64,000 nt of DNA, taken from positions 3,410,001 through 3,474,000 of the forward strand of contig NZ_CP011340.1 in NCBI RefSeq assembly GCF_001278075.1, read 5' to 3'. Of this stretch, positions 1-64,000 are shown piece by piece. Under the pieces are notes generated by a model. That model was not told the origin of the DNA and ran no database searches. It saw only the letters and a list, made by a program, of their open reading frames with translations. Both the position numbers and the translations under genes were made by a program. This DNA comes from Streptomyces pristinaespiralis (GTDB lineage Bacteria > Actinomycetota > Actinomycetes > Streptomycetales > Streptomycetaceae). Every line of letters starts with the position of its first letter. Positions within the stretch are counted from its first letter, which is position 1.

Positions 1-924
1 CCCCGCCGCCGGCTCCTCGCGCCACATCCCGGCCGCCGCCGCCCACATCGCGTACCGGTCGCCGACCGACCGGTCCGGCGCGTCGGTGACGCGGGTGATG
101 CTGCTGAGGCGCTCGGAGATCATCTGGGAGCCGATGCCGAGGCCCCCGACGAGTACGACACCGATCGCGGCCACCGCGGAAAGGACCCGCACCGCCTGCC
201 GCAGCCCGCACAGCGCGACCACGGCGACCGCGGCGAGCGCCGTGGCGATCCACGCGCCCCTGCTGAACGACAGGGCGAGCGGCACGACGAGCACGGCCGC
301 GGCCGTGAGGGCGCACGGTCGCAGCCAGGGGGGAGCGTCGGCCGGGGGGCGCAGGGCGAGGGCGAGCGCCGCGATCAGCCCGTACGACACGACGGTCGCC
401 ATCCCCATGACGTCCGTCGGTCCGAAGGTGCCCACGGCGCGGATGTTCTCGCCCATGTAGGAGGCGCCGGTGCCGGTGGCGAACTGGTAGGTGCCCACGG
501 TGCCCTGGGCGAGCGCCAGGACGACCAGCGCGCCGGCGACGACGCGGAAGTCGCGCGCGTCCCGCACGAGCAGCACGACGGCCAGCGGCACGAGGACGAA
601 GACCTGCAGGTAGCGCACGAAGCCGGGGAGCGCGGCCTGCGGCTGGGCCGCGGTGACGGTCGCGACGGCGAAGCCGACGACGGGCAGGCCGAACACGACG
701 GCGGCGGCGGGCGTCAGCGGCCGGGAGCGGCGGTGCAGGACCTCGGCCGCGCACCACACCACCAGGACCGCGGAGGCGATGTCCGCCGGGCTCACCGTGC
801 CCGCGCCGCTCCCGACCGCCGGCAGCGGCGCGGCCGGCAGCAGCACGGTCGCGACCAGCGGCAGCAGGCGGAGGAAGGGTGGTGTGCGGATGTGCCGCAC
901 GGCGGTCCAGGTGACGGCTGTCAT
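1..924 (-). CDS. O-antigen ligase/polymerase-like membrane protein (3' end outside window)
   Basis: Polytopic membrane protein resembling the O-antigen ligase/polymerase (WaaL/Wzy) family, which joins or polymerises undecaprenyl-linked glycans at the outer face of the membrane. It begins with MTAVTWTAVRHIR, and 308 codons are visible before the window edge. The visible part is a series of hydrophobic segments with short loops, followed by a polar loop containing GDRYAMW and MWREEP, typical of this family's large extracytoplasmic loop. Its start lies one base beyond the stop of the sugar transferase at 926-2410, so it is the downstream gene of a leftward exopolysaccharide operon. Ligase and polymerase cannot be told apart from this portion. 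Confidence 0.6.
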   Translation of the reverse strand, partial: MTAVTWTAVRHIRTPPFLRLLPLVATVLLPAAPLPAVGSGAGTVSPADIASAVLVVWCAAEVLHRRSRPLTPAAAVVFGLPVVGFAVATVTAAQPQAALPGFVRYLQVFVLVPLAVVLLVRDARDFRVVAGALVVLALAQGTVGTYQFATGTGASYMGENIRAVGTFGPTDVMGMATVVSYGLIAALALALRPPADAPPWLRPCALTAAAVLVVPLALSFSRGAWIATALAAVAVVALCGLRQAVRVLSAVAAIGVVLVGGLGIGSQMISERLSSITRVTDAPDRSVGDRYAMWAAAAGMWREEPAAG

Positions 925-925
925 C

Positions 926-2406
<1,481 letters not shown>

Positions 2407-2410
<4 letters not shown>

Positions 2411-3555
2411 CGTTCGCTGCGCTCCCTCGTCAAGGATCGGTGCGGGCTCAGTAGTTCCTGGTACAGGCGCAGGACGGCGGCCGCCGTCCTGCGCACGTCG
2501 GACGTGGCCCGTGTGTGTTCCTCGGCCCGGCGGCCGAGGTCCTGGCGGAGTGCGGGGTCCGACAGCAGCCGGACCAGCGCCGCCGCGAGCGTGGACGGAT
2601 CCTCCGGCGGGACCAGCGCGTAAGGCTCCTGACCGGGCGGCAGGCTCTCCCTGGCGCCGCTGACGTCGGTGACCACGACGGGCAGCCCGCAGGCCATCGC
2701 CTCGAGCGGGGCGAGCGCCATGCCCTCCCAGCGCGAGGGCAGTACGGCCAGGTCGGCGGCGTGCAGCCACGGCCGGGTGTCGGCCCGGTCGCCGGCGAAG
2801 ATCACCCCTGGTGGTGCGCCCTGCCGCAGCGCTTCCCGGTCCGGCCCCTCGCCGACGAGTACGAGCCGGGCGCCGGGGACCGCCCGGGCCACCTCGGTCC
2901 AGGCCCGCAGCAGCACGTCCTGTCCCTTCTGCCGGCACAGCCGGCCCACGCAGACGACGAGGGGCGCCCACGCGGGCGTACCGTCCAGTTCCGGCAGCCG
3001 GGCGCGGGCCTCCTCGCGGCCGTGTTCGCCGCGAGGGGTGAAGTACGTCAGGTCGATGCCGTTGCGGATCACCGACCAGCGGGCGCGGATGCCCGCCTCC
3101 TCGCCCGCGCGGCGCTCGCTCTCGCTGACGCAGAGGGTGCGGGTGCTCCAGCGCGAGCCGTGGCGCTCCCACCTCAGGGCGAGTTCGGCGCTGCGCCCCC
3201 GCACCGCATCGAACGACCAGGCGTGCGGCTGGAACACCGTCGGCACCCGGCCGCGTACGGCGAGCCGTCCGGCGAGTCCGGCCTTGGCGCTGTGCGCGTG
3301 CACGATGTGCGGTGCGCCGGTCCGGATCAGCCGGGTGACGGCGCGTACTTCGGCCGCGAGCCGCGGACCGGGCTCCCGGCCGGCGGGCCACGGGTGCACC
3401 TGCGCACCGGCCTGTGCCGCCAGGCGGGGAAGCGGCCCCTGCGGTGGGCAGGCGACGACGGCCCGGATGCCCTCGCGTACCTGTGCGTCGACGAGGTCGG
3501 TGACGACCCGTGCCACTCCCCCCTCCACCGGCTGAACCAGGTGGAACACCGTCAT
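2407..3555 (-). CDS. glycosyltransferase family 4
   Basis: GT-B fold glycosyltransferase of 382 residues that probably adds a sugar to the lipid-linked exopolysaccharide intermediate in the cytoplasm. The N-terminus MTVFHLVQPVEGGVARVV is the usual GT4 acceptor-domain start. The C-terminal domain has GRLCRQKGQDVLLRAW, LVGEGPDREAL, and the nucleotide-sugar motif PSRWEGMALAPLEAMACGLP with its conserved E-x7-E. The start at 3555 is preferred over an in-frame ATG 11 codons upstream, because a purine-rich GAGAAAAG lies just before it and the family starts here. It is translationally coupled to the sugar transferase downstream. The sugar specificity cannot be read from the sequence. Confidence 0.9.
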
Positions 3556-3629
3556 TCGGCTTTTCTCAGTCCAGTTTCTTTGCAGCACGTGCGGCCTTCT
3601 TCGAACGCGGTGGACTGTGGGTGCGTGAA

Positions 3630-4730
3630 TCAGCGGCGCGCGTCGGCCTGTACGAAGAGAGCGCCGAGGAAATGCCCGTTGTCTTCGGCGCCGAAGCGGA
3701 ACGTCAGCGAATTCGCACCGTCCGCCAGGGCGGGCCGGATGTCGAACACGTCGGAGTCGTACCCGAGCGTGTTGGCGTGGGCGGGCTGCCGTCCGGTCAC
3801 CGTGGTACCGAAGTCGGCAATGGTCGAATTCATGCTGTCGTCGGACGGATTGGCGCGGTCGTCGATCAGAAGCTGTCCTTTGTCATCGGCCCGCACGCGC
3901 ACCGAGTCGCCGCGGGCGCCGCGGTCGCCGTCGTAGGCGACGAGCCCGGCACGTCCGGCCGAGCGTGGCCCGATCCGCAGGCCGGTCATGGTCACGGAGT
4001 GCTGCGCGCGCCCGGGGCGGACGCTCTCGAAGCCGTCCCACAGCACGAGTTCACGCAGCGGGTCGGTGTCCTTCTCGTAGGCCACGACCATGGTCCAGCC
4101 GCCCCAGGCACCCGCCTTCGAGTGGCCCATCGCCACGTTGATCTGGGCGACGGTCCAGTGGCCGGAGCCGCTGCTGCGCACCAGGGGCGTGATGTCGGCG
4201 GACGCCTGGTAGGAGTCGCTGCCGTCCGCGTCGCGGTGTGCGACCTGGGTGTCGGCCAGCACTTCCTTGTAGTCGCCGCCCGGTTCGGCGATCAGGACAC
4301 GGCCGTTGTCCTTCGGGGGTTTCTGCTCTCCGACGCGGAGGTTCCCGCCCCAGTACAGGCGGGCGTAACGCACACGGGAGTCCGCCGGCAGGGAGAGGCG
4401 GGCCCGGCTGGAGTTGTAGGTGTTGGGGTCGTCGTCGAGGTCGACGTAGAACATGTCGTAGTCGCCGTTGGCGCCCTGCGCGCCTTGCTGGAGGGACGAA
4501 CAGGAGGCCGCGTCCTTGCTCTTGGGACTGCGGCAGGTGATGGCGGAGTTCGCGGCGCGGACGATCCCGCCGCGGTGCACCGAATGGTAACGCTGCGTGA
4601 AGGGAATGCCGGATGCTTCCGGCGGCGTGGGGGCCGGGGCCGCCGCGGCCGTGAGCGGAGCGGCCGAGAACGCCGTGCAGAGCAGTGCTCCGAGGACGCC
4701 TCGCGCGGCGATGCCCGGCGACTCCGGCAT
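3630..4730 (-). CDS. secreted protein of unknown function
   Basis: I do not recognise this 366-residue protein with confidence. It starts MPESPGIAARGVLG and has a hydrophobic stretch ending in Ala residues near position 35, a probable Sec signal peptide. The mature part is rich in beta-strand-like segments (RVRYARLYWGG, GGWTMVVAYEKD, SLTFRFGAEDNG) and has two early cysteines spaced for a disulfide. The repeated DxD/DDD stretches and LYWGG remind me of exported adhesin-like domains that precede isopeptide or DUF11 repeats, but no such repeats follow. A GGAGAG ribosome-binding site precedes the start. It lies 74 bases upstream of the GT4 gene on the same strand, so it may be the first gene of the exopolysaccharide operon. 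Confidence 0.7.
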   Translation of the reverse strand: MPESPGIAARGVLGALLCTAFSAAPLTAAAAPAPTPPEASGIPFTQRYHSVHRGGIVRAANSAITCRSPKSKDAASCSSLQQGAQGANGDYDMFYVDLDDDPNTYNSSRARLSLPADSRVRYARLYWGGNLRVGEQKPPKDNGRVLIAEPGGDYKEVLADTQVAHRDADGSDSYQASADITPLVRSSGSGHWTVAQINVAMGHSKAGAWGGWTMVVAYEKDTDPLRELVLWDGFESVRPGRAQHSVTMTGLRIGPRSAGRAGLVAYDGDRGARGDSVRVRADDKGQLLIDDRANPSDDSMNSTIADFGTTVTGRQPAHANTLGYDSDVFDIRPALADGANSLTFRFGAEDNGHFLGALFVQADARR

Positions 4731-5083
4731 GGGTGGCTCTCCATTTTCGATCAAGTCGACAAAACAGGAGTGCACTTTGTCAGAAAGCTAGGTGGAATTC
4801 ACGCCGGACGCGCACGTGCGGCCATTTGGCTGCCATCTCATTCGCCTTACATACGGGCTCGTCACACATGACGGCGGTGCCCTGACAGCACGAACGGAGC
4901 CATTCCAACGAGTGATACGGCAAAACCCTTTCCCCGTTCGGTCGTTGAGAGGAACCGCTTGCGAGCGGCGACCCGGTCCCGCCGCGCGGTGGAGAAAGGC
5001 CGGGATGCGGGGTTTCCCGTACGGCCACGGCTCGTTACCCCTGTCGACGGCGGAGAACCCGCCGGGGAAAGGGATTCGAAAAG
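4731..5083. other. divergent intergenic region upstream of the surface-protein cluster
   Basis: This 353-base gap separates the leftward secreted-protein gene from the rightward 98-residue secreted protein. It is less GC-rich than its surroundings (for example 4820-4930). It contains a good match to a BldN-type promoter at 4921-4948, listed separately, and a long untranslated leader of about 130 bases before the 98-residue gene. I see no convincing coding sequence in it. Confidence 0.6.
4921..4948 (+). promoter_or_regulatory. candidate sigma-BldN promoter of the 98-residue secreted protein
   Basis: CAAAAC, 16 bases, then CGTTGA. The BldN consensus as I know it is CGTAAC-N16-CGTTGA, so the -10 matches 6/6, the -35 matches 4/6 and the spacing is exact. 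Sigma-BldN is known to drive chaplin and rodlin genes in S. venezuelae, and rodlins follow immediately downstream. Confidence 0.5.
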
Positions 5084-5380
5084 ATGAAGTACTCGAAGGC
5101 TGCTGCGATCATTGCCGGCTCCGTGGCGGCGCTGGGGGCGGCCTCTCCCGCCTTCGCCGCCGGTTCGGCGGGCATGCCGCCCATGAGCCTCAACGGCGGT
5201 GTCGCCGAGCTGGTGACCGCGCTCCCGGAGATGGAGTCGGTCGAGGCGGGCTCCGCGGTGAACCAGGTCGCGGACAGCGCGACAGAGCTCAACAACGTCA
5301 AGGGCGACGCCCCGGAGCAGGTCCTGAAGACGGCGGGCTCGCTGACGCCCATGCTGGGCGGCGTCTCCCTGGGCGGCTGA
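5084..5380 (+). CDS. small secreted protein of the rodlin/chaplin cluster, function unknown
   Basis: A 98-residue exported protein. Residues 1-25 (MKYSKAAAIIAGSVAALG to a PAFA cleavage site) form a signal peptide close in style to that of the chaplin at 7564. The mature part of about 73 residues has no cysteine, is rich in Gly, Val, Leu, Ala and Glu, and ends with hydrophobic GGVSLGG. It has a strong GGGAAAGGGA ribosome-binding site. Position, export signal and a BldN-like promoter suggest it is made with the rodlins in aerial hyphae. It is neither a rodlin nor a chaplin: it lacks NKPC/NQQC and the chaplin GN-rich core. Confidence 0.75.
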   Translation: MKYSKAAAIIAGSVAALGAASPAFAAGSAGMPPMSLNGGVAELVTALPEMESVEAGSAVNQVADSATELNNVKGDAPEQVLKTAGSLTPMLGGVSLGG

Positions 5381-5472
5381 CCGGGCGGTACGGCTCCGAG
5401 CCCTCGGGGCGGGCCCCGCCGACGACGCGCGGCGGGGTCCGTCCCTGCCCGGCACGCGCTTGCGCGGAACCG

Positions 5473-5502
5473 GGGAACACGGCCGGCCGACAGGGCCGTT
5501 GG
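5473..5502 (+). promoter_or_regulatory. candidate ECF/BldN-type promoter of the first rodlin gene
   Basis: GGGAAC at 5473-5478 and CGTTGG at 5497-5502 with an 18-base spacer, about 85 bases before the rodlin start. The -10 is one base from the BldN -10 CGTTGA; the spacer is two bases longer than the usual 16. This is weaker than the sites at 4921 and 6791. Confidence 0.35.
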
Positions 5503-5587
5503 AGTGAATCGAAAGAACCAAAGGCTTCGACTTCTGGTTGTCCAGGGCGCTCCATCGGCGGGCACCCAAGCAACAGAAGGACAGAAA

Positions 5588-5998
5588 ATGCTGAAGAAGG
5601 TTACGGCTACGGCAGCGCTGGCGCTCTCCGTGGCGGCCGCCGGCGCATCCATGGCGCCGCAGGCGATGGCCCTCGGCAACGACGGCGGGACCAACTCGCT
5701 GAGCGGCAACGGCGCCACCCAGAGCTACGGCAACTCCGCCACCTACGGCAAGATGAGCCCGCAGCTCAGCCTGGTCCAGGGCTCCCTCAACAAGCCCTGT
5801 GTCGGCCTGCCGCTCAAGGCCAACGCCGGCTCCCTCATCGGCGGCATCCCGGTCGCCGTCCAGGACATCCCGATCCTGTCGGCCCCGCAGAACCAGCAGT
5901 GCGTCGAGAACTCCACGCAGGCCAAGGGTGACGAGCCGCTGTCGCACATCCTCAACGACATCCCGATCCTGTCGGGCAACGGCTCGGCGATCGACTAG
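5588..5998 (+). CDS. rdlA: rodlin (rodlet-layer protein)
   Basis: Rodlins are secreted proteins that organise chaplin fibrils into the rodlet layer on aerial hyphae and spores. This 136-residue protein has a signal peptide ending near PQAMA-LG, followed by NDGGTN, GNSATYGKMSPQLSLVQG, LNKPC and NQQCVENSTQAKGD, all rodlin hallmarks, with two mature cysteines at C71 and C105. A GAAGGACAG ribosome-binding site precedes the ATG. It is the same length as the second rodlin at 6866-7276 and shares an 83-base tract with it that differs at one base. The A/B naming of the pair is arbitrary. A strong terminator follows at 6013-6049. Confidence 0.93.
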   Translation: MLKKVTATAALALSVAAAGASMAPQAMALGNDGGTNSLSGNGATQSYGNSATYGKMSPQLSLVQGSLNKPCVGLPLKANAGSLIGGIPVAVQDIPILSAPQNQQCVENSTQAKGDEPLSHILNDIPILSGNGSAID

Positions 5999-6012
5999 TC
6001 GCCCCGCACGAC

Positions 6013-6049
6013 GAAGGACCCCGGCGGCCCGCGGCCGCCGGGGTCCTTC
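6013..6049. terminator. bidirectional terminator between rodlin and VKOR genes
   Basis: Perfect 17-bp stem (GAAGGACCCCGGCGGCC and its complement) with a 3-base loop. It sits between the rightward rodlin (ends 5998) and the leftward VKOR gene (ends 6066), so it can serve both. Confidence 0.85.
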
Positions 6050-6065
6050 GCTTCTTCGCGCCGCT

Positions 6066-6707
6066 TCAGGAGGTCCAGAAGTCCCACCAGCGGGTCAGGA
6101 TCAGCATGCCGATGACACCGGTGTGCAGGACCGGCGGCACCCAGCCGAACTCGTCGAGGAAGCCCCTCAGCCAGGCGGGCGCGGGCAGCAGCCGGTGGCG
6201 GACGTTGTGCGCGGTCACCGACCAGAACATGAAGATCGTGGCGACCCACGCGAGGGAGCACCACAGGCAGAGCGCGTTGATCTCGTACAGCGACTGGTAC
6301 TGCAGCCAGGTGCAGAAGCCGACACCGAAGGCGCAACCGGCGTTCAGCCCCAGCCAGTACGCCCGGCCGAAGCGGGCGCCGGCCAGCAGCGCCATGCCGA
6401 CGCCGATCACCACGGAGTACGTCGCCAGGCCCAGCATCGGGTTGGGGAAGCCGAAGACGGTCGCCTGGTCGCTCTCCATGACGCTGCCGCAGGACACCAC
6501 CGGGTTGAGACTGCACCCGGGCGTGAAGCCGGGGTCCTCGGCGAGCTTGATCTTGTCGATCGTGATGACCCACGCCGCCAGCAGCCCCGCCGCGCCCGTG
6601 ACCACGAGCAGCCAGGCGAGGGCCCGGCCGCCTCCGACGTTCTCCTTGACGGCCCGCCGCCGTCCCTTCTCCTCGGCGGACACAGGCCCGGTCGCCAAAA
6701 TTGTCAT
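6066..6707 (-). CDS. vitamin K epoxide reductase (VKOR) family disulfide-forming membrane protein
   Basis: Bacterial VKOR homologues reoxidise thiol oxidoreductases using quinones and so drive disulfide formation in exported proteins. The 213-residue protein has about five membrane segments. The loop cysteines are C65 and C73 (GCSLNPVVSCGSVM) and the active-site pair is CLWC at 147-150. The start at 6707 has GGTGA upstream; an in-frame ATG 20 codons earlier lacks a comparable site. It lies between the two rodlin genes, convergent with one and divergent from the other (158 bases from the second rodlin). Rodlins and the nearby chaplin each carry two extracytoplasmic cysteines, so they are plausible clients; that link is inference. 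Confidence 0.9.
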   Translation of the reverse strand: MTILATGPVSAEEKGRRRAVKENVGGGRALAWLLVVTGAAGLLAAWVITIDKIKLAEDPGFTPGCSLNPVVSCGSVMESDQATVFGFPNPMLGLATYSVVIGVGMALLAGARFGRAYWLGLNAGCAFGVGFCTWLQYQSLYEINALCLWCSLAWVATIFMFWSVTAHNVRHRLLPAPAWLRGFLDEFGWVPPVLHTGVIGMLILTRWWDFWTS

Positions 6708-6790
6708 ATTGAATTCACCGATCGGATAGCTTGCAGGGCCGCCAATTGTGCACGAGCCCCGATCCACATTGCGGCATTCGGGTGAACACC

Positions 6791-6818
6791 CGGAACCAAA
6801 CGGCGCAGATGCAGTTGA
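6791..6818 (+). promoter_or_regulatory. candidate sigma-BldN promoter of the second rodlin gene
   Basis: CGGAAC-N16-AGTTGA, which matches the BldN consensus CGTAAC-N16-CGTTGA at 10 of 12 positions with the exact spacer. It would place transcription start about 40 bases before the GTG at 6866. Confidence 0.5.
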
Positions 6819-6865
6819 TCAGCCTGCTCCTCGTTCGAGCGTTCATAGCGAAAAGGGACAAGTAA

Positions 6866-7276
6866 GTGATCAAGAAGATTCTGACGACGGCCATGGTCAC
6901 CGCTTCCATGGCGGGCGCCGGCGCGATGATGGCCCCGCAGGCCCTCGCTCTCGGCAACGACGGGGGCACCAACTCGGCGAGCGGCAACTTCGCCTCGCAG
7001 GAGTACGGCAACTCCGCCACCCACGGCGACATGAGCCCGCAGATGAGCCTCATCCAGGGCTCGCTGAACAAGCCCTGCATCGGCCTGCCCGCCAAGGCCA
7101 ACGTGGGCTCTGTGGTCGGCCTCATCCCGATCGCCGTCCAGGACGTGCCGATCCTGTCGGCCCCGCAGAACCAGCAGTGCGTCGAGAACTCCACCCAGGC
7201 CAAGGGTGACGAGCCGCTGTCGCACATCCTCAGCGACATCCCGGTCCTGTCCGGCAACGGCTCGGCCGTCGACTAG
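6866..7276 (+). CDS. rdlB: rodlin (rodlet-layer protein), second copy
   Basis: Second 136-residue rodlin of the pair. It starts with GTG (MIKKILTTAM) behind AAAAGGGA, has a signal peptide ending at PQALA-LG, and then the same NDGGTN, MSPQMSLIQGSLNKPC and NQQCVENSTQAKGD motifs with C71 and C105. The differences from the first copy are mostly conservative (SLIGGIPVAVQDIP versus SVVGLIPIAVQDVP). S. coelicolor also has two rodlin genes side by side, but there they are not separated by a VKOR gene as far as I recall. A strong terminator follows. Confidence 0.93.
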   Translation: MIKKILTTAMVTASMAGAGAMMAPQALALGNDGGTNSASGNFASQEYGNSATHGDMSPQMSLIQGSLNKPCIGLPAKANVGSVVGLIPIAVQDVPILSAPQNQQCVENSTQAKGDEPLSHILSDIPVLSGNGSAVD

Positions 7277-7288
7277 TCGCACCCTCCC

Positions 7289-7329
7289 CGGCAACGCCCC
7301 CGGCGCGGTCCGCGCCGGGGGCGTTGCCG
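7289..7329 (+). terminator. terminator of the second rodlin gene
   Basis: Perfect 18-bp stem beginning CGGCAACGCC with a 5-base loop, 12 bases after the rodlin stop. Confidence 0.85.
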
Positions 7330-7563
7330 TGTCCCGGAACGAATGAGCGCGGCGCCCACGGAATTCGGGAGCGGAATCCGGAACACGGTTCGAAGAATGA
7401 ATCATGAGGCATACGAGTGACTTTTCCCGACACCGGCCTCGGAGTGGCTTCCCGGCGGGAAGCAAATCGTTACTAGTTCTGCGGTGACGCACGCCTGCGA
7501 AGAATCCGGCAGCGTGGCGCGAAGGTCGTGGCTACGCATGGTGTCACTGCTGAGAGGATCGAA

Positions 7564-7797
7564 ATGAAGCACATGAAGGCTGCAGCCGTCGTCGCGGGCA
7601 TCATCATGGCCGTGGGCAGCGCGGCGCCCGCCATGGCCGACTCGGGTGCCGAGGGCATCGCCGCCCACTCGCCGGGCCTGCTCTCCGGGAACGTCATCCA
7701 GATCCCGGTGCACGTCCCGATCAACGCCTGCGGCAACACGATCAACGTGATCGGCCTGCTGAACCCGGCCGCGGGCAACGCCTGCGCCAACGTCTGA
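7564..7797 (+). CDS. short chaplin (amyloid-forming aerial hypha surface protein)
   Basis: Chaplins self-assemble into amyloid fibrils that make aerial hyphae and spores hydrophobic. This 77-residue protein has a signal peptide (cleavage near AMA-DSG) followed by one chaplin domain: HSPGLLSGNVIQIPVHVP, NACGNT, VIGLLNPAAGNACANV, with the two conserved cysteines C56 and C74 that mark the short cysteine-containing chaplins. There is no LAXTG sorting signal, so it is a non-anchored short form. The ATG at 7564 has GAGAGGA upstream; an internal ATG three codons later is less well placed. The 286-base upstream gap shows a small hairpin near 7448 but no clear BldN-type promoter. Confidence 0.93.
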   Translation: MKHMKAAAVVAGIIMAVGSAAPAMADSGAEGIAAHSPGLLSGNVIQIPVHVPINACGNTINVIGLLNPAAGNACANV

Positions 7798-7804
7798 CAC
7801 TTCA

Positions 7805-7865
7805 GGACGGCGCCGACGGCGCCGTCCGGCAGGGCCCCGGGTGCGCCATCGCCCCGGGGCTCTGC
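7805..7865 (+). terminator. tandem hairpins after the chaplin gene
   Basis: First hairpin 7805-7827: 10-bp stem GGACGGCGCC with a GAC loop. Second hairpin 7829-7865: about 13 bp around GGGCCCCGGG with one mismatch. They lie between the chaplin stop and the convergent methyltransferase stop and could end transcription from either side. Confidence 0.7.
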
Positions 7866-7881
7866 CATGCCGGCCGCCGGG

Positions 7882-8715
7882 TCAGCGGGCCAGGCTGCCA
7901 TCCGCGCCGGCGGCGTGAGCCGGCCGCTTCCCGATGACGACGGTGGCGTCCAGGTCCTCGCAGACGGCCACCTCCGCCTGGAGCCCGTGGCGGGTGAAGG
8001 CGGCGACGGTGGAAGGCGCCTGCCGCTCGCTGGTCTCGATGAGCAGGGAACCGCCCGGCGCCAGCCACCGGCCGGCCCGCGCGGTCACCCTCCGCTGGAT
8101 GCCGAGCCCGTCGGGGCCGCCGTCGAGGGCCACCAAGGGCTCGAAGTCGCGGGCCTCCGGCGGCAGCAGCCCGATCTCGCCGGTGGGCACGTACGGGGCG
8201 TTGGCGATGAGCACATCGACCCGGCCGGCCAGCCCGGCGGGCAGCGGGTCGTAGAGGTCGCCCTGGTGAACCCGGCCGCCGACGGGCCCGACGTTCCGCA
8301 GGGCGCACCGCACGGCGGCGGACTCGATGTCGGCGGCGTGCAGCTCACCGGCGCCGACGGCGCGCAGCACCGCCGCGCCCAGCGCTCCGGAACCGCAGCA
8401 GAGGTCGACGACGACAGGACGGGGCGGGGCCAGGGCGATCGCCCGGCCGACGAGGAACTCACTGCGGCGACGGGGCACGAAGACCCCTGGGTCGACGGCC
8501 ACGCGCACACCGCAGAACTCGGCCCAGCCGAGCACGTGCTCCAAGGGGAGGCCGGCGATCCGCCGCTCGACCATGGCGGCGAGTTCGTGGGGGTCGCGGG
8601 CCGCGGAGATCAGGAGATCCGCCTCGTCCTCCGCGAAGACGCAGCCCGCGGAGCGCAGCGCGGTGACGACGGAGGAGACGGAGGAAGGGGAGGGGTACAG
8701 CTCGGAGACCGACAT
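7882..8715 (-). CDS. HemK/PrmC-like protein N5-glutamine methyltransferase
   Basis: S-adenosylmethionine-dependent methyltransferase of the PrmC/HemK family (277 residues). The canonical members methylate the GGQ glutamine of release factors. The SAM motif is VDLCCGSGALG at 103-113. The catalytic tetrad normally written NPPY reads NAPY at 172-175. That change, together with the weak N-terminal region, marks a divergent paralogue rather than the prmC partner of prfA. The ATG at 8715 is followed by SVSELYPSPSSVSS and no neighbour suggests a substrate. Adjacent genes face other ways, so it is probably monocistronic. Confidence 0.8.
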   Translation of the reverse strand: MSVSELYPSPSSVSSVVTALRSAGCVFAEDEADLLISAARDPHELAAMVERRIAGLPLEHVLGWAEFCGVRVAVDPGVFVPRRRSEFLVGRAIALAPPRPVVVDLCCGSGALGAAVLRAVGAGELHAADIESAAVRCALRNVGPVGGRVHQGDLYDPLPAGLAGRVDVLIANAPYVPTGEIGLLPPEARDFEPLVALDGGPDGLGIQRRVTARAGRWLAPGGSLLIETSERQAPSTVAAFTRHGLQAEVAVCEDLDATVVIGKRPAHAAGADGSLAR

Positions 8716-9076
8716 GGAAGCCTTTCGGGGGCACCGACGGGGGCGCCCTCGCGGTCACCAGTGCCCGGTGGACCGTACGGCTGCGGAAGAGAGCGCCCAG
8801 CCTGCTACTGCGGGAATGGGTCTCACCTCCTCGGTCGTGGCACCGCTCCCGGACGACCGGGAGCACTGCTCGGGCGAGCCACCTTACCGGAAGGTGACGA
8901 GGGCAACACCCACCTCGCCGACTGCCGGATTCACAGGCGTCCGGCCTTCCTCGCTGCGGTTTCGAAGGGGCCGTGACCTTGTCACCCGGTGAGCCACAAA
9001 GCAGACATTCTCAGCCGTGCACCCACCGGCCCAAAACACGGAGCGATCAGCGTTATGCGCCCGTAAGCTCACAGAC
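8716..9076. other. intergenic region with one perfect hairpin
   Basis: This 361-base divergent gap separates the methyltransferase and aminotransferase genes. It holds a perfect 8-bp hairpin at 8845-8864 (GCTCCCGG, loop ACGA, CCGGGAGC) without a T-tract, and a lower-GC stretch at 8960-9060 where promoters for the aminotransferase are likely. I see no gene in it. Confidence 0.5.
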
Positions 9077-10288
9077 ATGCAGGTGATCCAGTCCACGAAG
9101 CTCGCAAACGTCTGTTACGAAATCCGGGGCCCGGTCCTCGAGGAGGCAATGCGGCTGGAGGCAGCAGGTCATCGCATCCTCAAGCTGAACACCGGCAACC
9201 CGGCCGCCTTCGGCTTCGAGTGCCCGCCGGAGATCCTCGAGGACATCCTCCGCAACCTCAGCACCGCCCATGGATACGGCGACGCCAAGGGGCTGCTGTC
9301 CGCGCGGCGCGCGGTGATGCAGCACTACCAGACCAAGGGCATCGAGCTCGGCGTCGAGGACATCTATCTGGGCAACGGCGTCTCCGAGCTGATCCAGATG
9401 TCGATGCAGGCGCTGCTCGACGACGGCGACGAGGTGCTCGTACCGGCGCCCGACTACCCGCTGTGGACGGCGTCGGTGTCGCTGTCCGGCGGCACGGCCG
9501 TGCACTACCGGTGCGACGAGCAGTCCGACTGGATGCCCGACCTGGCGGACATCGAGCGCAAGATCACCGACCGCACCAAGGCGATCGTGATCATCAACCC
9601 GAACAATCCGACGGGCGCCGTCTACGACGACGAGATGCTGCGCAGCCTCACCGAGATCGCCCGGCGCCACAACCTGGTCGTCTGCTCGGACGAGATCTAC
9701 GACCGGATCCTCTACGACGGCGCGACCCACACCCCCACCGCCGCCCTCGCCCCCGACCTGATGGTCCTCACCTTCAACGGGCTGTCCAAGAACTACCGGG
9801 TGGCCGGTTACCGGGCCGGCTGGATGGCGGTCTGCGGCCCCAAGGCGCACGCCTCCTCGTACATCGAGGGACTGACGATCCTCGCCAACATGCGGCTGTG
9901 CGCCAACATGCCCTCGCAGCACGCGGTGGCCACGGCGCTCGGCGGCCGGCAGTCGATCGAGGAGCTGGTGCTGCCGGGCGGACGGATCCTGGAGCAGCGG
10001 GACGTCGCGTACGACCTGCTGACGCAGATCCCCGGTGTGACCTGCGTGAAGCCGAAGGGGGCGCTGTATCTGTTCCCGCGGCTCGACCCCAAGGTCTACA
10101 AGATCAAGGACGACCGGCAGATGGTGCTGGACCTGCTGCGGGCCGAGAAGATCATGGTGGTGCACGGCACGGGCTTCAACTGGCCGGAGCCGGACCACTT
10201 CCGGATCGTGACCCTGCCGACGGCGAAGGACCTCGCGGACGCGGTGACCCGGATCGGCACGTTCCTGGACGGATACGGCCAGCCGTAG
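9077..10288 (+). CDS. pyridoxal-phosphate aminotransferase, class I/II (AlaA-like)
   Basis: 403-residue fold-type I aminotransferase. It has NTGNPAAFGF near the N-terminus, YLGNGVSELIQM, PDYPLWTASVSLSGG, IINPNNPTGAVYDDE, SDEIYDRI, and the PLP lysine K238 in SKNYRVAGYRAGW. These features match the AlaA/YfbQ type that makes alanine from pyruvate and glutamate, though other amino acceptors are possible. The ATG at 9077 gives the family start (MQVIQSTKLANVCYEIRG); the longer open frame upstream is not supported. It is followed after 101 bases by a small unknown gene. Confidence 0.9.
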   Translation: MQVIQSTKLANVCYEIRGPVLEEAMRLEAAGHRILKLNTGNPAAFGFECPPEILEDILRNLSTAHGYGDAKGLLSARRAVMQHYQTKGIELGVEDIYLGNGVSELIQMSMQALLDDGDEVLVPAPDYPLWTASVSLSGGTAVHYRCDEQSDWMPDLADIERKITDRTKAIVIINPNNPTGAVYDDEMLRSLTEIARRHNLVVCSDEIYDRILYDGATHTPTAALAPDLMVLTFNGLSKNYRVAGYRAGWMAVCGPKAHASSYIEGLTILANMRLCANMPSQHAVATALGGRQSIEELVLPGGRILEQRDVAYDLLTQIPGVTCVKPKGALYLFPRLDPKVYKIKDDRQMVLDLLRAEKIMVVHGTGFNWPEPDHFRIVTLPTAKDLADAVTRIGTFLDGYGQP

Positions 10289-10354
10289 GGCGTCGTCCCA
10301 GGCCCCGGCCCGGGACTCCCGAAGCGACTCAACTTTAGACTCGATCCAATGTAG

Positions 10355-10386
10355 GATGGTCTCCTGACTGTGAGCAGGAGGCCATC
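10355..10386 (+). promoter_or_regulatory. palindrome overlapping the ribosome-binding site of the 128-residue protein
   Basis: GATGGTCTCCTG and CAGGAGGCCATC form a 12-bp stem (one G-U pair in RNA) around an 8-base loop, ending three bases before the ATG. The right arm contains the ribosome-binding site CAGGAGG. In RNA the stem would hide that site; as DNA it could be an operator. A -10-like TAGGAT overlaps its left end. Confidence 0.5.
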
Positions 10387-10389
10387 CCC

Positions 10390-10776
10390 ATGTACGAGCC
10401 GATCCGCACCAAGTCGGTCCACTCGATGGCCGACGAGGCGCAGTACCCCCACCGGAGCCGCGAGGAAGAGCTGGACATCCAGCTGGCCGGGCACCTCGCC
10501 GCGCTGCTGGCCGTGACCGACGAACTCGGTCTCGAGCAGGCGGCCGACGCCATCGCCGAGCAGGTCTCGAGGCTGCGTGGCGCACCGCCGGCCCGCCACG
10601 CGGGCCTCAGCGGCGCCGACCGGGCCGACCTGCACCGGCGCGCTCACGCCCTCGCCGGCCGCGCCCTCGTCGTCGCCGCCTCGCGCGCCGACACCGCCGC
10701 CGCGATCCTCTCCGCGGAGCGGATGGACGCGCACACCGCCGCCCTCGAGACCCAGCGTCTGGTCGGCGCCCCCTGA
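10390..10776 (+). CDS. conserved hypothetical protein, helical
   Basis: I do not recognise a family for this 128-residue protein. It has no signal peptide or membrane helix. After a short N-terminal tail (MYEPIRTKSVHSMADEAQ) it is nearly all Ala/Leu/Glu/Arg-rich helix, with heptad-like spacing in ADAIAEQVSRL and RADLHRRAHALAGRAL. The start is fixed by CAGGAGG nine bases upstream, which is buried in an inverted repeat (10355-10386). That suggests its expression is controlled at translation initiation or by a repressor. Confidence 0.6.
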   Translation: MYEPIRTKSVHSMADEAQYPHRSREEELDIQLAGHLAALLAVTDELGLEQAADAIAEQVSRLRGAPPARHAGLSGADRADLHRRAHALAGRALVVAASRADTAAAILSAERMDAHTAALETQRLVGAP

Positions 10777-10834
10777 CGGCCCCGGTCCGCGGCCGGGGAG
10801 GCTGCGGACCGGGTGCCATGACCCTGACGGGCCG

Positions 10835-10871
10835 ACGGGTCCGCCGGCCCCGCGGGGACCGGCGGACCCGT
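10835..10871. terminator. terminator between convergent genes
   Basis: Perfect 13-bp stem ACGGGTCCGCCGG with an 11-base loop. It lies between the 128-residue gene (ends 10776) and the leftward secreted protein gene (ends 10875). Confidence 0.75.
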
Positions 10872-10874
10872 AGC

Positions 10875-12611
10875 TCAGCGGGTGACGAACACCGTCGCGG
10901 ACGCGCTGCTGCCGGTGTGCAGGTCGTCGCCCCCGTACGTCACCGCGTACGTCACGTCCCGGCGTGCGCGCGGCAGGTCCTTGACCGTGAACGTGCCGTC
11001 CGCCGCGACCGGGACCGAGGAGAGCGTGCCCGTGCCGAGCCGGTCCGTGCGCTCGACCGCCAGCGTGACGCCGGCGGGCAGCGCGCGGCCCTGGGCGGTC
11101 AGCCTGCCGGTGATCTCGACGCCGGCGGCCATCGACGCCTCCGCCGGAGCGGTGAGCGCGATCGACGTCGGCGCCTTCGCGACGTCGACGGTGAGGGAGA
11201 CGTCCTCGGCCGGGCGGTGGGTGAGGTCGCCGAGGAACGAGACCGTGTAGGTCGCGCTGCCGACGGCGTCCGGGACGTCCAGCACCGTGAAGGTCCCGTC
11301 CACCGCGACCTCGGCCTCGGCGAGCTTGCGCGTGCCGTCGGCCGTGGTGCGTACGGCGCTGACCCTGACCGGCTCGGACGGCGCGGTGCCGTCGAGTTCG
11401 AGGCGGCCACGGATGCCGACCGGTTCGCCGACGACGGCCTGACCCGGGGTGTGGGTCAGCGCGCCGGTGAAGCGGGAGTCGTACTGGGCGGCCGGGGGCT
11501 GCACGATGTGCAGCCAGAAGGCGTTGCCGTACGCGTTGGTGGTGACGGCGAAGAGCCGGGAGCCGTCCTTGGACCATTCCAGGCCGCGCGGGACGACGCG
11601 GTTTCCGTCGAGGTCGCCCTCGAAGGCGAACTCCATCGCCGTCGTGCCGTTCGCCGGGTCGGCCGGCTGGATCAGCAGGTCGGGGGTGCTGCCCGTGGCC
11701 GAGGCTCCGCGCGCCACGTACTTCCCGTCACCGCTGAAGGCGACGGCGGACGCCGTGGCGCCCGTGGGCAGCGGCTGGTAGCCGGGGCCGGCGTCGCTCA
11801 GGTCGCCGGAGTTCAGCAGGCGCGTGCCGTACGCGGCGTCGGCGACCGCGAGCCGGCCGCCGTCCGCGCTGACGGCGATGTCCTTCAGGTCCAGCGCGCC
11901 CTTGCCCTCGGCGTCCGCGAAACGGCGGGAGTCACCGCGCACGGGGGTGTCGCCGGAGGTGTCGAACGACGTGAGGAACGGGTCGGGCGAGACCGGGCCC
12001 TTGGCCTGGCCCATGAACAGCCGGTCCGCCGCTCCGTCGCCGGTCGCGAGCAGCAGCTTGCCCGCGGCGTTCCAGTTGGTGCGCGTGTGCACCCCGCCCA
12101 CCACCGAGTCCAGGTCCGTCCGGTTCTGGTCGCAGTAGGAGTCGTTGGACGCGGGGGTGGTGGTGTGCCAGCGCTTGGTTCCGGTGACCGCCAGTTCCCG
12201 GCCGCAGGCGTCCTGGTAGGCGGCGGTGCGGCCGGTCTCCTTCAGGGTCAGCGTGTCGTAGGCGAAGACGCCCTCCCGCTGGCCCACGTACAGGGTGGCC
12301 GCGTCCTCGCTCAGCGCGAGACCGGAGGCGCGGGTCTCCGTGGCGAACGAACCGACCCGGTGGCCCTCGAAGTCATAGGCGACGACCACGCCCCCGTACA
12401 GGGCGGCCGACGACTTGTCGGAGATGAAGACGCGCTGGTTTTGCGAGTCGACCACCATGTCCGAGAACGAGGAAGCGGGCAGCTTCGCCACCACGTCGGA
12501 CGCTTCCGCCGCGTGTGCGGCGGGTGCCGCGAGGACGAGCCCCGTGCCGCCGACCGCGAGTGCGGCCACCGTCGCGGCAAGACGTCTCACCTTGTACTGA
12601 AAAGCACTCAA
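10875..12611 (-). CDS. secreted beta-propeller-like protein with C-terminal Ig-like repeats
   Basis: Exported protein of about 578 residues. After a signal peptide ending in AAPAAHAAEA come repeated short blades (VVVDSQNQRVFISDK-like, LALSEDAATLYVG, IAVSADGGRLAVAD, VAFSGDGKYVARG, LEWSKDGSRLFAV) typical of a seven-bladed WD/YVTN-type propeller. Two tandem Ig-like repeats follow (each with TSIALTAPAE- or VGIRGRLELDG-like openings and TYxVxxxGD endings). It is likely a cell-surface binding or adhesion protein; the ligand is unknown. The start is uncertain: TTG at 12611 has GGGGGG five bases upstream, while GTG at 12590 gives a classic MRRLAATVAAL signal peptide but no ribosome-binding site. Confidence 0.75.
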   Translation of the reverse strand: MSAFQYKVRRLAATVAALAVGGTGLVLAAPAAHAAEASDVVAKLPASSFSDMVVDSQNQRVFISDKSSAALYGGVVVAYDFEGHRVGSFATETRASGLALSEDAATLYVGQREGVFAYDTLTLKETGRTAAYQDACGRELAVTGTKRWHTTTPASNDSYCDQNRTDLDSVVGGVHTRTNWNAAGKLLLATGDGAADRLFMGQAKGPVSPDPFLTSFDTSGDTPVRGDSRRFADAEGKGALDLKDIAVSADGGRLAVADAAYGTRLLNSGDLSDAGPGYQPLPTGATASAVAFSGDGKYVARGASATGSTPDLLIQPADPANGTTAMEFAFEGDLDGNRVVPRGLEWSKDGSRLFAVTTNAYGNAFWLHIVQPPAAQYDSRFTGALTHTPGQAVVGEPVGIRGRLELDGTAPSEPVRVSAVRTTADGTRKLAEAEVAVDGTFTVLDVPDAVGSATYTVSFLGDLTHRPAEDVSLTVDVAKAPTSIALTAPAEASMAAGVEITGRLTAQGRALPAGVTLAVERTDRLGTGTLSSVPVAADGTFTVKDLPRARRDVTYAVTYGGDDLHTGSSASATVFVTR

Positions 12612-12720
12612 CTTAGCCCCCCACAGGCTCAGTTCACGTTCGTCGTCGAACGTGAAGATCCCATGGAACATGTGAGCGAGGCGTGTGCGCAAGGCGCCGC
12701 GCCTGAACCGCGGGAGACTT

Positions 12721-12754
12721 CGGCCCCCGGAGCCTGAGGGGGCTCCGGGGGCCG
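12721..12754 (-). terminator. terminator of pckG
   Basis: Perfect 14-bp stem CGGCCCCCGGAGCC with a 6-base loop, about 80 bases past the pckG stop and upstream of the secreted propeller gene. Confidence 0.75.
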
Positions 12755-12835
12755 TTTCACACGTGACGGGTCGTTCGTGACCCCCACTGGTCAGGGCGGA
12801 TGTCGGGGCGCCCCGCCACGTGGCTTACGGGGCGG

Positions 12836-14656
12836 TCAGCCGAGGCGGGCGACCAGCGAGCGGTACTCGTCCCACAGCTCCTTGGGCGTGTGGTCACCGA
12901 AGGTGTTGAGGTGCTCGGGGACCAGGGCGGCCTCCTCGCGCCAGACCTCGGTGTCGACCTTGAGCAGGAACTCGAGGTCCTCGGCCGGCAGGTCCAGGCC
13001 CTCGGTGTCGAGCGCGTCGGCCGTCGGCAGGATGCCGATCGGGGTCTCGACGCCCTCCGCCTTGCCCTCCAGACGCTCCACGATCCACTTGAGCACCCGG
13101 CTGTTCTCGCCGAAGCCCGGCCAGACGAACTTGCCCGCGTCGTTCTTGCGGAACCAGTTCACGTAGTAGATCTTGGGCAGCTTCGCGGCGTCGGCGTTCT
13201 GGCCGACCTTGAGCCAGTGGGCCATGTAGTCGCCCATGTTGTAGCCGCAGAACGGCAGCATGGCGAACGGGTCGCGGCGCAGCTCGCCGACCTTGCCCTC
13301 GGCGGCGGCGGTCTTCTCGGAGGCGACGTTCGCGCCGAGGAAGACGCCGTGCTGCCAGTTGAAGGACTCGGTCACCAGCGGGACCGCGGAGGCGCGGCGG
13401 CCGCCGAAGAGGATCGCCGAGATCGGCACGCCCTTCGGGTCCTCCCACTCCGGCGCGGCGATCGGGCACTGCGCGGCCGGGACGGTGAAGCGGGCGTTGG
13501 GGTGGGCGGCCGGGGTCCCGGACTCGGGCGTCCAGTCGTTGCCCTTCCAGTCCGTGAGGTGGGCCGGGGGCTCCTCGGTCATGCCCTCCCACCACACGTC
13601 GCCGTCGTCGGTGAGCGCGACGTTGGTGAAGACGGCGTTGCCCCAGAGCGTCTTCATGGCGTTGGCGTTGGTGTGCTCGCCGGTGCCGGGCGCGACGCCG
13701 AAGAAGCCCGCCTCGGGGTTGATCGCGTAGAGACGGCCGTCCTCGCCGAAGCGCATCCAGGCGATGTCGTCACCGATGGTCTCGACCGTCCAGCCGGAGA
13801 TCGTGGGCTCCAGCATGGCGAGGTTCGTCTTGCCACAGGCGGACGGGAACGCGGCGGCCACGTACTTGGACTCGCCCTGCGGCGGGGTGAGCTTGAGGAT
13901 CAGCATGTGCTCGGCGAGCCAGCCCTCGTCGCGGGCCATGACGGACGCGATGCGCAGGGCGTAGCACTTCTTTCCGAGCAGGGCGTTGCCGCCGTAGCCG
14001 GAGCCGTAGGACCAGATCTCACGGGTCTCGGGGAAGTGCGAGATGTACTTGGTGGAGTTGCACGGCCACGGGACGTCGGCCTCGCCCTCCGCCAGGGGCG
14101 CGCCCAGCGTGTGGACGGCCTTGACGAAGAAGCCGTCCTCGCCCAGCTCCTCGAGGACGGCCTGTCCCATGCGGGTCATGGTGCGCATGGAGACGGCGAC
14201 GTACGCGGAGTCGGTGATCTCGACGCCGATCGCGGACAGCGGCGAGCCGAGCGGGCCCATGCAGAAGGGCACGACGTACATCGTGCGGCCCTTCATCGAG
14301 CCGCGGAAGATCCCCTTCTCCCCGGCGAAGATCTCCTTCATCTCCGCCGGCGCCTTCCAGTGGTTCGTCGGGCCGGCGTCCTCCTCCTTCTCGGAGCAGA
14401 TGAAGGTGCGGTCCTCGACGCGGGCGACGTCGGTGGGGTCGGACGCGGCGTAGTAGGAGTTGGGGCGCTTGATCGGGTCCAGTTTCTTGAACGTGCCCTT
14501 GGCCACGAGCTCCTCGGCCAGCCGCTCGTACTCGGCCTCCGAGCCGTCGCACCAGACGATGTTGTCCGGCTGCGTGACCGCTGCGATCTCGTCGACCCAG
14601 GAGATGAGCTCCTGGTGGTTGGTGGGGACGCTGGGAGCCGCGATGTCGCGCGCCAC
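12836..14656 (-). CDS. pckG: phosphoenolpyruvate carboxykinase (GTP)
   Basis: Converts oxaloacetate and GTP to phosphoenolpyruvate, CO2 and GDP, the entry to gluconeogenesis. The 606-residue cytoplasmic protein has the GTP-class signatures: the P-loop ACGKTN at 273-278 with the reactive Cys274, the kinase motif [26 protein letters not shown], and the RRAS substrate loop in [14 protein letters not shown]. It begins with GTG ([13 protein letters not shown]) behind TAGGAG. The 206-base region upstream, shared with the divergent hemolysin III gene, includes a perfect CTCACGTGAG palindrome at 14804-14813 of unknown meaning. Length and sequence are typical of Streptomyces pckG. Confidence 0.97.
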
Positions 14657-14829
14657 GATCGCTCCTAAGTGAGGGTTTGTTGGTTTGTGCCCCGTGGGGG
14701 CCGCGACCCGGATGCTTCGTACCTACTTTTGGCTGGCGCTCATCCGGTGCCGACCGCACTCATCTGATCATCGATGCCGAATGCCCATATGTCCAGAGGC
14801 CCTCTCACGTGAGCATCGCCACTCGTCGC

Positions 14830-14855
14830 TGCTACCTACGGTTGCGTAGGTAGCA
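14830..14855. promoter_or_regulatory. perfect inverted repeat just upstream of the hemolysin III gene
   Basis: TGCTACCTACG, GTTG, CGTAGGTAGCA: 11-bp arms with no mismatch and a 4-base centre. It ends seven bases before the ATG at 14863 and covers the expected ribosome-binding region. The size and symmetry suit a TetR- or GntR-type operator; an RNA hairpin hiding the start is the alternative. Confidence 0.55.
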
Positions 14856-14862
14856 TTCGGGC

Positions 14863-15540
14863 ATGACTGCAGCCACGCCCGAAGTGACCGAGATGGACCC
14901 GCCCCCGGTGAAACCGAGGCTGCGCGGCTGGCTGCACGCAGGGATGTTCCCCGCCGTTGTGATCGCGGGAATCGTCCTCATCGCACTCGCGGACTCGACC
15001 AAGGCCAAGATCGCCTGCGGCATCTACGTGGTGACCGCATGCCTGCTCTTCGGCGTCAGCGCGCTCTACCACCGCGGCAACTGGGGCCCGCGGGCCACGG
15101 CCGTGCTGCGCCGGCTGGACCACGCGAACATCTTCCTGATCATCGCGGGCACCTACACGCCGCTCACGCTGCTCCTGCTCCCCGCGTCCACGGGCCGGGT
15201 GCTGCTGTGGGCGGTCTGGGCGGCCGCGGTGGCCGGGATCGCCTTCCGGGTGTTCTGGGTCGGCGCTCCCCGCTGGCTCTACACGCCCTGCTACATAGCG
15301 ATGGGCTGGGCCGCGGTGTTCTTCCTCCCCGACTTCCTGCGCGAGGGCGGCGTCGCCGTGCTCGTCCTGGTGATCGTCGGCGGGCTGCTCTACAGCGCGG
15401 GCGGGGTGATCTACGGGATCAAGCGACCGAACCCGTCGCCGCGCTGGTTCGGTTTCCACGAGGTGTTCCACTCCCTCACGCTCGCGGCGTTCATCGTCCA
15501 CTACGTGGGGATCTCGCTGGTGGCGTACCAGCACTCCTGA
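14863..15540 (+). CDS. hemolysin III family (PAQR-like) membrane protein
   Basis: 225-residue integral membrane protein with seven hydrophobic segments, belonging to the HlyIII/YqfA/PAQR group. It shows the family's conserved polar residues: ALYHRGNWGP, the Ser/Asp-bearing LDHANIFLIIAGTYTP, and the C-terminal HEVFHSLTLAAFIVHY, which supply the metal-binding histidines. In bacteria the role is poorly defined (membrane hydrolase or envelope homeostasis). The gene is divergent from pckG and has a perfect 22-bp-arm palindrome overlapping its ribosome-binding region, so it is probably tightly regulated. Confidence 0.9.
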   Translation: MTAATPEVTEMDPPPVKPRLRGWLHAGMFPAVVIAGIVLIALADSTKAKIACGIYVVTACLLFGVSALYHRGNWGPRATAVLRRLDHANIFLIIAGTYTPLTLLLLPASTGRVLLWAVWAAAVAGIAFRVFWVGAPRWLYTPCYIAMGWAAVFFLPDFLREGGVAVLVLVIVGGLLYSAGGVIYGIKRPNPSPRWFGFHEVFHSLTLAAFIVHYVGISLVAYQHS

Positions 15541-15581
15541 GCACCCCGGAGCCCGCACCCCGGCTCGAGCACAACAAAATA

Positions 15582-15621
15582 TTGACGCTCACCTCTTTTT
15601 GAGAGTTACTGTCATTTGACA
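15582..15621 (+). promoter_or_regulatory. promoter and TetR-type operator of the MFS-tetR operon
   Basis: A -35-like TTGACG at 15582-15587 with a weak -10 about 18 bases on (TTACTG, 15606-15611). Overlapping it is the palindrome TGTCA-TT-TGACA (15610-15621). The downstream operon encodes its own TetR regulator, so autoregulation through this site is the natural reading. Confidence 0.45.
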
Positions 15622-15645
15622 TCCACTCTCTTAAGGAGGTGCGTC

Positions 15646-17154
15646 ATGTCCGCACCCGACCCCCGGCGCTGGTGGGCACTGGCGGCGATGGTCGCGAGCC
15701 TGCTCGTCCTGGGCTTCGACATGACCATCCTGAACGTGGCCCTGCCGGCCATGGCGGAACAGCTCGGCGCCACCACCGGAGAACAGCAGTGGATGGCGGA
15801 CGGCTACGTCGTGGTCTTCGCCGCCCTGATGCTGCCCGCCGGGCTCGTCGGAGACAGGTTCGGCCGCCGGCGGATGCTGGTGGCGGGCCTGGGCGTCTTC
15901 CTGGCCGGCTCGCTCCTCGGCGCACTCGCCGACGACGTCACCACCGTCATCGCCGCGCGCGCCGCCATGGGCGTCGGCGCCGCCTTCGTGATGCCGCTCG
16001 GCATGGCCGTCGTGCCGTCGCTGTTCGCCGCCGAGGAGCGGGCCAAGGCCGTCGGCATCGTCACCGCCGCCTCCGCGCTCGGGCTGCCGCTCGGGCCGGT
16101 CGTCGGCGGCTGGCTGCTCGACCACTTCTGGTGGGGCTCCGTCTTCGTGGTCAACATCCCGATGGTCGCGATCGGGATCACCGCCTGCCTGTTCCTGCTG
16201 CCCGAGACGCGCGACCCCGCGGCACCCCGGGTCGGCGTCCTGTCCACGGCGCTGACCGCCACCGGCCTCGGCGCACTGATCTACGGGATCATCGAGGCAC
16301 CCGTCCGCGGCTGGACGGACCCGGTGGTCCTCGGCGCCCTGGCCGCCGCCACGGTGCTGATCGCGGCCCTCGTCGTCCGGGAGAAGCGCTCCGAGCGCCC
16401 CATGCTCGACATGGGGCTCCTCGCCGACCGCTCGTTCCTGCTGAACACCCTGACCGTGACCCTGGCGATGTTCGTGCTCGCCGGGCTGATGTTCGTGCTC
16501 CCGCCGTATCTGCAGGCCGTCCTAGGGAACGACGCCTTCGGCACCGGGGTGCGGATGCTGCCGCTGATGGGCGGACTGATCGTCGCCGCGAAGGGCAGCG
16601 CCCCGCTGGCCGAACGGTTCGGCGCCCGCGCGGTGATCACCGCCGGTCTCGTCGTCCTCGCCTTCGCGGGCTTCCTCGGCAGCCGCGTCACCGTGGACAG
16701 CGGCTACGGCTTCACCGCCCTGTGGCTGTCGGTCGCCGGCCTCGGCTTCGGCTTCTCGATGGTGCCCGCGATGACGGCCGCCATCGACACCCTGCCGCCG
16801 GACCGCGCGGGCTCCGGCTCCGGACTGCTGACGACCGTCCGCCAGGTCGGCAGCGCGATCGGGATCGCGCTCATCGGGTCGCTGCTGGCGGCCGTCTACG
16901 AGAGCCGGCTGCCGGCCGGCGCCCCCGACGCGGCCGGCGACTCCGTGGTCGCCGCGCATCTGCTGGGCGACCCGGTGCTCACCGCGGCGGCGGACGCCGC
17001 GTACACGAGGGGCATGGGTACGGTGCTGCTCGTCTCCGGGACGGCCGCCCTGATCACGGCGCTCCTGGCGGCGGCCCTGCTGCCGAAACCGGGGAGCGCC
17101 CCGGCCGCCGTGACCCCGGACGTGGCGGGGGCGGCGGCGGATGCCCGACAATGA
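15646..17154 (+). CDS. MFS multidrug exporter, DHA2 family (14 membrane segments)
   Basis: 502-residue proton-driven drug exporter of the EmrB/QacA (DHA2) type. It has the conserved motif D1 LGFDMTILNVALP in helix 1, QWMADGYVVVFAALMLPAGLVGDRFGRRRM (motif A loop GDRFGRRR), and motif C-like GLPLGPVVGGWLLDHFWWGSVF, which marks antiporters. Further hydrophobic segments bring the count to 14. The start at 15646 follows an excellent AAGGAGGTG; an upstream in-frame codon is less likely. It overlaps the tetR gene by four bases (ATGA), so transporter and repressor are co-transcribed. The substrate is unknown. Confidence 0.92.
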   Translation: MSAPDPRRWWALAAMVASLLVLGFDMTILNVALPAMAEQLGATTGEQQWMADGYVVVFAALMLPAGLVGDRFGRRRMLVAGLGVFLAGSLLGALADDVTTVIAARAAMGVGAAFVMPLGMAVVPSLFAAEERAKAVGIVTAASALGLPLGPVVGGWLLDHFWWGSVFVVNIPMVAIGITACLFLLPETRDPAAPRVGVLSTALTATGLGALIYGIIEAPVRGWTDPVVLGALAAATVLIAALVVREKRSERPMLDMGLLADRSFLLNTLTVTLAMFVLAGLMFVLPPYLQAVLGNDAFGTGVRMLPLMGGLIVAAKGSAPLAERFGARAVITAGLVVLAFAGFLGSRVTVDSGYGFTALWLSVAGLGFGFSMVPAMTAAIDTLPPDRAGSGSGLLTTVRQVGSAIGIALIGSLLAAVYESRLPAGAPDAAGDSVVAAHLLGDPVLTAAADAAYTRGMGTVLLVSGTAALITALLAAALLPKPGSAPAAVTPDVAGAAADARQ

Positions 17155-17780
17155 CGACCATGGCCGCCACCGCACCTCTCCCCTTCGAACACCAGCCCCC
17201 GATGGGGCTGCGGGAGCGCAAGAAGCTCAAGACCCGTATCGCGATCCGCAGGGCCACGTACCGGCTGATCGCCGAGCAGGGGTACGACGCGACCACGGTC
17301 GAGCAGATCGCGGCGGCGGCGGAGGTCTCCCCCTCCACGGTCTTCCGGTACTTCCCCACCAAGGAAGACATCGTCCTCACCGACGAGTACGACCCGGTCA
17401 TGGAGGCGGAGCTGCGGGCCCGGCCCGCGGACGAACCGCCGCTCGCGTCCCTGCGGATCATCCTGACCGGCGCCGTCGCCGCGATCCTCGAGAACGAGCC
17501 CGAGGAGATGCACCTGCGCACCCGGCTCATGCTGGAGGTCCCCGCCCTGCGGGCCCGGATGACAGAGACGATGGCCGACACCTCGCAGCTGCTCGCCCGT
17601 CCGATCGCCGACCGCGTGGGCAGGGAACCCGACGACCTGGAGGTACGGGTCTTCACCGCCGCCGTCATGGCCGCGCTGCGCGAGGCCCTGATCCACTGGG
17701 GCGAGCACGGCCGGCGGGACGACCTGGTCGCCGTGGTGAACCGCACGCTGGACATCCTCGAGGGCGGCCTGCGGCTCTGA
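17151..17780 (+). CDS. TetR family transcriptional regulator
   Basis: 209-residue repressor with an N-terminal HTH: RERKKLKTRIAIRRATYRL, EQGYDATTVEQIAAAAEVS and PSTVFRYFPTKEDIVL, the TetR recognition helix. The C-terminal ligand-binding domain follows. It is translationally coupled to the upstream exporter and most probably represses it through the TGTCATTTGACA site at 15610-15621. The start ATG at 17151 overlaps the exporter stop; a second ATG three codons on is an alternative. Confidence 0.92.
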   Translation: MTTMAATAPLPFEHQPPMGLRERKKLKTRIAIRRATYRLIAEQGYDATTVEQIAAAAEVSPSTVFRYFPTKEDIVLTDEYDPVMEAELRARPADEPPLASLRIILTGAVAAILENEPEEMHLRTRLMLEVPALRARMTETMADTSQLLARPIADRVGREPDDLEVRVFTAAVMAALREALIHWGEHGRRDDLVAVVNRTLDILEGGLRL

Positions 17781-17853
17781 CGCCGGGGCGGCGCCGGGGA
17801 GTTGCGCCCCGGGCCGCCGTACCGGGCGGCGCCCCCTGCCCGATCATGACTGC

Positions 17854-19608
17854 ATGTCGAACACCTCACGACGCGGCCTTCTCGCCGTCCTCGCCGCCTC
17901 CGCGGCCTCCGTCCCGCTCGGCTCCTTGACCGCGGCCCCGGCCCACGCCGCAAAGTCCGCACCGGCCGTAGGGCCGTTCGCGGCACCGGCCGGGCCGGGC
18001 ACCGCCCTCTCGTCGGTGACACAGGCCCCGCTGGACGCCTCGCACTTCACCCGGCTGGCGCTGCACACCCCGCTCACCGCCACCGTGCTGCCGGGGACGC
18101 CGGTACGTACCGAGATCACCTCCGGCGGCGAACGCGTCGCCCTGCTGACGCACGGCGCGCGGACCGTCGTACTGCCCGGCCCGGAAAGGACGTTCACCGA
18201 GAACAAGAAGCCCTACGCGGACGACTTCGGGCGCACCCTGCCGGACCTGACACTGCCTGAGGCGGAACGCCGCTACTGGGGCAGCACACCGGGCGGCGGC
18301 AGCTGGTCCACACTCGGGCCCGAAGAGACCGACTACTCGGTGGCGCCAGGCACCGGCATCATCACCCTCACCACCGACCACGCGAGCCGCCACGCCAGCG
18401 TGCGCGACGACGGCCTCACCGACGTGGACGTGCGTTCCGTGGCCCGGTTCGACAAGGTGCCCACCGGCCAGGCCTGTTCGTACGCCCTGTCCTTCGGCTA
18501 CCAGGACACGCACAACAGCTACCGGGCCAGGCTGTCGTTCCTCACCTCCGGCGCCGTGCAGCTGCGGGTCGAGAAGGAGGTCGACGACCAGGTCACCCAG
18601 CTGACCACCGCGCTCACCCTCGCCACGGACGTACCCGCCGGGACCGACTGGACGATCCGCGTACGCCGCGAAGGCACCCTGATCCGGGCCAAGGCCTGGC
18701 GGTCGGACCTCGCCGAGCCGGCGGGCTGGGCCGCCGAGGCCACCGACGCCACGTTCGGCGCCGGCCGGGTGGGCCTGCGGGCGCTGGCCAACGACGGCTG
18801 CACCAACCTGCCCGTCAAGCTGATCGTCAGCCGCTTCCAGGTGGACGCCGCCACCTGGGAGGTGCCGCCCCGCGTCACGCACCGGCACTGGGTGCGGGTG
18901 CTGCCGCAGCCGTTCGACGGGAACTGGACGCCGGAGCTGGAGCAGGTGATACGCGGCTGGGCCGGCTCCACGGCCCCCGACGTCCTCGCCCACGCCGCCA
19001 TGTTCCTCGCCGGCGCCCCGGCGGTGACCAGCGGGGCGGGACCGGCGGAGGGCAAGCAGGTGCTGGGCGAGGCCGGTTACGGCTACCTCGACCCGCGGGG
19101 CGACCGCTACGAAGGCGCCGACTTCCACGAGTACATGAACCTCGGCTGGACCTTCCCCGACGGCACCTGGACCGGGCCGTCCGCCAAGCAGGCCGGCAAC
19201 CTCGACTGCTCGGGCTACACGCGCATGGTCTACGGCTACCACATGGGCGTTCCGACGGCCGCGGGCGAGGACACGTCGGGCACCCGGCTCCCGCGCAGGT
19301 CCCGCGACATGGCGGACCACGCGCCCGGGGTGCGCGTCGACCGGACCGACGGCACCGCGCCGCCCGCCGCGACGCAGCTGCAACCCGGTGACCTGCTGCT
19401 GTTCAACGCCGACTCGGGCGACGACGGCGTGAGCGCCACGGTCGACCACGTCGGCATCTACCTCGGCGAGGACGCGGCCGGCGGGCGCCGTTTCCTGTCC
19501 AGCCGCAAGACGGTCGACGGCCCCACGATGTCCGACCTGGGCGGCGCGTCGCTGCTGGACGGCACGGGCACGTACGCCAGGACGCTGCACACCGTGCACC
19601 GCATCTGA
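17854..19608 (+). CDS. secreted LamG-like/NlpC-P60 cell-wall hydrolase
   Basis: 584-residue exported protein with a twin-arginine-like signal (TSRRGLLAVLAAS, cleavage near PAHAA). Residues about 120-345 form a beta-rich module of the LamG/concanavalin or keto-disaccharide-hydrolase type (DDFGRTLPD, VARFDKVPTGQACSYALSFGY, WTIRVRREGTLIRAKAW). Residues about 380-584 are an NlpC/P60 papain-like peptidase with catalytic Cys452 in NLDCSGY and His532 in VDHVGIYLG, as expected for D,L-endopeptidases that cut peptidoglycan stems. The sugar-binding-like module may target it to wall polysaccharide. A hairpin at 19651-19675 follows. It stands alone; the next gene is convergent. Confidence 0.85.
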   Translation: MSNTSRRGLLAVLAASAASVPLGSLTAAPAHAAKSAPAVGPFAAPAGPGTALSSVTQAPLDASHFTRLALHTPLTATVLPGTPVRTEITSGGERVALLTHGARTVVLPGPERTFTENKKPYADDFGRTLPDLTLPEAERRYWGSTPGGGSWSTLGPEETDYSVAPGTGIITLTTDHASRHASVRDDGLTDVDVRSVARFDKVPTGQACSYALSFGYQDTHNSYRARLSFLTSGAVQLRVEKEVDDQVTQLTTALTLATDVPAGTDWTIRVRREGTLIRAKAWRSDLAEPAGWAAEATDATFGAGRVGLRALANDGCTNLPVKLIVSRFQVDAATWEVPPRVTHRHWVRVLPQPFDGNWTPELEQVIRGWAGSTAPDVLAHAAMFLAGAPAVTSGAGPAEGKQVLGEAGYGYLDPRGDRYEGADFHEYMNLGWTFPDGTWTGPSAKQAGNLDCSGYTRMVYGYHMGVPTAAGEDTSGTRLPRRSRDMADHAPGVRVDRTDGTAPPAATQLQPGDLLLFNADSGDDGVSATVDHVGIYLGEDAAGGRRFLSSRKTVDGPTMSDLGGASLLDGTGTYARTLHTVHRI

Positions 19609-19650
19609 CGCCTGCGGCCCGCACCGGCCCTGACCTGCATCCGCGGGGTG

Positions 19651-19675
19651 GGCGGCGTCCGGCAGGGACGCCGCC
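19651..19675 (+). terminator. terminator-like hairpin after the NlpC/P60 gene
   Basis: Perfect 10-bp stem GGCGGCGTCC with a 5-base loop GGCAG, about 40 bases past the stop. No T-tract follows. Confidence 0.6.
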
Positions 19676-19899
19676 CTTGCGCCAAAGCGCCGGAGACGAT
19701 TGCACCAGATCACCCGCGGCCGGCGCCCCTGAACCACCGCAACCCCCGGCTGACCAACCTCTATGTCCACCAGGTCTTCGGCATGATCGACATGCAGGCC
19801 CTGGGTACCTCCGGCTGACCGGCCCCTTGAGCGGGAACGGTCGAGCCCTGCCGGCCGGCCGGCCGGGCTCGTACCAGGTCCGCTCCCACCCGCGGACGC
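19676..19899 (+). other. intergenic stretch with a short orphan reading frame
   Basis: No full gene. A rightward frame open from at least 19621 ends at the TGA at 19816-19818 and reads LNHRNPRLTNLYVHQVFGM and then IDMQALGTSG at its end. Its composition is protein-like, but it has no clear start or ribosome-binding site. It may be the decayed tail of a lost gene. I do not recognise it. Confidence 0.25.
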
Positions 19900-22344
19900 T
19901 CACCGCCTCCGCAGATCCCCCTTCCCGCACGCCACGCCGTCGCGGTTCGGGTCGAGCCGCAGCGGGTCGTCCCCGCCGTTGACCTTCAGACGGCCGTAGT
20001 CGTGGGCGGCAAGCCACTCGCAGCGCGCCGCCGTCGTCCGCTTCACCGCCTTCGGGAAGGTGGTCGGGACGCAGACGCCGGCGCTGCCGTAGTGCCGGTC
20101 GCAGCCCGCGACCTGCGGGTCCACCGCCACCGAACTCCGCTTCTTCAACGGCTTCTTCGGCGCCCGGGCCAGGTCGTCCGCGAAGTCGTGGACATGGGCG
20201 GAAGGATGGCCCGCCGCCGCCCGCGCCATCGCCGGCGGGCCGCCGAGATGCACCCACCGGGCCACCGAGGGCACGCCGTTCGCGTCGACGGCGAAGAGCA
20301 TGTACCAGCCCGGCGGCGCCAGGTTCGGGTTGCTGGTGACGTTCAGGTCGACGTTGTTCCCGTCGACCGTCATCGGCAGGTCCACGAACCGCTGGTTGGG
20401 GTCGGACGAGTGCGTCACCGCCGCCGGGCGGATCAGCTCCGCCTTCGCGATCGGCCGGTCGACGGTGATCCGCTGGGTGTCGCCGTACGTCCACTGTCCG
20501 TCGATCACCGAAGTGATCTGCGGGCGGGCGCCCTTGAGCAGGTACGGCGGCGTGTAGAGCGACACGTTGTGGTTGTAGGTGCCGTTGCCGGGGTTGTCGC
20601 CGACCGACATCACGCGACCGTCGGGCAGCAGGAAGGAGGAGGAGTGGTAGCCGCGCGGGACCGGGTCCGTGGCGAGCCCCGCCTCGTAGGTGTCGGTCAC
20701 CGGGTCGAAGAACGACGCCTCGTACACCGGGTCGGCCCGGTCGTGGAGGGCGCCGCCGGTCTCGAGGACCTTGCCGTCGGGCAGCAGCACGGCGGAGACG
20801 TACATCTTGCCCTCCGCGCCCGTCTGCGGGCGGCGGCCGAGACCCTGGTCGACCTCTCCCTGCGGCAGCAGCGGGCCGTGCACGTACGCCGGGTTCGGCT
20901 CCTTCAGGTCGATGATGTCGGTGTAGCGGTTGGCCACGGGGTTGGTCTCGTTGTTGCCTCCGCCGATCGTCAGGACCCGCTGGTCCTGCGCGGGCGGCAA
21001 CAGCACGCTCGCCGACTCGTCACGCTCGTCCTTGGCCTGCAGACCGGGGACGTCGGTGATGGTGTTGGCCTCGTAGTCGTAGATCGAGGCGCCGGTGCCG
21101 GGCGTGCCGTTGCCGAAGGTGTGGCTGCCGGAGTAGAAGAGGCGGCCGTCCTGCATGAGGATCATCGACGGGTACAGGCCCCAGTACGACCAGGTCTGGT
21201 TGACCTCGTTCATCGGGAGCCACTTGTTCTGGGCGGCGGAGAACTTCTCCGCGGTCACGTTGCCGGTCGAGTCCTCCTTCAGGCCGCCGAAGGAGATGAC
21301 GTCACCGTTGCCGAGGACGGTCGCCGAGGGGTACCAGTGGCCGCCGTTCATGTCGTTGGTGCGCGTGTAGGTCTCGGTCGCCGGGTCGAAGACGAACGAG
21401 TCCTTCAGGCCCTGGTAGCCGATCGTGCCGTCCGCGGAGGGGTAGCCCTTGTTGCCGGACATGATCAGGATCTTGCCGTCCTGGAGCTGCACATGGCCCG
21501 CGCAGAACATGTCGACGGGCGTGGGGATCGTCCGGAAGGTGCCGTCGGCCGGGTCGTACACCGCCGAGGTGAAGGTGCCCGCCTCGAACATGGCCTCGTC
21601 GTTGCCCGAGCCGGCGATGACGAGGACCTTGCCGTTGTGCATCACCACCGAGTGCATGGAGCGCACCGGGTTGTGCACCGGAAGGACGTCCCAGCGGCCC
21701 TTGAGGCACTCCTCGGGCGTGCCCGTGCATGTGGGCTCCGGAACCGGGACCGACACCTCCTCCATCACGTAGTCGTCGGTGGTGACAGAGCCCGTGCCGT
21801 ACACGGACACGCCCCACGCGATCCGGTCGGTGCCCGCGGGGACGGCGGGCGTGCGGACCTCGGCGCGCCGGTAACCGGCGCTCGTCTCGAGGGTCTTCAG
21901 GTCCGTCCAGTACTGCCATCCGGCCGTGGTGTCGTGCCGGAAGAGCGTGACGGAGGCGTCCGGAGTGGTCGATTTGTACCAGAGGGACAGGTCGTACTGC
22001 CGGTCCGGCGTCACCTGCGGCGCGCAGGCGGTGGTCTCGGTGATCAGGGCCTTGCGGTCGCCGTCGACACGGCGGGTCAGCGAGACCTTCATCGCCTTGG
22101 TACCGGAGTGGGCGTCGGCGACCGTCTCGAACGTGAAGTCGTTGTCGCCCCAGCCGGACCTGGACCAGCAGGCGGGCATGTCACCCGTGCCCGCCGTCTC
22201 GAAGCCCGGGTTGGAGATCAGGTTGGGCGGACCGGCCTGGGCCGTCTGCGGTACGGACATCAGCAGCGCCGTGGTCATGGCGCCGACGGCGAGCAGGGCG
22301 GTCCTGCGTCTGGGTCGGCGGGGGATCCGGAGCGGTGGCGGCAT
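19900..22344 (-). CDS. secreted copper radical oxidase (galactose/glyoxal oxidase family) with Excalibur-like tail
   Basis: 814-residue exported oxidase that would convert an alcohol or aldehyde to the next oxidation state with release of H2O2. Order: signal peptide (cleavage near TAQA-GPP); carbohydrate-binding-like jelly roll, about 40-200; Kelch propeller, about 215-600; C-terminal DUF1929 Ig-like domain, about 605-700; Cys-rich tail. The copper radical site is complete: C281 (MFCAGH) and Y338 (GHWYPSAT) for the Cys-Tyr crosslink, W388 above it, axial Y566 with H567 (RGYHSSS), and H645 (THSSDPNQR). The tail ends in DPNRDGVACG, an Excalibur-type Ca2+ motif. It is the last gene of a four-gene glycosyltransferase operon, 48 bases after its neighbour. 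Relative: GlxA, which works with the synthase CslA at hyphal tips. Confidence 0.9.
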   Translation of the reverse strand: MPPPLRIPRRPRRRTALLAVGAMTTALLMSVPQTAQAGPPNLISNPGFETAGTGDMPACWSRSGWGDNDFTFETVADAHSGTKAMKVSLTRRVDGDRKALITETTACAPQVTPDRQYDLSLWYKSTTPDASVTLFRHDTTAGWQYWTDLKTLETSAGYRRAEVRTPAVPAGTDRIAWGVSVYGTGSVTTDDYVMEEVSVPVPEPTCTGTPEECLKGRWDVLPVHNPVRSMHSVVMHNGKVLVIAGSGNDEAMFEAGTFTSAVYDPADGTFRTIPTPVDMFCAGHVQLQDGKILIMSGNKGYPSADGTIGYQGLKDSFVFDPATETYTRTNDMNGGHWYPSATVLGNGDVISFGGLKEDSTGNVTAEKFSAAQNKWLPMNEVNQTWSYWGLYPSMILMQDGRLFYSGSHTFGNGTPGTGASIYDYEANTITDVPGLQAKDERDESASVLLPPAQDQRVLTIGGGNNETNPVANRYTDIIDLKEPNPAYVHGPLLPQGEVDQGLGRRPQTGAEGKMYVSAVLLPDGKVLETGGALHDRADPVYEASFFDPVTDTYEAGLATDPVPRGYHSSSFLLPDGRVMSVGDNPGNGTYNHNVSLYTPPYLLKGARPQITSVIDGQWTYGDTQRITVDRPIAKAELIRPAAVTHSSDPNQRFVDLPMTVDGNNVDLNVTSNPNLAPPGWYMLFAVDANGVPSVARWVHLGGPPAMARAAAGHPSAHVHDFADDLARAPKKPLKKRSSVAVDPQVAGCDRHYGSAGVCVPTTFPKAVKRTTAARCEWLAAHDYGRLKVNGGDDPLRLDPNRDGVACGKGDLRRR

Positions 22345-22392
22345 GAGCGGGTTCCCTTCGTGCGGCTCTCTTCCGGGTGACGTCTTCGGGGT

Positions 22393-23601
22393 TCAGGAAC
22401 TGCTGCCGACCCGCGCGTCCGGCAGGGCGGCGGGCGGCGCGCTCTTCGCACGCGGCAGGTAGACAAGCGCCTCCGTCGCGGCGAAGCGCACGACGAACGT
22501 GGTCAGCAGCGCGAGCGCGGTCGCCGGCAGCACCGCCATGTCCAGCCAGGACACGAACAGCGCGATCAGCGGGATCCGCAGCAGCAGATCGGCGTTGGCC
22601 AGCAGCGCGAAGCGTCCGGCGCGGTCCGCCCAGTGCCGGTGGCGTCTGCGGTCACGGAACAGCAGCACCTCGATGAGCAGGAAGTTCCACGCCACACCGA
22701 ACTGGTTGGCCACGATCTCGGCCGGAAGGTAGTGCATGCCGGCGCCGGTCAGCAGGTGCAGTGCGAGAAGGTTCGGCACGAAGCCGGTCAGCCCGATCAG
22801 ACCGAAGGCGACCATCCGGGCCATCGCGGACGCGGTGCGCAGCCCGGTGAGATGGCCGAGGAAACGCATGCCCTCCTTCGCCGTCGACTTCGACTCGCCG
22901 GCGAACCGGTCCTGGAAGACGAACGGCACCTCCGCGACCGTCTCCGGGCGGCAGCGCACCGCCAGTTCCAGCAGGATCTTGTAGCCGAGCGGCTTCAGCG
23001 CGTCGGCCCTCACCACACTGCGCCGGATCGCGAAGAAGCCGCTCATCGGATCGCTGACGCCGCGCAGCCGCCGCGGGAACAGTGCCTTGGTCAGCCAGGT
23101 CGCGCCGCGCGAGACGGCGACGCGGTAACCGCCGGCGAGGCCCTCGCGGCTGCCTCCGCTGATGTAGCGGCTGGCGACGACGAGGTCGGCGCCCGCGCGC
23201 TCCCCCGCCGCGACCAGGTCCGGTACCAGGGCGGGGGGATGCTGGAGATCGGCGTCCATGACGACGATCCAGTCGGAGCCCGCCCTCCGCATGCCTTCGA
23301 CCACGGCCCCGCCGAGCCCGCCGTCCGGGGTGTCGCGGTGCAGCACGCCCACCGGGAAGGGGCAGTCCTGCGCGGCGCTTCGGATCACGTCCGGCGTGTC
23401 GTCGGTGGAGTCGTCGACGAACAGCACCTCGCAGGGCAGCCGGGACGGCACCGAGTCGGTGAGCCTGCGCAGCAGTTCACGGATGTTGCCGGACTCGTTG
23501 TAGGTGGGGACGACGATGGTGACGGCGCCGGGCTCGACGACCTGGGCGGCACTCAGCTCCGGATCGCCGAGTTCCTCGGCGCCCGTACGGGGGGTGGTCA
23601 C
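22393..23601 (-). CDS. GT2 polyprenyl-phosphate sugar synthase fused to GtrA-type membrane domain
   Basis: 402 residues. The N-terminal domain is a dolichol-phosphate-mannose-synthase-like GT2 (VTIVVPTYNESGNIRELL, LFVDDSTDDTPDVI, VVMDADLQHPP) that would transfer a sugar from a nucleotide sugar to a polyprenyl phosphate. The C-terminal part, from about 260, has four hydrophobic helices of the GtrA family (ARMVAFGLIGLTGFVPN, NQFGVAWNFLLIEVLLFRDR), thought to help flip lipid-linked sugars. It starts with GTG overlapping the upstream stop by four bases. The product is the natural donor for the GT39 enzyme encoded just upstream. Confidence 0.9.
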   Translation of the reverse strand: MTTPRTGAEELGDPELSAAQVVEPGAVTIVVPTYNESGNIRELLRRLTDSVPSRLPCEVLFVDDSTDDTPDVIRSAAQDCPFPVGVLHRDTPDGGLGGAVVEGMRRAGSDWIVVMDADLQHPPALVPDLVAAGERAGADLVVASRYISGGSREGLAGGYRVAVSRGATWLTKALFPRRLRGVSDPMSGFFAIRRSVVRADALKPLGYKILLELAVRCRPETVAEVPFVFQDRFAGESKSTAKEGMRFLGHLTGLRTASAMARMVAFGLIGLTGFVPNLLALHLLTGAGMHYLPAEIVANQFGVAWNFLLIEVLLFRDRRRHRHWADRAGRFALLANADLLLRIPLIALFVSWLDMAVLPATALALLTTFVVRFAATEALVYLPRAKSAPPAALPDARVGSSS

Positions 23602-25274
23602 AGCTCGCCTCCAGCGATCCTGCGGATCTCGATACGGTCCTCGCCCGCGCCGAAGACGGCGACCGGCGTCGAATGCTCGAGGGCCGACTTGACGTTGGGC
23701 AGGTCGACGGCGTCACGCCGTACGGTCGGTGACGACACGACGTAGTCGAGGTCGCGCCAGCCGCGCGGCATCGTCTTCGCGACCGCCGGGTCGAGGTCCG
23801 CCTTGTAGAACCAGATCGCCCCGGTGCCGGGCTCGAAACCGTCGTGGACGAGATCCAGCCAGAGGGCGTCGTCGACGAGCACGCGGGTGTTCGCCGGGTC
23901 GTCGACCTCGTGTCGCATCCAGGCGGCCGCGGCACGGTAGGGGCCGTTGGCGTCGACGGTGAGCGCGGCCCGGTTGCCGTCGTACCAGCGGGGAGCGACG
24001 TACCCGGCCGCCGTCACGGCCAGCACGGCGGCCGCGGTGAGGCGTACGGCGCGCGCCCGGGCGGCCGCGGTGGACAGGCCCGGCCGGACGGGGGCGGCAC
24101 CCCGGTTGCCACGGCGCAGCACCGCGTGGGCCACGCTGGCCGCCGCGGCCGCCAGGACCAGCGCGAGGAACGGCAGCGCCTGGATCACGTACATCGCGGG
24201 GAGGTAGCCCGAAGGCCGCATGGCGACGACCGCGAGGATCGCCACCACCAGCGCCGGGCCGGCGAGCGCCCGTGCCGTGACCGACCAGCGGACCGTGACG
24301 AGCAGCAGCGCGGCGCCGGCCAGCCCGCCGACGGGCAGCACGGTGTCGTAGTACAGCCACGACGTGAGGACCCCGTGGGACCCGGTGTCCTCGTCGAGGA
24401 TGAAGCCGGAACCGGGCCGGCTCATCTGGTACGCGATGCCGTCGATGAGCGACACATGGCCGGCTCCGGGGAACAGCTCGCTGTTCAGCAGCGCGTACAG
24501 CGGGTACGACAGGCCGATCAGCGCGCAGGCCGTGATCGCTCCGGTGACCGCGAACTTACGGGTGTCCCGGTGGCTGTGCCGCCACATGGTCACCAGCAGC
24601 GCGGGCAGCACGACCAGCATGGTCTCCTTGGTCAGCACGGAGACGGCGGCGGTGAGCCCTGCGGCGAAGTGGTGCCACAGATGGCGGTCGGGCGACGCGG
24701 CCAGGCAGAACGCCAGCAGCATCCACATGACGGCGATGTTGTCGAGGAAGATCTCGCGCTGCAGCACGACGGAGAGCGGCGAGAGACCGAAGAGGGCCAT
24801 CGCCAGGCCCGCCGCCCACCGCGGCAGGAACAGCCGGCGCGCCAGCACGTACAGCAGCACCGCGCACGCGGCGCTCACCGCCAGCATCGCGAACCGCATG
24901 GAGGCGACGGTCATCGTCTCTGGAGCGATCAGCGAGGGGATCCAGGTCAGGAACGCTATCTGGATCCAGCCGAGCGGCGGATGGTCGTACCAGTACGTGT
25001 AGTGGGCGAGCCCTTCGCCCTGCTGGACCGCCCACGCCTGCGCGAGGTAGGTGCCCTCGTCGTCGCTGAGCGTCGGGAAGTGGGTGATGTTCCAGCCCTG
25101 GACGAGCAGGATCGCGAGCAACAGCGCCCCGCACAGCAGCAGGTCGGGCCGCGAACCGCGGAACCGCACGACCGGGCGGACGCGCACGGGCGCGGTGGTG
25201 GTCACCGTCGCCGCGACGGGTGCGGCGGGAACCGGCTCGGTGGCCTCGGGAGCGGGAGGCAGGGTCGTCGTCAC
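23598..25274 (-). CDS. GT39/ArnT-type polyprenyl-phosphate-sugar dependent glycosyltransferase
   Basis: 558-residue GT-C membrane enzyme with about 11 hydrophobic segments. The first outer loop has the catalytic acidic motif LSDDEGTYLAQAW, and YWYDHPPLGWIQIAFL, FGLSPLSVVLQREIFLDN and TKETMLVVLPALL are typical of the PMT/ArnT group. Such enzymes take sugars from polyprenyl phosphate on the outer face of the membrane. The C-terminal soluble domain (about 440-558) contains RVLVDDALWLDLV. The GTG start at 25274 is favoured by GAGAGGA upstream and by its four-base overlap with the preceding gene; a longer frame to 25343 is a shadow. It is coupled at both ends to GT2 genes. Confidence 0.9.
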   Translation of the reverse strand: MTTTLPPAPEATEPVPAAPVAATVTTTAPVRVRPVVRFRGSRPDLLLCGALLLAILLVQGWNITHFPTLSDDEGTYLAQAWAVQQGEGLAHYTYWYDHPPLGWIQIAFLTWIPSLIAPETMTVASMRFAMLAVSAACAVLLYVLARRLFLPRWAAGLAMALFGLSPLSVVLQREIFLDNIAVMWMLLAFCLAASPDRHLWHHFAAGLTAAVSVLTKETMLVVLPALLVTMWRHSHRDTRKFAVTGAITACALIGLSYPLYALLNSELFPGAGHVSLIDGIAYQMSRPGSGFILDEDTGSHGVLTSWLYYDTVLPVGGLAGAALLLVTVRWSVTARALAGPALVVAILAVVAMRPSGYLPAMYVIQALPFLALVLAAAAASVAHAVLRRGNRGAAPVRPGLSTAAARARAVRLTAAAVLAVTAAGYVAPRWYDGNRAALTVDANGPYRAAAAWMRHEVDDPANTRVLVDDALWLDLVHDGFEPGTGAIWFYKADLDPAVAKTMPRGWRDLDYVVSSPTVRRDAVDLPNVKSALEHSTPVAVFGAGEDRIEIRRIAGGEL

Positions 25275-26542
25275 CGGCGGGCGTCCTCTCTGGTGTCCGT
25301 CACCTCGGTGAGGTGCGCGCCGACATGGCTGGTCAGTTCCCACTCGTTACGGCCGCGCTGCTCCCGCCAGACGGCGCGCACGGCGGCGCCGGCGAGCAGG
25401 ACCTGGTAGAAGGGGCCGCCGACGATGAGCTTCAGGTAGTGCACGAAACGGACCTTCAGCCCGTACTGCTTGCCGAAGTCGTGCAGTCCGACGATCTCGA
25501 AGACGAAGGTGACCATGGCCGTGATCAGCGGCAGGAAGGTCACGATGGCGATCCCCACCGGGACGTCGAGGAAGAGCGCGACCGCGACGTTGACCGGGAT
25601 GACCACGCCCGAGTACGCCTGGAGGAACGGCGTCATCAGGGTGTAGCGGGCCAGCATGCGCTGTCCGCGCCCGGGCAGCTGCTTCCAGTCCTTCTTCCGG
25701 TAGACCTGAAGGAACCCCTGGTTCCAGCGGGTGCGCTGCTTGAGCAGGCTCATCAGGGTGCCCGGGGTCTCCTCCCGGGTGACCATGTCGCTGTCGTACG
25801 CGACGACGACCCTCTTGCCGACGGACGACAGCCGCACGCCCAGGTCGCAGTCCTCCGCGAGGCAGTCGGGGTCCCAGCCGCCGGCCTCGCGCAGCACCGG
25901 GGTACGGACGAAGACGGTGTTGCCGCCGAGCGGGATGAAGCCCTTCTGCGCGTGCAGGTGGAGCCTGCTGCGGAACCAGAAGAAGTACTCCAGGCAGTTG
26001 CGGAGGCTGTACCAGCTGGAGTGGAAGTTGATCAGCTGCACCCCGCCCTGCACCACGTCGGCGCCGGTGGAGGTGAAGGCGTGGTCGACGTGCGCCAGCA
26101 GCTCGGGGTGGACCTGGTCCTCGGCGTCGAACACCCCGACGATGTCGCCGCGGCAGTGCGGCAGGGCGGTGTTGAGCGCCTTGGGCTTGTTCTTGGTCTC
26201 GTGCGTGTCGGTGACGACCCGTACCCGGACGGGATCGCGGGCGGCGGCGCGTTCGGCGACCGCGGCGGTCTCCGGGTCGTCGTGTCCGACGATCACGATG
26301 ATCTCGAAGTTGGAGTGGCTGGATTCCAGCAGCCGCTCGATGGTGTGCTCCAGCACCGCCTGTTCGTGGCGGGCGGGCAGGAGCAGCGAGAAGGAGAGAC
26401 CGACCCCTCCGTGGGGCCGGTCGAACCGTGTCGCCGCGAGAGTCTCCGGCGTGCGCCAGGCGTGCATCTGCCACCACAGCGTGAACGCCGCCATCCAGAA
26501 CAGCGCCACGGAAATGGCAGCAACGAACAGCGAAATGAGCAT
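25271..26542 (-). CDS. processive GT2 glycosyltransferase (CslA-like, membrane)
   Basis: 423-residue family 2 glycosyltransferase with one N-terminal membrane helix, a GT-A domain and about four C-terminal helices, the layout of bacterial cellulose/hyaluronan-type synthases. The catalytic motifs are complete: LLLPARHEQ, VFDAEDQVHPELL (DxD-like), LAEDCDLGVRL (TED/EDC Asp) and QRTRWNQG (QxxRW). The start at 26542 has GGGGGG upstream; an alternative GTG lies six codons further up. As the first gene of the oxidase operon, it is likely to make the glycan that the rest of the operon decorates. The polymer is unknown. Confidence 0.9.
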   Translation of the reverse strand: MLISLFVAAISVALFWMAAFTLWWQMHAWRTPETLAATRFDRPHGGVGLSFSLLLPARHEQAVLEHTIERLLESSHSNFEIIVIVGHDDPETAAVAERAAARDPVRVRVVTDTHETKNKPKALNTALPHCRGDIVGVFDAEDQVHPELLAHVDHAFTSTGADVVQGGVQLINFHSSWYSLRNCLEYFFWFRSRLHLHAQKGFIPLGGNTVFVRTPVLREAGGWDPDCLAEDCDLGVRLSSVGKRVVVAYDSDMVTREETPGTLMSLLKQRTRWNQGFLQVYRKKDWKQLPGRGQRMLARYTLMTPFLQAYSGVVIPVNVAVALFLDVPVGIAIVTFLPLITAMVTFVFEIVGLHDFGKQYGLKVRFVHYLKLIVGGPFYQVLLAGAAVRAVWREQRGRNEWELTSHVGAHLTEVTDTREDARR

Positions 26543-26710
26543 GAATGGCCCCCCTGCCACTGTGCCGAGGCAGGACCCCCCTGGCCGTCGGCACGAACTT
26601 CCCCCACGCGCGTCACTCCCCAGTACGCGCGCCGGATCAGCTGCGTTCAGGACAATAGAGGCGGAGGATTTCGTTCCGGAGTCTGACGCCCAAATTCAGC
26701 TTTTCTCGTA

Positions 26711-28729
26711 TCAGTCGGTGAGTTTCCGGGCAAGTTCTGTTGCGTCTGTGGTCGGTGAATCGCACACGAATCCGCGGCAGACGTACGCGGCCGAACTGCC
26801 GTTCACCAGGGGCCGGTCCCGCAGCAACGGGAACTCGTCGCTGTCCGGCTCCCCCACCGCGACCGCCGCACCCGGCGCCGTGCCCATCAGCGCCGTCAGG
26901 TGCAGCTCCCGCGTCGCCGGGTCGCCCGGCCGGCCGACGACCGCCACCTCGCGCGGCCCGTCGAGCAGCGCCTCCGCAGCCGCGAGGCCCCAGCCGATGA
27001 ACCGAGGGGCACGCGGCCCGAGCCCCTTGACGACGCCCAGGGCGCCTTCCGCCGCGGTGCGGTGGGCCTCGGAGCCGGTGTGCGCCGAGTACAGCAGCAG
27101 CGCGGCGGCCGCCGCCGACCAGCCGGAGGGAGCGGCGTTGTCCGTGGGGTCCTGCGGGCGGCGGATCAGCGGCTCGGCGTCGTGCGCGGTGTCGTACAGC
27201 GCGCAGCCCTCCCCGGTGAACCGGTCCATGACCATGTCCAGAAGGAAGCCCGCGAATTCCAGCCAGCTGCCCTCGCCGCCGACCGCCGCGAGCGCCAGGA
27301 AGCCCTCCGCGACGTCCGCGTAGTCCTCCAGCACACCGGCGTTCGCGCCGGGCCTGCCGTCCTTGGACGTGCGGTGCAGGCGCACGCCACCGGCCTCGAA
27401 GTCCATGTGCACCCGCACCAGCAGGTCCGCGGCCTCCGTGGCGCGCTCGACGAGGTCCGGCCTGCCGAAGAAGGCGCCGGTCTCGGCGAGTGCGGCGATC
27501 GCGAGCCCGTTCCAGGCGGCCACGACCTTGTCGTCGCGGCCCGGGCGCGGCCGCTCCTCGCGGGCCGCGAGCAGCCGCTGCCTGAGGTCCGCGTCGGCCT
27601 CGCCGTGCGGGAGCCGGAGGACGGACGAGCCCTCCTCGAAGGTGCCCTCCTCGGTCACCGCGAAGAGCTCGGCCGCCCGTGCCCCGTCCTCCTCGCCGAG
27701 CACCTCGCGCAGCTGCGCGGGCGTCCACACGTAGAACGCGCCCTCGGCGTGACCGCCGTCCGCCGTGTCGCTGTCCGCGTCGAGCGCGGAGGCGAAGCCG
27801 CCCTCGGAGGTGCGCAGCTCGCGCACCAGGAAGTCAGCGGTCTCCAGCGCCACCCTCCTGGCCAGATCGCTGCCGGTGGCACGCCACAGGTGGGCGTACA
27901 CCCGGCACAGCAGGGCGTTGTCGTAGAGCATCTTCTCGAAGTGCGGGACGACCCACTCGCGGTCCACCGAGTAGCGGGCGAACCCGCCGCCGAGCTGGTC
28001 GTAGATGCCGCCGCGGGCCATCGCCTCGCAGGTGTCGGCGGCCATCTGCAGGGCGCCCTCGGCGCCGGTGCGCGCGTGGTGCCGCAGCAGGAACTCCAGG
28101 ACCATCGACGGCGGGAACTTCGGCGCGCCGCCGAAGCCGCCGTGCCGCTCGTCGTAGTCCCGGGTCAGCCCGAGCAGCGCCTGTGCCAGCTCCTCCTCGC
28201 CGGGCACCCCGTCGCCGCCGACCACGAGCGAGCGCGCGGCCAGGTCGGAGGCGATCCGCTGCGCGACCTCGCCGACCTCGTCACGGCGGCCGGTCCAGGC
28301 GTCGCTGACGCCTTCCAGCACCTGACGGAAGGAGGGCATGCCGTGCCGGGGCGCGGGCGGGAAGTAGGTCCCGAAGTAGAACGGCTCCCCGTCGGCCGTC
28401 ATCCACACGGACATCGGCCAGCCGCCCTGCCCGGTCGCGGCCTGCACGGCCTCCATGTAGACGGCGTCCACATCGGGCCGCTCCTCACGGTCGACCTTGA
28501 TGTTGACGAAGTGCTCGTTCATGTACGCGGCGGTCTCCGCGTCCTCGAAACTCTCGTGCGCGAGCACATGGCACCAGTGGCAGCTGCTGTATCCGACGCT
28601 CAGGAACACCGGAACATCGCGCCGCCTCGCCTCTTCGAAGGCGGCGGGCTCCCACTGCCACCAGTCGACGGGGTTGTCGGCGTGCTGGAGGAGATACGGG
28701 GACGTGGCCTGCGCAAGTCGGTTCGCCAT
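26711..28729 (-). CDS. YyaL-type thioredoxin domain protein (DUF255 / AGE-like)
   Basis: 672-residue cytoplasmic protein of the YyaL/spermatogenesis-associated 20 family. An N-terminal thioredoxin-like domain carries CHWC at 50-53 ([12 protein letters not shown]) after the signature [20 protein letters not shown]. An (alpha/alpha) barrel of the N-acylglucosamine 2-epimerase type follows ([45 protein letters not shown]). The biochemical role of the family is not established. The ATG at 28729 has AAGGA eight bases upstream. An in-frame GTG six codons earlier is possible. Confidence 0.93.
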
Positions 28730-29256
28730 ACCTCCATCCTTGCGCACCCGCCCCGGCCCCCGCCCGGCGCCACGGGGGCATCGTTCGTGCCGCGCGCCCG
28801 ATCAGCGCCGCGTGGCGCGCGTGACGAAGGCGGCGCTGGCGTCCCGGCCGGGCGGAGGGCGAGCAGGTTCGTGTCTCGTCGCGCATCTCGCGGACGGGGG
28901 CGTAGGGGACGGCCGCCCGGTTCGTCGCCGGGCCGGCCGCCGACGCGATCACCACGGACGCTTCCGCGGACGGGACTTCCGCCTGCGGCCGGCTCCGGCC
29001 GCAGGCGGGGCGGTCTGCTCGGAATGGGACCAACTCGCCCCGGTTGAACCGGAACAGCGGTGCCGCGACGTGTCGAGCGGGCGGCGACGGGCGTCCCGCT
29101 GGTCCTCACGTACGTCCTCGACCCGGCGGCCCGCGTCCACCGGGACGGGACGTGTTCACCGGCGTGGTGAAGGCCGTGGCGCCCTTCGCCGTCGAGGTCG
29201 ACCTCTGCGCGCTCCGACCGCGCATCCACGAGCCCGCCCGCCCGGCCCGTGCCGGG
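28730..29256. other. gene-poor stretch with traces of a decayed gene
   Basis: This 527-base gap holds no intact gene that I can support. Hairpin-rich GC sequence occupies 28780-29000 (for example, GCCTGCGGCCGG facing CCGGCCGCAGGC at about 28981-29006). A protein-like segment is present at 29090-29255 and listed separately. No promoter stands out for the YyaL gene. Confidence 0.5.
29090..29255 (+). pseudogene. possible remnant of an S1-like RNA-binding protein
   Basis: In frame from 29149, the sequence reads DVFTGVVKAVAPFAVEVDL, close to the G-x-V-x-x-V-xPFG-x-FVDL core of S1 domains, and continues to a stop only inside the convergent gene. Just upstream, in another frame, VPLVLTYVLDPAARVHRDG also looks coding. 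Two coding-like fragments in adjacent frames with no start or ribosome-binding site suggest a frameshifted relic. Chance resemblance in GC-rich DNA cannot be excluded. Confidence 0.3.
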
Positions 29257-29811
29257 TCAGCGCACCGGCCGGTAGGTCGCGATGATCACGCCGCTGCTGG
29301 TCGGCCTGGCGCTCACCAGCTCCAGCTTCTTCATCGCGGCGTCGTCGGTGAACAGCTTCTTGCGCCCCTCGCCGGCCACCACCGGGTGGATCAGCAGCAC
29401 CAGTTCGTCCAGCAGGTCCCGCTCCAGCAGCGAGCGCACCAGCGTCGGGCTGCCGGCGACGGTGATGTCCTTGCCCTCGCCCGACCTGAGCTCGTCGACC
29501 GTGGCCACGAGATCGCCCTTGACCAGCGTGCTGTTCGCCCAGTCGTCGACGCTGTCCAGCGTCGACGAGAAGACGTACTTCGGCGATTCGTTGATCCACT
29601 TGGCGAATCCGGCGTCCTCGCCACTGGTCACGGTGGGCCAGTAACCGGCCCATTCGGTGAACGTCACCCGGCCCAGCAGGATCGTGTCCGCGGTCTCCAG
29701 CGTGTCGGCCAGTGCCGCGCCCATCTCCTCGTCGAACGCGAACTGCCATTCGTTCGGGGCCTGTGCGACACCGTCGAGCGAGATGAACAGACCTGAGACA
29801 ACCTTGCGCAT
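29257..29811 (-). CDS. dihydrofolate reductase-like (RibD C-terminal) protein
   Basis: 184-residue member of the RibD_C/DHFR-like family, NADPH-dependent reductases of mostly unknown substrate. Typical features are RKVVSGLFISLDGVAQAPNEW at the N-terminus, TILLGRVTFTEWAGYWP, KYVFSSTL, DITVAGSPTLVRSLLERDLLDEL and the closing LIHPVVAGEGRKLF-like strand (LIHPVVAGEGRK). The ATG is preceded by TGGAGGA. Divergence from true folate reductases makes antifolate resistance unlikely. It has the same direction as the AraC-like gene upstream but is 114 bases away. Confidence 0.9.
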   Translation of the reverse strand: MRKVVSGLFISLDGVAQAPNEWQFAFDEEMGAALADTLETADTILLGRVTFTEWAGYWPTVTSGEDAGFAKWINESPKYVFSSTLDSVDDWANSTLVKGDLVATVDELRSGEGKDITVAGSPTLVRSLLERDLLDELVLLIHPVVAGEGRKKLFTDDAAMKKLELVSARPTSSGVIIATYRPVR

Positions 29812-29925
29812 GATTCCTCCATGAGTGAGTGCGGAGTCCGCCGTCCGCCCCTGCCCGGGCCGCGCTGCGGCCGGGAGCGGGCCGACACCGTCGGCCACGT
29901 CATGAACACTAGGCAGCGCCGGGGC

Positions 29926-30627
29926 TCAGGTCTTGTACAGAAGCGACAGCGGCTCCGCGCCGTCCGGTGAGCTCAGCCGAGTGGCGGTCCGGCCGATGTA
30001 CCGGCTCAAGGACCGTGCCAGGTGCGGCTGGTCGAAGTACCCCAGCCGGTGGACGACGTCCTGGGCCGGCATCCCCTCCTGGACCAGTACCGCCGCCTGC
30101 CGCGCGCGGTCGATCTGCCGGACCGCGCCCTGTGTCAGGCCGGTGGCCGCGACGAACCGCCGCTGCAGGGTGCGGTCGGAGACGTCGGGGCGGGCCCCGC
30201 CGAGCACGGCGGGCACGATCGGGTCCTGGTCCACGATCCCCTCGCGCACCATCCGCAGGACGAACGCCTCCGCGTTGTCGTAGCCCGGGACGTGCCAGGC
30301 CGAACCCTTCAGCCACAGCGAACGCCGCGTCACGTCGGGGATCTCCGCGTTGCCGCCCACCAGGCCGCTGACGGGGATGTGCGGCATCGAGGTACCCAGG
30401 GCGAAACTGATCCCGAAGAAGACGGCGTCCTCGGGGACCGGCGCCTGGGACGCCCTCGGCTCCGGGCCCAGCACGGCGGCCTGCGGCCGGCCCTGGTGCT
30501 CCCAGAACACCAGCTCCCAGTGGGGTGTCGCGACCGACATCATCCGGGTCACGTCGACGCTCCGGCTGCGCCACACGCGCTCGATGTACGGCAGCTCCGA
30601 CGTCCGGCTCTCGATCACCAGACCCAT
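29926..30627 (-). CDS. AraC family transcriptional regulator
   Basis: 233-residue regulator. The N-terminal 130 residues are a sensor-like domain (DVTRMMSVATPHWELVFWEHQG, FGISFALGTSMPHIP). The C-terminal part has two AraC helix-turn-helix units, with RQIDRARQAAVLVQEG, DVVHRLGYFDQPHLARSLSRY and IGRTATRL. The start at 30627 (MGLVIESRTSELPY) has GGGGGG five bases upstream; the open frame continues 40 codons further but in non-conserved sequence. No operator is evident. The DHFR-like gene downstream is a possible target. Confidence 0.88.
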   Translation of the reverse strand: MGLVIESRTSELPYIERVWRSRSVDVTRMMSVATPHWELVFWEHQGRPQAAVLGPEPRASQAPVPEDAVFFGISFALGTSMPHIPVSGLVGGNAEIPDVTRRSLWLKGSAWHVPGYDNAEAFVLRMVREGIVDQDPIVPAVLGGARPDVSDRTLQRRFVAATGLTQGAVRQIDRARQAAVLVQEGMPAQDVVHRLGYFDQPHLARSLSRYIGRTATRLSSPDGAEPLSLLYKT

Positions 30628-30816
30628 CCCGGCCCCCCTCGCACGGCCACGGATCCCGAAGTCCCGGGACCCGGAAGGACTGCCAGTCTGACACCCCGCC
30701 CGCGGACTCTCCCGCCGGAACCTCTCGCACATCCTCCCCAGGACCACGACACTTGACCGCGCGACATCTGGGTAGCGAACTCAGAATTCGGGCTTCCAGG
30801 GGGACGGGGGACACGC

Positions 30817-33800
30817 ATGCGGGACAGCCACCGGGCTGAAGCGGAACGGCTGTTGGGCCGGGCGGTGGAGGAGGAGGTGCGGCGTTCGGGCGGGAGCTCG
30901 GACGCCGGGACGCTCCTCGCGCGGGGGCGCGCGGCTCTCGACTCGATGGCGGCGGGCGCGAGCGAGGAGTACGCGGCCTACGAGCACGCGCTCGCGGAGG
31001 CCGAGGCCGGGCAGCAGCCGCTGTCGCGGCGCTTCAGCCGGGAGACGCTGGGCGCGCCCGTGCTGGTCACCGCCGTCGCCGCCGTCGCCGCGATCGGCGC
31101 GGACGTCGCCCTCGGGACGGCGACGGGCACCGCGCTCGGGGCCGGTGCCGTCGTGGCCGTCGCCGGGGCGGCGACCACCGTCGCCAAGGTCACCGCCTCG
31201 CACTGGCCCGCGGCCCACCGCAGGGCGGGAGCACTGGCCCAGCCCGGCGGCGTCGAGCAGCTGCGGCTCCAGTGGCTGACGGCGCTGGAGGTACGGGGCA
31301 TCCGCCCGTTCCTTGACCAGCAGCGGATGCTGGCCGCGTCGGCCCGGCCCGCGAAGAAGGCCGCCGTCGTGCCGCAGCTGCGCGGTGCCGACCGGTCCGC
31401 CGCCGCGCGCCGCAGGTCCGTGCTGGAGCAGTCGTTCGGGCATCTCCCGCAGCCCGAGGGGCCGTTCGCCGGCCGCAGGGAGCCGATGGCGCAGATCACC
31501 CAGTGGGTGCACGCGGCGCGCGCGTCGACACAGACCCTGCCGGTGGTGGTGGTCCTGCACGGTGACCCGGGCTCGGGACGCACGACGCTCGCGGTGCGCG
31601 CCGCCCACCATCTCAAGGACCTGTTCCGGGGCGCGTGCGTGGTCGATCTGCGGGGCGACGGCGAGCAGCCGCTGCCCACCCGGGACGCGCTGCTGCACCT
31701 GCTGAACCGGCTCGGTGCGCCGCGCGAGCAGCTCCTCTTCCGGGAGCGTGCCTCCGCGGAGCAGCAGGTGCGGCGGCTCGGCGAGCTGTACCACCAGTAC
31801 CTGACCGGGCTGCCGGTGACGGTGGTGCTCGACGACGCGAGCGACCCGGACCAGGTCCGCGCACTGCTGCCGGAACGGTCCGACAGCCTGGTGCTGGTGA
31901 CCGCCCGCGCCCCGCTCGGCCTCCCCGACGACATCCCGGCCCGGGTGCACCAGCTGCCGGTGGAGGCACTGGACGCGGCGGGTGCCGAGGAGCTGCTGCG
32001 GGCCGCGGCGGCGGATTCGGCCCCGGGACCGTACGACGTCCGGTCCGCGGAGGAGGTCCGGGAGCTGTGCGGCGGGCTGCCGCTGGCGCTGCGGACGGCG
32101 GGCTCCTCGCTGGGCGAGCGTTCCGCGGACCGTCTGGCGGCGGACCTCCGCGCCCTGGGACCGCTGGATCCGGTCGAGCGTGCGCTGCGGCTGCGCTACA
32201 CCGACCAGCCGGAGCAGGGGCGGCGGCTGCTGCGCCGGCTGGCGCTGGCAGGCCGCGCCTCGCTCGGCCCGGCGGCGGCCGCGGCGCTGCTGGAGACCGA
32301 CGAGAAGGAGGCGAAGCGGCTGCTGGCGGCCCTCGCGCAGGCGGGGCTGATCGACCATGTGCGTACGGGGCGTTACCGCCTGCACGACGCGGTGCGCCGC
32401 TTCGCCAGGGCCCGGCTGACGGACGAGGAGGACGCCGCCGCCCGCGGGGCGGCCCAGGAGCGGCTGATCCGGAACTACGCGGAGCTGGCCGGCGCGGTGA
32501 TCCGGATGGTCGACGGCAAGATGTCGACGCGGGCGGGGCAGTTCGGGGCGTACGGCTTCCCCTCGCTGGACGCGGCGCTGCGCTGGCTCGACGAAGAGTC
32601 GAGCTTCATCACCTCGGCGCTGCGGCACGCGGAGGGCGTGGACCAGCAGGCCGTGCTCGGGCTGCTGGGCGCGCTGTGCGACTACTGCCTGCTGCGCGGC
32701 GACCTGTACCGGCTGGGTGAGATCAGCGAACTCACCCAGGCCGTGGACCAGGGGCTGCTGGAGCGCTCCGTGCGCTGGCGCACCGGTATCGCGGCCCGGC
32801 AGCTCGGCGAGCTGGACAAGGCGCGTACGACGCTGTCGTCGGTGGTGGGCCTGTACCGGGAGGCGCACCACGACGCGGGTGCGGCGCTCGCGCTGTGCTC
32901 GCTCGGGATCACCCTGCACCACCAGGGCAATCTCACGGAGGCGGCGGCGAAGCTGCACGAGGCGATCGCGCTCCAGGAGTCGCAGGAGCAGGCGGAGGAC
33001 CGTGCCTGGTCGCTGCACGCGCTGGCCGCGGTGGAACGCGACCGGGCGAATCTCGCCGAGGCCCTGCGGCTGCTGGAGACGGCGCTGGCGCTGCACCGGG
33101 AGGGCGAGTCCCTGCACGGCGAGGCCTGGTCGCAGTTCCAGTTGGGGCAGGTGTTCCTGCGCATGGGCGACGTGCCCGCCGCCCGGAGCGCGCTGGAGGT
33201 GGCGCTGGACCTGTACGGCCGCACCCGCGACGCCCGCGGCGAGGCATGGGCGCTGACCCAGCTGGCACGTGCCCGGCTCGTCGACGGCGACCCCGCGCCG
33301 GCGGTGGAGGACCTGCGCCGGGCGCTGGCCAGGCACCGCGAGAACGAGGACGCCCGCGGCGAGGCGTGGACCCTCTACTACCTGGGCCAGGCGTTGGAGG
33401 AGTCCGGCGACCGCGACCAGGCGGTACGGGAGCTGGAGCGGGCGCGGACGATGTTCTCCCGGATGCGGGACGTGTACGGGCTGGCCTGCGCCCGGCACCA
33501 CTCCGGCCGGGTCACCCGCGACCAGCTCGCGGCCAGGACGGGCAGCCTGCGCAACTCCGGCTTCGCCCGTCAGCTCCTGGTCGACGCCCGCGCCGACTTC
33601 GCCCGGATCGGCGTCGCGCACGGCGAGGCGTGGACATGCCTGGAGCTGGCGATGATCGACGCCGGGAACAGCCGCGCGCCGCAGGCGCTGGAGCTGTGCG
33701 ACGAGGCGGCGGCGCTGTTCACCTCGTACGGCGACGAGCGCGGCGCCGACTGGGCGCGTTTCCTGCGCTGCACGCTCCTGCCCTACGCCTCGCCCGGCGG

Positions 33801-34014
33801 CATCGAGGTCGGCACGGTCGTCGCCCAGCAGGAGCTGTCCGAGCTGATGGCCACCCGCCATTCGTCACGCGACGCCAAGCTGGAGGACTGCGCGGAGACC
33901 CTGGCGGTGATGCTGGAGCGGGGTGTCCGGCTGGAGGACGGCTGGCAGGCCTGGCAGCTGAACATGGTCCCGAACCGGCATGCACGGGAGGTCATGGGCG
34001 TGCCGGTCGGCTGA
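30817..34014 (+). CDS. NB-ARC/TPR STAND-class ATPase with N-terminal membrane hairpin
   Basis: 1065-residue signal-transduction ATPase. Residues 79-126 form two hydrophobic helices, likely a membrane hairpin. The NB-ARC domain spans about 215-600: GPFAGRREPM, Walker A GDPGSGRTT (249-257), Walker B VVLDDASD (D339-D340), sensor LVLVTAR, and GGLPLAL (419-425). About eight TPR units follow (640-990), with repeats such as LCSLGITLHHQGNLTEAA and YLGQALEESGDRDQAV. The Walker A lysine is Arg255, so nucleotide binding may be altered. There is no DNA-binding domain, unlike AfsR/SARP relatives, which suggests protein-protein scaffolding or stress sensing. It starts at ATG 30817 and is monocistronic. Confidence 0.88.
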   Translation: MRDSHRAEAERLLGRAVEEEVRRSGGSSDAGTLLARGRAALDSMAAGASEEYAAYEHALAEAEAGQQPLSRRFSRETLGAPVLVTAVAAVAAIGADVALGTATGTALGAGAVVAVAGAATTVAKVTASHWPAAHRRAGALAQPGGVEQLRLQWLTALEVRGIRPFLDQQRMLAASARPAKKAAVVPQLRGADRSAAARRRSVLEQSFGHLPQPEGPFAGRREPMAQITQWVHAARASTQTLPVVVVLHGDPGSGRTTLAVRAAHHLKDLFRGACVVDLRGDGEQPLPTRDALLHLLNRLGAPREQLLFRERASAEQQVRRLGELYHQYLTGLPVTVVLDDASDPDQVRALLPERSDSLVLVTARAPLGLPDDIPARVHQLPVEALDAAGAEELLRAAAADSAPGPYDVRSAEEVRELCGGLPLALRTAGSSLGERSADRLAADLRALGPLDPVERALRLRYTDQPEQGRRLLRRLALAGRASLGPAAAAALLETDEKEAKRLLAALAQAGLIDHVRTGRYRLHDAVRRFARARLTDEEDAAARGAAQERLIRNYAELAGAVIRMVDGKMSTRAGQFGAYGFPSLDAALRWLDEESSFITSALRHAEGVDQQAVLGLLGALCDYCLLRGDLYRLGEISELTQAVDQGLLERSVRWRTGIAARQLGELDKARTTLSSVVGLYREAHHDAGAALALCSLGITLHHQGNLTEAAAKLHEAIALQESQEQAEDRAWSLHALAAVERDRANLAEALRLLETALALHREGESLHGEAWSQFQLGQVFLRMGDVPAARSALEVALDLYGRTRDARGEAWALTQLARARLVDGDPAPAVEDLRRALARHRENEDARGEAWTLYYLGQALEESGDRDQAVRELERARTMFSRMRDVYGLACARHHSGRVTRDQLAARTGSLRNSGFARQLLVDARADFARIGVAHGEAWTCLELAMIDAGNSRAPQALELCDEAAALFTSYGDERGADWARFLRCTLLPYASPGGIEVGTVVAQQELSELMATRHSSRDAKLEDCAETLAVMLERGVRLEDGWQAWQLNMVPNRHAREVMGVPVG

Positions 34015-34030
34015 GGCGCGAGGAGTCCGG

Positions 34031-34071
34031 ACGGCCGGCCGGCTCGCGGCGGAGCGGGGGCGGCCGGCCGT
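34031..34071. terminator. terminator between the STAND gene and the DoxX gene
   Basis: Perfect 11-bp stem ACGGCCGGCCG with a 19-base loop. It lies exactly between the convergent stops at 34014 and 34072. Confidence 0.7.
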
Positions 34072-34422
34072 TCACGGCGACGCCAGGCGCAGCGCCAGAG
34101 ACGCGGCGACCAGCAGGAGGAACGGCAAGGGGGCCGGCAGGTGGGCCCAGCGACCCGAGCACGCGATCACGAGCATCGCACCCGCGTAGTAAAGGATCAG
34201 CCCGACGGACGCCGCGACGCCGATCGGGCCCCATCCGATGCCGATCAGCAGCCCCAGCACACCGGCTCCCTTGAGGGCGCCCAGTGCGGGGAGCCAGGTG
34301 AGCGGCACTCCGTAGCTCGTCAGGTTGTCGATGATCCACCGGGGGCGGATCAAATGGTTGGCGGCCGAGTAGCCGCTGGTCGCGGCGGCGAGGAGGGTGA
34401 ATACGACATAGGCCGTGGACAT
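34072..34422 (-). CDS. DoxX family membrane protein
   Basis: 116-residue protein with four membrane helices of the DoxX/DoxX-like type. It opens MSTAYVVFTLLAAATSGYSA and carries RPRWIIDNLTSYGVPLTWLP and LGALKGAGVLGLLIGIG. Such proteins are linked to thiol/oxidative stress or quinone chemistry but lack a firm function. The start at 34422 has GGAG upstream. It is divergent from a LysR gene 116 bases away, the usual arrangement for a LysR regulator and its target. A paralogue sits at 47720-48067. Confidence 0.85.
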   Translation of the reverse strand: MSTAYVVFTLLAAATSGYSAANHLIRPRWIIDNLTSYGVPLTWLPALGALKGAGVLGLLIGIGWGPIGVAASVGLILYYAGAMLVIACSGRWAHLPAPLPFLLLVAASLALRLASP

Positions 34423-34538
34423 GACGGACTCCGGTCGGACGGGACGAGGGCGGCCGGGGCAGAGCCGACGCCCCGTGGCATCAACCCTGGCGAGTCGGCC
34501 GACAGCGCGTCCAATAGCCGTTTCCATAGCCTGACGGC

Positions 34539-35432
34539 ATGGACATCGACACCCGGTTGCTGCGTTCCTTCACCGCCGTGGCCGAGGAGGGGAATCTGAC
34601 ACGCGCCGCCCAGCGGCTCTTCGTGGCCCAGCCAACGCTGACCAAGCAGATCAGGCAGTTGGAGACGCTGCTGGGTGTTCCGCTGTTCACCCGCTCCCGG
34701 GCCGGGATGCGACTCACCGCGGCGGGCCGCGCCCTCGCGGACGAGGCGGCCGGGGTGCTGGCGTGCTGGGACCGGGCGGTCCGCGAGACGCGGGGCGCGG
34801 CCGGGCGGGAGGCCCGTGTGCTGCGGGTCGGTTTCGTCGCGAGCGCGGCCAACGAGTCGACGCAGGCGATCGTCGCGGAGTTCGCACGCCGCCGTCCGGA
34901 CTGGCGGGTCCTTCTGCGGCACACCGACTGGACCGACCCGTCCGCGGGCCTCGCCGACGGCGCGGTGGACGCGGCGCTCGTCCGCGTGCCGTTCCCCGGC
35001 CACGACGCCTTCCGTGTCGAGGAACTCCTCACCGAGCCGCGCTGGGTCGCCCTGTGGGACGCCCATCCGCTGGCCGCGCTGGACGAGATCCCGTTCGACC
35101 GGCTGCGGGACGAGCCGTTCGTGGCAGCCCCTCCGGAAACCGGGACCTGGCGGGACTTCTGGGTCGGCGACGACGCCGACGACGGCCGCACCGCCCTGAT
35201 CGGGGCCGTCGCCCGCAACACGGACGAATGGCTGGCGGCGATCGCGGGCGGCCACGGCATCAGCCTCACTCCTGCGGCCTCGGCCCGCTTCTACCCCCGC
35301 CCCGGCATCACCTACCGCCCGGTCACCGGCCTCACCCCGACCCGCGTCGGCGTCGCCTGGCCCCCGTCCTCGACCACCGGTCCCGCTCTCCAGGACTTCG
35401 TCCGCTCCTGCCTCACCACGTTCGAGCGGTGA
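34539..35432 (+). CDS. LysR family transcriptional regulator
   Basis: 297-residue LTTR with the standard N-terminal winged HTH (MDIDTRLLRSFTAVAEEGNLTRAAQRLFVAQPTLTKQIRQLE in function, read here as ENLTRAA/PTLTKQI landmarks) and a substrate-binding domain starting at VLRVGFVASAANESTQAI. LysR proteins usually activate a divergent neighbour, here the DoxX gene. The effector is unknown. Confidence 0.93.
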   Translation: MDIDTRLLRSFTAVAEEGNLTRAAQRLFVAQPTLTKQIRQLETLLGVPLFTRSRAGMRLTAAGRALADEAAGVLACWDRAVRETRGAAGREARVLRVGFVASAANESTQAIVAEFARRRPDWRVLLRHTDWTDPSAGLADGAVDAALVRVPFPGHDAFRVEELLTEPRWVALWDAHPLAALDEIPFDRLRDEPFVAAPPETGTWRDFWVGDDADDGRTALIGAVARNTDEWLAAIAGGHGISLTPAASARFYPRPGITYRPVTGLTPTRVGVAWPPSSTTGPALQDFVRSCLTTFER

Positions 35433-35510
35433 CCGTGGCGGTGGTGGCCGCCGGCACCCGCCCGCATCCACGAAGCCGCCTCCGTGCCGGCGGACGGTAG
35501 CGTCGCCCGG

Positions 35511-35888
35511 ATGAACGACCACGACGGCGTGTACACGGGCAACGCGGGCAAGGACGCGGCGCTGGACCGGGGTTGGCTGCTCGGGCACTTCAAGGACGCC
35601 GGCGACGTTCGGCACACTGAGGCCGTGGAGATCAAGTGGGGCGTCCACCCGCGCGGTGACGAGCGTGCGCTGTGGGTGCGAGGTGATCGGCGGACTGCGC
35701 TGCTCGTGCTGATCAGCGGCCGCTTCCGGGTCCGTCTCCCCGGCCGGGACGTCCTGCTCGCGGAGCAGGGTGACTATGCGGTGTGGGGGCGGGGCGTCGA
35801 CCACTCGTGGGTCGCCGAGGAGGACTCGGTGGTGCTGACGGTGCGGTGGCCGTCGGTGCCGGGGTACGCGGTGCCGGACGGGGTGTGA
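35511..35888 (+). CDS. cupin-fold small protein
   Basis: 125-residue cytoplasmic protein. The C-terminal half has the cupin pattern: EIKWGVHPRGDERALWV, LLVLISGRFRVRLPGRDVLL, EQGDYAVWGRGVDHSW, and VVLTVRWPS. The metal-binding His residues of motif 1 are only partly kept, so enzymatic activity is doubtful. These proteins are often labelled as signal peptidase by error. The ATG at 35511 lacks a strong ribosome-binding site; GTG at 35484 is an alternative. It lies downstream of lysR on the same strand with a 78-base gap. Confidence 0.75.
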   Translation: MNDHDGVYTGNAGKDAALDRGWLLGHFKDAGDVRHTEAVEIKWGVHPRGDERALWVRGDRRTALLVLISGRFRVRLPGRDVLLAEQGDYAVWGRGVDHSWVAEEDSVVLTVRWPSVPGYAVPDGV

Positions 35889-36030
35889 GCACCGGGTCCG
35901 GCGGCCAGCGGAGTACGGGTCGGCGAGCCGGACGGGTCGGGCGGCCTGCTCCGGGACGCGATCCGGAGAGCGGGCGCGTACCTGACGGCGGTCGGTTGGG
36001 CGTCACCGGGGAGATCGGGTACGGCGCACA

Positions 36031-36070
36031 GCGTGACACCACGACACCGGGTGGTGCCGTGGTGTCACGC
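36031..36070. terminator. strong hairpin between convergent genes
   Basis: Perfect 13-bp stem GCGTGACACCACG with a 14-base loop that itself contains CACC/GGTG. It is 21 bases from the stop of the small membrane protein gene at 36091 and about 140 bases past the cupin gene. Confidence 0.75.
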
Positions 36071-36090
36071 CGGCAACGACGTACGCCCCT

Positions 36091-36336
36091 CTAGGCCGCC
36101 GAGCCGCCGGCCTGCTTCTTGGAGGCGCCGGCCGTCTCCGGCTCCGGCTCCTCCTCGAAGTTCACGCGGCCCATGTGACGGTTCATGGACTTCATCAGGG
36201 CCCACACGCCCACAGCCAGCGCCGCGAAGACGAGGAAGCCGAGGACACCGGGGGTGACCTTGTTCTCGTCGAGCTCCTTGGCGAGGGTGGCCATGTGCGT
36301 CATTGCGAGGTGTGCGCTTGCGCTCATGTCAGGCAT
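36091..36336 (-). CDS. small single-span membrane protein downstream of mca
   Basis: 81-residue conserved hypothetical protein. One hydrophobic helix (VLGFLVFAALAVGVWALMK) sits in the middle, with a basic stretch after it and a Glu/Pro-rich C-terminus. The ATG at 36336 has GGGA five bases upstream and overlaps the mca stop, so the two genes are co-transcribed. A second ATG three codons in is possible. The function is unknown; coupling to mca may hint at a link to detoxification at the membrane. Confidence 0.7.
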   Translation of the reverse strand: MPDMSASAHLAMTHMATLAKELDENKVTPGVLGFLVFAALAVGVWALMKSMNRHMGRVNFEEEPEPETAGASKKQAGGSAA

Positions 36337-37210
36337 TGTCCCGGATGCCCGCGAAGAGGTCGTCCTCGGGGAGGGAGGTTTCGACGAGCGACTTCGCGAG
36401 CTCGTACTCCTCCGTCGGCCAGACCTCCTTCTGGATCTCCATGGGGACGCGGAACCAGCCGCCCTCGGGGTCGATCTGCGTGGCGTGCGCGATCAGCGCC
36501 CGGTCACGGGTCTCGAAGAACTCGGCGCAGGGAACGTACGTGGTCAGCGTCCGCTCCGCGCGCTGGAACTCCTTCCACCGCTCGAGCCACTCGCCGTACG
36601 GCGACTCGAGACCGCGCTCGAGCAGCGCCTCGTGGAGGGCGACCGTGCGGGGACGGTTGAAGCCCTGGTTGTAATACAGCTTCTGCGGCTGGAAGGCCGG
36701 CCCGTACTCGGACTCGGGGAACTTCTCCGCGTCGGCCGCGCCCTCGAACGCCACCATCGTGATCTTGTGGGTCATGATGTGGTCGGGGTGCGGGTAGCCG
36801 CCGTTCTCGTCGTAGGTCGTGATGACCTGCGGACGGAAGTCACGGATCCTGCGCACCAGCTCGCCGGCCGCCTTGTCGACGTCCTCGAGGGCGAAGCACC
36901 CCTGCGGCAGCGGCGGCAGCGGGTCGCCCTCCGGCAGTCCGGAGTCGACGAAGCCGAGCCAGTCCTGCTTGACCCCGAGGATCTCGCGGGCCTCGTCCAT
37001 CTCCTTCCTGCGCACCTCGTGGATGTTCTCCTCGATATAGGCGTCACCCTGGAGCTTGGGATTGAGGATGGAGCCGCGCTCGCCTCCCGTGCAGGTCACG
37101 ACCAGCACGTCCACCCCCTCGGACACATACTTGGCCATCGTCGCCGCGCCCTTGCTCGACTCGTCGTCGGGGTGGGCGTGCACGGCCATCAGTCGCAGCT
37201 GCTCAGTCAA
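36329..37210 (-). CDS. mca: mycothiol S-conjugate amidase
   Basis: Cleaves mycothiol S-conjugates to a mercapturic acid and GlcN-Ins, so removing alkylating toxins and antibiotics bound to the actinobacterial thiol. The 293-residue protein is a LmbE-type zinc amidase: AVHAHPDDESSKG at 9-21 holds the zinc His13 and catalytic Asp15-Asp16, and GGYPHPDHIMTH gives the third zinc histidine. It starts with TTG at 37210 (MTEQLRLM), supported by GAGGAT upstream and by the start of S. coelicolor Mca as I remember it. The longer open frame is not used. It overlaps a small membrane-protein gene downstream and diverges from the DUF4307 gene. Confidence 0.95.
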   Translation of the reverse strand: MTEQLRLMAVHAHPDDESSKGAATMAKYVSEGVDVLVVTCTGGERGSILNPKLQGDAYIEENIHEVRRKEMDEAREILGVKQDWLGFVDSGLPEGDPLPPLPQGCFALEDVDKAAGELVRRIRDFRPQVITTYDENGGYPHPDHIMTHKITMVAFEGAADAEKFPESEYGPAFQPQKLYYNQGFNRPRTVALHEALLERGLESPYGEWLERWKEFQRAERTLTTYVPCAEFFETRDRALIAHATQIDPEGGWFRVPMEIQKEVWPTEEYELAKSLVETSLPEDDLFAGIRDNA

Positions 37211-37307
37211 GACTCGATCCTCAATGAATAGTCGCGTCGTGCAACTTCTATAGTGACCGAATCGGCGGACGGAAAATTCCTGCCTCCGGCTCTCGAGAGG
37301 AACGATC

Positions 37308-37715
37308 ATGGCGGCTGTCGGCGAAAAGCTTCCGCAGGGGCGCTACGGGCGCACGGCGGACGAGCGCGCGGACCGCAAGCTGCGGATCGTGGGGGCCGTC
37401 CTCGGCGCCTGCATGCTCGCCCTCGTCGGCTGGTTCGGCTACGACTACGTCGCCGGTACGCGGATCAGCGCCGAGGTGATCAAGTTCGACGTCGTGGAGG
37501 GCGCCGACGAGGTCCAGGTCCATCTCGAGGTCCGCAAGGACGCGCAGACCGCCGGCAGCTGCACGGTGCGGGCCCTCGCGGAGGACGGCGCGGAGGTGGG
37601 CCGGCTCGACGTGGCGATCGGCCAGGAGGGTGAGAACCGCATCGACGAGGTCGTGAAGATCCGTACGACGCGGCAGGCGACGAGCGCCGAGCTGATGGGC
37701 TGCAACGCCGAGTGA
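37308..37715 (+). CDS. DUF4307 single-span membrane protein
   Basis: 135-residue protein of the actinobacterial DUF4307 family. A cytoplasmic basic N-terminus (GRYGRTADERADRKLR) precedes one membrane helix (IVGAVLGACMLALVGWFGYDYV). The extracytoplasmic C-terminal domain, of immunoglobulin-like strands, contains two cysteines (GSCTVRAL and LMGCNAE). The function is unknown. It has a GAGAGGAAC ribosome-binding site and shares a 97-base divergent region with mca. A hairpin terminator follows before greA. Confidence 0.88.
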   Translation: MAAVGEKLPQGRYGRTADERADRKLRIVGAVLGACMLALVGWFGYDYVAGTRISAEVIKFDVVEGADEVQVHLEVRKDAQTAGSCTVRALAEDGAEVGRLDVAIGQEGENRIDEVVKIRTTRQATSAELMGCNAE

Positions 37716-37721
37716 CACCCC

Positions 37722-37745
37722 GAACCCCTCGCTGAGCAGGGGTTC
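37722..37745 (+). terminator. terminator of the DUF4307 gene
   Basis: 8-bp stem GAACCCCT/AGGGGTTC with an 8-base loop, followed by TGCATTT. It is seven bases past the stop. Confidence 0.65.
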
Positions 37746-37805
37746 TGCATTTACCGAGGCCTTTGTCCTCCCCCTTTCCCGCCGGAATTGTTAGGCTCGT
37801 GGTTT

Positions 37806-37842
37806 CGCCCACCCATGGGGGTACATCCTTGTGGGTAGGGCG
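37806..37842 (+). promoter_or_regulatory. hairpin in the greA leader region
   Basis: CGCCC-ACCCA pairs with TGGGT-A-GGGCG (10 bp with one bulged A), 35 bases before the greA GTG. Whether it lies in the transcript is unknown; it could be a leader structure or a repressor site. Confidence 0.35.
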
Positions 37843-37877
37843 ATGCTTTGTATTCCCAGTACCTACGAGGAGCACCT

Positions 37878-38375
37878 GTGACCCAGACCAGCGACAACGT
37901 CACCTGGCTTACCCAGGAGGCGTACAACCAGCTCAAGGCCGAGCTGGAGTACCTGTCTGGTCCCGCGCGCACCGAGATCGCCAAGAAGATCGAGGCGGCG
38001 CGCGAGGAGGGCGACCTGCGGGAGAACGGCGGGTACCACGCGGCCAAGGAGGAGCAGGGCAAGCAGGAACTCCGTGTACGCCAGCTGACCCAGCTCCTGG
38101 ACAACGCCAAGGTCGGCGAGGCCCCGGCGGACGACGGTGTCGTCGAGCCCGGCATGGTCGTCACGATCGCCTTCGACGGCGACGAGGACGACACCCTGAC
38201 GTTCCTGATGGCGTCCCGCGAGTACGCGAGCGCGGACATCGAGACGTACTCGCCGCAGTCGCCCCTGGGCGTCGGCGTGAACGGCAAGAAGGTCGGCGAC
38301 GACGCCGAGTACGAGCTTCCGAACGGCAAGAAGGCAGCGGTGAAGATCCTCGCGGCCAAGCCCTACTCGGGCTGA
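37878..38375 (+). CDS. greA: transcription elongation factor GreA
   Basis: Stimulates cleavage of backtracked RNA by RNA polymerase. The 165-residue protein has the N-terminal coiled-coil (TQEAYNQLKAELEYL, EIAKKIEAAREEGDLRENGGYHAAKEEQ) whose tip acidic residues enter the polymerase channel, and a C-terminal FKBP-like domain (SPQSPLGVGVNGKKVGD). It starts with GTG behind GAGGAGC. The insertion between domains (DEDDTLTFLMAS) is acidic, as in other Streptomyces. A strong terminator follows. Confidence 0.96.
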   Translation: MTQTSDNVTWLTQEAYNQLKAELEYLSGPARTEIAKKIEAAREEGDLRENGGYHAAKEEQGKQELRVRQLTQLLDNAKVGEAPADDGVVEPGMVVTIAFDGDEDDTLTFLMASREYASADIETYSPQSPLGVGVNGKKVGDDAEYELPNGKKAAVKILAAKPYSG

Positions 38376-38390
38376 GCACGACGCAGACGA

Positions 38391-38429
38391 CGAAGGGGCC
38401 GGACCGCGGTGAGCGGTCCGGCCCCTTCG
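38391..38429. terminator. bidirectional terminator between greA and the ABC permease gene
   Basis: Perfect 17-bp stem CGAAGGGGCCGGACCGC with a 5-base loop GGTGA, 15 bases after the greA stop and 8 before the convergent stop. Confidence 0.9.
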
Positions 38430-38437
38430 TGTGCGGG

Positions 38438-39292
38438 TCAGGCGGCGGAGCGGTACTTGCGGACGGCCAGGGTCCGGAAGACCACCAGGATCAGCACCGA
38501 CCAGAGCACCGAGGCGAGGATCGGGTGCTGCATGGGCCACGCGTCGGGGGTCTTGAAGCCGGGCGGCAGGTTGCCGAACAGCTCCCGGCAGGCCTGGACG
38601 GTGGCGCTGAAGGGGTTCCATTCCGCGATGTGCCTCAGGAAGGTCGGCATCTGGCCGGCGTCCACGAAGGCGTTGGAGATGAACGTCAGCGGGAACAGCC
38701 AGATGAGTCCGCCGGAGGTGGCCGCCTCCGGCGTGCGCACCGACAGACCGATCAGCGCGCCGATCCACGAGAAGGCGTAACCGAGCAGGAGCAGCAGCAG
38801 GAAGCCGAGCAGCACCTTGCCGATGTTCTCGTGGACCCGCCAGCCCACGATCAGCGCGACCACCGAAAGCACCACGAGAGTGAGCGCGGTCTGCACGAGG
38901 TCGGCGAGCGTACGGCCGGTGAGGACCGCGCCGCGCGCCATGGGCAGCGACCTGAAGCGGTCGATAAGGCCCTTGTGCATGTCGTCCGCGATGCCCGCGC
39001 CGGCGCCGGCAGTGGCGAAGGTGACGGTCTGCGCGAAGATGCCGGCCATCAGGAACTCGCGGTAGGCCTCCGGTGAGGTGGAGCCGCCCACCTGGATCGA
39101 GCCGCCGAAGACGTACGTGAAGAGCACCACGAACATGATCGGCTGGATCAGCCCGAAGATGATCATCTCGGGGATGCGCATCATGCGGATCAGATTGCGT
39201 TTGGCCACCACCAGGGAGTCCCTGACGGCCTGGCCGATGCCGCCACGGGGGCGGGGCGCCGCGAGCGGCGCGGTCTGGGTGGTGGCGCTCAC
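38438..39292 (-). CDS. ABC-2 type drug exporter permease (DrrB-like)
   Basis: 284-residue membrane subunit with six hydrophobic segments and the ABC-2 signature region (RFRSLPMARGAVLTGRTLADL, FVDAGQMPTFLRHIAEWNPFSATVQACREL). It pairs with the upstream ATPase as in daunorubicin DrrAB exporters. It starts with GTG that overlaps the ATPase stop by four bases. An open frame that runs on to 40315 looks like a fusion but is only the antisense-frame shadow of the ATPase gene. The substrate is unknown. Confidence 0.93.
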   Translation of the reverse strand: MSATTQTAPLAAPRPRGGIGQAVRDSLVVAKRNLIRMMRIPEMIIFGLIQPIMFVVLFTYVFGGSIQVGGSTSPEAYREFLMAGIFAQTVTFATAGAGAGIADDMHKGLIDRFRSLPMARGAVLTGRTLADLVQTALTLVVLSVVALIVGWRVHENIGKVLLGFLLLLLLGYAFSWIGALIGLSVRTPEAATSGGLIWLFPLTFISNAFVDAGQMPTFLRHIAEWNPFSATVQACRELFGNLPPGFKTPDAWPMQHPILASVLWSVLILVVFRTLAVRKYRSAA

Positions 39293-40302
39293 TTCGCGCC
39301 CTCCTTCCTGGCGCTGGGGCCTGCGGCGTCTTCTCGCCCTGCGTCGCCGTTGCCCTCCGCGGCCTCCGCCGCGTGGCCGGTGAGCGAGATGAAGACGTCG
39401 TCGAGGGTGGGGCGGCGCAGGCCGATGTCGTCGATCTCGACGCCGCGGGTGTCGAGGTCGCGGATGACCTCGGCGAGCAGCTTGGCGCCGCCGGTGACCG
39501 GGACCGTGAGCTTGCGGGTGTGCTCGGCGACGGCGACCTCGCCCTTGCCGTAGCCGGCGAGGACCTCGCGGGCGGGGGTGATCTGGTCGGGCTCGTGGAC
39601 GACGACCTCGACGCGCTCGCCGCCGGTGCGGGCCTTGAGCTGGTCGGAGGTGCCGCGGGCGATGACCTTGCCGTGGTCGACGACGCAGATGTCGTCGGCG
39701 AGGTGGTCCGCCTCCTCCAGATACTGCGTGGTCAGCAGCAGTGTCGTACCGCCGCCGACGAGCTCCTGGATGACCTCCCACAGCTGCTGCCGGTTGCGCG
39801 GGTCGAGGCCGGTGGTCGGCTCGTCCATGAACATCACGGGCGGGGAGACGACCAGGGCCGCGGCGAGGTCGAGCCTGCGGCGCATACCGCCGGAGTAGGT
39901 CTTGGCGGGGCGGTCGGCGGCATCCGCCAGGTTGAACCGCTCGAGCAGCTGACCTGCGCGTGCCTTCGCGTCCCTGGCGCTCATCTGGTAGAGCTGCCCG
40001 ACCATCTGGAGGTTCTCCCGGCCGGTCAGGTACTCGTCGACGGCGGCGAACTGGCCCGAGAGGCCGATGGACCTGCGCACCTCGTTGGGGTGCTTGAGGA
40101 CATCGATGCCGGCGACGACGGCGGAGCCGCTGTCCGGCTGGAGGAGAGTGGTCAGTACGCGCACGGTGGTGGTCTTGCCGGCGCCGTTCGGGCCGAGAAG
40201 TCCGAGGACCGTGCCTTCGGGGACGTCGAGATCGACGCCGTCCAGTGCCCTTACGTCGCCGAAGGTCTTGACCAGACCTTCGGCGTAGATGGCGCCTGGC
40301 AT
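39289..40302 (-). CDS. ABC exporter ATPase (DrrA-like)
   Basis: 337-residue ATPase of a drug-exporter pair: Walker A LLGPNGAGKTTTVRVL, Q-loop SIGLSGQFAAVDEYL, signature YSGGMRRRLDLAAAL, Walker B VMFMDEPTTGLD, H-loop region TTQYLEEADHLAD, and the DrrA-type C-terminal extension ending LRRPTLDDVFISLTG. The ATG at 40302 (MPGAIYAEGLVKTFG) has GGGAGA upstream. Two palindromes sharing CGCGATACA lie 100-160 bases upstream and probably bind its repressor; no regulator gene is adjacent. Confidence 0.95.
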   Translation of the reverse strand: MPGAIYAEGLVKTFGDVRALDGVDLDVPEGTVLGLLGPNGAGKTTTVRVLTTLLQPDSGSAVVAGIDVLKHPNEVRRSIGLSGQFAAVDEYLTGRENLQMVGQLYQMSARDAKARAGQLLERFNLADAADRPAKTYSGGMRRRLDLAAALVVSPPVMFMDEPTTGLDPRNRQQLWEVIQELVGGGTTLLLTTQYLEEADHLADDICVVDHGKVIARGTSDQLKARTGGERVEVVVHEPDQITPAREVLAGYGKGEVAVAEHTRKLTVPVTGGAKLLAEVIRDLDTRGVEIDDIGLRRPTLDDVFISLTGHAAEAAEGNGDAGREDAAGPSARKEGAK

Positions 40303-40401
40303 AGGGGTCTCCCATGGTGACGGGTGGAGTGGATCAGTGGTTGCGCGACAGGCCGGCTCGGCCCTCTCCCTTGGCGGGAGCATGGCAGGGGCCACACCAT
40401 A

Positions 40402-40417
40402 ACGCGATACATCGCGT
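40402..40417. promoter_or_regulatory. operator-like palindrome upstream of the DrrAB-type exporter, site 1
   Basis: ACGCGAT-AC-ATCGCGT, 7-bp arms with a 2-base centre. It shares the 9-mer CGCGATACA with site 2. Sequences of this kind are known as PadR- or TetR-family operators. Confidence 0.5.
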
Positions 40418-40453
40418 CTCTCAAGAGGGTGTCGCGTCACGGCCCGCGCCGGG

Positions 40454-40463
40454 TATCGCGATA
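40454..40463. promoter_or_regulatory. operator-like palindrome upstream of the DrrAB-type exporter, site 2
   Basis: TATCGCGATA, a perfect 10-bp palindrome, followed by CA, so CGCGATACA recurs 54 bases from site 1. Site 2 is closer to the ilvA stop (40498). Confidence 0.45.
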
Positions 40464-40497
40464 CAGGCGCCTCGCCCTCCCGCCGCCGCGGAAGCGC

Positions 40498-41724
40498 TCA
40501 GCCCATGACCGTGTAACCCGCGGCGCGCAGGGTCGCCGCGACCTCCTCGCAGTGCTCGGGCCCCTTCGTCTCCAGGTGCAGCTCCACCTCCACCTCCGTG
40601 AGCCCGAGCCGGGGGTCGGTCCGTACATGGCTCACATCGAGAACATTGGCATCCGCCACTGACAACAGGCCGAGAAGACCGGCGAGAGCACCCGGCCGGT
40701 CCGTCAGCCGCAGCCGCAGCGACAGGTACCTGCCCGCCGCGGCCATGCCGTGCCGGAGGATGCGCTGCATCAGCAGCGGGTCCACGTTGCCGCCCGACAG
40801 CAGGGCGACGACCGGGCCCTCGAAGGATTTCGGATCGCTCAGCAGTGCCGCCACCGTGCTCGCGCCGGCCGGCTCGACGACCATCTTCATCCGCTCGAGA
40901 CACAGCAGCAGCGCACTGGAGAGCGCGTCCTCGGAGACCGTACGAACCTCGTCGACAAGATCGCCAATGATTTTGAAGGGCACATCGCCCGGCCGCCCCA
41001 CCTTGATGCCGTCCGCCATCGTCGACGGCCGCTCCACGGACACCGGACGCCCCGCCGCCAGTGACGGCGGATAGGCGGCGGCACCCTCGGCCTGGACGCC
41101 GATCAGCTTCACATCGGGCCGCAGCGCCCGCACCGCTACCGCGATCCCGGCGAGCAGCCCGCCCCCGCCGACACCGACGAGGATCGTCCGCACCTCCGGG
41201 CACTGCTCGAGGATCTCCAGTCCCACCGTCCCCTGCCCGGCGATGATGTCCGGGTGGTCGAAGGGGTGGATGAAGACGGCGCCCGTCTCCCGCGCGTACT
41301 CCTGCGCCGCGGCCAGCGTCTCGTCGACGACCTGCCCCTGCAGACGCACATCGGCCCCGTACTCCCTGGTCGCGGCGACCTTCGGCAGCGGGGCCCCGAC
41401 CGGCATGAACACCGTGGAGCGCACCCCCAGCAGCGACGACGCCAGCGCCACCCCCTGCGCGTGGTTGCCCGCCGACGCGGCGACGACGCCTGCCGCCCGC
41501 TCCTCCTGCCGGAGGCCGGCGATCCGCACGTACGCGCCGCGCAGCTTGAAGGAGCCGGTGCGCTGGAGGTTCTCGCACTTGAGATGAACAGGCGCCCCCA
41601 CCAGCTGCGACAGATGCCTGCTGCCCTCCATCGCCGTGACTCTGGCGACGCCGGACAGCATCTTCTGCGCCCCTCGGATGTCGTCGAGGATCACGGAAGG
41701 AATCTCGGGCGTACGGAAGCTCAT
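40498..41724 (-). CDS. ilvA: threonine dehydratase (threonine ammonia-lyase)
   Basis: PLP enzyme that converts threonine to 2-oxobutanoate and ammonia. The 408-residue protein has the PLP lysine K60 in GSFKLRGAYV, AASAGNHAQGVA, the phosphate loop VGVGGGGLLAG, and a C-terminal ACT regulatory domain starting LSLRLRLTDRPGALAGLL. A single ACT domain and the overall length fit the catabolic/TdcB-like short forms common in Streptomyces as well as biosynthetic IlvA. The ATG at 41724 opens MSFRTPEIPSVILDDI; the frame upstream of it is not conserved. Confidence 0.93.
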   Translation of the reverse strand: MSFRTPEIPSVILDDIRGAQKMLSGVARVTAMEGSRHLSQLVGAPVHLKCENLQRTGSFKLRGAYVRIAGLRQEERAAGVVAASAGNHAQGVALASSLLGVRSTVFMPVGAPLPKVAATREYGADVRLQGQVVDETLAAAQEYARETGAVFIHPFDHPDIIAGQGTVGLEILEQCPEVRTILVGVGGGGLLAGIAVAVRALRPDVKLIGVQAEGAAAYPPSLAAGRPVSVERPSTMADGIKVGRPGDVPFKIIGDLVDEVRTVSEDALSSALLLCLERMKMVVEPAGASTVAALLSDPKSFEGPVVALLSGGNVDPLLMQRILRHGMAAAGRYLSLRLRLTDRPGALAGLLGLLSVADANVLDVSHVRTDPRLGLTEVEVELHLETKGPEHCEEVAATLRAAGYTVMG

Positions 41725-41881
41725 GCTGCCAAGTCTGGCAGTTCGGGCCCCACCGGGCGGCCCCGTCCGCATCCCGGTCCGGCGACCGCCGCCCTCACCC
41801 GGGACGGGAGCCGCGGCGGAGCGGGCGGAAGGGCCCGGAGTCCGGCCGCGTAAGGGGCCCGTACCGGATTGTGCAGCGCAG

Positions 41882-41907
41882 GTACGCGGGGACCCGGGGC
41901 CGCGTAC
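41882..41907. promoter_or_regulatory. inverted repeat upstream of the MarR gene
   Basis: GTACGCGG, 10 bases, CCGCGTAC: perfect 8-bp arms. The right arm overlaps a -10-like TACTCT. It is placed for autoregulation of the MarR gene that starts 47 bases on. Confidence 0.4.
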
Positions 41908-41953
41908 TCTGTCCCCCACCAACCGACCACCGCACAAGAGAGCCCCCGCAGCC

Positions 41954-42502
41954 ATGCCCACTTCTCAGGACATGACGACCACTGCGTCTGCCTCTCGGGG
42001 GACCTCCCCCGAACCCGCCGGCGGCCCCGGTCTCCTCGATGCCCTCCAGCACCAGGTGGCCGTGTTCGCACGCCGCGCGGAACAGACACGGCTCGGCGGA
42101 GTCGGCCAGGTCCGCAACTCGATGGACCGTGCCGCGTACCTGCTGCTCAACCGCCTGGACCTCGAAGGTCCGATGGGCGTGAAGGCACTGGCCGCCGGCA
42201 TGGGGATCGATTCCTCGACCGTCACCAGGCAGGTGGCGCCGCTCGTCGACAGCGGCCTGGTCAAACGCACCTCCCACCCGGAGGACGGCCGTGCGGTCGT
42301 GCTCCAGCTGTCCCCGCGCGGCCGGGCCAAGCTCGAAGAGGTCCGCGACTCTCGCCGCGAACTGATGGCCCAGGTGACGGACGGCTGGACGGAGAGCGAG
42401 CGGGAATCGTTCTGCACTCTGCTCACCCGTTTCAACACGGCCCTCTCCGCCCGCCAGGCCGGCCTTCCCGCCGCTGAGACGGAGACGCCGCAGACCTCTT
42501 GA
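41954..42502 (+). CDS. MarR family transcriptional regulator
   Basis: 182-residue winged-helix regulator. Core: VRNSMDRAAYLLLNRLDLEGP, GVKALAAGMGIDSSTVTRQVAPLVDSGLVKRT (recognition helix SSTVTRQVAPL), and the wing SHPEDGRAVVLQLSPRGRAKL. The disordered N-terminus is Thr/Ser-rich. It diverges from ilvA by 229 bases, where an inverted repeat could be its operator. The ligand and targets are unknown. Confidence 0.92.
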   Translation: MPTSQDMTTTASASRGTSPEPAGGPGLLDALQHQVAVFARRAEQTRLGGVGQVRNSMDRAAYLLLNRLDLEGPMGVKALAAGMGIDSSTVTRQVAPLVDSGLVKRTSHPEDGRAVVLQLSPRGRAKLEEVRDSRRELMAQVTDGWTESERESFCTLLTRFNTALSARQAGLPAAETETPQTS

Positions 42503-42534
42503 CCCAGGGCCGTCGCCGGGCCCTATATGAGGAC

Positions 42535-43008
42535 GTGAGCGAGCGGAATTCAGCCATGGACCGCCGTCGCGCCCGTGAGTTCGATGCCTTCGTGGCGGGC
42601 GCGTCGAGCCGACTGCTGCACGCCGCGACCCTGCTCACCGCCGAGCCCCCGACCGCCAATCCGCTGGCACAGCGGCTGCTGACCGGTGCCCTGGCCCGCA
42701 CCTACGCGCGCTGGGACCGGCTGCGCGGCGAGGACCCGTACAACCGCACCCGCCAGGAACTCGCCCTCCGCTTCGCCCGCAGCGCCTGGCGCTACCACCG
42801 GGTGCGTGGCGGGGTGCTCGACCGCCTCACCCCGCAGGAACGCCTGATCCTCGTGCTGCGCCTGTACGAGGGGGTCGAGGAGGAGCAGACGGCCGCGATC
42901 ATCGGACTTCCCGCGGACCGGGTGCGGGCCATCTGCAGCCGTGCCGTATCCGCCATGCGCAGCGCCCGCCGGGCCCCCGGCCGCCCGCTTTTGAGGACGG
43001 CGTCATGA
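42535..43008 (+). CDS. ECF sigma-like protein with degenerate region 2
   Basis: 157-residue homologue of the SigE-family ECF sigma factors. Region 4 is good (LDRLTPQERLILVLRLYEGVEEEQTAAIIGL, then RVRAICSRAVSAMRS). The N-terminal region 2 keeps the opening REFDAFVAGASSRLLHAATLL and LARTYARWDRL, but AEDLVQ, normally in the core-binding helix, is replaced by ANPLAQ. Its ability to bind core RNA polymerase or a -10 element is therefore doubtful. The GTG at 42535 has AGGAC upstream; ATG at 42556 is an alternative. It overlaps the next gene by four bases. Confidence 0.7.
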   Translation: MSERNSAMDRRRAREFDAFVAGASSRLLHAATLLTAEPPTANPLAQRLLTGALARTYARWDRLRGEDPYNRTRQELALRFARSAWRYHRVRGGVLDRLTPQERLILVLRLYEGVEEEQTAAIIGLPADRVRAICSRAVSAMRSARRAPGRPLLRTAS

Positions 43009-43256
43009 ACGGCCCGGAACGCAAGGAGGACGAGGTCAGGCGGCTGATGGACGTCCCCCATCCCGTGGTCCCCGCCGGCCTCGGCCCGCGCGCCGCGGAA
43101 CAGGGAGCACGGCTGCTGCGCCGCCACCGGGCGGTCCGCCGGGCGTGGATCGGGCTGCTGGTCGTGCTGGTGATCGCGTGCGTGGTGTGGGCGACGGTCA
43201 CCGAACCGTGGACGGTGCCTCCCTCGGTCACGACACCGCCGCTCGAAGGCTGGTAG
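43005..43256 (+). CDS. small single-span membrane protein paired with the sigma-like gene
   Basis: 83 residues: a cytoplasmic N-terminus of about 45 residues (PERKEDEVRRLMDVPHPVVP), one membrane helix (AWIGLLVVLVIACVVWATV) and a short Pro-rich outer tail. Its ATG overlaps the stop of the sigma-like gene (ATGA). The position and topology resemble anti-sigma factors, but it lacks the HxxxCxxC zinc motif and is very short. The function is unknown. Confidence 0.7.
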   Translation: MNGPERKEDEVRRLMDVPHPVVPAGLGPRAAEQGARLLRRHRAVRRAWIGLLVVLVIACVVWATVTEPWTVPPSVTTPPLEGW

Positions 43257-43318
43257 CGGCCGCTCGTCGCGGATCTACCCTGAAAGAGGGGCGCGACGAA
43301 CGAGCCCAGGAGGCCGTC

Positions 43319-43510
43319 ATGACCAGGAAAGTCGCCGACTGCCGCAACACTCCCAGCGTCTCCGGATGCACCCTCACCATCAGCGGTGAGGAGGAGGAAG
43401 TCGTGCGGGCGGCCGTGGAGCACGCCGTCTCCGTGCACGAGCACACCGACAGCCCCGAGCTGAGGCAGATGGTGCGCGATTCGCTGCAGGACGAGAAGGC
43501 CCACGTCTGA
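43319..43510 (+). CDS. DUF1059-like small protein
   Basis: 63-residue cytoplasmic protein matching the DUF1059 pattern: RKVADCRNTPSVSGCTLTISG, then EEVVRAAVEHAVSVHEH and LRQMVRDSLQDE. It has two cysteines (C8, C16) in the N-terminal half. The start follows CCAGGAGG. Family function is unknown. It is the last gene of a short rightward group, with a shared terminator after it. Confidence 0.8.
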   Translation: MTRKVADCRNTPSVSGCTLTISGEEEEVVRAAVEHAVSVHEHTDSPELRQMVRDSLQDEKAHV

Positions 43511-43525
43511 CCGGATCCCGGTCCG

Positions 43526-43574
43526 GCTCCGTCGGCCCAAACGGCCCCGGCGGGTTCACCGGGGCCGACGGAGC
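43526..43574. terminator. bidirectional terminator between DUF1059 and metB
   Basis: 13-bp perfect outer stem GCTCCGTCGGCCC with a nested hairpin (GGCCCCGG/CCGGGGCC) inside. It lies between convergent stops at 43510 and 43586. Confidence 0.75.
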
Positions 43575-43585
43575 ACCGGGGCACG

Positions 43586-44740
43586 TCAGCCCAGCGCCTG
43601 CTGGAGATCGGCGAGCAGGTCGTCCGCCGCCTCGATGCCCACGGAGAGACGGACCAGATCCGCCGGCACCTCCAGGGCGGAGCCCACGACGGACGCGTGC
43701 GTCATCCGGCCCGGGTGCTCGATCAGCGACTCCACACCGCCCAGCGACTCGCCCAGCGTGAACAGCTTCGCCCGGTTGCAGACCTCGACCGCCGCCTGCT
43801 CGCCGCCCTGCACACGGAACGAGACCATGCCGCCGAACGCCCGCATCTGCTTCGCCGCGACCTCGTGACCCGGGTGCTCCGGCAGACCCGGGTAGAGGAC
43901 CTGGGTGACCTTCGGGTGGCTGGTGAGCATCTCCGCGACCCGTGTCGCGTTCTCGCTGTGGCGGTCCATGCGCACCGGCAGCGTCTTGATGCCGCGCAGC
44001 ACCAGCCACGCGTCGAACGGGCCGGCGACCGCGCCCATCGCGTTCTGGTGGTACGCCAGCTCCTCGCCCAGCTCGGCGTCCGCGGCGATCAGCCCACCGC
44101 CCACGACGTCCGAGTGACCGCCCATGTACTTGGTCAGCGAGTGCACGACGACGTCGGCGCCGAGCGCGATCGGCTGCTGGAGGTACGGGCTGGCGAAGGT
44201 GTTGTCGACGACGAGCTTCGCGCCCGCCGTGCGGGCGATGTCCGCGACGGCCGCGATGTCGGTGATGCCGAGCAGCGGGTTCGACGGCGTCTCGACCCAG
44301 ATCACCTTCGTACGGTCGGTGACCGAGGCGCGCACCGCCGACGGGTCGGAGGTGTCGGCCACGGAGAAGTCGACACCCCACCGCTCGACCACCTTGGCGA
44401 AGAGCCGGAACGTGCCGCCGTACGCGTCGTTCGGGATCACCACGTGGTCGCCGGGGCGCAGCAGCGTACGCAGCAGGCAGTCCTCGGCCGCGAGCCCGGA
44501 GGCGAAGGCCAGACCCCGGCGTCCGCCCTCGATCGCGGCGAGGTTCTCCTCCAGCGCGGTGCGCGTCGGGTTGGCGCTGCGGCTGTACTCGTAACCGCCG
44601 CGCAGACCGCCCACGCCGTCCTGCTTGTAGGTGGACACCTGATAGATGGGCGGTACGACCGCGCCGGTCAGCGGGTCCGCGGTGTTGCCCGCATGGATGG
44701 CGCGGGTCTCGAAGCTGTGGAAGCTGTGCTGGTCGCTCAT
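43586..44740 (-). CDS. metB: cystathionine gamma-synthase / gamma-lyase
   Basis: 384-residue PLP enzyme of the Cys/Met metabolism family, placing it in trans-sulfuration between cysteine and homocysteine. Landmarks are FETRAIHAGNTADPLTGAVV at the N-terminus, YEYSRSANPTRTALE, SGLAAEDCLL, VVDNTFASPYLQQP, and K204 in HSLTKYMGGHSDV. Synthase and lyase cannot be separated by these motifs; Streptomyces orthologues are usually annotated as synthase. The ATG at 44740 was chosen by family start. It is divergent from the anchored protein gene, 70 bases away. Confidence 0.92.
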   Translation of the reverse strand: MSDQHSFHSFETRAIHAGNTADPLTGAVVPPIYQVSTYKQDGVGGLRGGYEYSRSANPTRTALEENLAAIEGGRRGLAFASGLAAEDCLLRTLLRPGDHVVIPNDAYGGTFRLFAKVVERWGVDFSVADTSDPSAVRASVTDRTKVIWVETPSNPLLGITDIAAVADIARTAGAKLVVDNTFASPYLQQPIALGADVVVHSLTKYMGGHSDVVGGGLIAADAELGEELAYHQNAMGAVAGPFDAWLVLRGIKTLPVRMDRHSENATRVAEMLTSHPKVTQVLYPGLPEHPGHEVAAKQMRAFGGMVSFRVQGGEQAAVEVCNRAKLFTLGESLGGVESLIEHPGRMTHASVVGSALEVPADLVRLSVGIEAADDLLADLQQALG

Positions 44741-44810
44741 GAGGCCCGAGCGTAGTCCGGTGCGGGACCGGCCGTGGCCGCACACCACAGGCGTCCGGGA
44801 CAATGGGCGC

Positions 44811-45914
44811 ATGGAGATTCTCTGGTTCCTGATCGCACTGTGCATGCTGACCGCGATCATCGGCCCCGTCGTGCTGCGCCGCCGGAACGGCATCCGGCTC
44901 GCCGTGCCCGGCTCGCCCGACGCCGCCGACCCGGACAACTACGGATTCGTACGCCAGGAGCAGCTGGACGTCCGGATGCCCGGACCGGACCAGGACCTCC
45001 TCGACGTGCTGGACGTCGTCCAGCGGACCCAGGACTGGAAGGCCGCCTCCCAGCTGCTCGCGGGCACGCCGAAGGAGGGCGAGCGGCGCTGGCAGCGCGT
45101 CCAGGCCTTCGCCGGGGCCGCGTCCCTGGAGCTGGCGCAGCAGCCCGGCACCGGCGGCGCGTGGCTTCGCAGGTGGCGCTCGGAGGCGCCGAAGGACGCG
45201 GGCGCGGCGCAGGTGCACGCCGAGTTCCTGGTGCAGCAGGCGTGGCGCTCGTCGTCCGTCGGCGCGGACGACTTCCGGATCATCCTGGAGGAGGCCCGGA
45301 CCGTCTGCGGCGAGGCCGCGCTGCTCGCGCCCGGCGACCCCGTCCCGTACATCATCGAGCTGGCCGTCGCCCGTGGACTCGGCTACGGCCCCGAGCAGTT
45401 CGACCAGCTCTGGGCGAAGGTCATCGACCGCGCGCCCGACCACATGGGCGCCCACCTCGCCGCCCTGCACCACTTGTGCGAGAAGTGGCACGGCTCCCGG
45501 GAGGAGGCCGACCACTTCGCCACGACGGCCGCGGCCCGCGCCCCGCGGGGGTCTCTGCTGGCGGCCCTGCCGCTCTTCGCGGTCTACGAGCACCTGCCCG
45601 AGGTGAACCTCGTGCGCTCCTTCTACCAGAGCGCGGTGGTCACCAGGGCCATGGAGGGCGCGCTGTTCGCGGTGCACTCCGCCCGCCCGGACGACCCGAT
45701 GCTCGCGCACGTACGCCACCTGCTGATCGTCTTCCTGGTGAACTCCGAGCGGTGGGCGGAGGCGATGCACCAGCTCGTGCAGGTCGACGGCCACGTGGGC
45801 GCGCTGCCCTGGACGACGGAGCCGGACCCCGCGGCCGCGTACACGGTGTACCGCAACCTCGCGGTCGCCGGTTACGAGGCGAACGGCGGCAGCCCGGCGA
45901 CACTGCTGCACTGA
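44811..45914 (+). CDS. N-terminally anchored protein of unknown function
   Basis: 367 residues with one N-terminal membrane helix ([21 protein letters not shown]), then an Arg patch and a large soluble, mostly helical domain facing the cytoplasm. The domain has TPR/SEL1-like helical pairs ([59 protein letters not shown]) but no clear repeat consensus. I do not recognise a named family. The start is the ATG at 44811, a few bases after a GGGAC-type site. Confidence 0.7.
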
Positions 45915-46024
45915 GCGCCTCTCGGCGGCTGCCGGGCGCGGGGGAGTCCCGGACGGGCGCGGGTGGAATTCCGGACGGCACCGGGACGTTGTTCCGGTGC
46001 CGTCACCGTGAAGGAGAACCAGCC

Positions 46025-46687
46025 ATGCTCTTCGGCCGTACGCCCGTGCTGCCCACCCCCGAGCAGGCCCTCAAGGGCCGCCCGGAGCCGACCTTCACGG
46101 TCCCCGACCGTCACACCGTCCTCGGCAACCCCCTGCTCGGCCCCTACCCGGAGCACCTGGAGATCGCGGACTTCGCGCTCGGCTGCTTCTGGGGTGCGGA
46201 GCGCAAGTTCTGGCAGACGCCGGGTGTGTGGACGACGCTCGTCGGCTACCAGGGCGGCTACACGCAGAACCCGACGTACGAGGAGGCCTGCTCGGGCCTG
46301 ACCGGCCACACGGAGGCGGTCCGCGTCGTCTTCGACCCGTCGGTGGTTCCGTACGAGTCGCTGCTGAAGCTCTTCTGGGAGTCCCACAACCCGACCCAGG
46401 GCTTCCGCCAGGGCAACGACGTGGGCACCCAGTACCGCTCGGCCATCCACACCCACTCCCCCGCCCAGGCCACGGCCGCGGCGGCGTCCCGCGACGCCTA
46501 CCAGAAGGTCCTGACGGGCTCCGGCTACGGCACGATCACCACGGAGATCCTCCCGGCGGAGGGCCGGCCCTTCTATCCGGCCGAGGCCTACCACCAGCAG
46601 TACCTGGACAAGAACCCGGCCGGCTACTGCGGCATCGGCGGTACGGGCGTCTCCTGCCCGATCGGTGTGGCACGCGCCGAGGGCTGA
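46025..46687 (+). CDS. msrA: peptide methionine (S)-S-oxide reductase
   Basis: Repairs oxidised methionine in proteins. The 220-residue protein carries the catalytic [11 protein letters not shown] motif with C54, [29 protein letters not shown] and [22 protein letters not shown]. Resolving cysteines lie near the C-terminus ([14 protein letters not shown]). An N-terminal extension of about 45 residues before the domain is normal in actinobacteria. A GAAGGAGAAC ribosome-binding site precedes the ATG. Confidence 0.96.
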
Positions 46688-46766
46688 GCCCCCGCCCGGC
46701 CGCGGCAGGGGACGGGCTTGCGCGAATCGAGGGCGGACGCGCCGTGGTCCTCCTACGATCCCTGGC

Positions 46767-47699
46767 ATGCTGCTTCGCCGGGTATTACAGATGACCATGG
46801 TCCTCGTGCTGGCCCTCGCGGGGGCGGTCGGGGGCCTCACGGGGCCGGCGCTGGCCGATGAGGGCCCGCCGCCGGCCGATCGGCAGTTGCTCTTCTACAA
46901 CCACGCCTACGGGGTGCTCGACCGGGAGACCGCCGACGCCGTCGAGCACTCCGGGTATCTGCGCGACTTCGCCAACTTCCAGGTCCGCACCACGACCGGG
47001 GCCGACGGGCGGACCTGGACCGGTCGCTATCTGATGGGGCGCGAGACCTATCTCGAACTCTTCGGGGAGGGCGACCTGCCCGGCCAGGACGGCACTTCGG
47101 GCGCCGCCGGGCTGGGGCTGTCGACCGAGCGGGCCGGTGACCTGGCCACGGTGACCGGGCGGCTGCGCGACCAGGGCGTCGAACCGGTGGAGTTCCGGCA
47201 GACCCGGGACTTCGGCGACGGTGTGCCGGTGCCGTGGTTCGACGCCGTGTTCACCACCACCACGTACGACGCCTTCGGCGCCTGGGGGATGGAGTACCTG
47301 CCGGAGTACTTCGCCGACCCGCGCGGCAACACCGAGCCGGCCTCCTACCCCGGTGACGTCGGCCGCGAGCGCTATCTGTCCGACGACTACCAGGACCGCC
47401 TGATGCGCGACGTGACCTACGTCCACCTCGGGGTCACGGAGACGGACCTCGGGAACACGGTGCCGCTGCTGCGGGCCGGCGGGTTCGTCGTCCGGCCCGT
47501 GCCCGGCGGTGTCCTCGCGGTGCGGGGCGGCACCACGCTGCGGCTCGACTCCGTGCCGCGGGACCGGGCGGGTCTGCGTCAGGTCGGTATGTCGCTCAAC
47601 CGGTCCGTGGATCACCGGCACGAGGAGCGGATCGGCCGTTCCACCCTCGTCGTCGGGCCGGGCTCCCACGCCGTGTGGACCTTCGGCGGGACGCCGTAG
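46767..47699 (+). CDS. secreted DUF5829-like protein
   Basis: 310-residue exported protein: a signal peptide (LLRRVLQMTMVLVLALAGA, cleavage near ALADEG), then a domain opening LLFYNHAYGVLDRETADAVE and containing FANFQVRTT, WTGRYLMGRETYLELFGEGD and VPWFDAVFTTTTYDAFGAWGMEY. This resembles the family I know as DUF5829, with a glyoxalase-like beta-alpha fold (the GLGLSTERAGDLATV region), but the assignment is tentative. The ATG is at 46767. The function is unknown. Confidence 0.7.
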   Translation: MLLRRVLQMTMVLVLALAGAVGGLTGPALADEGPPPADRQLLFYNHAYGVLDRETADAVEHSGYLRDFANFQVRTTTGADGRTWTGRYLMGRETYLELFGEGDLPGQDGTSGAAGLGLSTERAGDLATVTGRLRDQGVEPVEFRQTRDFGDGVPVPWFDAVFTTTTYDAFGAWGMEYLPEYFADPRGNTEPASYPGDVGRERYLSDDYQDRLMRDVTYVHLGVTETDLGNTVPLLRAGGFVVRPVPGGVLAVRGGTTLRLDSVPRDRAGLRQVGMSLNRSVDHRHEERIGRSTLVVGPGSHAVWTFGGTP

Positions 47700-47719
47700 G
47701 AGGGATCCCGAGGGACCCT

Positions 47720-48067
47720 TCAGGCGGCCTGCCCGAGTGCCAGTGCCGCGACCACCGGGGCCGCGTACACCAGCGGGAACGGGATGTGCGCGTACCAGCG
47801 CGCCCGGACCACGGTGGCGACGGCCCCGGTGAAGTACAGCACCAGCCCGGCCCCGGCCAGGACGCCGACGACCGGCACGAACAGGCCCGCGAGCAGGCCC
47901 ACGGCCCCGGCCGCCTTGGCCGTGCCGAGCCAGGGCAGCCAGGTCATGGGGACGCCGTAGTCGGCCATGGGCCGCACGACCCATTGGGTGCGCAGGAAGA
48001 CGGAGACGGCCGAGAATCCCACCATGGCGGCGGCCAGGACGGTGACGACGGCTTGGGCGGTGGACAT
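47720..48067 (-). CDS. DoxX family membrane protein, second copy
   Basis: 115-residue paralogue of the DoxX protein at 34072-34422, with the same four helices and motifs: MSTAQAVVTVLAAAMVGFSA, YGVPMTWLPWLGTAKAAGAVGL and ALGQAA at the C-terminus. The start ATG at 48067 has GGGGAG about eight bases upstream; a GTG one codon earlier is also open. Unlike the first copy it has no regulator gene beside it. Confidence 0.85.
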   Translation of the reverse strand: MSTAQAVVTVLAAAMVGFSAVSVFLRTQWVVRPMADYGVPMTWLPWLGTAKAAGAVGLLAGLFVPVVGVLAGAGLVLYFTGAVATVVRARWYAHIPFPLVYAAPVVAALALGQAA

Positions 48068-48247
48068 CACGGATGCTCCCCTCGGGCGGGCGCCGGAGCG
48101 GGTCGCTCCGGCCGGGTCTTGCGTACGTCACTGCCATGACCCGCCGGAGGGCGGGGATGTGACAGCGCACCGCCACGGGATCCGGCGGCCGGCGGCCGCC
48201 GCCGTCCTCGGTCCCGGCCGCCGCGACGGTGATGGCAGACTGGACGT

Positions 48248-48280
48248 ATGGGTTCGCACAAGCACTACTTCTTTCTCTGA
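48248..48280 (+). CDS. putative regulatory leader peptide of the ABC-F gene
   Basis: A ten-codon frame, MGSHKHYFFL, that ends 146 bases before the ABC-F start. It includes TTT, a rare codon in this genome. A -10-like CAGACT ends seven bases before the ATG, so the mRNA may begin at or near the start codon (leaderless). Hairpins follow directly (48285-48339). Genes for ABC-F antibiotic resistance proteins are often controlled by ribosome stalling on such leaders. That the peptide is translated is inference. Confidence 0.5.
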   Translation: MGSHKHYFFL

Positions 48281-48284
48281 TTCC

Positions 48285-48396
48285 GGACGCGGACGCAGCG
48301 TGCGAGTCGTAGGACTCCGCTGACGTCCCTCCCGCGTCCGTCCGACAGCACCCGGCCCTGCCCCGGCATGCCCGCAGGCGCACTGCGCCCATGCCG
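48285..48396 (+). promoter_or_regulatory. hairpins of a putative attenuator before the ABC-F gene
   Basis: First structure 48285-48339: outer stem GGACGCGG/CCGCGTCC, inner stems CAGCG/CGCTG and GAGTC/GACTC around loop GTAG. Second structure 48364-48396: CGGCATG/CATGCCG enclosing GGCGC/GCGCC with loop ACT. They lie between the leader peptide and the ribosome-binding site GGGAAAG and could act as anti-terminator and terminator. Confidence 0.5.
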
Positions 48397-48426
48397 CCGG
48401 GCGGGCCTGTCACCCAGGGAAAGACC

Positions 48427-50094
48427 ATGCGCGAACGCGCCCGACTGACCATGAAAGACGTCTCCAAGGCCTACGACGGCCGTGCCGTCCTCGATCAGGT
48501 GTCGCTGACCGTGCGGCCCGGTGAACGCGCCTGCGTCATCGGTGAGAACGGCTCCGGCAAGTCGACACTTCTGCGGCTCATGGCCGGTGAGGAGGCACCC
48601 GACACCGGTGTGATCACGATCAGCGCGCCCGGCGGCACCGGGCATCTCGACCAGACCCTCGAGCGGACGCTCGGGCTCGGCCCCGGCCACACCGTCGGGG
48701 ACGCCGTCGACACGGCGCTCGCCGAACTGCGCGACCTCGAACGGAGGATGCGGCAGGCGGAGGCGTCCCTCGCCGACGCGGACGAGGACGGACTCGCCGC
48801 CTACGGGGAACTGCTCACGGCCTTCGAGGAGCGCGGCGGCTACGAGGCCGACGCACGGACCGACGCCGCCCTGCACGCGCTCGGCCTGGGCGGGCTGCCG
48901 CCCGGGCGGCGGCTCGGCTCCCTCTCCGGCGGGGAGCAGTCACGGCTCTCCCTGGCGTGTGTGCTGGCCGCCTCCCCCGAACTGCTGCTCCTCGACGAGC
49001 CGACCAACCATCTGGACCGGCAGGCCACCGAATGGCTCGAGGAGCAGCTGCGCGGCCACCGCGGCACGGTGGTGGCCGTCACCCACGACCGGGCCTTCCT
49101 CGAACGGGTCGCCACCACGATCCTCGAGGTCGACCGCGACACCCGCGCCGTTCACCGCCACGGCGACGGCTGGGCGGGCCACCGGGCGGCGAAGGCCGCC
49201 GCCCGCCGCCGCCGGGAGCAGGAGTACGAACAGTGGCTGGACGAACTGGCGCGTACGCGGGAGCTGGTGGCGGCTTCGGGACAGCGCCTGGCGGCGACGG
49301 GGAAGGATCCGCGTCAGGGCTTCGGCAAGCACCGCCGGTCGCACGAGGCGAAGCTGTCGGGCCGGGTCAGGGCGGCACGGCAGCGTCTCGAACGGCTCGA
49401 GCGGGAGCCGGTCGCCGCGCCGGTGCCGCCGCTGCGGTTCACCGCACGGCCGCGCACGTCGGGCCGCTCGGGGCTGCTCGCCGAGCTCACGGACATCGGG
49501 GTCGGTGACCGGCTGCGGCTCGCGGGTCTGCGGCTGGAGCCGGGGCAGCGGCTGCTGGTGACCGGCCCGAACGGCGCGGGCAAGACGACACTGCTGCGGG
49601 TGCTCGCCGGGGAACTGCGCCCGGACGAGGGCACGGTGCGGCACGGGGAGCGGGTCACGATCTGCCATCTCGCGCAGGAGCTGCCCGCGGCCCCGCCCCG
49701 CGGACCGCTGCTGTCGGCCTATGCGGCGGGCCGGCCGGGTCCGCCGGAGGAGTTCGCCGACGAGTTGCTCGGCCTGGGCCTGTTCCGCGAGGTGGATCTG
49801 GACGTACCGGTCCCCGCGCTGTCCGTGGGTCAGCAGCGGCGGCTCCAACTGGCCCGCCTGCTGGCGTCACCGGCCGATCTGCTCGTTCTGGACGAGCCGA
49901 CGAACCACATGGCGCCCGACCTGATGGAGGAGCTGGAGGAGGCGCTGGCGGCGTACGAGGGCGCCGTGGTCGCGGTGTCCCACGACCGGCGCTTCTGCGA
50001 CGCGTTCACCGGCGACCGGCTGGAGCTCCGCGCCGGCCGCGCGGTGGAGCACGGTGGCACCGCCGGCCAGGACGGAGGCACCGCCTCCTCCTGA
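48427..50094 (+). CDS. ABC-F subfamily ATPase, likely antibiotic resistance (ribosome protection)
   Basis: 555-residue cytoplasmic twin ATPase without membrane segments. Domain 1: Walker A GENGSGKST at 39-47, signature SLSGGEQSRLSLA, Walker B ELLLLDEPTNHLD. A charged linker of about 80 residues carries the tRNA-contacting region (ARRRREQEYEQWLDELARTRE, KHRRSHEAKLSGRVRAA). Domain 2: Walker A GPNGAGKTT, signature LSVGQQRRLQLA, Walker B LLVLDEPTNHMAPD. This layout matches ARE ABC-F proteins of antibiotic producers (TlrC, VarM, OleB types), which remove drugs from the ribosome. The ATG at 48427 has GGGAAAG upstream. The leader peptide and hairpins upstream suggest drug-induced expression. Confidence 0.9.
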   Translation: MRERARLTMKDVSKAYDGRAVLDQVSLTVRPGERACVIGENGSGKSTLLRLMAGEEAPDTGVITISAPGGTGHLDQTLERTLGLGPGHTVGDAVDTALAELRDLERRMRQAEASLADADEDGLAAYGELLTAFEERGGYEADARTDAALHALGLGGLPPGRRLGSLSGGEQSRLSLACVLAASPELLLLDEPTNHLDRQATEWLEEQLRGHRGTVVAVTHDRAFLERVATTILEVDRDTRAVHRHGDGWAGHRAAKAAARRRREQEYEQWLDELARTRELVAASGQRLAATGKDPRQGFGKHRRSHEAKLSGRVRAARQRLERLEREPVAAPVPPLRFTARPRTSGRSGLLAELTDIGVGDRLRLAGLRLEPGQRLLVTGPNGAGKTTLLRVLAGELRPDEGTVRHGERVTICHLAQELPAAPPRGPLLSAYAAGRPGPPEEFADELLGLGLFREVDLDVPVPALSVGQQRRLQLARLLASPADLLVLDEPTNHMAPDLMEELEEALAAYEGAVVAVSHDRRFCDAFTGDRLELRAGRAVEHGGTAGQDGGTASS

Positions 50095-50098
50095 CCGG

Positions 50099-50133
50099 CC
50101 GTCAGCAGCCGCCGCCGCTGCCTGCCCTGACGG
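50099..50133. terminator. weak terminator between ABC-F and the XRE gene
   Basis: 7-bp stem CCGTCAG/CTGACGG with a 21-base loop, between the convergent stops at 50094 and 50134. Confidence 0.35.
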
Positions 50134-50556
50134 TCACGCGGCGAGGCGCACGTCGCCCTGCCGTGCCGCCCCCACGGTCCGGCCGAACCGGGCCGTGGTG
50201 GAGCGGGCCGTGGTGGAGCGGGCCGGGCGGACGAGCTCGCGGTGGGACAGGGCCAGCAGGTCCGCGAGGCCGAAGCCGAGGGCGTGCGCGGTGGCGGCGA
50301 GGATCTCGGAGGATGCCTCCTTGCGGCCGCGTTCGAGCTCGGAGAGGTAGGGCACCGAGATCCGGGCGGCGTCCGCCACGTCCTTCAGGGTGCGGTCCTG
50401 CGCCAGCCGCTCACGGCGCAGGACCGCGCCGACGACATCCCGCCACAGCGGCTCCCTGGGCGCCTGCCCCGGTGCCGGTACCGGCCCGCCGGGGGCGGGT
50501 GCCGCGGCCGGGCGCAGGGGAACGACACGGGCTCGGTTCGTCTCGTGGCTGCTCAC
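50134..50556 (-). CDS. XRE-family regulator, ClgR/PopR-like
   Basis: 140-residue regulator with one Cro/C1-type HTH (RTLKDVADAARISVPYLSEL followed by ERGRKEASSEIL), the sequence typical of ClgR and PopR, which activate clp protease genes in actinobacteria. The N-terminus is Pro/Ala-rich and disordered. The C-terminus ends VRLAA, resembling the ssrA-like AA end that makes ClgR and PopR substrates of ClpP. The start chosen is GTG at 50556 (MSSHETNRARVV), with ATG at 50580 as the alternative. It is convergent with the ABC-F gene. Confidence 0.8.
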   Translation of the reverse strand: MSSHETNRARVVPLRPAAAPAPGGPVPAPGQAPREPLWRDVVGAVLRRERLAQDRTLKDVADAARISVPYLSELERGRKEASSEILAATAHALGFGLADLLALSHRELVRPARSTTARSTTARFGRTVGAARQGDVRLAA

Positions 50557-50739
50557 CCGTCCAGCGTAGAAGCGCCGCAACGCGCTGTGGAGCAGGAGCG
50601 GTTGCGCCAGGGGCGAAACCCGGCGTGACCCGGCCCGTGTCAGGCGGCTGCCGCGGGTCGTCCCGGACGCCCGCGGCGGTTCGCGGTTCGGCGGGCCGCC
50701 GTCTCGGCCGTGCCCGGCACGGTTTGGACGGGCCGGCGG

Positions 50740-51093
50740 TCAGGAGACCGCCTCCTGCGCCTGGCGCAGGCGGGCCGCCGTGGCCGAGGCGTCGTATCCG
50801 GGGGCGACTCCGTCGACGAGGATGATGTCGCCCGCCATGTGGCGGGTGCGCAGCGGTATCAGCTCCTGGTAGGCGGGCGACTCGTACCAGTCGCGCGCCT
50901 GACGCAGCGTCGGGAAGCCGATGACGACCAGCGCGCCGGGCCACTCGCCCTCGCGTACCTCGAGGGTCGCGCCGTGGACGAGGAAGCGGCCTTCGTAGGG
51001 GTCGAGGGTCGACTGGATGCGCTCCATGTAGTCGAGGACCTCGTCATCGAGGCGGGCGGCGGGCTGCAGGTTGCCGACGGCGTACGCGGTCAT
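50740..51093 (-). CDS. DUF1330 family protein
   Basis: 117-residue dimeric alpha/beta-barrel protein: MTAYAVGNLQPAARLDDEVLDYMERIQ, DPYEGRFLVHGATLEVREGEWPGALVVIGF and the hallmark ARDWYESPAYQELIPLR, all read as short landmarks of DUF1330. No enzymatic function is known. A GAGGACACC ribosome-binding site precedes the ATG. It is probably monocistronic. Confidence 0.9.
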   Translation of the reverse strand: MTAYAVGNLQPAARLDDEVLDYMERIQSTLDPYEGRFLVHGATLEVREGEWPGALVVIGFPTLRQARDWYESPAYQELIPLRTRHMAGDIILVDGVAPGYDASATAARLRQAQEAVS

Positions 51094-51193
51094 GGTGTCC
51101 TCCCGTGGATCGGCGGCTCGATGTGCCTCCAGCCTGCCGGGAGAGGGCGCGCCTGGCGATTACCTGCCGGGTAAGGGGCCGGGGCCGGAGCGC

Positions 51194-52186
51194 TCACAGC
51201 TTGGTCTGGAAGTACGCGATCTCACGTTCGCGCCGGTAGCCGAGCTGTTCGTTGACCTTCAGCATCGGGCCGTTGTCGTCGGCGACGGTCGTGGCCGTCT
51301 CGCGTACGGCGGGCCACTCGGTGGCCACGACGCCCATCATGTGGCGCTTGACGGCCAGGCCGAGACCGCGGCCCCGGTGAGCGGGCACGACGACCGTGTC
51401 GTACTGCATGGCCCGGACGTCGGACGGGTCGCGCAGCACCAGTTCGGTGTAGGCGGCGACGGTGTCGGCGCCGTCGGCCGTGTGCACGACGGCCGCGGAG
51501 AGTATGACGCCGCCGCGGTCCTCGATCACGCGGGCGGCGGCCCGTACCCGTGCCGCGTCCCACTTGGGCACGGACTGGTCCACGTCCCCCATCGGCGCGT
51601 CCTCCATGGCGTTGTGGGCCCCGGCGAAGGCGTCGGCGAGCCCGTCGGGCACGACACCGGTCCAGTGGGCGTAGGCGTACCCGTCAGGGAGGGTGGGCCG
51701 CACCGCGTGGGCGTCCGGCGCGTCCTCGAGCTTCTGCACGTACCAGGCCATCCGAAGGGCGTTGTCGAAGCCGTGGCGGGAGGCGAACCGCTCGCCGGGC
51801 CCGTCGAGTTCGATCATCGTGGAGACGGAGGTGCGGCCGTCCGCGGCGAGATCGTCGCGTACGGCCGCCCAGAGCAGGGTCCCGACCCCGCGGCGTCTGG
51901 CCCTCGGGTGGACGGCCAACTGGTCGAGGAACGCGGTGTGCTGATTGTTCCCGTCACCGAAGAGCACCACCGAGGCCACGCCGTCGTACGAGCCGTCGGC
52001 CGCCACGGCCACGTGGTGGACGGTCCGGCCGTTCACCGACGAGGTCCGCAGCTTCCCCTCGGTCTCCACCCGGCCCGGCGGGGGCACGTGCCCGGGAAGG
52101 TCGTGGAGGTGCGCGGCGCGGACCACGGTGTGCCAGGCGTCCACGGCGGAGTCGGAGGGCGGCGTGGGGAGGGGGGCGATCGTCAT
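51194..52186 (-). CDS. tandem GNAT acetyltransferase
   Basis: 330-residue protein with two GNAT folds. The first (about 30-170) has LDQLAVHPRARRRGVGTLLW with the acetyl-CoA loop R-R-x-G-V-G. The second (about 190-330) has VVVPAHRGRGLGLAVKRHM and the C-terminal NEQLGYRREREIAYFQ. The second repeat keeps R-G-x-G-L-G. Substrate unknown; related Streptomyces proteins act on aminoglycoside-like or amine acceptors. The ATG at 52186 opens MTIAPLPTPP; the upstream frame is not conserved. Confidence 0.9.
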   Translation of the reverse strand: MTIAPLPTPPSDSAVDAWHTVVRAAHLHDLPGHVPPPGRVETEGKLRTSSVNGRTVHHVAVAADGSYDGVASVVLFGDGNNQHTAFLDQLAVHPRARRRGVGTLLWAAVRDDLAADGRTSVSTMIELDGPGERFASRHGFDNALRMAWYVQKLEDAPDAHAVRPTLPDGYAYAHWTGVVPDGLADAFAGAHNAMEDAPMGDVDQSVPKWDAARVRAAARVIEDRGGVILSAAVVHTADGADTVAAYTELVLRDPSDVRAMQYDTVVVPAHRGRGLGLAVKRHMMGVVATEWPAVRETATTVADDNGPMLKVNEQLGYRREREIAYFQTKL

Positions 52187-52265
52187 GCCGGGGACAGTAC
52201 GTCCCGCTCCCACGGGGCCGCTCGGGAATTTCGACCGCCGCCCGCGCGGGCGGCCGGAAAACGAC

Positions 52266-52301
52266 GACGGTGGCGGCCCCCTCGCGGGTGCCGCCACCGT
52301 C
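52266..52301 (-). terminator. terminator of the L,D-transpeptidase gene
   Basis: Perfect 11-bp stem GACGGTGGCGG with a 14-base loop, 17 bases beyond the stop of the leftward gene at 52318. Confidence 0.8.
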
Positions 52302-52317
52302 AGGTGTCACGGGCGGG

Positions 52318-53586
52318 TCAGACGGCGGAGCCGGCCTTCCACTGCGCCCAGTCCATGTTCCAGCCGTTCAGGCCGTTGTCCGGCTTGATGGTGGTGTCCT
52401 TGGAGTTCTTGACGATGACGACGTCACCGATGATCGAGCTGTTGTAGAACCAGGCGGCGGGCTGCTTGGCGTCGCCGGCGCCCTTGACGTCGTTCAGGCC
52501 CACGCAGCCGTGGCTGGTGTTGGCGCTGCCGAAGACGGAGTCGGGTCCCCAGTAGTTGCCGTGGATGAACGTGCCCGACGTGGACAGCCGCATGGCGTGC
52601 GGGACGTCCTTGATGTCGTACTCGCCCTTGCCGTCGTCGTCGGTGAAGCCGACCGTCGCACCGTTCATCCGGGTCTCCTTGAACTTCTCGGAGATCACCA
52701 TCTGACCGTTGTAGGTCGGGTTCTCGGAGGAGCCGGCGGAGATCGGGATGGTCTTGATCGTCTTGCCGTCCTGCGTGACCGTCATGATCTTGCTGGCGGC
52801 GTCGACGGTGGAGACCTGGTTGCGGCCGATCTTGAAGGTGACCGTCTTCTGCTGCACGCCGTAGACGCCGTCGGCGCCCTCGACGCCGTCGAGCTCGAGC
52901 TTCATGGTGACGGTCGAGCCCTCTGCCCAGTACTGCTCGGGGCGGAAGTCGAGGCGCTGGCTGTTGAACCAGTGGCCGACGACCTCCTGGCCGCTGCTGG
53001 ACGTCACGGTGATCTTGGACTGGACGGCCTTGCGGTCCGTGATCGCCTTGTTGAAGTTGATCGACACGGGCATGCCGACGCCGACGGTGGAGCCGTCCTC
53101 CGGCGTGAAGTTGCCGATGAAGCTGTTGGCCGGCGAGACGGTCGTGAACGACGCGTTCTCGTGGGCCTCGAGGCCGTCGGCGTCCTTGGCCGTGGCGGAG
53201 ATCTTGTACGTGGTCGAGCGCTCCAGCTGGGCGTCGGGCTTCCAGCTCTTGCCGTCGGCGGCGAGGGTTCCGGCAACGGCGGTGCCGTCGGCGGTCGTCA
53301 TCGTGACCTCGGACAGGGTGCCGTCGGTGACGGTGACCTTGGCCGCGTTGTTGATGCTCGCGTTGGTCGTGCCGTTCTTCGGCGAGATCGCTATTCGCGC
53401 CTTGGAGACCTCCTTGGCGGCGGCCTCGTCGATCTGCGCCTGTGACGTCTTCGAGGTCCCGGCAGCCGCGTCCTTCTCTTCCCCGCCGCCGCTGCAGGCC
53501 GACAGGGCCAGCACGCCCCCGAGCAGCGCGGATGCGATCTTCCATCCGCTGCGCCGCTTGCTGTCCGTCATCACACGCGTCTCCAT
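52318..53586 (-). CDS. L,D-transpeptidase lipoprotein
   Basis: Forms 3-3 peptidoglycan crosslinks outside the cell. The 422-residue protein has a lipoprotein signal (lipobox LSAC, Cys31), two Ig-like domains (about 60-155 and 155-255) and the YkuD catalytic domain: H342 in TFIHGNYWG, and SHGCVGLN with H359 and the nucleophile C361. This matches the LdtMt2-type architecture of actinobacteria. The start is METRVMTDSK (53586); ATG at 53571 is nearly as good. A perfect DnaA-box-like 9-mer lies 27 bases upstream. Confidence 0.95.
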   Translation of the reverse strand: METRVMTDSKRRSGWKIASALLGGVLALSACSGGGEEKDAAAGTSKTSQAQIDEAAAKEVSKARIAISPKNGTTNASINNAAKVTVTDGTLSEVTMTTADGTAVAGTLAADGKSWKPDAQLERSTTYKISATAKDADGLEAHENASFTTVSPANSFIGNFTPEDGSTVGVGMPVSINFNKAITDRKAVQSKITVTSSSGQEVVGHWFNSQRLDFRPEQYWAEGSTVTMKLELDGVEGADGVYGVQQKTVTFKIGRNQVSTVDAASKIMTVTQDGKTIKTIPISAGSSENPTYNGQMVISEKFKETRMNGATVGFTDDDGKGEYDIKDVPHAMRLSTSGTFIHGNYWGPDSVFGSANTSHGCVGLNDVKGAGDAKQPAAWFYNSSIIGDVVIVKNSKDTTIKPDNGLNGWNMDWAQWKAGSAV

Positions 53587-53894
53587 CGTTGCCGAGTCCC
53601 CTGATCAACCACTGTGGACAACCCCCATTTCAGGTCATCCGGTTCCACATCGGTGCACGATGTGGGGAACAACACCTCACCGGTGCTCCCGCCGGACACT
53701 CCTCCGCCGGGTGCACCTCCCACCGAACTGATCGACGCTGCATCCGCCTCATCGGTTGCACCGTTCCCGGTCCGGCTTCGTCATTCGATTGTCGCCCCCG
53801 CGCTCCGGCCCGGGAAGCCCGGGCGGGAGTACGGGAGGGCGCCTGCCCTCGCGGGCCGGGCCCGAAGCATGTAACAGGTCACTTCCCGGTCCCG
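53587..53894. other. intergenic region with a DnaA-box match and a terminator
   Basis: This 308-base gap lies between the L,D-transpeptidase start and the next leftward gene. It contains TGTGGACAA (53613-53621), which is the DnaA-box consensus TTGTCCACA on the other strand, and a hairpin at 53803-53829. The stretch 53590-53790 is the likely promoter region of the transpeptidase. No gene is visible. Confidence 0.55.
53803..53829 (-). terminator. terminator of the acidic hypothetical protein gene
   Basis: Stem CTCC.GCCCGGG paired with CCCGGGC.GGAG (11 pairs, one mismatch) around loop AAG, about 65 bases past the stop of the leftward gene at 53895. Confidence 0.55.
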
Positions 53895-54308
53895 TTACGG
53901 CCACCGGCCGGTGTCGTCGTCACCTTCACCCTCGGCGCCCCGGCCGTCCTCCAGCACCGGGTAACCGTCCGGGCCCGCTTCGTAACCATCGATTTCGTCC
54001 TCGTCCATGTCGAGCTCCCAGTCGGCGGAGTCCGGGTCGTAATCGATCTGCTCGCAGCTCCACGACGCCTGGGCCAGCTCGATCCCGGGCACCTCGCTGA
54101 CCAGGTCGAAGGGGTCCACCAGGTACGCGAGGGCCTCCGCCTCCTCCTCGCGCACCGCGGACTGGGCGTGTGTCCGCTCGTCGTCGGGCATGAACTCGTC
54201 GGCGGCGATCCGCTCCAGCGCCGCCCCGGTCAGTGCCCCGGAGTCGTCGACCTCGATCACCAATTCCACTCGCAGGCGCACATAGCGTGATGTCTCAGAG
54301 GTGGTCAT
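53895..54308 (-). CDS. acidic hypothetical protein
   Basis: 137-residue cytoplasmic protein, strongly acidic. It opens MTTSETSRYVRLRVELVIEV, has helical ALERIAADEFMPDDER and AVREEEAEALAYLVDPF, and ends with an Asp/Glu/Gly-rich tail (DMDEDEIDGYEAG). I know no function. The ATG at 54308 is the first plausible start. It is divergent from the LAXTG protein gene, 107 bases away. Confidence 0.7.
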   Translation of the reverse strand: MTTSETSRYVRLRVELVIEVDDSGALTGAALERIAADEFMPDDERTHAQSAVREEEAEALAYLVDPFDLVSEVPGIELAQASWSCEQIDYDPDSADWELDMDEDEIDGYEAGPDGYPVLEDGRGAEGEGDDDTGRWP

Positions 54309-54415
54309 ACGACGGAGGGTATGGCCCTTCGGGCCGCGGCTTTCCCACGACCCGCTGCTTTCACTAGCATCGCCCCACCGGCCAATTCGAGGATGCCTCA
54401 AGGGGGATCGACTTC

Positions 54416-54703
54416 GTGTCCGTCGCACGTCGACCGCTGCTCACCGCCACAGCCGCAGGGACCCTGCTGTGTGCGCTGTGGTTCGTCCCTTCGGCGAACG
54501 CCACCGCCGAGAGACAGGCCGCGCAGGAGTCCGGCGGCTCCCGTTCCGGGGCTGCGGCCGGGGCGGCCGGCGAGGAGCTCCTGCTGGCGCAGACGGGCAG
54601 CGTGGACACCACTCCGTACGTGATCGGGGGCACCCTGTCCCTGGGCATCGGGGCGGGCTTCGTCGCGTACTCGATGCGCCGGCGTCACCCCGGCACCGCC
54701 TGA
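54416..54703 (+). CDS. small sortase substrate with LAXTG signal
   Basis: 95-residue surface protein. It begins with GTG; residues 1-29 form a signal peptide (cleavage near SANA-TAE). After only about 30 mature residues, rich in Ala, Gly, Ser and Glu, comes LAQTG (57-61), a hydrophobic stretch (YVIGGTLSLGIGAGFVAY) and a basic tail SMRRRHPGTA. This is a complete sorting signal of the LAXTG type used by class E sortases, which also anchor the long chaplins in Streptomyces. The exposed part left on the wall would be about 30 residues. The role is unknown. Confidence 0.75.
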   Translation: MSVARRPLLTATAAGTLLCALWFVPSANATAERQAAQESGGSRSGAAAGAAGEELLLAQTGSVDTTPYVIGGTLSLGIGAGFVAYSMRRRHPGTA

Positions 54704-54719
54704 CCCGCCACCCACGCGA

Positions 54720-54756
54720 CGAGGCCGCCCCCACCGGTACGGCGGGGGCGGCCTCG
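54720..54756. terminator. bidirectional terminator before hutH
   Basis: Perfect 13-bp stem CGAGGCCGCCCCC with an 11-base loop, between the LAXTG gene (ends 54703) and hutH (ends 54770). Confidence 0.8.
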
Positions 54757-54769
54757 GTGTCGCTGGAGG

Positions 54770-56317
54770 TCAGGCGAGCGGACCGGTGACCTTCTCCACG
54801 GCGGCGACGAGCCGTCCGTCCCGTACGAACGCGTCCGCCGCGGCCAGGTCCGGGGCGAGGAACCGGTCCGGGCCGGGGCCCTCGACCCCCGCCGCGCGCA
54901 GCGCCTCGATGGCGGCCCGCGAGGCCGGGGCCGGGGTGAGGTGGCGGCGCAGCTCTATGGCGCGGGTCGCCGCGTACAGCTCGACGGCGATGACGCGCGT
55001 CAGGTTGTCGACGGCGGTGCGCAGCTTGCGGGCGGCCGACCAGCCCATGGAGACGTGGTCCTCCTGCATGGCGGAGGACGGGATGGAGTCGGCGGAGGCG
55101 GGGACGGCGAGCCGCTTCAGCTCGCTGACCAGCGCGGCCTGCGTGTACTGGGCGATCATCAGGCCCGAGTCGACACCGGCGTCGTCGGCGAGGAACGGCG
55201 GCAGACCGTGGCTGCGGTTCTTGTCGAGGAGCCGGTCGGTGCGGCGCTCGGCGATGGAGCCGAGGTCGGCGGCGGCGATGGCCAGGAAGTCCAGGACGTA
55301 GGCGACGGGCGCGCCGTGGAAGTTGCCGTTGGACTCGACGCGGCCGTCGGGCAGGACCACCGGGTTGTCGACGGCGGAGGCGAGCTCGCGGTCGGCGACC
55401 AGGCGGGCGTGCGCCATGGTGTCCCGGCCGGCGCCGGCGACCTGCGGGGCGCAGCGGACCGAGTACGCGTCCTGGACGCGGGGGGCCTCCTCCTCCTGGA
55501 AGTGGCCGGTGAGGCCCGAGCCCTCGAGGACGGCGAGCATGTTGGCGGCGGCGGCGCCCTGGCCCGGGTGGGGGCGGATGGCGTGCAGCTCGGGGGCGAG
55601 GACCTTCTCGGTGCCGAGCAGTGCCTCGAGCGTCAGGGCTGCGGTGATGTCGGCCGACTTGTAGAGGCGGTCGAGGTCGGCGAGTGCCATGACCAGCATG
55701 CCGAGCATGCCGTCGGTGCCGTTCAGGAGGGCGAGGCCCTCCTTCTCACGGAGCTCGACGGGCGCGATGCCGTGCTCCGCGAGCAGTTCGCCGGCGGGGC
55801 GTACGGAGCCGTCGGGGCCCTCGGCGTCGCCTTCGCCCATGAGGGCCAGGGCGCAGTGGGACAGCGGCGCGAGGTCGCCCGAGCAGCCGAGGGAGCCGTA
55901 CTCGTGGACCACGGGCGTGATGCCCGCGTTCAGCACGTCGGCCATGGTCCGGGCGACCTCTGGGCGTACGCCGGTGCGGCCGGAGCAGACGGTCTTCAGG
56001 CGCAGGAACATCAGCGCGCGCACGACCTCGCGCTCGACGCGCGGGCCCATGCCCGCGGCGTGCGAGCGGACGATGTTGCGCTGCAACTGGGCACGCAACT
56101 CGGGACTGATGTGGCGGGTGGCGAGGGCGCCGAATCCGGTGGAGACGCCGTAGACGGGCTCGGGCTTGGCGGCCAGCGCGTCCACGATCCCGCGGGCGGC
56201 GGCGAGGGCCGCGACGGCCTCGTCGGAGAGCTCGATCCGGGCGCCGTGGCGGGCCACGGCGATGACGTCATCGGCGGTGGTACCGGACGTCCCCACCACG
56301 ACTGTTTGCATATCCAT
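54770..56317 (-). CDS. hutH: histidine ammonia-lyase
   Basis: Deaminates histidine to urocanate, the first step of histidine use. The 515-residue protein has the lyase signature GSLGCSGDLAPLSH. The MIO-forming triad, usually Ala-Ser-Gly, reads C145-S146-G147, as I recall for other Streptomyces HutH enzymes. Further landmarks are YGVSTGFGALATRHI, NGTDGMLGMLV and SMQEDHVSMG-like SSAMQEDHVSMGWSA. The start is ATG at 56317 or two codons later at 56311; neither has a strong ribosome-binding site. Upstream, the GGDEF gene lies 86 bases away in the same direction. Confidence 0.95.
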   Translation of the reverse strand: MDMQTVVVGTSGTTADDVIAVARHGARIELSDEAVAALAAARGIVDALAAKPEPVYGVSTGFGALATRHISPELRAQLQRNIVRSHAAGMGPRVEREVVRALMFLRLKTVCSGRTGVRPEVARTMADVLNAGITPVVHEYGSLGCSGDLAPLSHCALALMGEGDAEGPDGSVRPAGELLAEHGIAPVELREKEGLALLNGTDGMLGMLVMALADLDRLYKSADITAALTLEALLGTEKVLAPELHAIRPHPGQGAAAANMLAVLEGSGLTGHFQEEEAPRVQDAYSVRCAPQVAGAGRDTMAHARLVADRELASAVDNPVVLPDGRVESNGNFHGAPVAYVLDFLAIAAADLGSIAERRTDRLLDKNRSHGLPPFLADDAGVDSGLMIAQYTQAALVSELKRLAVPASADSIPSSAMQEDHVSMGWSAARKLRTAVDNLTRVIAVELYAATRAIELRRHLTPAPASRAAIEALRAAGVEGPGPDRFLAPDLAAADAFVRDGRLVAAVEKVTGPLA

Positions 56318-56403
56318 ATTCAGCAGCGTACGGATTGAATCCAAACCTGTCACCACCGGTGGGCGGTCCGGCCCCTTACAAGCTGGTCACGGCCTGCGGG
56401 CCG

Positions 56404-57603
56404 TCACGGCTCGCTCCACGGCTCGTCGTCCTCCTCCACTTCCGGACGGGCGTCCCGGAAACGGCGGCGGTCCTGAGCGGACCGGGGCGGCGAGTCCGCC
56501 AGCCGCATCACCGTGCCGTCCCGCCCGGCGACCACCGGATTCGGGGAGCGTGCGGCCTTGGCCCGGTACTGCGCCGCGTCCGCCAGCCGGAAGAGCCGCC
56601 GGGCCGACCGCACCTCACCGATCGGGTCACCGGTCGACGCGACGCCGCACGCGACGCCCTCCCCGAGCTCCAGCTCCTTCGCCCGTACGCACAGGTCCTC
56701 GGACACGCCGACCACCTCGTCGGCGCTCGGCCCCACCGTGACCAGGCAGAACTCGTCGCCGCCGAGCCGGGCCGCCAGGGTGCCCGGCAGCATCGCCCCG
56801 CACAGGGACAGGACGGAGCCGAACCGTTCCAGCAGCCGGTCACCGACCGCGTGCCCCTGGGTGTCGTTCACCCGCTTGAGCCCGTTGACGTCGCACACCA
56901 CCAGACTGACCACGGAGCCGTCCGCCCGGTGCTGCTCGAGCGCCTCGTCGAGCCGGGTGTCGACCGCGCGGCGGTTGGCGAGGCCGGTGAGCGGGTCGGT
57001 GAACGCGAGCCTGCGGACCTCCTCCAGCCGCTCCGTCTGCGCGATGCCCGCGGCCACGACCGACGCCAGGACGGTCGCGAAGTCGGCGTCCTCCCTGTCG
57101 AACACGGGCGCCGCTTCCGGCCTGGCCACGTACAGCTCGCCCCACGCCATGCCGTGCAGCACGATCGGCGCGACGACGCAGCAGCCCCGGCCGCGCCGGC
57201 GCAGCGCCGCCACCCGCTGATGGCAGTAGCCGTGCCCGGGCGTCACGGGACCCTGCGCCGTCTCCACCCACGCTCCCCCACAGCGCTCCGCGCGTGGATG
57301 GGACCCCCACTCGCCGCCGCCCGCCCAGCGTTCGTGCAGGAACTCGGTGATCTCGGGGAAACGGTTCACCGGGTAGGTCTCCGACTCCGGGAACTCCTCC
57401 TCGTCCGGCGCGCGTTCGCCCGCGTTGACCAGCACCCTCAGCCGCCCGCGCTCGCGCTCCCACATGGACAGGGCCGCGAACGACCCGGAGAGCGCGCCGC
57501 ACGCACCGAGGGCCGCCGCCCGCCAGGACTCACGCGGGGTCGTGGCCGCGGCCATCGCCTGCGCCAGCGCCACCACGGCTCGCAACCGCCCATCCACAGC
57601 CAT
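56404..57603 (-). CDS. GAF-GGDEF diguanylate cyclase
   Basis: 399-residue protein that would make cyclic di-GMP from GTP, a signal that blocks Streptomyces development through BldD. A GAF-like sensory domain spans about 20-190. The GGDEF domain spans 195-370, with DPLTGLANRRAVD, VCDVNGLKRVND and an intact GGDEF at 281-285. No RxxD inhibitory site precedes the active site, so product inhibition is unlikely. The ATG at 57603 opens MAVDGRLRAVVALAQAM. It is soluble; no transmembrane segment is seen. Confidence 0.92.
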   Translation of the reverse strand: MAVDGRLRAVVALAQAMAAATTPRESWRAAALGACGALSGSFAALSMWERERGRLRVLVNAGERAPDEEEFPESETYPVNRFPEITEFLHERWAGGGEWGSHPRAERCGGAWVETAQGPVTPGHGYCHQRVAALRRRGRGCCVVAPIVLHGMAWGELYVARPEAAPVFDREDADFATVLASVVAAGIAQTERLEEVRRLAFTDPLTGLANRRAVDTRLDEALEQHRADGSVVSLVVCDVNGLKRVNDTQGHAVGDRLLERFGSVLSLCGAMLPGTLAARLGGDEFCLVTVGPSADEVVGVSEDLCVRAKELELGEGVACGVASTGDPIGEVRSARRLFRLADAAQYRAKAARSPNPVVAGRDGTVMRLADSPPRSAQDRRRFRDARPEVEEDDEPWSEP

Positions 57604-57686
57604 CCACCCAGCTTAGGGAGGTTTCGGACGATTTGATCAGATCTGGTGACCCGGTACGTGGAGCGGCCGGGCGACCGGCACCCCGC

Positions 57687-58487
57687 TCACTCGCCGGGCC
57701 ACTGCGGCTTCCGCTTCTCGTTGAAGGCCGCGACACCCTCCGCGCGGTCCCCGGAGAACGCGGTCGCCCGCCACGCCGCGTCCTCGACCTCGAGCCCGGC
57801 GCGCAGGTCGAGCCCCTGACCGAGCCGCATGGCCTTCTTCGCGTTGCGCAACCCGACCGGGGAGTTCACCGCGATACGGGCGGCAAGCGCGAGCGCCTCG
57901 GCGCGGGCGTCCTCCGCGAGGATGTCGACGAGCCCCAACTCCCGCGCCTCGGCGGCCTCGACGCGCCGCGCCGTGAAGACGAGCTCGGCGGCGCGGGCGG
58001 CCCCCACGCGGCGGGGCAGCAGTTGCGTACCGCCCCCACCGGGGATGACGCCCACAGACACCTCGGGCAGCCCCACGAGCGCGGTCGCGTCGGCGACGAT
58101 CACGTCGCAGGACAGCGCCAGCTCGAAGCCACCGCCGAGCGCGAACCCGTGCACGGCGGCGACGGTCGGCATCGGCAGCTCCAGCACACCGGTGTACGCA
58201 CGCCGGGCCGTGGGCCGCTGGCGCACCAGGTCGGCGTCGGAGAAGGAGTTGCGCTCCTTCAGGTCGGCGCCCACGCAGAAGGCACGCTCACTGCTCGACG
58301 CGACGACGGTCACCCGCACGTCCCGGTCCGCCGCGAGCGCGTCGCAGGCCTCCCCGATGGAGCGGGCCATCTCGGTGGACACCGCGTTCATGGCCTTGGG
58401 GCGATCGAGGACGAGCTCGGCGACGTGGCCCTGCTCATGCCTGCGTACGACGACGAACTCCCCGAACCGCTGCTCGGACTCGGACAT
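57687..58487 (-). CDS. enoyl-CoA hydratase/isomerase family protein
   Basis: 266-residue crotonase-fold enzyme. It has VAELVLDRPKAMNAVSTEM, the oxyanion-hole region SERAFCVGADLKERN, and HGFALGGGFELALSCD. Glu residues of the catalytic pair fall near SVGVIPGGGGTQ. It may take part in fatty-acid beta-oxidation or a related CoA pathway; the exact substrate is not evident. GGGAGGGTG precedes the ATG. Confidence 0.9.
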   Translation of the reverse strand: MSESEQRFGEFVVVRRHEQGHVAELVLDRPKAMNAVSTEMARSIGEACDALAADRDVRVTVVASSSERAFCVGADLKERNSFSDADLVRQRPTARRAYTGVLELPMPTVAAVHGFALGGGFELALSCDVIVADATALVGLPEVSVGVIPGGGGTQLLPRRVGAARAAELVFTARRVEAAEARELGLVDILAEDARAEALALAARIAVNSPVGLRNAKKAMRLGQGLDLRAGLEVEDAAWRATAFSGDRAEGVAAFNEKRKPQWPGE

Positions 58488-58872
58488 GGGGCACCCTCCC
58501 GGTTAACGATGGTTCACCGGGATCATAGGGGCGCGCTCGCCGCGACCGCTGCGGGTGGCTCGTTCCCCACCCCGCCCCTCCCCGAGCCGGGGCAGCCCCC
58601 GGACCCCGTACCGCGCTCCGCGAGGTGTCCTCGAACGCCGGACGGGCTGAAAACGCCGCCGACCGGCATCCGGCCCCGCCGGTTTTCGAAATGCGGCGGC
58701 TGCCTTCGACCCCGCCAGAGCTCAAGGCGCGGGGGCGATGTCCGGCCCCGCCGGCATTCGAGGCGCGGGGGCGCCAGGGTGTGCAGGCAGGGGGTGCGGG
58801 GGGCGGGCGGGGGGCCGGTGCAGGGGTCGCCGCCGGGCCCGTAGGGGGCGACGGGCAGGGCGCGGCAACTTG
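58488..58872. repeat. intergenic region with three copies of a Streptomyces-type repeat
   Basis: No gene in this 385-base gap. Copy A at 58631-58650 contains TCGAACGCCGGACGGG. Copies B (58669-58689) and C (58741-58761) share TCCGGCCCCGCCGG and TTCGA and run opposite to A. Such scattered intergenic elements (around CCGGCGTTCGA) are common in Streptomyces and can form hairpins. Nearby GGCGCGGGGGCG tracts accompany copies. Confidence 0.55.
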
Positions 58873-60084
58873 TCAGGACGGCCGGCGCGAGAGCAGCCAC
58901 GGCTCCACCACGCCCAGGCCTCGCACCGGCCGCTGCCACATCGGCTGGAGCGCGAAGCGGTACGTGGGGACCTCGCGGCCCTCCTTCTCCGCCTTGACCG
59001 CTTCTTCCGCCGCCTCCGCCTCGGAGGCCGGCGCGTCCCCAGTCCTGATCACTTCCTCGGCGAACGCCCCGTCGACCAGTACGGCGTCCTTCGGGGCTAT
59101 CGACGTCAGCCGGCTCGCCAGGTTCACCGTCGTGCCGAAGACGTCGCCCATGCGCGTGGTGACCGTGCCGAAGGCGATGCCGACCCGGAGCGCCGGCATC
59201 GACTCGTCGTCCGTCATCGTCTCGATGAGCCGCAGGGCGATCTCGGCCGCCGTGCCGGCGTCGTCCGCCGCGTACAGCACCTCGTCGCCGAGGGTCTTGA
59301 TGAGCCTGCCGCTGTGGGCGGCGACCAGGTCCGCGCACGTGGTCTCGAAGGATTCGACGAGCTCGCCGAGTTCCTCCTCCTCCAGGCGGCGGGTCAGCCG
59401 GGTGAAGCCGACCAGGTCGGCGAAGCCGACGGCGAGACGGCGGTCGACCATCTCCTCGTCGTCCGCTGCCTGCACGACGCGGCCGGTCGCCGCCGCCAGC
59501 TGCCGTCGCCAGACGTAGACGAGGAATTCCTCGAGCTCGGGCAGCAGCAGCTCGACCAGCGGATAGGTCACTTCGGTGCGGGTCATGCCGGGCTCCGGCG
59601 GCTCGGTGAGCCCTTCCAGGAAGGAGTCGATCTGCCAGTCGGCCAGCCGGGCGGTGGTCTGTCCGGTGGAACGGGCGACCTGGACCGCCATCGGCTCGCT
59701 GAGCAGGCCGGCCTCGACGAGGCCGGCGAGCCGGCGCAGGGCGAGCACGTCCGCCTCGGTCAGGGCCTTGGCCTGTCCGATGTCGGCGAAGCCCATGGCC
59801 CGCCAGAAGCGGGCGGCGAGCTCCATGGAGACTCCGGCGGTGCGGGCCGCCTGGAAGGCGGTGTAGCGGCGCTCGGCGCCGAGGATCAGCTGTTCCAGCC
59901 GTATCGCCAGCGGGTCGTCCGACGGCTCCGCCGTGTGGTCGACCTCGTGGTGGGGCTTCGGGTGCACCGACCCGGAGGACCCGGACCCGGATCCCGAGGA
60001 CCCCGATGAGGAGGCGGACGCGCCGGAAGAGCCGTCCGACGGCGGCTGCGCGCCCGCGCCGGAAGTGGTGTCGTCGACGGTCAC
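58873..60084 (-). CDS. cya: adenylate cyclase, class III
   Basis: 403-residue enzyme making cAMP, which affects germination and development in Streptomyces. The N-terminal 50 residues are a Ser/Gly-rich disordered tail. Residues about 55-200 form a helical regulatory region, and the catalytic domain spans about 210-395, with metal Asp223 in VGFADLVGFTRL and Asp267 in KTLGDEVLYAADD. TTVNLASRLTSIAPK supplies the transition-state Asn/Arg. It is soluble. The start is GTG at 60084. The neighbours birA and pccB match the S. coelicolor order around cya, as I remember it. Confidence 0.92.
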   Translation of the reverse strand: MTVDDTTSGAGAQPPSDGSSGASASSSGSSGSGSGSSGSVHPKPHHEVDHTAEPSDDPLAIRLEQLILGAERRYTAFQAARTAGVSMELAARFWRAMGFADIGQAKALTEADVLALRRLAGLVEAGLLSEPMAVQVARSTGQTTARLADWQIDSFLEGLTEPPEPGMTRTEVTYPLVELLLPELEEFLVYVWRRQLAAATGRVVQAADDEEMVDRRLAVGFADLVGFTRLTRRLEEEELGELVESFETTCADLVAAHSGRLIKTLGDEVLYAADDAGTAAEIALRLIETMTDDESMPALRVGIAFGTVTTRMGDVFGTTVNLASRLTSIAPKDAVLVDGAFAEEVIRTGDAPASEAEAAEEAVKAEKEGREVPTYRFALQPMWQRPVRGLGVVEPWLLSRRPS

Positions 60085-60226
60085 CAGCCGCCTCCTGCCC
60101 GTTCCCTGCGCAATGCCCTGCCGATCTGTCGCGCGATCGCCTCAACGATACGGCAGGTGTGCCCCAGCTCACGTCCCGGCGGCCGAGGAGGTTCGTCCGC
60201 GGCCGCGGGGGACGGTGCGGCGGGCG

Positions 60227-61084
60227 TCAGCGCGCCGGCCGCAGGTGCACGATGTCGCCCGCGCTCACCGAGTGCCGCTCGCCGTCCGCCGTGGCCAGGA
60301 CCAGCCTGCCGTCGCCGTCCAGGGCGACCGCCTCGCCGGTCAGGTCCGTGCCGCCGGGCAGCTCCGCGCGCACTTCGCGGCCGAGGGTGGCGCAGCCCGC
60401 CGCGTAGGCCTCCTGGAGCCCGCAGGCGGCCGGGTCGCCGCCGGCGGTGCGCCAGGCGGTGTACCACTTCTCGAGGGAGCGCAGTACGGCCCGCAGCAGG
60501 GGGTCACGGTCGGTGGACACCGCGTCGGCGAGGACCAGGGAACCGGAGGTGGGGACGGGCAGCTCGTCGGCGTGGAGGGAGACGTTGATGCCGAGGCCGA
60601 GCACCACGCCGTCGTCCCCGGCGCGTTCCGCGAGGATGCCGCCCGCCTTGCGTTCCTCTCCGCCTACGACGACCAGCAGGTCATTGGGCCATTTGAGGGA
60701 CATGTCCGTGCCCGCGGCCCGCGCAAGGGCCGTCGCGGCGGCGACACCGGCGAGCAGCGGCAGCCACCCCCAGCGCGTCACGGGCACGTCGTCGCCGGGC
60801 CGCAGGAGTACGGAGAAGAAGAGGCCGGAGCGGGCGGGGGCGGTCCAGGTGCGGTCCAGCCGGCCCCGTCCCGCGGTCTGCTCCTCCGCGACGAGCACCG
60901 CCCCTTCCGGCAGGGAGGCGGCCCGTGCGGCCAGGTCGGAGTTGGTGGAACCGGTGGACGCCACCACGTCCAGGGAGGTCCACAGACCGCCCGGCACGAC
61001 GACGGCGCGGCGCAGGACGGAGGCGTTCAGAGGGGGCCGCTCGAGGTCGGACCAGCGGCTCTCGGGCGCATTGGGAGGCGTCAT
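60227..61084 (-). CDS. birA: biotin--[acetyl-CoA-carboxylase] ligase, monofunctional
   Basis: 285-residue ligase that attaches biotin to acyl-CoA carboxylase subunits. It has [20 protein letters not shown], the biotinyl-AMP loop [21 protein letters not shown] and [10 protein letters not shown], and a short C-terminal SH3-like domain ([16 protein letters not shown]). There is no N-terminal DNA-binding domain, so it does not act as a repressor. The ATG at 61084 opens [11 protein letters not shown]. It is divergent from pccB by 148 bases; that region contains GCTAC-N6-GTAGC at 61142-61157. Confidence 0.95.
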
Positions 61085-61232
61085 GCAAGCCAGGTTAGGT
61101 GTGGCCAACGCCGCACTGCCGAACGGTATCCGCGCCGATACGCTACGAGTCAGTAGCAACCGATCGTTAACACGCCCCGGTAAGCCAGTCCCCGTAAGCC
61201 GTCCCCGTGACCAGCCAGGGAGCCGCATCCCG

Positions 61233-62837
<1,605 letters not shown>

Positions 62838-62868
62838 GGGCTCCGAGGCACGAGGAAGGGACGCGACG

Positions 62869-63075
62869 ATGATCAGGGTCGTACGAGGAAACCCGACTCC
62901 CGAGGAGCTGGCCGCCGCACTCGCGGTGGTCCAGGCCCGCGCCGCGGCGAGCGCCGGAGCCGCGGCCGGGGAACCCCGGACGCCGGAGGGCTGGTCGGAT
63001 CCGGCGCGCATCGCCCGCAGCAGCCGGCCGCTGCCCGGCCCGCGGGCGTGGGCCCGCAGCTACTGGCCCGTGTGA
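62869..63075 (+). CDS. pccE: acyl-CoA carboxylase epsilon subunit
   Basis: 68-residue subunit peculiar to actinobacteria that strengthens the beta-alpha carboxylase complex. It has MIRVVRGNPTPEELAAALAVV, an Ala-rich middle, and the end AWARSYWPV, whose W-x-x-S-x-x-P pattern is the conserved tail of the family. It is co-transcribed with pccB. GAGGAAGGGA lies just upstream of the start. A strong terminator follows. Confidence 0.92.
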   Translation: MIRVVRGNPTPEELAAALAVVQARAAASAGAAAGEPRTPEGWSDPARIARSSRPLPGPRAWARSYWPV

Positions 63076-63089
63076 CAGCGCTGTGAGCG

Positions 63090-63124
63090 GAGGAGGCCGG
63101 GCCCTGTGCGGGCCCGGCCTCCTC
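63090..63124. terminator. bidirectional terminator after pccE
   Basis: Perfect 15-bp stem GAGGAGGCCGGGCCC with a 5-base loop TGTGC, between pccE (ends 63075) and the leftward SGNH hydrolase gene (ends 63130). Confidence 0.88.
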
Positions 63125-63129
63125 GCTGT

Positions 63130-64000
63130 TCACAGCACGTCGGCCAGCAGCTCGGCCATGACCTGATAGCCCTTGTCGCCGGGGTGGAGGTGGTCGCCGA
63201 AGTCGTAGGCGGGGTGCAGACGCGCCGGGTCCGCGGGGTCGGCGAGGGCCCGGTCGAAGTCGACGACGGCGTCGTACTCGCCACCCGTGCGGATCCAGTG
63301 GTTGACCTCGGGGACGACGCGCGCCGAGTGCGTGCCCCAGTGGTCGGACCCGGCCAGCGGCAGCAGCGTCGCGCCGACGATCCGCACGCCCGCGGCGCGT
63401 GCCTGCCGGATCAGCTCCCGGTGGCCCGCGACGACCTCCGCGGAGCCGACGACCGGAGCGGGCTTGTAGGTCGGCTCGTCGGGGGCCTCGCTGAAGCCGA
63501 TGTCGTTGAGTCCTTCGAGGACGACGACGGTGGAGACGCCGGGCTGCGAGAGGGCGTCGCGGCGGAACCGCGCGGTTCCCCTCTCCCCGTACCAGGCCGA
63601 GTCGTTGAGCAGGAGGTTGCCGCCGATGCCGGCGTTGAGGACGGGCCGGCCGGTGAGTTCGGCGAGCGCGTCGGACCAGCGGCGGTCCGCTCCGGGCGTC
63701 GACCCGAAGCCGTCCGTGACGGAGTCCCCGAACAGGACGATCCCGTCCGTGCGTCCGGCGGCGACCTCCACACCGGCCAGGTGGTACCAGGACGCGGTGA
63801 CGTCGGTGAACGCCGCTCCGGACAGGTCGGCACGGCGGTCACCGCCGGCCCGGTAGGAGTCCGTCCACGCCTGCGAGTGGAACGTCACGGGGCCGGTCGT
63901 GCCGGCGAAGTACAGCGTGACCGTCACGGAGCCGAGCCGCTCGACGGCCAGGTCCGCCGGGTCGCTGCGCAGTTCGGCCCGCGCGGGAACCACGGCGGAC
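63130..64000 (-). CDS. SGNH/GDSL-family hydrolase (5' end outside window)
   Basis: C-terminal 290 residues of a secreted-type esterase/lipase-like hydrolase. The SGNH blocks are present: block I VLFGDSVTDGFG (nucleophile Ser), block II NAGIGGN, block III VVLEGLNDIGF, and block V DFGDHLHPGDKGYQ (catalytic Asp and His). A jelly-roll-like N-terminal part (VTVTLYFAGTTGPVTF) precedes it, as in rhamnogalacturonan-acetylesterase-like proteins. The beginning of the gene lies beyond position 64000, so signal peptide and full length are unknown. Confidence 0.88.
   Translation of the reverse strand, partial: SAVVPARAELRSDPADLAVERLGSVTVTLYFAGTTGPVTFHSQAWTDSYRAGGDRRADLSGAAFTDVTASWYHLAGVEVAAGRTDGIVLFGDSVTDGFGSTPGADRRWSDALAELTGRPVLNAGIGGNLLLNDSAWYGERGTARFRRDALSQPGVSTVVVLEGLNDIGFSEAPDEPTYKPAPVVGSAEVVAGHRELIRQARAAGVRIVGATLLPLAGSDHWGTHSARVVPEVNHWIRTGGEYDAVVDFDRALADPADPARLHPAYDFGDHLHPGDKGYQVMAELLADVL

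What the first reader, a model, noticed from the sequence alone, without database searches (positions are those of the whole stretch)
19900..26542. Operon joining a copper radical oxidase to three glycosyltransferases
Four leftward genes run together: processive GT2, GT39, GT2-GtrA (GTGA overlaps between these three) and, 48 bases on, a secreted oxidase with a complete Cys-Tyr copper site. The enzymatic logic is coherent: GT2-GtrA makes and flips a polyprenyl-linked sugar, GT39 uses it outside, the CslA-like GT2 makes the backbone and the oxidase modifies it. It parallels cslA-glxA at hyphal tips but has extra lipid-sugar steps, so it may make a distinct oxidised glycan.
Basis: partly seen in the sequence, partly recalled or inferred. 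Interest (0 to 1): 0.75.

Follow-up and report, generated by a model that had tools for sequence, protein, structure and literature searches.

The report
Second copper-oxidase glycan operon in Streptomyces
Four linked genes appear to build, decorate and oxidise a sugar polymer outside the cell, as a second system separate from the known cellulose-making pair of these bacteria, and the same gene set recurs in distant relatives together with a copper-delivery gene.

Summary
In detail: GT2, GT39, GT2-GtrA and a copper radical oxidase (CRO) lie head to tail at 26542-19900, with GTGA overlaps and a 48-base gap. It is not cslA-glxA: the genome has a canonical cslA-glxA-GH6 locus 2 Mb away, and this CRO fails the GlxA model (397 of 800 bits), lacks GlxA's barrel domain and is 31% identical to GlxA; the GT2 is 21% identical to CslA. 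The set behaves as a unit: of 150 Streptomyces genomes, all 54 with the CRO have GT2 and GT39, 49 also GT2-GtrA, 94 have none. It survives rearrangement and block loss, and recurs in Frankiaceae (8 of 8 fetched loci) as GtrA-CRO-SCO-GT2-GT39 with a copper chaperone; three of those genomes, checked, also hold a separate cslA-glxA. In 11 of 17 CRO-free loci tested, GT2(-GT39) lies beside GH8, GH6 or GH5 (cellulase-type) genes. In other Streptomycetaceae genera the CRO accompanies GT2-GT39 in only 4 of 9 loci. Best reading: a second actinomycete machine that makes a beta-glycan, adds a lipid-delivered sugar outside, and oxidises the product. The copper-site residues are complete; sugars, acceptor and oxidation are inferred. 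No paper seen describes it.

The parts
25271..26542 (-). GT2, membrane glycosyltransferase (423 aa from ATG; 429 aa from an upstream GTG at 26560); D139-A-E-D142, E230-D231, Q269-RTR-W273 motifs (423-aa numbering); N-terminal and C-terminal hydrophobic segments
23598..25274 (-). GT39 / PMT-type polyprenyl-phosphate-sugar-dependent glycosyltransferase, about 10 hydrophobic segments; GTGA overlap with GT2
22393..23601 (-). GT2-GtrA fusion, like Pyrococcus dolichol-phosphate mannose synthase (5mlz, E 7.7e-57); probable polyprenyl-phosphate hexose synthase; GTGA overlap with GT39
19900..22344 (-). Copper radical oxidase (814 aa), probably secreted, kelch propeller plus E-set domain
21730..22233 (-). 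CRO N-terminal beta-rich domain (residues 38-205), most of it modelled at pLDDT 77-93, perhaps carbohydrate-binding (inferred; no Pfam hit, not covered by the fold comparison)
21502..21504 (-). Codon of C281, the cysteine of the Cys-Tyr cofactor (GlxA C121)
21331..21336 (-). Codons of W337-Y338: cross-linked Tyr and the GlxA-type second-shell Trp (GlxA W288)
20644..20649 (-). Codons of Y566-H567, copper ligands
20410..20412 (-). Codon of H645, copper ligand in the E-set domain
19915..20106 (-). CRO C-terminal four-Cys domain (residues 747-810) with a D-x-N-x-D-G-x-x-C loop, Excalibur-like (label recalled; no Pfam match)
26640..26710 (-). Block between the DUF255 gene and GT2, conserved among orthologues and more divergent here; probable promoter/operator of the operon

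Best explanation
A four-gene extracytoplasmic glycan machine, parallel to and separate from CslA-GlxA. The GT2 is a membrane synthase that makes and exports a beta-linked chain, most likely of the beta-1,4-glucan kind. The GT2-GtrA protein loads a hexose on polyprenyl phosphate and its GtrA part helps it across. GT39 transfers that hexose outside to the chain. The secreted CRO, kept at the glycan by its N-terminal domain, oxidises a primary hydroxyl of the product to an aldehyde with release of H2O2, which would allow cross-linking. In Frankiaceae a dedicated Sco protein supplies the copper; in Streptomyces the general Sco presumably does. Shown here: gene order, domains, complete active-site residues, conservation as a unit, link with Sco, separateness from cslA-glxA. 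Inferred: every catalytic step, the sugars, the acceptor, secretion.
Against: No GH5, GH6 or GH8 relative was found by tblastn in the CRO-bearing Streptomyces loci, nor in the CRO-free loci L164, L165, L167, L170, L171 and L216, so the GH link holds for 11 of 17 CRO-free loci tested (L203 and L204 were not tested for it), and the genome has no GH8; the beta-1,4 inference rests on relatives of 42-61% identity. In other Streptomycetaceae genera only 4 of 9 fetched GT2-GT39 loci have the CRO within the stretch (L163, L166, L168, L169); in three of the other five a propeller-lectin protein takes its place, so oxidation is not needed for whatever GT2-GT39 makes. Five of 54 genomes lack GtrA by the search (one, G028, has a GtrA piece at a contig end). 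Frankiaceae genomes G503 and G634 have, besides the full cluster, a second SCO-GT2-GT39-GtrA set without CRO in the stretch, and a second CRO at a contig end. Co-occurrence of linked genes is partly trivial. The GT2 model was too poor to use (pLDDT 54).
Confidence: 0.56

Rival explanations
1. The CRO is a small-aldehyde oxidase of the GlxA/AA5_1 kind whose purpose is H2O2 or a structural role at the synthase; the glycan is not its substrate.
For: It has the GlxA-type Trp directly before the cross-linked Tyr, and the FgrAldOx paper says GlxA shares the activity profile of fungal aldehyde oxidases (passage); GlxA is needed for CslA activity in vitro (abstract and first part of the results). A third CRO of this genome lies beside a DyP peroxidase gene.
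Against: It lacks the inserted barrel domain of GlxA, and a simple hydropathy scan finds no membrane anchor, so a GlxA-like scaffold role is less likely; it carries an extra N-terminal domain, and Frankia versions have a PA14 domain (P0244), which suggests glycan binding; no peroxidase gene lies in the operon.
Confidence: 0.2
2. GT2-GtrA and GT39 O-glycosylate a secreted protein, perhaps the CRO itself, rather than a polysaccharide.
For: GT39 belongs to the PMT families; the neighbouring extracytoplasmic protein varies (CRO, propeller-lectin, membrane-anchored repeat protein) while GT2-GT39 stay together.
Against: The constant partner of GT39 is a GT2 with processive-synthase motifs, and many relatives lie beside cellulase-type GH genes; other families have GT2-GT39 without the CRO.
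Confidence: 0.13
3. The GT2 is not a polymerase; the three transferases build a lipid-linked or wall-linked oligosaccharide. (This may hold together with the first rival; the odds of the rivals are not exclusive.)
For: The nearest solved structures by sequence include the small membrane GT2 6yv7 as well as cellulose synthase, both with weak scores.
Against: Invariant QxxRW and D-x-x-D motifs; GH8, GH6 or GH5 neighbours in relatives.
Confidence: 0.15
4. The CRO gene merely shares a promoter with unrelated glycosyltransferase genes.
For: GT2-GT39 occur without the CRO in other families and in 5 of 9 loci of other Streptomycetaceae genera, and the genes are physically linked.
Against: The set persists through several gene orders and in two families, with SCO between CRO and GT2; no genome of the 150 passed the threshold for the CRO without GT2 and GT39.
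Confidence: 0.07

Closest known systems
CslA-GlxA-CslZ cellulose synthase system of Streptomyces (PMC11022532, PMC4736821, PMC3543389)
   Same: GT2 synthase plus copper radical oxidase in one operon; GlxA-type copper site; cellulase-type GH genes linked in relatives; Sco linked to the oxidase
   Different: Different CRO clade (31% identity), no GlxA barrel domain, extra N- and C-terminal domains; GT2 of 423 aa not CslA; adds GT39 and DPMS-like GT2-GtrA; both systems coexist in this genome and in 3 of 3 Frankiaceae genomes checked
Bcs cellulose synthase operons (BcsA-BcsB-BcsZ)
   Same: Membrane GT2 with QxxRW; GH8 (the family of BcsZ, recalled) next to relatives of this GT2
   Different: Far below the BcsA model cut-off; no PilZ domain match in the GT2; no BcsB gene in the operon
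PgaC/IcaA (and, recalled, MatAB) poly-N-acetylglucosamine synthases
   Same: Similar size and architecture of the GT2 (recalled); second-best NCBIfam match
   Different: 75.8 bits against a cut-off of 422; no deacetylase in the operon; CRO and GT39 instead
Polyprenyl-phosphate sugar pathways (DPMS/ArnC type synthase plus GT39/ArnT type transferase)
   Same: GT2-GtrA with GT39 in one operon, the usual pair for extracytoplasmic sugar transfer (recalled)
   Different: Coupled here to a polymer-type GT2 and a CRO

Membership tests
Copper radical oxidase (AA5-like) | Cys-Tyr cofactor residues and Tyr, His, His ligands at aligned positions | tested here: met
   C281, Y338, Y566, H567, H645 aligned with GlxA, invariant in 63 rows
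Copper radical oxidase (AA5-like) | Kelch propeller followed by galactose-oxidase E-set domain | tested here: met
Copper radical oxidase (AA5-like) | Formed cross-link, bound copper, alcohol or aldehyde oxidation | not testable with these tools
   Needs purified protein
GlxA (NF052501 equivalog) | Score at or above the curated cut-off of 800 bits | tested here: not met
   397 bits; the genome's true GlxA scores 1135
GlxA (NF052501 equivalog) | Inserted GlxA beta-barrel domain PF21110 | tested here: not met
   Absent, present in the own GlxA; alignment jumps at residue 309
GlxA (NF052501 equivalog) | N-terminal transmembrane anchor | tested here: inconclusive
   A simple hydropathy scan finds one in GlxA (18-36) and none in this CRO, but its signal-like N-terminus was not tested with a dedicated program
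CslA / BcsA cellulose synthase | D,D,ED and QxxRW motifs of processive GT2 | tested here: met
   Invariant in 59 rows
CslA / BcsA cellulose synthase | Score over the BcsA model cut-off, or orthology to CslA | tested here: not met
   36.6 bits against 699; 21% identity to own CslA
CslA / BcsA cellulose synthase | Makes cellulose | not testable with these tools
   Only indirect: GH8/GH6/GH5 neighbours in 11 of 17 CRO-free relatives tested
GT39 / PMT | PMT family domains over cut-off, multi-span membrane protein | tested here: met
   PF02366 41.6 bits against 22.7, PF13231 38.1 against 26.1; about 10 hydrophobic segments
DPMS-like polyprenyl-phosphate sugar synthase | GT2 catalytic domain fused to GtrA/DPMS membrane domain, homologous to a solved DPMS | tested here: met
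   PF00535 and PF04138; 5mlz E 7.7e-57
DPMS-like polyprenyl-phosphate sugar synthase | Uses GDP-mannose and polyprenyl phosphate | not testable with these tools
   No assay

The most novel reading that the evidence does not exclude
Filamentous actinomycetes carry a second, ancient CRO-glycan machine beside CslA-GlxA: a beta-1,4-type backbone is made by a GT2, decorated outside the membrane with a lipid-delivered sugar by GT39, and that side sugar is then oxidised by a dedicated, Sco-fed copper radical oxidase to give an aldehyde-bearing, cross-linkable polysaccharide; the terminal secreted partner is exchangeable (CRO or propeller-lectin).
Probability: 0.36. Interest if true: 0.82.

Novelty: new variant of a known kind. 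Interest (0 to 1): 0.62.

Why it matters
The physiological substrate of bacterial copper radical oxidases is an open question; GlxA work rests on one locus. A second, separately inherited locus that pairs a CRO with glycan synthases, and with its own Sco in Frankiaceae, gives an independent test of whether CROs oxidise nascent glycans. About a third of the sampled Streptomyces genomes have it (54 of 150), so morphology and pellet studies built on CslA-GlxA and MatAB alone may miss a surface polymer. It could also yield a naturally aldehyde-bearing polysaccharide.

Tried and rejected
Rejected: that this is the genome's only CRO-synthase locus; that it is a copy of cslA-glxA; that the published Frankia 'cslA-glxA next to sco' cluster is this operon. 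That last idea looked right, but one search showed that three Frankiaceae genomes hold a true cslA-glxA-GH6 locus (with a SCO gene nearby in 2 of 3) and, separately, the GtrA-CRO-SCO-GT2-GT39 locus.

Led nowhere: AlphaFold of the GT2 (mean pLDDT 54.4), not used for a fold search. Family of the CRO N-terminal domain: the fold comparison covered residues 209-702 only, so it stays open. No sigma-70-like promoter (0 found) and terminator-like sites not above shuffles (3 against 2.1, sd 1.5); no Rfam match in the window. The phylum sample (296 genomes) gave matches of 36-41% in only four genomes outside Streptomyces; their context was not examined. Third CRO at 4.881 Mb not pursued. Context of the Micromonosporaceae, Nocardia and Kitasatospora members of the CRO clade not examined.

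Weak points of counts: the presence thresholds are mine (lowest identity kept: CRO 60%, GT2 64%, GT39 51%, GtrA 57%) and the handle lists were copied by hand. Dropped as not orthologous: GT2 matches of 42-45% and GT39 matches of 32-33% in six genomes (the distant paralogue), CRO fragments in G124 and G043, and the weaker CRO matches (GlxA-like and others). G141 (split), G028 and G138 (partial) count as CRO-positive; G018's GtrA is in two pieces. The 107 loci are 100 loci (the latter kept the best 80 of 325) plus 7 chosen later; a few genomes are in it twice (for example L026 and L047), 8 loci are cut by contig ends, 4 lack GtrA, 1 (L032) is a 38-42% paralogue. In the GT2 tree the L166 row was lost (only 5 residues extracted). 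Of 10 Frankiaceae genomes with this CRO, 8 were fetched; in G643 and G686 CRO and GT2 lie on different contigs.
Full report
What is there. On the minus strand of the window, four genes run together: GT2 (25271-26542), GT39 (23598-25274), GT2-GtrA (22393-23601) and a copper radical oxidase, CRO (19900-22344). Upstream lies a DUF255 gene (26711-28747, same strand), downstream an NlpC/P60 gene on the other strand (17854-19608). The genome is a Streptomyces (inferred: G030, of the same genus, has a contig that matches Streptomyces sp. ISL-10 in length and place).

Is it the known locus? No. A search of the whole 8.53 Mb genome for the E-set domain found three CROs. The one near 5.465 Mb is canonical: CslA (L004 10256-12199), GlxA (8307-10259; NF052501 at 1135 bits, cut-off 800) and a GH6 gene. 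The one near 4.881 Mb lies beside a DyP-type peroxidase gene whose product ends in a B-lectin-like part (32.1 bits against a cut-off of 32.4). The window CRO scores 397 bits on the GlxA model, is 31% identical to the own GlxA, and its GT2 is 21% identical to CslA. It lacks the GlxA barrel domain PF21110; a simple hydropathy scan found no membrane anchor. It has an N-terminal beta-rich domain and a C-terminal four-Cys domain instead. In a tree it groups with CROs of Frankiaceae, Micromonosporaceae, Nocardia and Kitasatospora, apart from GlxA (96/96 support; the GlxA and third-CRO branches are long, so their own places are unsure).

Is it a unit? In the same 150 Streptomyces genomes, 54 have the CRO, 55 the GT2, 55 the GT39 and 50 the GT2-GtrA; all 54 CRO genomes have GT2 and GT39, 49 have all four, 94 have none (thresholds and dropped rows under Tried and rejected). 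The exceptions are G073 (GT2 and GT39 at contig ends, no CRO), G136 (a lone GtrA) and five CRO genomes without a GtrA match, one of which (G028) has a GtrA piece at a contig end. Fisher tests give P between 1e-31 and 1e-42, but linked genes in related genomes are not independent, so the stronger evidence is rearrangement. Of 107 loci, 85 have DUF255-GT2-GT39-GtrA-CRO, 6 have the genes split into divergent halves (GT2 with or without GtrA, against GT39-CRO), 2 of another genus have CRO first, 4 lack GtrA, 1 is a decayed remnant (L044), 8 are cut by contig ends, and 1 (L032) is a different CRO. Of the 96 genomes without a CRO by this count I looked at 19 at the DUF255 gene: none has a GT2, GT39 or GtrA match after it; the HlyIII gene (window 14863-15540) follows in 15 of 19, and in one (G080, L181) 43 residues of the CRO C-terminus remain. 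G124 (L044) and G043 (L136) hold other remnants. So the set sits at a fixed place in Streptomyces and has been lost as a block more than once.

Other genera of the family. GT2 was found in 14 of 61 genomes of a family sample. Of ten loci fetched, one is again Streptomyces with the full operon (L172); of the nine from other genera four have the CRO (L163, L166, L168, L169) and five do not within the stretch (L164, L165, L167, L170, L171). The CRO is thus not a constant companion there.

Beyond the family. In a phylum sample (296 genomes), close CROs were found only in Streptomyces, and four other genomes gave 36-41%. In a class sample of 246 genomes, CROs of 49% identity or more occur in 9 Streptomyces and in 10 genomes of one other family, f85. 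This family is Frankiaceae (inferred from a 98% match of its CRO to Frankia torreyi, P0244). I fetched 8 of the 10; in 8 of 8 the order is GtrA-CRO-SCO-GT2-GT39, all on one strand (L211-L215, L223-L225; in L224 the contig ends after GT2). SCO is the SCO1/SenC copper chaperone; it was identified by Pfam in L203, L204 and L168 and by similarity to the L168 protein in the others. Genomes G503 and G634 also have a second CRO at a contig end and, on another contig, a SCO-GT2-GT39-GtrA set without CRO in the stretch (L203, L204). SCO also lies between CRO and GT2 in Streptomycetaceae loci L166 and L168. Genome G562 keeps GtrA-GT2-GT39 but has neither SCO there nor any CRO match. Three of these Frankiaceae genomes were checked for the canonical system: 3 of 3 hold a true cslA-glxA-GH6 locus elsewhere, with a SCO gene near it in 2 of 3 (L220, L221), which fits the published remark on Frankia (PMC4736821, passages). 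So the two systems run in parallel in two families.

What may the GT2 make? Where GT2-GT39 occurs in families other than these two (GT2 50-61%, GT39 37-42% identity; 5 loci, L199-L202 and L205, none with a CRO match in the genome), a GH8 gene (4) or a GH5 gene (1) is a neighbour. A distant paralogue in Streptomyces (GT2 42-44%, GT39 28-30%; L126-L131, with the GT39 of L131 on another contig, L132) has GH6 and GH5 genes in 6 of 6 loci. GH8 is the family of BcsZ (recalled) and GH6 that of CslZ (the GH6 gene), so a beta-1,4-type chain is the best guess. Against this, no such GH gene was found in CRO-bearing Streptomyces loci or in six other CRO-free loci, and the genome has no GH8.

A swap of partners. 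In three loci of other Streptomycetaceae genera (L164, L165, L167) the CRO is absent and a protein of about 1355 aa, with a weak PQQ-like propeller match (below its cut-off), ASH/Hydin Ig-like domains and legume-lectin-like domains, precedes GT2-GT39. Their GT2s fall inside the CRO-linked GT2s in the tree, with modest support (85/94). In the distant Streptomyces paralogue the third gene encodes a membrane-anchored protein that looks repetitive and Ig-like (judged from its sequence; no Pfam match above its cut-off). So GT2-GT39 is the core and the extracytoplasmic partner varies.

How it works (inference). The GT2 polymerises and exports a chain; the DPMS-like GT2-GtrA makes a polyprenyl-phosphate hexose (nearest solved relative is Pyrococcus dolichol-phosphate mannose synthase, 5mlz; the organism is recalled); GT39 uses it outside; the CRO oxidises a primary hydroxyl. 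Each enzymatic step follows from family knowledge; none was shown here.

Regulation. Between DUF255 and GT2 a block is conserved in many orthologues (GAAACA, then TTTATC, then TTCACA, TCCCCC and TA-N2-CTCT); the printed rows were judged by eye, and the window itself and its closest relatives diverge from it. It fits no sigma-70 pattern. It is probably a promoter or operator.

Literature. Seen: section 5 and passages of PMC3543389; abstract, the first part of the results and the discussion of PMC11022532; passages of PMC4736821, PMC13094651, PMC5133688, PMC9194555 and PMC9760358. Liman and others reported one GlxA-like protein in all but three of 28 Streptomyces genomes, with extra copies as cslA-glxA duplicates; the present counts show a different, common second CRO. 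Searches listed no paper that, by title, abstract start or the passages seen, describes this operon; they cover only open-licence papers, and most listed papers were not opened. Frankia papers count a glxA, a bcsA and a celA1, which fits the canonical locus better; this was not proved.

Verdict. It is a new variant of a known kind, with good comparative support for the unit and none yet for the chemistry.

Noticed in passing
G000:C1 near 4,881,400 (L005 6481-10352): A third CRO of the genome lies beside a gene for a DyP-type peroxidase with a B-lectin-like part (just under the Pfam cut-off); an oxidase-peroxidase pair of unknown role. A second genome (G128, L032) has a CRO with a weak DyP match (26%) 1 kb away.
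   Followed up: partly
window 26640-26710; loci L026-L125: Conserved promoter-like block upstream of the operon with motifs GAAACA, TTTATC, TTCACA-N2-TCCCCC-N-TA-N2-CTCT in many orthologues; no known sigma consensus recognised.
   Followed up: partly
L164 4481-8539, L165 10588-14661, L167 9963-14033: Protein of about 1355 aa (weak PQQ-like propeller, Ig-like and legume-lectin-like domains) that takes the place of the CRO next to GT2-GT39.
   Followed up: partly
L126-L132 (six Streptomyces genomes): Distant GT2-GT39 paralogue with a membrane-anchored repeat protein, near GH6 and GH5 genes and (Pfam in L128) an S8 peptidase gene; looks like yet another glycan locus.
   Followed up: partly
L044 7849-8827, L136 8823-10333, L181 1507-1635: Decayed remnants of the operon in three genomes, two of them (L044, L181) seen at the usual site after DUF255; evidence of repeated block loss.
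   Followed up: partly
L202 12419-15862: In another family GT2-GT39 is followed by DUF4397, GH8, a sortase and a GtrA-like gene, as if the product were tied to the wall.
   Followed up: no
L213 5018-7876 and P0244: The Frankia relative of the CRO carries a PA14 domain (precomputed Pfam of P0244); the Streptomyces one has an N-terminal beta-rich domain without Pfam match.
   Followed up: no
L146 1375-2916: A kelch/E-set protein of another actinobacterial lineage that aligns with the CRO but lacks the Cys and Tyr of the cofactor, with what appears to be a hydrophobic C-terminal extension.
   Followed up: no
window 17854-19608: NlpC/P60 gene convergent with the CRO; no match to it in any of the 100 orthologous loci (at E 1e-10, stretches of limited length).
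   Followed up: no
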